Shown in pieces: positions 1 to 22,221 of a DNA stretch of 22,221 nucleotides. The stretch comes from a virus, in IMG/VR virus record IMGVR_UViG_3300021376_000390, positions 1 through 22,221 of that record. One strand, written 5' to 3'. Position 1 is the stretch's first letter; each line of letters starts with the position of its first letter. The position numbers were made by a program, and so were the translations under genes. The notes beneath the pieces are model-generated. The model had not been told where the DNA came from. It did no database searches and was given only the letters and a program-made list of their open reading frames with translations.

Positions 1-2
1 CA

Positions 3-1040
3 TCTGGTGCTACTGGTGCCACTGGTGCCACTGGTGCTTCAGGTTCATCAGGAACTTCTGGTGCTGCTGGTGCCACTGGTGCCACTGGTGCTTCAGGTTC
101 ATCTGGAACATCTGGTTCATCGGGAACAAGAGGAACTTCTGGATCTTCAGGTTCATCAGGAACATCTGGTGCCGCTGGTGCCACTGGTGCCACTGGTGCT
201 TCAGGTTCATCAGGAACTTCTGGTGCTGCTGGTGCCACTGGTGCCACTGGTGCTTCAGGTTCATCAGGAACATCTGGTGCTACTGGTGCTACTGGTGCAA
301 CTGGTGCTTCAGGTTCATCAGGTTCATCAGGAATATCTGGTGCTGCTGGTAGTAGTGGAACAAGTGGAACTGGATTTACAACAATATCAGGTGCTTCAAA
401 CGATAGAATACTAACATCCGATGGTACATCAAATGCTGCTGTTGCAGAAACAAATTTAGCATTTAATGGTTCAACACTTGTTGTTACCGGAAATGTTACT
501 GCAATGTCATTTACTGGTTCACTTCAAGGAACTGCATCTTTTGCAACTACCGCTTCATTTGTTAGTAAGAATAGTATTACAGGTAGTCTTGGAACATTAT
601 TACCGTTTGCTGTTGTTGAAAAAACCACAGATGAAACAGTCTTAAATAATGGAGCACTTCAAGGTGATGACGAATTATTTTATAGTATGTCAGCTAATGC
701 AATATATTACTTTAATTTTATACTTATAGTAGAAAGAACAAATGCATTTACGGATCCAGGTATAAGAATAGCAGTTGATGATGCAAATAGTGGAACAGGT
801 TATTGGGAACTTTTTACAGTGAGTCCTGGTAATTATTTCTTGACAGATGGTTACAGTGATAACTTTTTACAAAACCTAGGGACGGATGCATCAAAACCAA
901 GAGTATTTAAACTTACTGGAGCAGTAAAACCAACATCGGCTGGATCATTAGCACTAAATTGGTGTCAATATACAGAAACTCCATTGACTGGTACACGTAT
1001 AAAAAAAGGAAGTAGATTGGAAATTTTCAAGGCATCATAA
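3..1040 (+). CDS. Collagen-like repeat fiber protein, C-terminal part (5' truncated)
   Basis: The frame is open from the window edge to TAA at 1038-1040; the gene begins upstream, and the ATG at 504 is an internal Met. From 6 to 374 it encodes an uninterrupted Gly-X-Y run rich in Ala, Thr and Ser, the collagen-like triple-helix pattern common in phage tail fibers. It is followed by a linker with the motif TGSLQGTASFATTASF, a short repeat style seen in fibers of large marine and freshwater phages, and then a C-terminal domain of about 150 residues, presumably globular (tip or receptor-binding). No enzymatic motif is visible. The next gene overlaps its stop (TAATG). A structural fiber or appendage protein is the best reading; the exact position on the virion is unknown. 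Confidence 0.85.
   Translation, partial: SGATGATGATGASGSSGTSGAAGATGATGASGSSGTSGSSGTRGTSGSSGSSGTSGAAGATGATGASGSSGTSGAAGATGATGASGSSGTSGATGATGATGASGSSGSSGISGAAGSSGTSGTGFTTISGASNDRILTSDGTSNAAVAETNLAFNGSTLVVTGNVTAMSFTGSLQGTASFATTASFVSKNSITGSLGTLLPFAVVEKTTDETVLNNGALQGDDELFYSMSANAIYYFNFILIVERTNAFTDPGIRIAVDDANSGTGYWELFTVSPGNYFLTDGYSDNFLQNLGTDASKPRVFKLTGAVKPTSAGSLALNWCQYTETPLTGTRIKKGSRLEIFKAS
33..356 (+). repeat. 54-bp tandem repeat coding 18-residue collagen-like units
   Basis: Six consecutive units start at 33, 87, 141, 195, 249 and 303, exactly 54 bp apart. A typical unit reads GAS GSS GTS GAA GAT GAT. The third unit and part of the second are diverged, while the units at 33 and 195 are almost identical at DNA level. 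The period is a multiple of three codons, so gain or loss of units keeps both the reading frame and the Gly register. The DNA similarity makes slippage or recombination between copies likely. Confidence 0.9.
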
Positions 1041-1204
1041 TGAATTTAGAATTTTACAAAAAAATAGAAGCAAAAGATGTAAATAATAATAATATTTTTG
1101 TTTGGAAATTTATAGATGAAAATGGAGATATTTGGAGAACACAAACAGCCATTAGTGGATCTGAATTGGATGCCAAACAAATTATATTACAATCACATTC
1201 ATAA
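1040..1204 (+). CDS. 54-aa hypothetical protein downstream of fiber gene
   Basis: The ATG at 1040 overlaps the fiber stop codon in a TAATG arrangement, which suggests translational coupling. The product begins MNLEFYKKIEAKDVNNN and ends at TAA 1202-1204. It is a small mixed protein with aromatic residues (FVWKFIDENGDIW) resembling a short beta-hairpin module. I do not recognise a family. The tight coupling suggests a fiber accessory or chaperone-like partner, but that is inference from position only. Confidence 0.6.
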   Translation: MNLEFYKKIEAKDVNNNNIFVWKFIDENGDIWRTQTAISGSELDAKQIILQSHS

Positions 1205-1231
1205 TTTAAACATTATTAAAAATATAATAAA

Positions 1232-1239
1232 TATTTATA
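1232..1239 (+). promoter_or_regulatory. TATTTATA element, candidate late promoter
   Basis: This 8-mer lies in the 66-bp gap between 1204 and 1271, 39 bp (start to start) before the ATG of the next gene. The same spacing of 39 occurs at 7744 before the portal gene. It belongs to a set of seven such elements found in gaps of this window. Confidence 0.45.
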
Positions 1240-1270
1240 GTATTATGTAACAATATTTTAAGTTGATATT

Positions 1271-2014
1271 ATGAATAAATCAATATTAAAATTGATTAAG
1301 GAAATGAACCTTGCCATATTCAATGAAAATGATTTGGTAGATAAGGATGTTCTTGTAATTTATCCTGGTAAATTTCAACCGATGGCAATATATCATAAAG
1401 AAGAATATGATAGAATTTGCCGTAAGTTTGATAAAGAAAATGTTTATATTGTTACAGACGATACTACTGATCCAATAGAAAAACCACTAACATTTGATGA
1501 AAAGTCTGCAATTATGCGTCGTCATAATGTTAAGCGGATTATGAAATCAAATACACCATTTCATGCAACAGATGTCATCGAACAATTTGATAACGATAGC
1601 ACCATTGTAATTTATGCGGTTGATAAAGATCATGTATCTAAATTAAAAGACTACAAGAGATTGATGCGTTGGAATGGTAGTAGTCAATTGGCATACAAAG
1701 ATATTCAAAATCCGTATGTATATTATATGATTGTTAATCATGTTCGTTACGATATTCCAAGTTTTGGCAAAATGGGATCAAAGAGTATTTTTTCTGCTTT
1801 GGCCGATAGAAGTGCTAAATTAGCTGAATTAAAGTCTCGTTTTATTTCTATATTTGGATGGTTTGATGTTGAGATATTCAATATGGTTGTTTCCAAGTTC
1901 AATACAAAACGTGGAAAAATGAAAGAAGTAAAATCCGATAAAAATGGGTTAAGACCTATGCACATGATAACAAGAAAATTTTGGAATAAAGTTTACAACG
2001 AAATAATAAAGTAA
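1271..2014 (+). CDS. Nucleotidyltransferase-fold protein with degenerate active site
   Basis: 247 aa. The N-terminal part resembles the phage cytidylyltransferase/NMN-adenylyltransferase-like fold: a strand leading into PGKFQPMAIYH (residues 32-42), where active relatives have a GRFQPFHxGH type HxGH motif. Further matches are a central segment KSAIMRRHNVKRIMKS, a strand IVIYAVDKDHVSKL (112-125), and a C-terminal region FGWFDVEIFNMVVSKF typical of phage members. The first His and the Gly of HxGH are replaced (A39 and Y41), and the usual S-x-T-x-x-R region reads MGSKSIF (168-174) with Phe where Arg is expected. The fold call is moderately sure; catalytic activity is doubtful. The upstream SD is weak. 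It follows a TATTTATA element and leads the next gene by 11 bp. Confidence 0.65.
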   Translation: MNKSILKLIKEMNLAIFNENDLVDKDVLVIYPGKFQPMAIYHKEEYDRICRKFDKENVYIVTDDTTDPIEKPLTFDEKSAIMRRHNVKRIMKSNTPFHATDVIEQFDNDSTIVIYAVDKDHVSKLKDYKRLMRWNGSSQLAYKDIQNPYVYYMIVNHVRYDIPSFGKMGSKSIFSALADRSAKLAELKSRFISIFGWFDVEIFNMVVSKFNTKRGKMKEVKSDKNGLRPMHMITRKFWNKVYNEIIK

Positions 2015-2025
2015 AAGGTTATGTT

Positions 2026-2643
2026 ATGGATATTAAAATTGATAGTATACAAGATGTAAAAAAACTTCTTGCGGGAGAACACGATAGTCAGCAAAAAGTT
2101 CAAGTTGGTTTTTCTGCAAATAAAAAAGAAGATAACGAAATTCGTAAAATTGGTGATAAGTGGTTTGACGAAGATGGTAACGAATGGGAACAAAAGAATG
2201 GATATAAAATAAAACTTGGAAAAGAATGGCAACAAGAGTTACATCAGTATTTGAATACATTTCCAAAATGCCCAAAAGAAACTTGCACTTGTGGTATGCC
2301 TAAAAGACTTGACCAAAAAATGAAAAAAATTCACGGTATGTGTTTTGATTGTGTGATTGATATGGAACATAAAATTCGTCTTGAAGGCAAGTGGGATGAA
2401 TATGAAAAAACAAAATTGAAACAAAATGCACTTGCATGGTTGGAAGATGCAGAACGTGATAAAAATATAATTGCCAATGAATTATCAAGAATGGAATTTA
2501 CAAACGATTTTGGTGATATTGAAAATTGGAAAACGCCATTTAACAAAGAAGAAATGTTAGAAAAAATACAAAATGAATTTGCAGAGTTTAGAAAGAACTT
2601 TATTGAAAAGTTAGAAAAAGATTTAGGAGAAAGAGTTGAATAA
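2026..2643 (+). CDS. Cys-rich (zinc-ribbon-like) hypothetical protein
   Basis: 205 aa, starting at an ATG preceded by AAAGG at suitable spacing. The middle has a likely metal-binding knuckle pair, CPKETCTCGMP and, about 20 residues later, MCFDC. It is followed by a long charged helical C-terminal half beginning GKWDEYEKTKLKQNALAWL. I see no catalytic motif. Proteins of this layout occur in large T4-like phages without known function. The downstream membrane gene starts inside its last codons, so the two are probably co-translated. Zn binding is inferred from the Cys spacing only. Confidence 0.7.
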   Translation: MDIKIDSIQDVKKLLAGEHDSQQKVQVGFSANKKEDNEIRKIGDKWFDEDGNEWEQKNGYKIKLGKEWQQELHQYLNTFPKCPKETCTCGMPKRLDQKMKKIHGMCFDCVIDMEHKIRLEGKWDEYEKTKLKQNALAWLEDAERDKNIIANELSRMEFTNDFGDIENWKTPFNKEEMLEKIQNEFAEFRKNFIEKLEKDLGERVE

Positions 2644-2902
2644 ACTTAATCCAGTTGCTCAAACTTTTAGTGGTTTTAGTGGTAGAATATCATCCAAGCG
2701 TGTGATGATGTTTTTTTCTTTTGGTGTTATGATATTTATGGCAATAGTATCAACCTTTTATGATAAGAAAGTTGAACAATTTATATTCGATGGTTTTCTT
2801 TACATAGTAGTTGGTAGTCTTTTTTCAGTAGCATCAGAACAATTTGCAAACAAATTTACAAAGATAGAAAATGGAGAAGGTGATGAAATCAATAATAATT
2901 GA
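2636..2902 (+). CDS. Small two-TM membrane protein, holin candidate
   Basis: 88 aa. The start is TTG, supported by a strong AGGAGA Shine-Dalgarno at 2625-2630 with 5-nt spacing, and it overlaps the upstream stop by 8 bp. There are two hydrophobic segments, about residues 23-41 and 48-66, separated by a short charged loop (YDKKVEQF), with a basic N-terminus (RISSKR) and an acidic, Asn-rich C-terminal tail. Length and topology fit a class II holin or another small phage membrane protein. It overlaps the next gene start. The holin assignment rests on size, topology and phage context, with no recognised signature. Confidence 0.6.
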   Translation: MNKLNPVAQTFSGFSGRISSKRVMMFFSFGVMIFMAIVSTFYDKKVEQFIFDGFLYIVVGSLFSVASEQFANKFTKIENGEGDEINNN

Positions 2903-3458
2903 AAGGGCAGTTCCTACAAATAAAAAACTTTATTCAAGAATAAAATCAAGAATTAAAAGTAAATATAAAGTATGGCCAAGTGCATATGCTTCAGGTGCTC
3001 TTGTTAAAGCATATAAAGCTGCGGGTGGTGGATTTCGTAATGTAAAAGAAACTATTGTAAATCCCGGCTATCAACTTGAAGGATATGCTACAAATCCTTG
3101 TGGTAAAATTACTGAATTACATTTTCGTATTCAAGAAAATGAACCTAACATGATGAATGAAGCTGAATATCGTGGTAGAAAAGTTAGTTTAGGAAAACCG
3201 TTTAGAACGCCCGGTGGTCCAAAAAAGTTTTCTGTTTATGTTAAAAAATCAAATGGTAATATCGTAAAAGTAAACTTTGGTCACAAGGGTGAGGGTGGTA
3301 AGAAAACAATGCGTATTAAAAAGAGCAATGCAGCCCGAAGAAAGTCTTTCCGTGCTCGTCACAATTGTCAATCACCAGGACCAAGACATAAGGCAAGATA
3401 TTGGTCATGCCGTTTTGGATGGCCAAGTTCGGGTAAAGGTGCAATAGATAAGACTTAA
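2883..3458 (+). CDS. Conserved basic phage protein with WPSAYASGALVKAYK and RKSFRARHNC modules
   Basis: 191 aa. I chose the ATG at 2883 rather than the in-frame ATG at 2871 because GGAGAAGG (2873-2880) is a strong SD placed for 2883 and the earlier ATG would lie upstream of it. Two conserved phage modules are visible: an N-terminal KYKVWPSAYASGALVKAYK helix and a C-terminal segment with ARRKSFRARHNC followed by GPRHKARYWSCRF. The central part is beta-like (KKFSVYVKKSNGNIVKVNFG). The protein is very basic. The modules are widespread in T4-like phages of aquatic origin but have no established function that I know of; nucleic-acid binding or a virion role is possible. Confidence 0.75.
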   Translation: MKSIIIERAVPTNKKLYSRIKSRIKSKYKVWPSAYASGALVKAYKAAGGGFRNVKETIVNPGYQLEGYATNPCGKITELHFRIQENEPNMMNEAEYRGRKVSLGKPFRTPGGPKKFSVYVKKSNGNIVKVNFGHKGEGGKKTMRIKKSNAARRKSFRARHNCQSPGPRHKARYWSCRFGWPSSGKGAIDKT

Positions 3459-3482
3459 TAATTAAAATTTGGTAAATTTGTT

Positions 3483-5051
3483 ATGGCATTTATTGATGAC
3501 ATTAAAAAAATGTATTTAGATTATGGTGTTCAATTTCCAGATGTAGAAATCACTCCATTCATGGAAAATTTTATAGAACGAACATATAACGCATTATTAA
3601 AAGCATCGTCACCAAAATATTCGGATTCCTATAATATAGCGGAATTATTCATATCTTCTTATGAAAAATCTTTAATCGATAATGCAAGAATATCATTTTC
3701 AGATAAAATTAGTAATGCTAGATTTGTTGGAGGAAATTGTGAATGTGTAGAATTTATATTAAATGATGGAACAACAAAAAAAATACCATTACCATTAAGT
3801 AAAGTTGCTACTGGTTTTAAAAAAAATTCATCAATGAGATCATCTGCTGAATCAGACGGACCAAAAGGTCTTCAAGATATAATAGATGGATTTCAAATTT
3901 TTTGGGAAAAATCAGAATGGTCTGACGATATTGTAGAAGGAACTTCAAAACCTGAAGTGCATACCATTGAGTGTGGTGTATGTGACAAAATAGAAAATAC
4001 TACAAAATTAATAGTAAATGGAAATACTGATGAGTCAAAAGAAGAATTAAAAAATGCATTTACTAAATTTTTCACACCAAGACACACATATAAAGCACAA
4101 AGAGAAATAGCACTTTTTGCCATTTTGAGAGAATTATCTCAATCATTAGAAAAGCATTTCAATGGTTATTCCGGTGAGTATTATGGTTTTGATATACGTG
4201 ATAAAAAAAAGGTTGTCAAATTAGAGTGGAATAGTATAAAATATTCAACAAACATTGTTCCAAGCAAACCAATTGGCGAAACCGTACATCCAGATGATTA
4301 TGATTACAGAGCTATCGACTCAAGAATAGTATCTGTTCATATTGGTGATCCAAAATCAGGTGGATTTAGTTTACATAACGCTAAAAAATGGATTGAGGGC
4401 AACACCCAAACAGGAAGATTGCCTTTGAAAAATTTTATCAATTTAACTCTATACGAACCTTCTGGAAAAGCAACAAGTACATTTATTAAAGATGGTAGTG
4501 CAAATCATCCAAAAACTGGAAATAAATACTATACGATGCTAAGTGAAACTACCGGTAGAAGTTTGGAATATTACGAAACAATTACCGTATTTAATGACGG
4601 TCATATAGAATTATTCCAAACTAAATATGATCGTGGTCAAAGAAGAACAATAACAGCAGAAGAAAAAGTTTTATCAAAATTAAAAGATGTAAATTATGCA
4701 TTTTCAGGAAGTGAAGTTCTCATTTTAGAAGGAAAGGCGATAGATTTGAGTAACAAAGAATTTTTACAGAAAGATAAATCTAGACCAAAAACATCAATCG
4801 GATTTCACAAAGATAAAATTTTTATTGCAGTAACTGTTCCAAGTGGAAAACATAAATATGTATCCACAAAGAATGGAAAACAAAATTGGCCAATTTGGCA
4901 AAATACATTACTATCTATAAATCCAGATGCAACTTGGATTTCATTTGATGGTGGTGGTTCTTCAACATTTGTTGCAGATGGTACAATAAAACTAAAGGCG
5001 GAAGGCGATAACGGTAGAGCAATTTCAACAGTTTTATCTTGGGAAGAATAA
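3483..5051 (+). CDS. Protein with C-terminal phosphodiester-glycosidase (NAGPA-like) domain
   Basis: 522 aa. The C-terminal part (about 310-522) matches the NAGPA/DUF2233 phosphodiester glycosidase pattern. It has an early strand NFINLTLYEPSGKATSTFIKDG-like region (317-338, where the family has a G-F-F region), RPKTSIGF (434-441) followed by a beta-strand, the hallmark DGGGSST (489-495), and a late GRAIST (511-516). Family members remove sugar-phosphodiester-linked residues from glycans or glycoproteins. Residues 1-300 are not recognised and contain CEC at 86-88 and CGVC at 164-167. No signal peptide is evident. It stands between two conserved phage proteins. It could attack host envelope polysaccharide (lysis or entry) or modify a phage structure; the substrate is unknown. 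Confidence 0.7.
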   Translation: MAFIDDIKKMYLDYGVQFPDVEITPFMENFIERTYNALLKASSPKYSDSYNIAELFISSYEKSLIDNARISFSDKISNARFVGGNCECVEFILNDGTTKKIPLPLSKVATGFKKNSSMRSSAESDGPKGLQDIIDGFQIFWEKSEWSDDIVEGTSKPEVHTIECGVCDKIENTTKLIVNGNTDESKEELKNAFTKFFTPRHTYKAQREIALFAILRELSQSLEKHFNGYSGEYYGFDIRDKKKVVKLEWNSIKYSTNIVPSKPIGETVHPDDYDYRAIDSRIVSVHIGDPKSGGFSLHNAKKWIEGNTQTGRLPLKNFINLTLYEPSGKATSTFIKDGSANHPKTGNKYYTMLSETTGRSLEYYETITVFNDGHIELFQTKYDRGQRRTITAEEKVLSKLKDVNYAFSGSEVLILEGKAIDLSNKEFLQKDKSRPKTSIGFHKDKIFIAVTVPSGKHKYVSTKNGKQNWPIWQNTLLSINPDATWISFDGGGSSTFVADGTIKLKAEGDNGRAISTVLSWEE

Positions 5052-5071
5052 ATAAAATAAAAAAATTATTA

Positions 5072-5079
5072 TATTTATT
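5072..5079 (+). promoter_or_regulatory. TATTTATT element 3 nt before a start codon
   Basis: The element fills the short gap between genes ending at 5051 and starting at 5083. It lies only 3 nt before the ATG, and no Shine-Dalgarno precedes that ATG. If this is a promoter, the transcript for the next gene would have little or no leader. Confidence 0.4.
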
Positions 5080-5082
5080 GAT

Positions 5083-5427
5083 ATGAATAAAACAACAGAA
5101 AATATCGTTAAAGAAATCATCAGAGAGTATATCTCACAATATATTCGTGAAGGAAAAAAGCCGAGTGGTGGTTTAACTGGTTGGTTTAGAGAAAGATGGG
5201 TTGATATTTCTCGTAAGAAAAAAAGTGGTGGACATCCACCATGCGGCGCCTCTGCTGGTAGTAAGGCCAGAAAAGGTGGTAAGAGAGCATATCCAAAATG
5301 TGTTCCTGCAGCAAAAGCCGCTTCGATGTCATCAAAACAAAAAAGAAGTGCCGTAACACGAAAGAGAAAAAAGGGTGCAACTGCTCGTGGTAAGGCAAAA
5401 ATGGTTTCAACTTATACAAAAGGTTAA
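5083..5427 (+). CDS. Conserved basic phage protein with GLTGWFRERWVDISRKKK motif
   Basis: 114 aa, highly basic. An N-terminal amphipathic helix (residues 1-24, ending YIREG) is followed by a well-known phage/giant-virus module with the pattern WFxERWVDISRKKKSGG, HPPCG, YPKCVPAAKAASMS, and a Lys/Arg-rich C-terminus. Conserved Cys, Gly and Pro residues suggest a small metal-stabilised or compact nucleic-acid-binding domain. Function is not established. No SD is seen before the ATG, and no alternative start lies before the conserved module, so the start is accepted despite the missing SD. Confidence 0.75.
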   Translation: MNKTTENIVKEIIREYISQYIREGKKPSGGLTGWFRERWVDISRKKKSGGHPPCGASAGSKARKGGKRAYPKCVPAAKAASMSSKQKRSAVTRKRKKGATARGKAKMVSTYTKG

Positions 5428-5429
5428 TT

Positions 5430-5768
5430 ATGGAAGATGTTTTGACACAAAAAATTGGCAATTACATAAAGATATTTGCCATAGTATTTCTTTCAATCCT
5501 ATTGATATACAATGGGTATGAATATAATCGTTCAAAAGAACAATTAAGACAATCACACAAAACCGCAGATAGTTTGGAAGCTCTAATAAACAAATATGAA
5601 TTTGATTATACCAATTTGAAAAAAAGAGCAGACGAATTAGACTCACTAATCAAAGTTCGTAAGGACAGTATTCTTATCATACGAAAAAAATTCTATGTTT
5701 ATCGTGATAAAGAAATAAAAAATCCTGATGAAGCCACAAAGTATATTATTAACTTTCTGAAAGACTAA
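5430..5768 (+). CDS. N-terminal TM plus coiled-coil protein, i-spanin-like candidate
   Basis: 112 aa, starting 2 nt after the previous gene with AAAGG upstream. One TM segment (about residues 12-30) is followed by a long charged helix with heptad-like pattern (SKEQLRQSHKTADSLEALIN onward). This type II membrane anchor with a periplasmic coiled coil is the layout of inner-membrane spanins (Rz-like). The neighbouring gene, with a signal peptide and C-terminal TM, supports a functional pair. Sequence family not recognised; the role is inferred from topology. Confidence 0.65.
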   Translation: MEDVLTQKIGNYIKIFAIVFLSILLIYNGYEYNRSKEQLRQSHKTADSLEALINKYEFDYTNLKKRADELDSLIKVRKDSILIIRKKFYVYRDKEIKNPDEATKYIINFLKD

Positions 5769-5771
5769 TTT

Positions 5772-6143
5772 ATGAAATATTTAATTGCCTTATTATTTTC
5801 AGTAACAACTGTGTTTGCAGTTGAAAATGACTCTGTTATATGTTTTAAGAAAACTGATGTGGTGAAGATGGCAAATCGTATTCAACTAATTCGTGATTCA
5901 GTTGAATATTTAACCGCAGTTGTAAATGCTCAAGATACTTTGATAGAATTTCACCAAACTCGTTTTGACTTATATCATCAACAATTAAAAAATCGTGACC
6001 AAGCTATTGATGCTTGTAAAAAAAGAAGTGTAGAATTGGAAAAAATAATTGATGAACTTCAACCTCGTTGGTATGATAATAAATTACTCTGGTTCTTTAC
6101 TGGTGTTGGAACTACTCTTGGGATAGTATTTGCAGTTCAATGA
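5772..6143 (+). CDS. Exported coiled-coil protein with C-terminal TM, possible spanin partner
   Basis: 123 aa. It has a clear signal peptide MKYLIALLFSVTTVFA with a likely SPase I site (VFA before VEND), a predicted helical middle, and a C-terminal TM (LLWFFTGVGTTLGIVFAV). There is no lipobox Cys at the signal end, so it is not a classical outer-membrane lipoprotein spanin. The terminase gene overlaps its stop (ATGA), which places it in the same late transcript. A lysis or envelope-bridging role is plausible but unproven. Confidence 0.65.
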   Translation: MKYLIALLFSVTTVFAVENDSVICFKKTDVVKMANRIQLIRDSVEYLTAVVNAQDTLIEFHQTRFDLYHQQLKNRDQAIDACKKRSVELEKIIDELQPRWYDNKLLWFFTGVGTTLGIVFAVQ

Positions 6144-7723
6144 GTAAGAATCTAAAAGATATTATCAAAGAAGAATATGCAAAGTGTGCCGCTAATCCGG
6201 TATACTTTATGAAGCGTTATGCTAAAATTCAACATCCAACTCGTGGCAAGATATTATTCGACCTATATCCATTTCAGGAAGATGTGCTTAGAGAATTTAA
6301 TAGTAACCGGTGGAATATCGTATTAAAGTCTCGTCAGTTAGGTATATCCACAGTTATTGCTGGATATTCACTTTGGTTGATGTTATTCAATCAGGATAAA
6401 AACATTCTCGTTATTGCTACAAAACAAGAAACTGCTAAAAACTTGGTAACAAAAGTTCGTGTTATGTATGACAATATGCCGAGTTGGTTGAAAACCGGTG
6501 TTCAAGAAGATAACAAACTTTCACTTCGATTTAAGAACGGTTCACAAATAAAAGCCGTTTCTGCTGCCGCTGACTCCGCTCGTTCTGAAGCACTTTCACT
6601 TCTTATCATAGACGAGGCCGCCTTTATTGATGACATAGATAGAATATGGGCATCTGCACAACAAACACTTGCTACCGGTGGAACTGCTATTATCAACTCT
6701 ACCCCAAATGGTGTTGGTAACTTTTATCATAAACAATGGGTAAAGGCAAAACTCGGTGAAAGTTCTTTCAATCCGATAGAATTATTATGGCACGTTCATC
6801 CAGACCGTGACCAAAAATGGCGTGATGAACAGGACATACTATTGGGTCCTGACATGGCTAAACAAGAATGTGATGGGAATTTTCTTACATCTGGTCGTTC
6901 CGTAATTGATGGTGAACTTGTCCAATGGTATGAACAAACTTATGTGTGTGAACCAAAAGAACGGCGTGGTGCAGAGGATGCTTATTGGATTTGGAATTAT
7001 CCAGAACCAAATAAAACATATATGGTTATTGCTGATGTTGCTCGTGGTGACGGAAATGATAATTCAGCTTTCCATGTGATTGATGTTGAAAACATGGAAC
7101 AAGTTGCAGAATACAAAGGAAAACTTGATACAAAAACTTATGGTAATATGTTAGTATCAGTTGCAACAGAATATAACGATGCTCTTCTTGTAGTTGAAAA
7201 TGCTAACATTGGGTGGGCAGCAATTCAACAAATAATTGATAGAGGTTATCCAAATCTTTATTATACATACCGTGAAGATGGGTATACTGATCCATCCGTT
7301 CATATTCCAAAGGGTTATGACTTAAAAGACAAGGCACAAATGATTCCTGGATTTACTACAAGTGCTAAAACAAGACCACTTTTGATTTCAAAATTGGAAA
7401 CATATTTTCGTGAAAGATTACCAATAATAAAGTCTTCAAGATTAACACAAGAACTATATGTGTTTGTTTGGAATGGTGCAAAAGCAGAGGCACAAACAGG
7501 ATATAATGATGACTTGGTTATGTCATTTGCAATAGGACTTTGGGTTAGAGATACTGCTCTAAAACTTCGTCAAGAGGGATTGCTGAAGACACGAATGAGT
7601 TTAGATTACATGGGGAAATCAACAACACCACTAAAACCTTCATATCAATATGGAGATGACCGAGATGGTTGGAATATGACAGTAAATGGACATAATGAAG
7701 ATTTAACTTGGTTAATAAAATAG
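6140..7723 (+). CDS. Terminase large subunit (gp17-like DNA packaging ATPase/nuclease)
   Basis: 527 aa. The N-terminal ATPase has Walker A SRQLGIST (64-71, the phage-terminase variant), Walker B LLIIDEA (154-160) with catalytic Glu159, and a coupling motif INSTPNG (185-191). The C-terminal RNase H-like nuclease has three acidic positions: D299 in VIADVARGDG, E353 in VVENAN, and D457/D458 in GYNDDLVMSFA. This pumps DNA into the prohead through the portal and cuts the concatemer. Length is normal for T4-like enzymes and no intein or intron is seen. The start overlaps the upstream stop as ATGA. No small terminase subunit (gp16) is recognisable nearby. Confidence 0.96.
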   Translation: MSKNLKDIIKEEYAKCAANPVYFMKRYAKIQHPTRGKILFDLYPFQEDVLREFNSNRWNIVLKSRQLGISTVIAGYSLWLMLFNQDKNILVIATKQETAKNLVTKVRVMYDNMPSWLKTGVQEDNKLSLRFKNGSQIKAVSAAADSARSEALSLLIIDEAAFIDDIDRIWASAQQTLATGGTAIINSTPNGVGNFYHKQWVKAKLGESSFNPIELLWHVHPDRDQKWRDEQDILLGPDMAKQECDGNFLTSGRSVIDGELVQWYEQTYVCEPKERRGAEDAYWIWNYPEPNKTYMVIADVARGDGNDNSAFHVIDVENMEQVAEYKGKLDTKTYGNMLVSVATEYNDALLVVENANIGWAAIQQIIDRGYPNLYYTYREDGYTDPSVHIPKGYDLKDKAQMIPGFTTSAKTRPLLISKLETYFRERLPIIKSSRLTQELYVFVWNGAKAEAQTGYNDDLVMSFAIGLWVRDTALKLRQEGLLKTRMSLDYMGKSTTPLKPSYQYGDDRDGWNMTVNGHNEDLTWLIK

Positions 7724-7743
7724 AGTTTGTATTTTTTCCTACA

Positions 7744-7751
7744 TATTTATA
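7744..7751 (+). promoter_or_regulatory. TATTTATA element upstream of portal gene
   Basis: It lies in the 59-bp gap between terminase and portal, 39 bp (start to start) before the portal ATG, which has its own SD (AGGTGA). The same 8-mer and the same distance are found at 1232. Candidate late promoter. Confidence 0.5.
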
Positions 7752-7782
7752 TTAAGTTTACATTACATAAAATAGGTGACAA

Positions 7783-9648
7783 ATGGCACAAAATAAATCA
7801 TTATTTGATAGACTAAAAACACTTTTTTCTACTAATGTTGTTGTTCGTAATGTTGGTGGTAAAAAATTAAAAGTTGTTGATACTGCTCGCTATCAAGGTG
7901 ATGGAAACCCACACACATCAAAAGTTATTGATAGATATGGCAGATTACATGGAACAAAGGGAACTCCAATATCAGTATACAATCAATACAATTCATTCGC
8001 AGCAACAAAAATAGATCTTTATACTGATTATGAGGCAATGGACACCGATGCCATAATATCATCTGCACTTGACATATATTCTGATGAAAGCACTCTAAAA
8101 AATGATCAAGGTGATGTTCTCACCATAAAAACAGATAATGATAACATTCGTAAAATACTTCGTAATCTTTTTTATGATGTTCTTAATATAGAATATAATC
8201 TTTGGCCGTGGATTCGTAATCTTTGTAAATACGGTGATTTTTATTTGTATATGGATGTAAAAGAAGAACTTGGTGTTACAAATGTTGTTCCGTTTTCACC
8301 ATACGAAATGCAGAGAGAAGAAGGAACTGATCCGGAACATATCTATATGACTAAATTTGTTTATGAAGGTCCTCTCGGTAGGGGTGAATTTCAAAATTAT
8401 GAAATTGCTCATTTTCGTTTACTCGGTGATACTAACTTTTTACCATACGGTAAATCAATGTTGGAAGGTGCTAGAAAATTATACAAACAACTAGTTCTAA
8501 TGGAAGATGCGATGTTGATACATCGTATTATGCGTGCTCCTGAAAAACGTATTTTTAAAGTTGATATTGGTAATATACCACCTGCCGAAGTAGATCAATA
8601 CATGAACAATCTTATGAATAGAATGAAGAAAACTCCACTCGTAAATGAACAAACTGGTGACTATAATCTTCGTTTTAATATGCAAAACCTTTTGGAAGAC
8701 TTTTATCTTCCTGTTCGTGGTGGACAATCTGGTACATCAATAGAAACACTTGCAGGTTTACAATATCAAGCAATTGAAGATATTGAATATCTAAAAAGTA
8801 AAATCTTTGCTGCACTTAAAGTGCCAAAACCGTATTTGGGCTATGATGAAAGTATAGAAGGAAAGGCAACACTTGCCGCTCTTGATATTCGTTTTGCTAG
8901 AACAATAGAAAGAGTGCAAAGAATTGTGGTTTCTGAATTGACAAAGATTGCAATTGTTCATTTGTATGCTCAAGGATATGAAAATGCAGATTTGGTAAAC
9001 TTTGAATTAGGATTAACAGGACCTTCTATCATATATGAACAAGAAAAAGTTGCTCTTATGAAAGAAAAAGTGGACTTGGCGGGAACACTGATAGAAAAGA
9101 AACTATTTTCATTGAAATATATTTATTCAAACATATTCAACCTTTCAGAAGACGAGGCAGAATTTGAAAAGAATGAAGTTCTTGAAGATATTAAACATAT
9201 GTTCCGTCAAAAACAAATTGAAAATGAAGGCAATGATCCTGCGATAACAAAAGAATCGTTTGGAACACCACATGATATTGCAAGTATGCAAGTTCGCGGT
9301 GGTGGTAAAGTAATAAACGATGCCGAAGTTCCAGAAGGTGGTTGGCCTGGAGCTGGTAGACCTGCTAAGAATTTAAGTTATGGAACAGATAACAGTCCAT
9401 TTGGCAGGGATCCTATTGGAAAGAAAGATGTTGGTAATACATTGAAGGTTAATAATTCACCAAAAGTAAATTACAAAGGAAATTCACCGTTATCACTTGA
9501 AAACCGTGATATAGGTAAGTTGATAGATAGTATGTCCGGTATAAAGATTAAAACAAAAAAAATAATATCGGAAAGTCTTAAACCGACTATTAAACACGAA
9601 AATGAATCAAATTTGTTGAATGAGAACAATTTATTAGATGAATTGTAA
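7783..9648 (+). CDS. Portal vertex protein (gp20-like)
   Basis: 621 aa, preceded by AGGTGA. The sequence follows the T4-type portal pattern: an N-terminal wing region (YEAMDTDAIISSALDIYSDE), then YGKSMLEGARKLYKQLVLMED, the conserved RAPEKRIFKVDIGNIPP, and VKVPKPYLGYDE-like text before the crown. It forms the dodecameric ring through which terminase packages DNA and on which prohead assembly starts. The C-terminal 100 residues are Gly/Asn-rich and end in IISESLKP, a possible prohead-protease type site (I-x-E before S at 597/598). It lies between terminase and the core genes, as in T4. Confidence 0.95.
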   Translation: MAQNKSLFDRLKTLFSTNVVVRNVGGKKLKVVDTARYQGDGNPHTSKVIDRYGRLHGTKGTPISVYNQYNSFAATKIDLYTDYEAMDTDAIISSALDIYSDESTLKNDQGDVLTIKTDNDNIRKILRNLFYDVLNIEYNLWPWIRNLCKYGDFYLYMDVKEELGVTNVVPFSPYEMQREEGTDPEHIYMTKFVYEGPLGRGEFQNYEIAHFRLLGDTNFLPYGKSMLEGARKLYKQLVLMEDAMLIHRIMRAPEKRIFKVDIGNIPPAEVDQYMNNLMNRMKKTPLVNEQTGDYNLRFNMQNLLEDFYLPVRGGQSGTSIETLAGLQYQAIEDIEYLKSKIFAALKVPKPYLGYDESIEGKATLAALDIRFARTIERVQRIVVSELTKIAIVHLYAQGYENADLVNFELGLTGPSIIYEQEKVALMKEKVDLAGTLIEKKLFSLKYIYSNIFNLSEDEAEFEKNEVLEDIKHMFRQKQIENEGNDPAITKESFGTPHDIASMQVRGGGKVINDAEVPEGGWPGAGRPAKNLSYGTDNSPFGRDPIGKKDVGNTLKVNNSPKVNYKGNSPLSLENRDIGKLIDSMSGIKIKTKKIISESLKPTIKHENESNLLNENNLLDEL

Positions 9649-9657
9649 AATTGCCTA

Positions 9658-9665
9658 TATTTATT
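9658..9665 (+). promoter_or_regulatory. TATTTATT element after portal gene
   Basis: It lies in the 51-bp gap after the portal, 42 bp before the next ATG, which has AAGGA as SD. Member of the recurrent 8-mer set; candidate late promoter. Confidence 0.45.
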
Positions 9666-9699
9666 CTATGAAAGTGCACATAAACAGGTATAAGGAACA

Positions 9700-10542
9700 A
9701 TGAAGAAAATTAAACATTCTAAATTCAAAAATACTGCAATGCTGTTTGAGTTATTGACTCGTCAAATAACATCAGACATCATTTCCTCCAACGAATCTGT
9801 TGCCATTCAGATTCTCAAAAAATTCTTTAATAAGAACACAGAACTTATTAAGGAATATAAATTGTATAAAACCCTTTGTGATGAAAAATTAAAGTCAGAC
9901 ACGAAGGCAAATATGTTAATAGAGGCAGTATTGAAAGCAAGACGTGGGTTAAACAAACATAAATTACAGAACGAAAAGTATGAATTGATAAAATCAATCA
10001 AAGAAAACTTTGATATTGATACATTTTTTCAAACAAAAGTTCAAAACTATAAAATACTTGCGTCAGTATACAAGGTTTTTGAATATAATGAGTTGGATAA
10101 CCCAATTGAAATTACAAAGTCTCGTATAACAATACTTGAAAGTATAACATCAAAACCAAATACATCCGTGATAACAGAAGATTTTGCTATTACACAAGAA
10201 TCAAAAGAAGTTCGTTTGATGGCTTACAAGTATCTTGTTGAAAAATTTAATGCAAAATATAACAATTTAACCGAGTCACAAAAGGTATTGTTAAGAGAAT
10301 ACATAGAAAATGTTAGTAATACAAATAACTTAAAGTCTCTTGTTCAAACAGAAGCGGTAACTATAAAAAGATTGTTTACAAAAAATATGCATAGGGTAAA
10401 AGACAAATCCCTAAAAATAAAATTACAAGAAGTTGCAGGACTTTTGGATGAATATGAAACAATAAAGAAAGTAGAAGAAAATCATATATCTGCTCTACTT
10501 CGTTATTACAGTTTAATAGACGATTTATCATGGAGTAAATAA
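9700..10542 (+). CDS. 280-aa helical protein in the portal-protease interval
   Basis: The ATG is preceded by AAGGA. The protein begins MKKIKHSKFKNTAMLFELLT and is predicted to be almost entirely helical, rich in Lys, Glu, Ile and Leu, with no TM segment and no recognised catalytic motif. Its position, directly after the portal and before the protease, is where T4 carries the small prohead core genes 67 and 68, but it is much longer and I do not see homology to either. The next gene overlaps its stop (TAATG). Probably a head-assembly or packaged protein by context; no family is recognised. Confidence 0.7.
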   Translation: MKKIKHSKFKNTAMLFELLTRQITSDIISSNESVAIQILKKFFNKNTELIKEYKLYKTLCDEKLKSDTKANMLIEAVLKARRGLNKHKLQNEKYELIKSIKENFDIDTFFQTKVQNYKILASVYKVFEYNELDNPIEITKSRITILESITSKPNTSVITEDFAITQESKEVRLMAYKYLVEKFNAKYNNLTESQKVLLREYIENVSNTNNLKSLVQTEAVTIKRLFTKNMHRVKDKSLKIKLQEVAGLLDEYETIKKVEENHISALLRYYSLIDDLSWSK

Positions 10543-10859
10543 TGTCAGTCAATGAAATACACCCATATAATTTTCCTGCATCACAGGCAAATGAATTTGA
10601 AAGAAAGGGGCATCCTGGAAAATTCTTAAAATCAATAACATGCACATCTGGAACAACTACATTCACCGGTTCAAACTATGGTCAAGGTGGTTTAATTGTT
10701 CCTGCAGGCGCTAGTGGAACTGCATATTTTTCTGCAGGTGGTAGTATTCCGTTATCTGATTTATCTGGAGCACAACGTATATTTGAATTTGCATTAAATT
10801 CTGTTACAGTAGATTCTGGAACAGTTTATGCTTTAATAAAAAATCAACTTGTTAGGTAA
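10542..10859 (+). CDS. 105-aa beta-rich hypothetical head-region protein
   Basis: The ATG overlaps the previous stop (TAATG). The sequence is Gly/Ser/Thr-rich with alternating polar and hydrophobic residues (for example TTTFTGSNYGQGGLIVPAG), as in small beta-sandwich phage structural proteins. No recognised family. Position and composition fit a head decoration or minor structural protein, at low certainty. Confidence 0.65.
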   Translation: MSVNEIHPYNFPASQANEFERKGHPGKFLKSITCTSGTTTFTGSNYGQGGLIVPAGASGTAYFSAGGSIPLSDLSGAQRIFEFALNSVTVDSGTVYALIKNQLVR

Positions 10860-10867
10860 TGTAATAT

Positions 10868-11371
10868 ATGAATGTTGAATCTTTCATAACAAAATTAAAA
10901 GAAACAGAAGAATATCGTCAGTTTGCTGAAGAATTATCACTCGATGAAATGAGCACAACTGCTGGTGTTCCCGGATACCAAACGCCAAATGCTTTTGCTA
11001 AGAGTGAAGAAGATTTTGAAGAACACAACAAAGAAACTGCAGAAGTTTATGGATATAAACTTGTTCCTAAAACAAAAAAGAAAAATTATGAATCAACCTA
11101 CAAACAGGCAATGGGTTTAATTTCGGAAGGAACATATAAAGATTTTAGAACGGATGAAACAAGAAGTTCAAACAGAAAAATAAATGATTCGATTAAGAAT
11201 ATAAACAGAACAATCTACGAAGTAGAAAGAGTTGTTGAACATGCATTGAGATTAAAAACAGAAATGAATGTTGATCAAAGAACTCTTTGGGGTGAATCAA
11301 TGACTAGATTGAGAAAAATATCCGAAAGAATAAACAGAATTACAAAAAAAATTAACGAATTAGGTGCATAA
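10868..11371 (+). CDS. Prohead-core-region protein with MSTTAGVPGYQTPNAF motif
   Basis: 167 aa. An N-terminal helix (MNVESFITKLKETEEYRQF) is followed by the motif MSTTAGVPGYQTPNAF, which is shared with small head-cluster proteins in related T4-like phages. After a Lys-rich linker come LISEG (a possible I-x-E/G protease site) and a C-terminal helical bundle (NRTIYEVERVVEHALRLK to the end). The helical tail resembles in style that of the 12048 gene. It lies directly before the prohead protease, where T4 has gp68. A prohead core or internal head role is the best contextual guess. Confidence 0.7.
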   Translation: MNVESFITKLKETEEYRQFAEELSLDEMSTTAGVPGYQTPNAFAKSEEDFEEHNKETAEVYGYKLVPKTKKKNYESTYKQAMGLISEGTYKDFRTDETRSSNRKINDSIKNINRTIYEVERVVEHALRLKTEMNVDQRTLWGESMTRLRKISERINRITKKINELGA

Positions 11372-11373
11372 AA

Positions 11374-12045
11374 ATGAAACAACTACTCGTAGATACTATA
11401 CTTTTTAATGTAACCCCAAAAATGATTACCGAATCTGAAAAGAAAAATGGTGGCAAAGTTATAGTTTCCGGAGTATTACAAAGAGCTGAAGCAAAAAATC
11501 AAAATGGTAGAGTATATCCCAAAAAGATTTTAATGCGTGAAGTTAAGAAGTATGCCGAAAATCAAATAAAAGAAAATCGTGCTCTCGGTGAACTTGACCA
11601 TCCAGATTCATCCATAATCAATCTTCGTAATGTTTCACATAATGTTCTTGGTGTACATTGGAAAGATAATGATGTAGTTGGCACAGTTGAGATACTACCA
11701 ACACCATCCGGAAATATACTAAAACAACTTCTTGGTGCAGGTATTCGTCTTGGAATATCATCAAGAGGGTTAGGTTCTGTTGAAGAAATAAGTGAAAGCA
11801 CAGTTGAAGTTCAAGATGATTTTGAATTGATTGGTTGGGATTTTGTTTCAAATCCATCAACTCATGGTGCATTTATGTATCCACAAGGAATGAAAGAAGG
11901 TTTACATGAAGAATTGATTACAGAAGGTATATCAACTTCAACAATCGCAAAAATAGATCCTAAAATAAATCGCATCCATAATAATATAACAAACATTATT
12001 TGTGAAATTGGTAATGTTTGTGAATGCATATTTGATGGGAGATAA
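11374..12045 (+). CDS. Prohead maturation serine protease (gp21-like)
   Basis: 223 aa, 2 nt after the previous gene, with AGGTG upstream. It shows the herpesvirus-assemblin/T4 gp21 fold pattern: NGRVYPKKIL near the N-terminus, catalytic His76 in LGELDHPDSS, catalytic Ser in GISSRGLGSV (Ser129 or Ser130), and the D-F-x-L-x-x-W-D-F-V-S-x-P-S segment (149-162). The enzyme sits inside the prohead, removes the scaffold and trims capsid proteins after Glu in (L/I)-x-E sites. Its own C-terminal extension contains LITEG, a possible self-cleavage site. It has the normal family size and position upstream of scaffold and capsid. Confidence 0.92.
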   Translation: MKQLLVDTILFNVTPKMITESEKKNGGKVIVSGVLQRAEAKNQNGRVYPKKILMREVKKYAENQIKENRALGELDHPDSSIINLRNVSHNVLGVHWKDNDVVGTVEILPTPSGNILKQLLGAGIRLGISSRGLGSVEEISESTVEVQDDFELIGWDFVSNPSTHGAFMYPQGMKEGLHEELITEGISTSTIAKIDPKINRIHNNITNIICEIGNVCECIFDGR

Positions 12046-12047
12046 CG

Positions 12048-12644
12048 ATGCCGGCATTATCACAACAGCAACAGAAGTTAATGGGGCTTGCACTTGCTTA
12101 CAAAAGAGGTAAAGTTGCTTCAAGTGATGTTAGTAAATCTGTAAAGGATTTGGCGTCATCAATGTCTGAAAAAGAATTAGAAAAATATGCTGGAACATCA
12201 CATAAAGGTCTTCCTAAAAAAGTTGGTGAAACAAAAACATCAATGACAAGAGAAGAAATAAATAAACTTGTTTCGGATGCTGTTCAAGAAGTAATGAACG
12301 AAAAATTTAGTACAAAAGTTCTTACATCTGAACAAAAACAACAATATATTGAGGCAATTTCAAAATACAATCAATACAGAGAGGTAGTTCATCGTTCAAA
12401 GGCACTACCAGAAATAGTTTCTGAAATAAAAAGACTTGTTGAATTTGCAAGTAAAAACATGGTTGAGGAGTCTGGCGATTGGTTTGAAGGTGTATCACAT
12501 AGAAGAAACTCAAAAAGATTGAGAGAATCTGTAAATGAATTTCAAAAAATATCGGAAAAAATTGTTAAATTACAAAGAATCCTGGAGTCTATCTACGAGA
12601 ACATAGGTAAACAACTCGGAACATTTTACGAAATAAAAAAATAA
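12048..12644 (+). CDS. DUF3008-type protein with helical C-terminal domain
   Basis: 198 aa, with a strong SD (GGGAGA). Residues 1-58 match the widespread phage motif family I know as DUF3008: MPALSQQQQKLMGLALAYKR, a Ser/Lys-rich spacer, then SMSEKELEKYAGTSHKGLP. A central helix (MTREEINKLVSDAVQEVMNE) and a C-terminal coiled region (from about 100) follow; the latter includes ESGDWFEGVSHRRN and several (L/I/V)-x-E-S sites. No function is established. Placement between protease and scaffold suggests an internal head or core component. Confidence 0.75.
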   Translation: MPALSQQQQKLMGLALAYKRGKVASSDVSKSVKDLASSMSEKELEKYAGTSHKGLPKKVGETKTSMTREEINKLVSDAVQEVMNEKFSTKVLTSEQKQQYIEAISKYNQYREVVHRSKALPEIVSEIKRLVEFASKNMVEESGDWFEGVSHRRNSKRLRESVNEFQKISEKIVKLQRILESIYENIGKQLGTFYEIKK

Positions 12645-12657
12645 AGGAAAAATGGTT

Positions 12658-12885
12658 ATGTCAGACAGAGTTTATACCAGTTCAAAACCTGCTCATGTTA
12701 AAGTTAAGGCAGGTGGAATGAATGTAGATACAATGATTAAGGTATTTAAACGTAAGGTAAAAGAAGCCGGTATTCTTGAAGAATATAAAAATCGCATGGA
12801 ATACATTAAACCATCAAAAAGAAAATCTGAAAAAAGAAATGCTGCTGTAAGAAGACAGAGAAAACTCGATTCAGAAAACATTTAA
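12658..12885 (+). CDS. rpsU: Ribosomal protein bS21 homologue (phage-encoded)
   Basis: 75 aa from the ATG at 12658, or 77 from the ATG at 12652. The SD (AAAGGAAA) is 9 nt from the second ATG and only 3 nt from the first, so I favour 12658. The body matches bS21: VKVKAGGMNVDTMIKVFKRK, then VKEAGILEEYKNRMEYIKPS, then a basic tail KRKSEKRNAAVRRQRK. bS21 sits on the 30S platform by the anti-SD region of 16S rRNA and assists initiation. bS21 homologues are known from many aquatic phages and are thought to exchange into host ribosomes. It is unusual that it lies within the head operon, immediately before the ART gene. Confidence 0.88.
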   Translation: MSDRVYTSSKPAHVKVKAGGMNVDTMIKVFKRKVKEAGILEEYKNRMEYIKPSKRKSEKRNAAVRRQRKLDSENI

Positions 12886-12895
12886 TGGAGATAAA

Positions 12896-14083
12896 ATGAC
12901 CTTTGCTAGTATTGAAAAACTAATCCGTGAGGAAACACGGAAAGTTATTGAAAACCTGGAAAGGTCTTTTTCGTTATCAGAAGAAGACGAAAAACCTGCA
13001 AGCGAAGATCCTGAAAAAATGCTTGTTGTTAATAAAGAAAGTGGAAAGTCGTATTACATAAGTAAAAAAAGTTTTGATCCAGCAAAACATCAAAAATCTG
13101 CTCCAAAAGAAACTACAAAAGAAGAAGAAGAAACTTCTTCAGAAGAAACACCAACTGATTCTGAAGAAGAAATTAAAACCGATGATTCAAAAAAAGAAGA
13201 TTCTGCAACTTCTGATGAAGAAAAACCAAAAGGTGATGCGGGTGATAAAGCAGAAAAAAAACCAGAACAAAAACCAAAAGAACCAAATGAAGAAAAAACT
13301 GGATTAAAAACTGTTGGTTTTTTGAATAAAGTTGATGCAGAAAAATTAGATACCAAAACAGACAATCTATATCCAAAAACACGTGAACAACTGTTGGAAT
13401 ATGATTATGAAGATATAATTGATATGTATGATTTAAGATTTGATGAAGATGGGGTAAATTTTAAAAAGTTATACAAACGAGCAGAAATGATTGCAGTATC
13501 AAAGTATTCTTTAATAACACCAAAATCAATAGATAAAGAAACTCTAATGGCATTGGGTTATTATTATTTGAACACTGAAAGAATAATTAACATATTGAGA
13601 TTTGCTAAACCAAGTTTAACAAAACCTGAAATACAAAAACAATTAAAGTTAGGTAAACCAAAAGAAGGCGATAAAAGGGAAAAACAATATAAAAGTGCAA
13701 TGAATGCATTTACTATTCGTGAAATGGACTATGCATTTGACGAACAATTACAAAAATTAGAATATAATATAGTTTCATATCGTTCCGTAGAAAATGAAAA
13801 AGTATTACAAATGTTTATTGATGCAGGACAATGGGTAGATAAATCATTTGTAACAACATCATTAAATCCTTTAATTACAGAAGGAACTGGAAAAAAGAGA
13901 TTGCCATTATTTGAATTTTTAATTCCTGCTGGAACTTCTATACTAACATTACCATGTCACTCAAATGATTATTGTCACGAAACAGAGGTAACACTTCCAA
14001 GAAATTGTAGATATACTATACAAGGATTTAACGATACGAGAAATATTTACAAGATATTAGTGGAGCAAAACTATGGCCGATGA
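12896..14083 (+). CDS. ADP-ribosyltransferase with acidic N-terminal extension (Alt-like candidate)
   Basis: 395 aa, with GGAG 5 nt before the ATG. Residues 1-70 include a short helix (IEKLIREETRKVIENL) and a phage module LVVNKESGKSYYISKKSFDP. Residues 70-135 are a low-complexity Glu/Lys/Ser/Thr tract. Residues 275-395 carry an R-S-E class ART domain: Arg296 in VSYRSVENE, T-T-S at 320-322 in FVTTSLNP, a strand FEFLIPAGTSILTLP, and the ExE pair E362/E364 in HETEVTLPRN. Such enzymes transfer ADP-ribose from NAD+ to protein. Its place between protease and scaffold, plus (L/I)-x-E sites, suggests a protein packaged in the head and injected, as T4 Alt is; the target is unknown. Confidence 0.82.
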   Translation: MTFASIEKLIREETRKVIENLERSFSLSEEDEKPASEDPEKMLVVNKESGKSYYISKKSFDPAKHQKSAPKETTKEEEETSSEETPTDSEEEIKTDDSKKEDSATSDEEKPKGDAGDKAEKKPEQKPKEPNEEKTGLKTVGFLNKVDAEKLDTKTDNLYPKTREQLLEYDYEDIIDMYDLRFDEDGVNFKKLYKRAEMIAVSKYSLITPKSIDKETLMALGYYYLNTERIINILRFAKPSLTKPEIQKQLKLGKPKEGDKREKQYKSAMNAFTIREMDYAFDEQLQKLEYNIVSYRSVENEKVLQMFIDAGQWVDKSFVTTSLNPLITEGTGKKRLPLFEFLIPAGTSILTLPCHSNDYCHETEVTLPRNCRYTIQGFNDTRNIYKILVEQNYGR

Positions 14084-14201
14084 AAAGAAAATAGATACAA
14101 AAGACCGAAATAAGAGATACATCTATACAGAAAATGATGCAAAATCAATCTTTCAGTATGATCCTACAAAAAAACCTATCGAAAAAATAGAAAAAAAATA
14201 A
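14073..14201 (+). CDS. 42-aa charged hypothetical protein overlapping ART 3' end
   Basis: The ATG at 14073 lies in the +1 frame relative to the ART gene, overlapping its last 11 bp, and has GGAG at 14062-14065 with 7-nt spacing. The product begins MADEKKIDTKDRNKRYIYTE and ends at TAA 14199-14201. It is Lys/Glu-rich with a small aromatic core (RYIYTENDAKSIFQYDP). The good SD and coupled overlap support expression. No family is recognised. Confidence 0.6.
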   Translation: MADEKKIDTKDRNKRYIYTENDAKSIFQYDPTKKPIEKIEKK

Positions 14202-14228
14202 CTTTCCTTATACTTATACTTACATAAT

Positions 14229-14247
14229 ACTCTATTCGTTATAGAGT
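14229..14247 (+). promoter_or_regulatory. Hairpin ACTCTAT/ATAGAGT ahead of scaffold gene
   Basis: A perfect 7-bp inverted repeat with a 5-nt loop (TCGTT), followed after CCGATATTA by a run of six T. It may be a weak or partial terminator separating the ART segment from the scaffold-capsid segment, or an mRNA processing or stability element. Confidence 0.45.
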
Positions 14248-14269
14248 CCGATATTATTTTTTATTGCAA

Positions 14270-14291
14270 TTAGTGTTTCAAATAACACTAA
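14270..14291 (+). promoter_or_regulatory. Hairpin TTAGTGTT/AACACTAA in the scaffold leader
   Basis: A perfect 8-bp stem with a 6-nt loop (TCAAAT), ending 8 nt before the scaffold SD (GGAG at 14300-14303). There is no T-run, so it is not a terminator. A 5' mRNA stabiliser or a translational control element for the abundant scaffold and capsid proteins is plausible. Confidence 0.45.
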
Positions 14292-14309
14292 AAATAGTTG
14301 GAGATTTTT

Positions 14310-15380
14310 ATGAATGATTTATTGAAAGAAGCTATTGCAGATGCAAAAGCCGTTAAGGAAGTAGCATTAGCAAACGCTAAATTGGCATTGGAAGAAGCAT
14401 TCACTCCGCGTTTGCAGTCTATGCTTTCCAAAAAGTTGGCAGAGGAGGCAGAAGCCGAAGAGCCAGTTGAGGAAGGTGAGGGTGAAGAAGAAGCACCCGT
14501 AGAAGAATACGGATTTTATAGCGAAGGTGATGATGAAGAACCTGCTATGGAAGAAGGTGAAGGCGAAGAAGAAAAGGTTGAAGAAGCCGAAGAAGAAGAA
14601 AAGGTTGAAGAAGCTGAAGGTGAAGAAGAAGAAAAAGTTGAAGAAGGTGAAGATGAAGAAGAACCAATGGATGAAGAATTGATGGAGATTATTCGTCAAT
14701 TAGAAGAAGACATTGATTCATCCGAAATCGGTGGCGGTGACAACAAGAAACCTTCCGCAGTTGCATCTGATGACAGCACAGAAGATAAGGGTGAAAAACT
14801 TGTTCAACTTGTTGAAGAAGAAGATGAAGATTCCGAAGAAGTTGCTGAAATCAAAGAAATTCTCCGTGCTCTTCGTGAAGAAGAAGAAGGTGAAAAGGCA
14901 GAAGAAAAAGTTGAAGAAGGTGAAGATGAAGAAGAAGTAGACATCAAAGAAGTTCTCCGTGCTCTTCGTGAAGAAGAAGACGAAGAAAAAGTTGAAGAAG
15001 CTGAAGAAGAAAAGGAAAAGGAAGTGGCAGAAGCAAAACTTCGTGAAGCTTATGCTGTAATTTCTTTCTTGCGTTCTAAAATCAATGAAGTCAATCTTTT
15101 GAACTCAAAATTGCTCTTCTCTAACAAGTTATTCCGCAAGCATTCACTTAACGAAAAACAAAAAATGACTGTTATCGAAAACTTTGATCGTGCATCAAGT
15201 CTTCGTGAAGTCAAATTGGTCTATGCTACACTTTGCGAATCGCTTAGAACAACAAAGGTTAAACAAATTAAAGAATCCTTTGCATCTAAACCAACCGCAA
15301 GCACACGCCCATCTAAACCAATCTTGAATGAAGGTGATGATATGGCAAATCGTTTACGTAAATTAGCAGGTTTGAAATAA
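14310..15380 (+). CDS. Prohead scaffold protein (gp22-like)
   Basis: 356 aa. I start it at ATG 14310 because GGAG (14300-14303) sits 6 nt upstream; an in-frame TTG at 14298 precedes the SD and is unlikely. The N-terminal helix MNDLLKEAIADAKAVKEVAL and the LALEEAFTPRLQSML segment are typical of gp22-like scaffolds in large T4-type phages. Residues about 46-240 are extremely Glu-rich with internal repeats. The C-terminal helical domain (EVNLLNSKLLFSNKLFRKHS and SLREVKLVYATLCESLR) is the conserved part. It forms the inner core around which the capsid assembles and is later degraded by the gp21-like protease; the (L/I)-x-E sites (for example ILNEG) fit this. It lies 18 bp before the capsid gene. 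Confidence 0.88.
   Translation: MNDLLKEAIADAKAVKEVALANAKLALEEAFTPRLQSMLSKKLAEEAEAEEPVEEGEGEEEAPVEEYGFYSEGDDEEPAMEEGEGEEEKVEEAEEEEKVEEAEGEEEEKVEEGEDEEEPMDEELMEIIRQLEEDIDSSEIGGGDNKKPSAVASDDSTEDKGEKLVQLVEEEDEDSEEVAEIKEILRALREEEEGEKAEEKVEEGEDEEEVDIKEVLRALREEEDEEKVEEAEEEKEKEVAEAKLREAYAVISFLRSKINEVNLLNSKLLFSNKLFRKHSLNEKQKMTVIENFDRASSLREVKLVYATLCESLRTTKVKQIKESFASKPTASTRPSKPILNEGDDMANRLRKLAGLK
14847..14981 (+). repeat. Imperfect duplication inside scaffold gene
   Basis: Two nearly identical segments, at 14847-14888 and 14940-14981, encode EIKEILRALREEEE and DIKEVLRALREEED, 93 bp apart. Between and around them are short Glu-rich repeats of the KVEEGEDEEE and KVEEAEEE type. A more diverged relative (MEIIRQLEED) lies earlier, near 14683. 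Internal duplication has lengthened the acidic region. Confidence 0.7.
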
Positions 15381-15398
15381 TTTTTTAAGGAAAAAACA

Positions 15399-17036
15399 AT
15401 GAGTATACAAAATTTATTAAATACTTCTGGGAACCCCCACAAGCAACTTATCAAAGAAAACAAGCAGATTGTCAATAAATGGGCAAAAACTGGTCTTCTT
15501 GATAATTTGAAAAACGAATATGAAAAGAACTCTATTGCAGTTCTTCTCGAAAATCAAGCAAAACAACTTATCGAAGAATCAAACAGAACAGGTACAGCAG
15601 CTGGTTCAGAAGAATGGGCTGGTGTTGCACTTCCATTGGTTCGCCGTATTTTCTCTGAAATTGCTGCGAAAGATTTTGTTTCTGTTCAACCAATGAACTT
15701 GCCTTCTGGTCTTGTGTTCTTCTTGGACTTCAAATACGGAACAGCACAACCTGGTTTCACAGCAGGATCTGGTAAAGATTCACAAGCTGATTCAGTATTT
15801 GGTGTAACAGGTAAAGATGCAAAAGATGCTGATCCTTCAGGTGGTCTTTATGGTGCAGGTCGTTTCGGTTATTCAATCAATGAAGCCGAAGGTACATTTA
15901 CAAAAGCTGCTGCATTGGCTGCAAACGCGTTTGTAACAGGATCTGTATCACATTCAACACCATCATTGTTCCAGCATGACACAGAGTTCCAAAATGCTTA
16001 CTCTGCATCACTTGCAGCTGGTAACATTATGACTGTAACTGTTCAATCTGCATCATTGTCTACACCTGATCTAGAAGCGGTTCGTGCTTTCAAAGTATCT
16101 GGTTCAACAATTCTTGGTTATTTCCCACAATACACAACAACTGCAAACAATGGTTCAACCATTACTTTCGTTGTTTCTGCTTCTGCTGCTCCTGCAACAG
16201 TAGGTATTGCTTATGAGAAACAACCAACTGCTACAACACGTGGTGACTTTGAAGAAAATGCAGCAGGTGACAATTTGGGTATACCAGAAATCAATCTCGA
16301 ATTGCGTTCAGAATCCATAGTTGCTAAAACACGTAAGTTGAAGGCAGTATGGACACCTGAATTTGCACAAGATTTGAATGCATACCACTCAATTGATGCT
16401 GAAGCTGAATTGACATCTATGTTGTCCGAATACATTTCACAAGAAATTGATTTGGAAATTCTTGATATGTTGATTAAGAATGCACAAACAACAGAAAGAT
16501 GGTCAGCCCGTATCGGTCGCACATATGATGCTTCTACAAGTGCATTTGGTGACTATTCTACAAACCAAGCTGCTGCTTCTGCTTACAATCAACAAACATG
16601 GTTCCAAACACTTGGCACAAAGATTCAAAAAGTATCAAACGTAATTCATCAGAAAACACTTCGTGGTGGTGCAAACTTCCTTGTATGTTCTCCACAAGTT
16701 GCTACAATACTTGAATCAATGCCTGGCTATGCAGTTGATGGTGAAGGTATGAAATTCGCAATGGGTGTTCAAAAAGTTGGTCAATTGAATGGCCGTATCA
16801 CAGTTTACAAGAATCCTTATATGCTCGAAAATCAAATTCTTGTAGGTTTCCGTGGAACACAATTCCTCGAAACTGGTGCTGTGTATGCTCCATACATTCC
16901 ACTTGTAATGACACCGTTGGTATACGATCCAACGAACTTCACACCAAGAAAAGGCGTGATGACTCGTTATGCGAAGAAGATTGTTCGTCCAGAGTTCTAT
17001 GGTCTTATCCAAGTAGATTCTCTCGGTGATGTCTAA
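15399..17036 (+). CDS. Major capsid protein (gp23-like)
   Basis: 545 aa, with AAGGA as SD. The mature part matches T4 gp23: LPLVRRIFSEIAAKDFVSVQ, then QPMNLPSGLVFFLDFKYGT, the central LKAVWTPEFAQDLNAYHSID, and the C-terminal APYIPLVMTPLVYDPTNFTP and MTRYAKKIVRPEFYG. It forms the hexamers of the head (HK97 fold). The first about 60 residues are a charged helical delta region; QLIEESN at 56-62 gives a likely maturation cut after Glu59 or Glu60, close to Glu65 in T4. Codon choice looks more C-ending than in its neighbours, as expected for a very highly expressed gene. A strong terminator follows. Confidence 0.96.
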   Translation: MSIQNLLNTSGNPHKQLIKENKQIVNKWAKTGLLDNLKNEYEKNSIAVLLENQAKQLIEESNRTGTAAGSEEWAGVALPLVRRIFSEIAAKDFVSVQPMNLPSGLVFFLDFKYGTAQPGFTAGSGKDSQADSVFGVTGKDAKDADPSGGLYGAGRFGYSINEAEGTFTKAAALAANAFVTGSVSHSTPSLFQHDTEFQNAYSASLAAGNIMTVTVQSASLSTPDLEAVRAFKVSGSTILGYFPQYTTTANNGSTITFVVSASAAPATVGIAYEKQPTATTRGDFEENAAGDNLGIPEINLELRSESIVAKTRKLKAVWTPEFAQDLNAYHSIDAEAELTSMLSEYISQEIDLEILDMLIKNAQTTERWSARIGRTYDASTSAFGDYSTNQAAASAYNQQTWFQTLGTKIQKVSNVIHQKTLRGGANFLVCSPQVATILESMPGYAVDGEGMKFAMGVQKVGQLNGRITVYKNPYMLENQILVGFRGTQFLETGAVYAPYIPLVMTPLVYDPTNFTPRKGVMTRYAKKIVRPEFYGLIQVDSLGDV

Positions 17037-17059
17037 ACCGTATTGGATTAGTTAAAATA

Positions 17060-17089
17060 AAGGAGTGAGATTTTTCTCACTCCTTTTTT
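17060..17089 (+). terminator. Rho-independent terminator after major capsid gene
   Basis: A perfect 11-bp stem (AAGGAGTGAGA at 17060-17070 pairs with 17075-17085), a TTTT loop, and a T-run that continues with a second long run of T after a single G. It lies 23 bp after the capsid stop and would end the head transcript. Confidence 0.92.
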
Positions 17090-17112
17090 GTTTTTTTTTT
17101 TATTTTAATTTA

Positions 17113-17120
17113 TATTTATT
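17113..17120 (+). promoter_or_regulatory. TATTTATT element between capsid terminator and ParB-like gene
   Basis: It lies 24 bp after the terminator T-run and 74 bp before the ATG of the next gene. Because the upstream transcript is terminated, a new promoter is needed in this gap, which makes this one of the best-supported members of the set. Confidence 0.55.
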
Positions 17121-17186
17121 TGTGAGTGTTCAAACGGATCACTTTTTTTACAAATATGTAATTTTTAGTAATAATGGGAAATGTAT

Positions 17187-18197
17187 ATGAAACAGACTAA
17201 CAAAAAGAGAAGACTGTTTGAAGACGATGAAATACTTGGAACTACCGATGTTCTAGGTTTAAGTAAAGTTCCAAAAGATGCTGCAAAAGCTGCTATTGGT
17301 GCCGGAACAAAAGACGGTGATCCAAAAGACGATGTTGCTGCTGGTAAAAAAGTTTCTATTGCTGCTAGTGCATTGAAAGCAGCACAAACAGAAATTATTC
17401 CAGAGAAGGCACTTGGTATGGCAATAGGAATGATAAATAAAGTTGGAATTTTTAGTGGAGGTCCTGGAGGAGATTTGGAATCCATAATTTCAGCAGATAA
17501 TTATATTATGGATGGACACCACCGTTGGGCAGCAACATTTCTTGCGGATCCCGGTGCAAGTATTACTGCAACTCAAATAGAACTTCCAGGTAAAGCACTT
17601 GTTAGTGCACTAAATGTTGTAACAGTAGGCCAATTTGGTCGTGGTGGTAATGCTGGTAAAGGAAATATAGCTGATTTCAAAGGTCCTGTATTTGCAAAAA
17701 TAATAGACACATGGAAAGAAAAGGGATATAAAGATGATAAAGGGAATGAAACAAAACCAGAGGATGTAACTAAAGCAATGGAAACTCTTGGTGGTGGTGA
17801 TTTCGAGGCCGGTAAAAAAGTTGTTATGGCTAATGCAGATAAATTACCAAAAGAAATTATGCCTGGTGCTCCTGCAAGAATTGAAATGCCGGTTATCAAC
17901 GGTAAAGAAGTTGATGGTGTTGCAAAGGCAATTGCAGCTGGTGAAATAGATATTAAGCCACCATATAGTCCAGATGTAAAAGATAAAATGGAATCGTATT
18001 ATCAAATGCGTCGTGGATTAAAACCATTAAGAGAATCTGTTATTAAAAAACTTGTTGAATATAATACTAAAAATAAAAAAAGATTACAAGAATCTTATGT
18101 TAAGAAAGTTAAAAAACAAAGACTTCAAGAAAAATTAACACGATTACTTAAACCAATTGTTGCTGAAATTCTGAATAGTAAATTAAAAAAGAAATGA
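17187..18197 (+). CDS. ParB-like nuclease-fold domain protein downstream of capsid gene
   Basis: 336 aa. I chose ATG 17187 because GGGAA (17176-17180) is 6 nt upstream of it and directly abuts the alternative ATG at 17181. The central segment SADNYIMDGHHRWAAT (about residues 106-121) is the signature of the ParB/sulfiredoxin-like fold (box II type G-H-H-R-W), followed by the expected strand TQIELPGKALVSALN. An Ala/Gly/Lys-rich region precedes it. The C-terminus is basic and helical with several L-x-E sites (PLRES, RLQES). It may bind or nick DNA or hydrolyse nucleotides; in this place it may be a packaged head protein. It forms its own unit between terminators. Confidence 0.75.
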   Translation: MKQTNKKRRLFEDDEILGTTDVLGLSKVPKDAAKAAIGAGTKDGDPKDDVAAGKKVSIAASALKAAQTEIIPEKALGMAIGMINKVGIFSGGPGGDLESIISADNYIMDGHHRWAATFLADPGASITATQIELPGKALVSALNVVTVGQFGRGGNAGKGNIADFKGPVFAKIIDTWKEKGYKDDKGNETKPEDVTKAMETLGGGDFEAGKKVVMANADKLPKEIMPGAPARIEMPVINGKEVDGVAKAIAAGEIDIKPPYSPDVKDKMESYYQMRRGLKPLRESVIKKLVEYNTKNKKRLQESYVKKVKKQRLQEKLTRLLKPIVAEILNSKLKKK

Positions 18198-18204
18198 TAA
18201 AATG

Positions 18205-18232
18205 AACCTCACATAATAATGTGAGGTTTTTT
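18205..18232 (+). terminator. Rho-independent terminator after ParB-like gene
   Basis: A perfect 10-bp stem AACCTCACAT/ATGTGAGGTT with an AATA loop, followed by a T-run (18227-18232). It starts 8 bp after the stop codon. Confidence 0.9.
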
Positions 18233-18244
18233 ATTTTTAGTAGA

Positions 18245-18252
18245 TATTTATT
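18245..18252 (+). promoter_or_regulatory. TATTTATT element after second terminator
   Basis: It lies 13 bp past the terminator T-run and 49 bp before ATG 18294. As with 17113, the preceding terminator requires a fresh promoter here. Confidence 0.55.
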
Positions 18253-18293
18253 GTAAAACTATATCAACTATTTTGAAGTATTATGGGGTCATT

Positions 18294-19640
18294 ATGACAA
18301 ACAGCCGTAAACAATTAAACTCTTTGAAATATCTTATGAATGAGGTAGTATCGGAAAAGAGATTATCACAAAAAATCAACGCAAACACCATTAGATTTAC
18401 AACTCTTGATGAATCCGCAATCAATTCATTGTTGGAAACAGATGTATTTACAAAAAATGAAGCGTCTGCTATGCGTATTTTGTTTTCAAAGACAAAAACA
18501 AAATCATTAAGTGAGTCCATAATAAATAAATTGGATAAAAGTGTAAAAACAATAGTTGAATCCAAAGACGGTGATGCAGTATTATCCGAAGGATTTTTTA
18601 GTGATATATGGGATGGTCTTAAAGGTCTTGGTGATAAGGCAAAAGAAGTTCTTTCAGGTGGCTGGGGTAAAATAAAAGCGGTTTGGAAAGAATTTTCTGC
18701 ACTTGTATCAGAAGTTGCATCAGCATGCAAAGACGGATTGATGAAAGCATTTGGATCATTCGCTGGAAAGGCAAAATCTGCTGCCGCTAAAGCATCTGCA
18801 GATGTAGAAAAGAAAATACAGAATGTATCTGATCCAAAAACGTTTGCAACAGAAGTAAAAAATTTGTTCGAGTCTGGAAAATATCTAACAACAACTTTTT
18901 ATAGTAAATGGGTTTCCGCTCCAACTTGGGAAAAAGATATGGTTGCTGGTAGTGTTGCACCTTCAGAAGATGTTAAAGTTGATGCAGCAAAGGCCGAGGA
19001 TGGTTTGGATGACTTAAAAACTATGGAATCTGTTAAAAAAATGAAATTAAACATTATTAAAGAAAGAAATAAATTATTTTCAAATTCTAATGTTGTTTCT
19101 GAATTGTATAATAGTTCAAATGATAGGGCATTTCTTTTTGAAGGTGGTGGGTTTACACACCTTGAAGGTGCAATTAAAAATCCTGCATTGAAAGGTATAG
19201 TTGAATTAAGTGTTAAGATATTACAGTCAGTTTTTGCACCTTTAGCAAAAATTACACAAGTGGTAACTGCAATGGTTGGTAAAGAATTGCTAAAAAAGTT
19301 TTCAGAAGCCACAAAATTATTAGGTGGACCAGGTGTATTTGAGTTTGTAATTCTTTCAGGAATAATATCCGAGATAATGGAAGTTGCTGTAAAATTATTA
19401 ACTCCTGGTGGTGCGGATATTGTTGGATTTTTTATTCCACCACTTGCTCCTATTTTTGCTGCGGCTAAAACTTTTATCACTATTGTTGGTGGTTGCTTAA
19501 TTGCTTATAGTGTTGCAACAGTAATAGTAAATATGATACCAACATTACAAAAGAAAGTTGCAGATGCAGGAAAAACAGAATCATATAACCCACGTGGTGA
19601 GTTCAAAATACAAGATGGTAATTTATTATATGTAAAGTAA
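18294..19640 (+). CDS. 448-aa protein with hydrophobic C-terminal half and multiple (L/I)-x-E-S/G sites
   Basis: The ATG at 18294 has GGGG 5 nt upstream; an in-frame TTG at 18273 lacks an SD and is rejected. Residues 1-100 are polar and carry LDE-S (40), LSE-S (74), IVE-S (89) and LSE-G (99). A middle part is amphipathic and Ala/Lys-rich (about 105-180), with another site LFE-S at 193. LFE-G at 283 leads into hydrophobic segments at about 298-330, 347-370 and 376-416. I do not recognise a family. By analogy with internal head proteins it may be processed by the gp21-like protease and act on membranes during DNA entry; this is inference. Flanked by terminators on both sides. Confidence 0.7.
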   Translation: MTNSRKQLNSLKYLMNEVVSEKRLSQKINANTIRFTTLDESAINSLLETDVFTKNEASAMRILFSKTKTKSLSESIINKLDKSVKTIVESKDGDAVLSEGFFSDIWDGLKGLGDKAKEVLSGGWGKIKAVWKEFSALVSEVASACKDGLMKAFGSFAGKAKSAAAKASADVEKKIQNVSDPKTFATEVKNLFESGKYLTTTFYSKWVSAPTWEKDMVAGSVAPSEDVKVDAAKAEDGLDDLKTMESVKKMKLNIIKERNKLFSNSNVVSELYNSSNDRAFLFEGGGFTHLEGAIKNPALKGIVELSVKILQSVFAPLAKITQVVTAMVGKELLKKFSEATKLLGGPGVFEFVILSGIISEIMEVAVKLLTPGGADIVGFFIPPLAPIFAAAKTFITIVGGCLIAYSVATVIVNMIPTLQKKVADAGKTESYNPRGEFKIQDGNLLYVK

Positions 19641-19663
19641 ATTCCATAAAAATAAATTTTAAT

Positions 19664-19689
19664 AAGGGTGACATTTGTCACCCTTTTTT
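19664..19689 (+). terminator. Rho-independent terminator after 448-aa gene
   Basis: A 9-bp stem AAGGGTGAC/GTCACCCTT with an ATTT loop, and a run of six T at 19684-19689. It starts 24 bp after the stop codon. Confidence 0.9.
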
Positions 19690-19702
19690 ATTTTCACTTT
19701 GC

Positions 19703-19710
19703 TATTTATT
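19703..19710 (+). promoter_or_regulatory. TATTTATT element 4 nt before the GAF-like gene
   Basis: It lies 14 bp after the terminator T-run and 4 nt before ATG 19715, with no SD between. With 5072 it forms the second case of an element placed almost on top of a start codon. Confidence 0.5.
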
Positions 19711-19714
19711 ACAA

Positions 19715-20314
19715 ATGGAAACTCAAATTCAATACATAGACATCATTTCTTTGGCGGTATCAAGTATTGCCACACTACTTGGTGTGTTTCTTTCTTGGTT
19801 CCTCAAATACAAATACGGTGAATATAAACAAAAAAGAATTGACCGAGAGATTTCTCATGCCAAACTAATCCAAACCATATTAGACCAACTGTTAGAAGAA
19901 TATAAATGTCAGCGTGCATTTATACTTCAAAGACATAACGGTGGTAAATACAAAACAGGCAAATCAATGACCAAACTCTCAACCTCATTTGAATCACTAG
20001 AAGAAGGGGTTAGCACAGAGTTTAAGCAATATCAGAACTTACCGATTTCTCTTTACTCAAACTTCGTTGAAGATGTAGTAAATCATAAGGCGGTGTATCC
20101 TGTTGTAGATAATATAGAGGACTTAATTACAAAAGCATTTTTTTCACAGAGAGGGTCTAAATCAGCAGTGGTTTATCCGATACGAAAAGGATCGGAATTT
20201 ATCGCTATTGTAGGTTTTGAATGGACCCATAAGGTTGAGAAATTGGATAACATATTATCCGAAATTGAAGCTGACGTAAAATCAATGGGAGAAACCCTTT
20301 CTAAATTATTATAG
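19715..20314 (+). CDS. Membrane-anchored GAF-like domain protein
   Basis: 199 aa. One N-terminal TM (about residues 9-30, IISLAVSSIATLLGVFLSWF) is followed by a linker helix rich in Lys/Arg and a GAF-like domain: the ILDQLLEEYKCQRAFILQRH start, HNGGKYKTGKSMTKLSTSFE, the EGVSTEFKQYQNLPISLY segment, and the closing strands SAVVYPIRKGSEFIAIVGFE. This domain style recurs in large tailed phages, where its ligand is unknown; GAF domains generally bind small molecules. No output domain is attached. No SD precedes the ATG, and the TATTTATT element is 4 nt away. Confidence 0.72.
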   Translation: METQIQYIDIISLAVSSIATLLGVFLSWFLKYKYGEYKQKRIDREISHAKLIQTILDQLLEEYKCQRAFILQRHNGGKYKTGKSMTKLSTSFESLEEGVSTEFKQYQNLPISLYSNFVEDVVNHKAVYPVVDNIEDLITKAFFSQRGSKSAVVYPIRKGSEFIAIVGFEWTHKVEKLDNILSEIEADVKSMGETLSKLL

Positions 20315-20322
20315 GAGCCATT

Positions 20323-21072
20323 ATGAGTTCTGAACATAACGAGGAAACGAATAACAATGAACATTTGTTGAGTGAAGAAGAAGTATCAAGTCTTAATACA
20401 ACGGGTATAAAAAAAGGAAGAAAAACTATTAAAAATAAAATACAGTTCCAACTTACTCTTAATGACGAACAAAAAAGAATAAAAACTGATGCTCTTCGTG
20501 ATACAATTTCAGTATTTGTTGGTAAAGCTGGCTCCGGTAAAACACTATTGGCAACACAAATTGCTCTTGAATGTTTTTTCTATCGTGAGGTAGAAAAAAT
20601 AATAATCACAAGACCAACGGTATCGAATGAAGATTTAGGGTTTCTTCCTGGTAATATAAAAGAAAAAATGGATCCTTGGGTATCTCCTATTCAAGCAAAT
20701 ATGAATATGTTATACCATAAAGAAAAAATTGAAAAGTTAATGGCTGAAGATAAGATAGAAATTGCTCCTATCTCTTTTCTTCGTGGTAGAACATTTGTTA
20801 ATGCTTGTGTTATTGTTGATGAGTCACAGAACGTAACAAAGGCACAAATGGAAATGATATTGTCTCGTCTTGGTATCAATTCAAAGATGATGCTAACTGG
20901 TGATATATCACAAATTGACTTAAAACAGAAAAAAGATTCTGGTCTTCCATATTTATTTAATATGAAAGACAAGATAAATGGATTGGGGGTTTATGAGTTA
21001 AAAACAAACCACCGTCATCCTATTGTTGATGATATATTGAAGTATTTTGAAGAAACAAAAACCGAGAAGTAA
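20323..21072 (+). CDS. phoH: PhoH-like ATPase
   Basis: 249 aa, with AGGAG as SD. It has Walker A GKAGSGKT (67-74), TRPTV (96-100), the LGFLPG and EKMDPW segments (105-117), Walker B VIVDESQN (163-170), TGD at 192-194, and an arginine-finger-like NHRHPIV near the end. All the standard PhoH-family motifs are present, and the length is normal for the phage form, which lacks extra domains. PhoH is an RNA/nucleotide-related P-loop ATPase, common in phages of aquatic bacteria; its role in infection is not settled. A short acidic N-terminal extension (1-40) precedes the core. Abuts the next gene without spacing. Confidence 0.93.
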   Translation: MSSEHNEETNNNEHLLSEEEVSSLNTTGIKKGRKTIKNKIQFQLTLNDEQKRIKTDALRDTISVFVGKAGSGKTLLATQIALECFFYREVEKIIITRPTVSNEDLGFLPGNIKEKMDPWVSPIQANMNMLYHKEKIEKLMAEDKIEIAPISFLRGRTFVNACVIVDESQNVTKAQMEMILSRLGINSKMMLTGDISQIDLKQKKDSGLPYLFNMKDKINGLGVYELKTNHRHPIVDDILKYFEETKTEK

Positions 21073-22203
21073 ATGACAGATATTCCTATTTGGCCTGGTA
21101 GTTCAAGTTTTACAACTGGTAGCACACCGTTTGGAACATTTGATAGCGATGCTGATTTTCAAGCAGAAGCAGATCCTTTTGCGGATTGGTGTGCTAAAAG
21201 ATTAGGTTATCCTATTGTTGATGTTGAATTGCAGGATGTAAATTTTTATACTTGTTTTGAAGAAGCAGTATATGAATACTCATATAATGTTAATCAGTTT
21301 AATATACAACAAAACCTTTTGAGTTTGATGGGTTCATCAACAGGATCAAATGTGACTCAAAGAAATATATCAACAAACATGGGTGGATTAGTTCAACTTG
21401 CAACCGAATATGGTAGTGAAACTTTTACTAACGGTAATGTTAAATTTTATTCTTCATCTATTGATATTACTGTTGGAAAACAACGATATGATTTAGATAC
21501 ACTAATACGTGATGTAAAAGTTCCAACCGGTTCAATAGAAATAAAAAAAGTACATCACTATTCCCCACCGGCTTCAATGAGATTTTACGATCCTTATTTG
21601 GGAAATCAAGCAATGCTTGACACATTTGGGTTCGGTGCTTATTCTACTGGTGTATCATTTATGTTGATGCCAATGTATGCAGATTTGCTTCGTATTCAAG
21701 CAATAGAGTTCAATGATTTAATGCGTAAATCTGCCTTTACATTTGAAATAATAAAAAATGAACTTCGTATATTTCCAGTACCAACAAAAAATTTCAAATT
21801 GTGGATTGAGTATATTGTAAAAGAAGAAAGAAGTAATCCATTAAAATATCCAAATGGTCAAGTGTCTGATATGTCAAATGCACCTTATGATTATATGGTT
21901 TATTCTAAAATAAATTCACCAGGAAAAACATGGATATATTCGTTTGGTCTTGCTTTGGCAAAAGAAATGCTTGGATATATTCGCGGTAAATATGGAAGTA
22001 TACCAATACCAAATGGTGAAACAACTCTTAATGCTGCCGATTTACTTTCTGCAGCAACTGCAGAAAAACAGGCATTGGTAGAACAATTAAGAACTATGTT
22101 AGATACAATGACCAGAAGTAAATTATTAGAAGCAAAAAGATTAGAAACTGAAGCACTTGCAGCTAGTTTGAATGGAACTCCTTTATCAATTTACATAGGA
22201 TAA
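21073..22203 (+). CDS. Neck / head-completion protein (gp13-like)
   Basis: 376 aa. The ATG follows the PhoH stop directly; GAGAAG lies just inside the PhoH end as a possible SD. The segment DWCAKRLGYPIVDVELQDVNFYTCFEEAVYEYSYNVNQF-like (about 36-75) follows the pattern of T4-type gp13 neck proteins (a R-L-G-x-P-x-x-x-V-E-L start, then a helix leading to a tyrosine-rich E-Y-x-Y). The middle is beta-rich, and the late YSFGLALAKEMLGYIRGKYG helix also fits. It would seal the portal after packaging and join head to tail. The family call rests on these patterns alone. Confidence 0.7.
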   Translation: MTDIPIWPGSSSFTTGSTPFGTFDSDADFQAEADPFADWCAKRLGYPIVDVELQDVNFYTCFEEAVYEYSYNVNQFNIQQNLLSLMGSSTGSNVTQRNISTNMGGLVQLATEYGSETFTNGNVKFYSSSIDITVGKQRYDLDTLIRDVKVPTGSIEIKKVHHYSPPASMRFYDPYLGNQAMLDTFGFGAYSTGVSFMLMPMYADLLRIQAIEFNDLMRKSAFTFEIIKNELRIFPVPTKNFKLWIEYIVKEERSNPLKYPNGQVSDMSNAPYDYMVYSKINSPGKTWIYSFGLALAKEMLGYIRGKYGSIPIPNGETTLNAADLLSAATAEKQALVEQLRTMLDTMTRSKLLEAKRLETEALAASLNGTPLSIYIG

Positions 22204-22207
22204 AATA

Positions 22208-22221
22208 ATGCCATTATTTCA
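22208..22221 (+). CDS. Start of next gene (3' truncated)
   Basis: An ATG 4 nt after the previous stop, with AGGAT overlapping the end of the upstream gene as SD, opens a frame reading MPLF to the window edge. In T4-like order a gp14-like neck protein would be expected next, but four codons cannot show this. Confidence 0.5.

What the first reader, a model, noticed from the sequence alone, without database searches (positions are those of the whole stretch)
12896..14083. ADP-ribosyltransferase embedded between prohead protease and scaffold genes: possible injected Alt-like effector
The C-terminal domain carries R296, TTS 320-322 and ExE 362-364, the R-S-E ART signature. T4 packages Alt ART in the head, processes it with gp21 and injects it to modify host RNA polymerase. 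Here the gene lies in the head operon itself and has an N-terminal helix with LIRE plus a long acidic tract like core proteins. Sequence similarity to Alt is not evident, so it may be an independently acquired effector using the same delivery route.
Basis: partly seen in the sequence, partly recalled or inferred. Interest (0 to 1): 0.75.

Follow-up and report, generated by a model that had tools for sequence, protein, structure and literature searches.

The report
Phage head-operon Alt-like ADP-ribosyltransferase cassette

Summary
12896-14083 encodes 395 aa with R296, TTS320-322 and E362-T-E364. Without its acidic linker the C-terminal domain matches Pfam ADPrib_exo_Tox above cut-off, PHROG 802 (Alt-like ART) and T4 Alt itself (hhalign 9e-7). 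AlphaFold2 gives pLDDT 89, and the top PDB fold matches are C3/VIP2/iota-type ARTs. Delivery is not shown, but comparison supports it. All 35 distinct ART N-termini have L/I-x-E (the T4 gp21-type cleavage motif) at the leader/linker junction: residues 27-29 here, 8-10 in basal relatives, whose leaders (MIKLKxILxE, MYEYVEYILE) match the T4 capsid-targeting sequence MKTYQEFIAE in register. The gene was gained once, is inherited with the head operon, is under purifying selection, and is always followed by a coupled 41-62 aa partner ORF (57/57 loci), absent where the ART is absent. Caveats: R296 is K in several relatives; no virion proteomics or activity data exist. Likely function: capsid-delivered arginine mono-ADP-ribosyltransferase acting early on a host protein. 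Novelty: new variant of a known kind.

The parts
12896..14083 (+). ART gene (395 aa): leader + acidic linker + R-S-E ADP-ribosyltransferase domain
12896..12982 (+). N-terminal leader, residues 1-29, predicted capsid-targeting propeptide (predicted cut after E29)
   Evidence: L-x-E at 27-29 (28-30 in one) in every distinct long-leader homologue, middle residue varying S/Y/H/A/N/T/I; replaced by 10-residue MIKLKxILxE or MYEYVEYILE in relatives
12911..12931 (+). T4-CTS-like motif I-E-K-L-I-R-E (residues 6-12)
   Evidence: pattern phi-x-x-phi-[IL]-x-E enriched near N-termini in this phage group; T4 gp24, IPII and IPIII as positive controls; the I-R-E itself is not conserved
12983..13303 (+). acidic low-complexity linker, residues 30-136, hypervariable in relatives
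   Evidence: pI 4.65
13304..14080 (+). ART domain with N-terminal helices, residues 137-395
   Evidence: Pfam PF03496, phrog_802 Alt-like, AF2 pLDDT 89, Foldseek C3/VIP2/iota
13781..13783 (+). R296 (R of R-S-E; K in several relatives)
13853..13861 (+). T320-T321-S322 (STS motif)
13979..13987 (+). E362-T-E364 (ExE, ARTT-loop motif of arginine-specific ARTs)
   Evidence: aligned with Vis arginine ART
14073..14201 (+). 42-aa partner ORF overlapping the ART stop codon; always with the ART
   Evidence: coupled in 57 of 57 ART loci with readable downstream DNA, absent in ART-less L136
11374..12045 (+). T4 gp21-type prohead protease, the predicted processing enzyme
   Evidence: PF03420 E=4e-30, phrog_207
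12048..12644 (+). DUF3008 + head-core-like protein
   Evidence: PF11450; homologues in distant relatives begin MKLKxLLxES
12658..12885 (+). bS21 (RpsU) homologue
   Evidence: PF01165 E=5e-13; a bS21-like ORF precedes the scaffold in relatives with or without the ART
14310..15380 (+). acidic scaffold (gp22-like)
   Evidence: position and composition; conserved next to MCP
15399..17036 (+). major capsid protein (gp23-like) with conserved LI[E/S]E|[S/A] junction

Best explanation
The gene encodes a divergent Alt/VIP2-family mono-ADP-ribosyltransferase that is made late with the head proteins and targeted to the prohead core by its N-terminal leader. The phage's gp21-type prohead protease trims it at L27-S28-E29|E30. 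It then stays in the DNA-filled head and is ejected with the DNA to ADP-ribosylate arginine(s) of host protein(s) at the start of infection, as T4 Alt does. The coupled 42-aa protein probably serves the ART (folding, packaging or restraint in the producing cell). Shown here by computation: ART family and fold, catalytic motifs, conserved leader and cut motif, single acquisition, purifying selection, obligate partner ORF. Inferred: packaging, cleavage, injection, catalysis, arginine specificity. The target is unknown; host RNA polymerase is only an analogy.
For: ART: Pfam 4.2e-6 above cut-off; phrog_802 Alt-like 4.2e-5 for the window, 3e-11 for relative L129; hhalign to T4 Alt 1.9e-6 and 8.7e-7 with R, STS and ExE aligned; the solved arginine ART Vis at about 1e-3; AF2 pLDDT 89, pTM 0.87; listed top PDB folds all ARTs; viral fold hits include T4-type RNAP ADP-ribosyltransferases. 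Delivery: L/I-x-E at the leader end in 35/35 distinct N-termini, and basal leaders MIKLKxILxE/MYEYVEYILE match T4 IPIII MKTYQEFIAE at the residues needed for targeting (4, 7) and processing (8, 10) (PMC9026906); T4 Alt itself is cut at ITE-6 and LTE-619 (PMC5694885); tag-like motif enriched at N-termini, P 1e-6 to 1e-8 in the larger contigs, and it finds gp24, IPII and IPIII in T4. Location between protease and scaffold in all ART loci. Domain dN/dS 0.06-0.17. Single gain with the head operon, one loss; divergence tracks the protease, rho 0.86.
Against: No virion proteomics, cleavage or enzyme data. The residue after the predicted cut is acidic (E30), unlike the A/S after the MCP site. R296 is K in several relatives and L130 has both R->K and E->D, so catalysis may be altered in some. 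The tag-motif test is statistical and about one hit in seven is expected by chance; two control phages gave 2/118 hits, so against them the excess is only about 4-fold with p 0.03-0.05. Host uncertain.
Confidence: 0.68

Rival explanations
1. The ART is made late but not packaged: it acts in the producing cell late in infection (like T4 ModA/ModB in not being injected), and its leader only docks it to the head core or membrane.
For: Late-gene position; no proteomics. bS21 beside it also suggests late host-takeover functions (PMC9723584).
Against: Leader with T4-CTS register and conserved L-x-E junction; no profile similarity to ModA or ModB but clear similarity to Alt.
Confidence: 0.14
2. The protein is now mainly structural: a core or scaffold-associated head protein with a reused, non-catalytic ART fold.
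For: R296K in several groups and E364D in L130; acidic linker like scaffold proteins; K296 copies are still under purifying selection.
Against: STS and ExE kept in nearly all; clean loss in L136 and absence in Immutovirus and the more distant collinear phages surveyed show it is dispensable for head assembly.
Confidence: 0.1
3. ART plus the 42-aa ORF is a toxin-antitoxin-like or superinfection/defence cassette carried in the head operon, acting in the infected cell and not delivered by virions.
For: Obligate, translationally coupled partner.
Against: No PADLOC match; conserved leader and cut motif have no role in this model; vertical inheritance with head genes.
Confidence: 0.08

Closest known systems
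Escherichia phage T4 Alt (PHROG 802)
   Same: R-S-E ART domain with aligned R, STS and ExE (hhalign 8.7e-7); L/I-x-E cut motif near the N-terminus; T4-type head with gp21 protease
   Different: 395 instead of 682 aa; no recognised T4 Alt N-terminal region, instead a leader and acidic linker; gene lies between protease/bS21 and scaffold rather than next to gene 30; coupled partner ORF
MuF-ART, portal-ART and other head-neighbourhood ARTs of phages (Iyer et al. 2022, PMC9503650)
   Same: Alt/VIP2-family ART encoded with head genes and proposed to be packaged
   Different: stand-alone protein with a T4-CTS-like, predicted cleavable leader, not a fusion to a structural protein
T4 internal proteins IPI-III (capsid targeting sequence MKTYQEFIAE)
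   Same: leader register: hydrophobic 4 and 7, I/L 8, E10 in the basal relatives; cleavage motif
   Different: enzyme cargo; in the window's own clade the leader is 29 residues and the motif is shifted
VIP2/C3/iota-type and Vis ARTs
   Same: fold and R-S-E motifs
   Different: phage head-operon protein; very low sequence identity (13-16%)
bS21-encoding Bacteroidetes phages (Chen et al. 2022, PMC9723584)
   Same: bS21 among TerL, portal, protease and MCP genes in freshwater phages
   Different: there bS21 is on the opposite strand; here on the same strand, and that paper does not mention an ART

Membership tests
ADPrib_exo_Tox / R-S-E ART superfamily | score above the curated Pfam cut-off | tested here: met
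   26.7 bits vs 23.4
ADPrib_exo_Tox / R-S-E ART superfamily | R, STS and ExE catalytic motifs | tested here: met
   R296, T320-S322, E362/E364 in the window; R->K and E->D in some relatives
ADPrib_exo_Tox / R-S-E ART superfamily | ART fold | tested here: met
   AF2 pLDDT 89; top Foldseek hits ARTs, E to 1e-7, TM normalised by target up to about 0.6
ADPrib_exo_Tox / R-S-E ART superfamily | NAD+-dependent ADP-ribosylation | not testable with these tools
   no assay
T4 Alt-like (PHROG 802) | profile similarity to the Alt ART domain | tested here: met
   phrog_802 4.2e-5 / 3e-11; hhalign 8.7e-7; ModA 0.08, ModB 0.5
T4 Alt-like (PHROG 802) | T4 Alt N-terminal region (about residues 1-370) | tested here: not met
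   only T4 Alt columns 455-589 align; 395 aa with a linker instead
T4 Alt-like (PHROG 802) | N-terminal propeptide with gp21-type L/I-x-E site | tested here: met
   motif in 35/35 distinct N-termini; actual cleavage not tested
T4 Alt-like (PHROG 802) | C-terminal propeptide cut (LTE-619 in T4) | tested here: inconclusive
   an L-V-E lies at 388-390, but inside the last predicted strand
T4 Alt-like (PHROG 802) | presence in virion and injection | not testable with these tools
   needs proteomics
T4 Alt-like (PHROG 802) | modifies RNA polymerase alpha | not testable with these tools
   target unknown
T4 capsid-targeting-sequence cargo | 10-residue leader with hydrophobic 4/7, I/L 8, E10 | tested here: inconclusive
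   met exactly in Mel-JY01 and L129-L135; shifted by 2 in the window, where the I-R-E is not conserved and the conserved L-x-E is at 27-29

The most novel reading that the evidence does not exclude
A two-gene injected-effector cassette: a capsid-delivered Alt-family ART with a dedicated, translationally coupled 41-62 aa partner that keeps the enzyme silent (or escorts it into the core) in the producing cell. It would be one item of a larger arsenal in these phages in which unrelated enzymes, including other ART-like proteins, carry the same T4-type MIKLKxLLxE leader.
Probability: 0.3. Interest if true: 0.75.

Novelty: new variant of a known kind. Interest (0 to 1): 0.55.

Why it matters
It extends the T4 Alt paradigm (enzyme packed in the head, trimmed by the prohead protease, injected) to a widespread group of mostly uncultivated aquatic phages. 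It also gives a sequence rule (T4-type leader plus L-x-E) that predicts which phage proteins are injected. One isolated relative, Mel-JY01, makes the prediction testable by simple virion mass spectrometry.

Tried and rejected
Full-length Pfam, PHROG and PDB sequence searches found no ART; cutting off the acidic linker fixed this. AF2 on the full protein with close relatives failed (pLDDT 45); the domain with divergent relatives succeeded. IRE at 10-12 was first considered as the cut site and dropped, because relatives have IRK/IRD there while L-x-E at 27-29 is invariant. Idea that the leader helix IIREE is a proteome-wide tag: only a few hits; the broader T4-register motif worked. A scan of bacterial and archaeal genomes gave no relative. 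A scan with Mel-JY01's ART found no further homologues. PADLOC negative. Considered and rejected: independent non-homologous ART (refuted by profiles), ModA/ModB relationship, decaying gene (dN/dS 0.06-0.17). T5 controls could not be fetched; N4 and lambda were used.

Full report
Observation. Window 12896-14083 (+) is a 395-aa ORF. Upstream are a T4 gp21-type prohead protease (PF03420, 4e-30), a DUF3008-containing protein and a bS21 gene (PF01165, 5e-13); downstream are a 42-aa ORF, an acidic scaffold and the gp23-like major capsid protein.

Is it an ART? Full-length searches gave nothing, but the C-terminal 259 residues without the acidic linker match Pfam ADPrib_exo_Tox above its curated cut-off (4.2e-6; 13 of 17 relatives) and PHROG 802, 'Alt-like RNA polymerase ADP-ribosyltransferase' (4.2e-5; a divergent relative 3e-11). 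Profile comparison with T4 Alt gives 1.9e-6 and 8.7e-7 with R, STS and ExE aligned, against 0.08 for ModA and 0.5 for ModB. In the PDB the profile finds the arginine-specific Vis ART (about 1e-3). AlphaFold2 on the domain gives pLDDT 89 and pTM 0.87; the listed top PDB matches are C3, Certhrax, CDTa, iota and VIP2 ARTs, and viral matches include several T4-type RNAP ADP-ribosyltransferases. This is therefore a divergent member of the Alt/VIP2 family, contrary to 'similarity to Alt is not evident'. ExE suggests arginine as acceptor (family knowledge).

Relatives. About 60 fetched loci (some of them overlapping fetches of the same contig) and the isolate Microcystis phage Mel-JY01 carry the gene at the same place. 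Flavobacterium phage immuto is collinear but lacks it. In a protease tree the ART loci, with Mel-JY01, form one clade with a single ART-less member, L136, where bS21 is followed directly by the scaffold. ART and protease divergence correlate (rho 0.86) and the domain has dN/dS 0.06-0.17. So it was most simply gained once, is inherited with the head operon, is selectively maintained, and has been lost at least once.

Catalytic residues. T321 and E362 are invariant, but R296 is K in L006/L009-L012, L030, L060 and L130, and L130 has D for E364. K296 copies are under the same purifying selection. Activity may differ or be lost in some.

Leader and cut site. T4 prohead protease cuts after Glu at L/I-x-E; the IPIII capsid targeting sequence MKTYQEFIAE uses residues 4 and 7 for targeting and 8 and 10 for processing (PMC9026906; the sequence itself is read from T4 DNA), and Alt is cut at ITE-6 and LTE-619 (PMC5694885). 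In 35 of 35 distinct ART N-termini an L/I-x-E sits at the leader/linker junction. In the window's clade it is residues 27-29, with L and E fixed and the middle residue S, Y, H, A, N, T or I (28-30 in one). In basal relatives it is residues 8-10 of a ten-residue leader (MIKLKTILLE, MIRLKNILVE, MYEYVEYILE) that matches the T4 targeting sequence in register, followed by the same kind of linker (DEKPxSExPDKMLV). The nearer I-R-E at 10-12 is not conserved. I therefore predict a cut after E29 in the window (mature 42.3 kDa). The MCP shows the same kind of junction (LI[E/S]E|[S/A]), though the ART has an acidic residue after the cut.

Is the leader a general tag? The pattern phi-x-x-phi-[IL]-x-E starting at residue 4 picks out four T4 proteins: gp24, IPII, IPIII and gp61.1, which shares the IP-like N-terminus. 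Starting at residues 3-8 it is 7-9 times more frequent than background in single larger contigs of this group (P 1e-6 to 1e-8) and about 8 times in immuto (2e-8). N4 and lambda had 2 of 118, so the excess over controls is about 4-fold and only nominally significant. Tagged proteins include other ART-like proteins (ART-PolyVal and HYD1 hints, below cut-off), an alpha/beta hydrolase and a DHH-like protein. This supports a T4-like cargo system but single cases can be chance.

Partner gene. In all 57 ART loci with enough downstream sequence (overlapping fetches included), a 41-62 aa ORF with a conserved R-x-[FY]-x-Y-[TS]-x-x-D motif starts at or overlapping the ART stop codon. It is absent from L136 and matches no Pfam, PHROG or PADLOC family significantly. 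It is an obligate companion, plausibly folding, packaging or restraining the ART.

Mechanism and known work. Best reading: late synthesis, targeting to the prohead core by the leader, trimming by the gp21-type protease, ejection with the DNA, mono-ADP-ribosylation of host protein arginines. Iyer et al. 2022 already proposed that head-neighbourhood and MuF-fused ARTs are packaged (PMC9503650), so the concept is known. New here are this family, its T4-register leaders with conserved cut motif, the bS21-ART-partner-scaffold arrangement and the obligate small partner. Host is likely Bacteroidota by relation to Immutovirus and bS21 phages (PMC9723584), but Mel-JY01 is recorded from Microcystis.

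Noticed in passing
window 12658-12885; L136-L200 loci: A bS21-like gene lies just upstream of the scaffold in nearly all the T4-like phages surveyed, whether or not the ART is present, on the same strand as the head genes (in Chen et al. 2022 it is on the opposite strand).
   Followed up: partly
window 12048-12644; L138, L144, L153, L166, L179, L191: The protein after the protease has a DUF3008 N-terminus here, but in distant relatives the homologous protein begins MKLKxLLxES; DUF3008 may be an alternative head-targeting module.
   Followed up: no
L083:6614-8767 (contig G003), L085:5249-5824, L093:10276-12715 (Mel-JY01): Small proteins starting MIKLKxLLxE, several with weak ART-PolyVal or Tox-ART-HYD1 matches: a candidate set of further injected ARTs.
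   Followed up: partly
L120-L122 (Flavobacterium phage immuto): Several unrelated proteins share the N-terminus NFDLKKFLVENKLTxNS, another possible capsid-targeting leader.
   Followed up: no
window 2871-3458 and 5083-5427: Two basic DUF5872-type proteins with MKSIIIE|R and IVKEIIRE|Y starts, possible internal DNA-binding head proteins.
   Followed up: no
window 13004-13081 (ART residues 37-62): A conserved module K-[MI]-L-V-x-N-K-x-[ST]-G-x-x-Y-Y-I-x-K-x-x-F-[DN]-P-x-x-H between leader and linker, present in basal and many crown members but missing in others (L022, L024-L029, L033, L034, L037-L039).
   Followed up: no
window 1-414: Repetitive coding stretch at the window start (PLVPLV/HQWHQ-type repeats in the listed frames), possibly a collagen-like tail protein read out of frame.
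   Followed up: no
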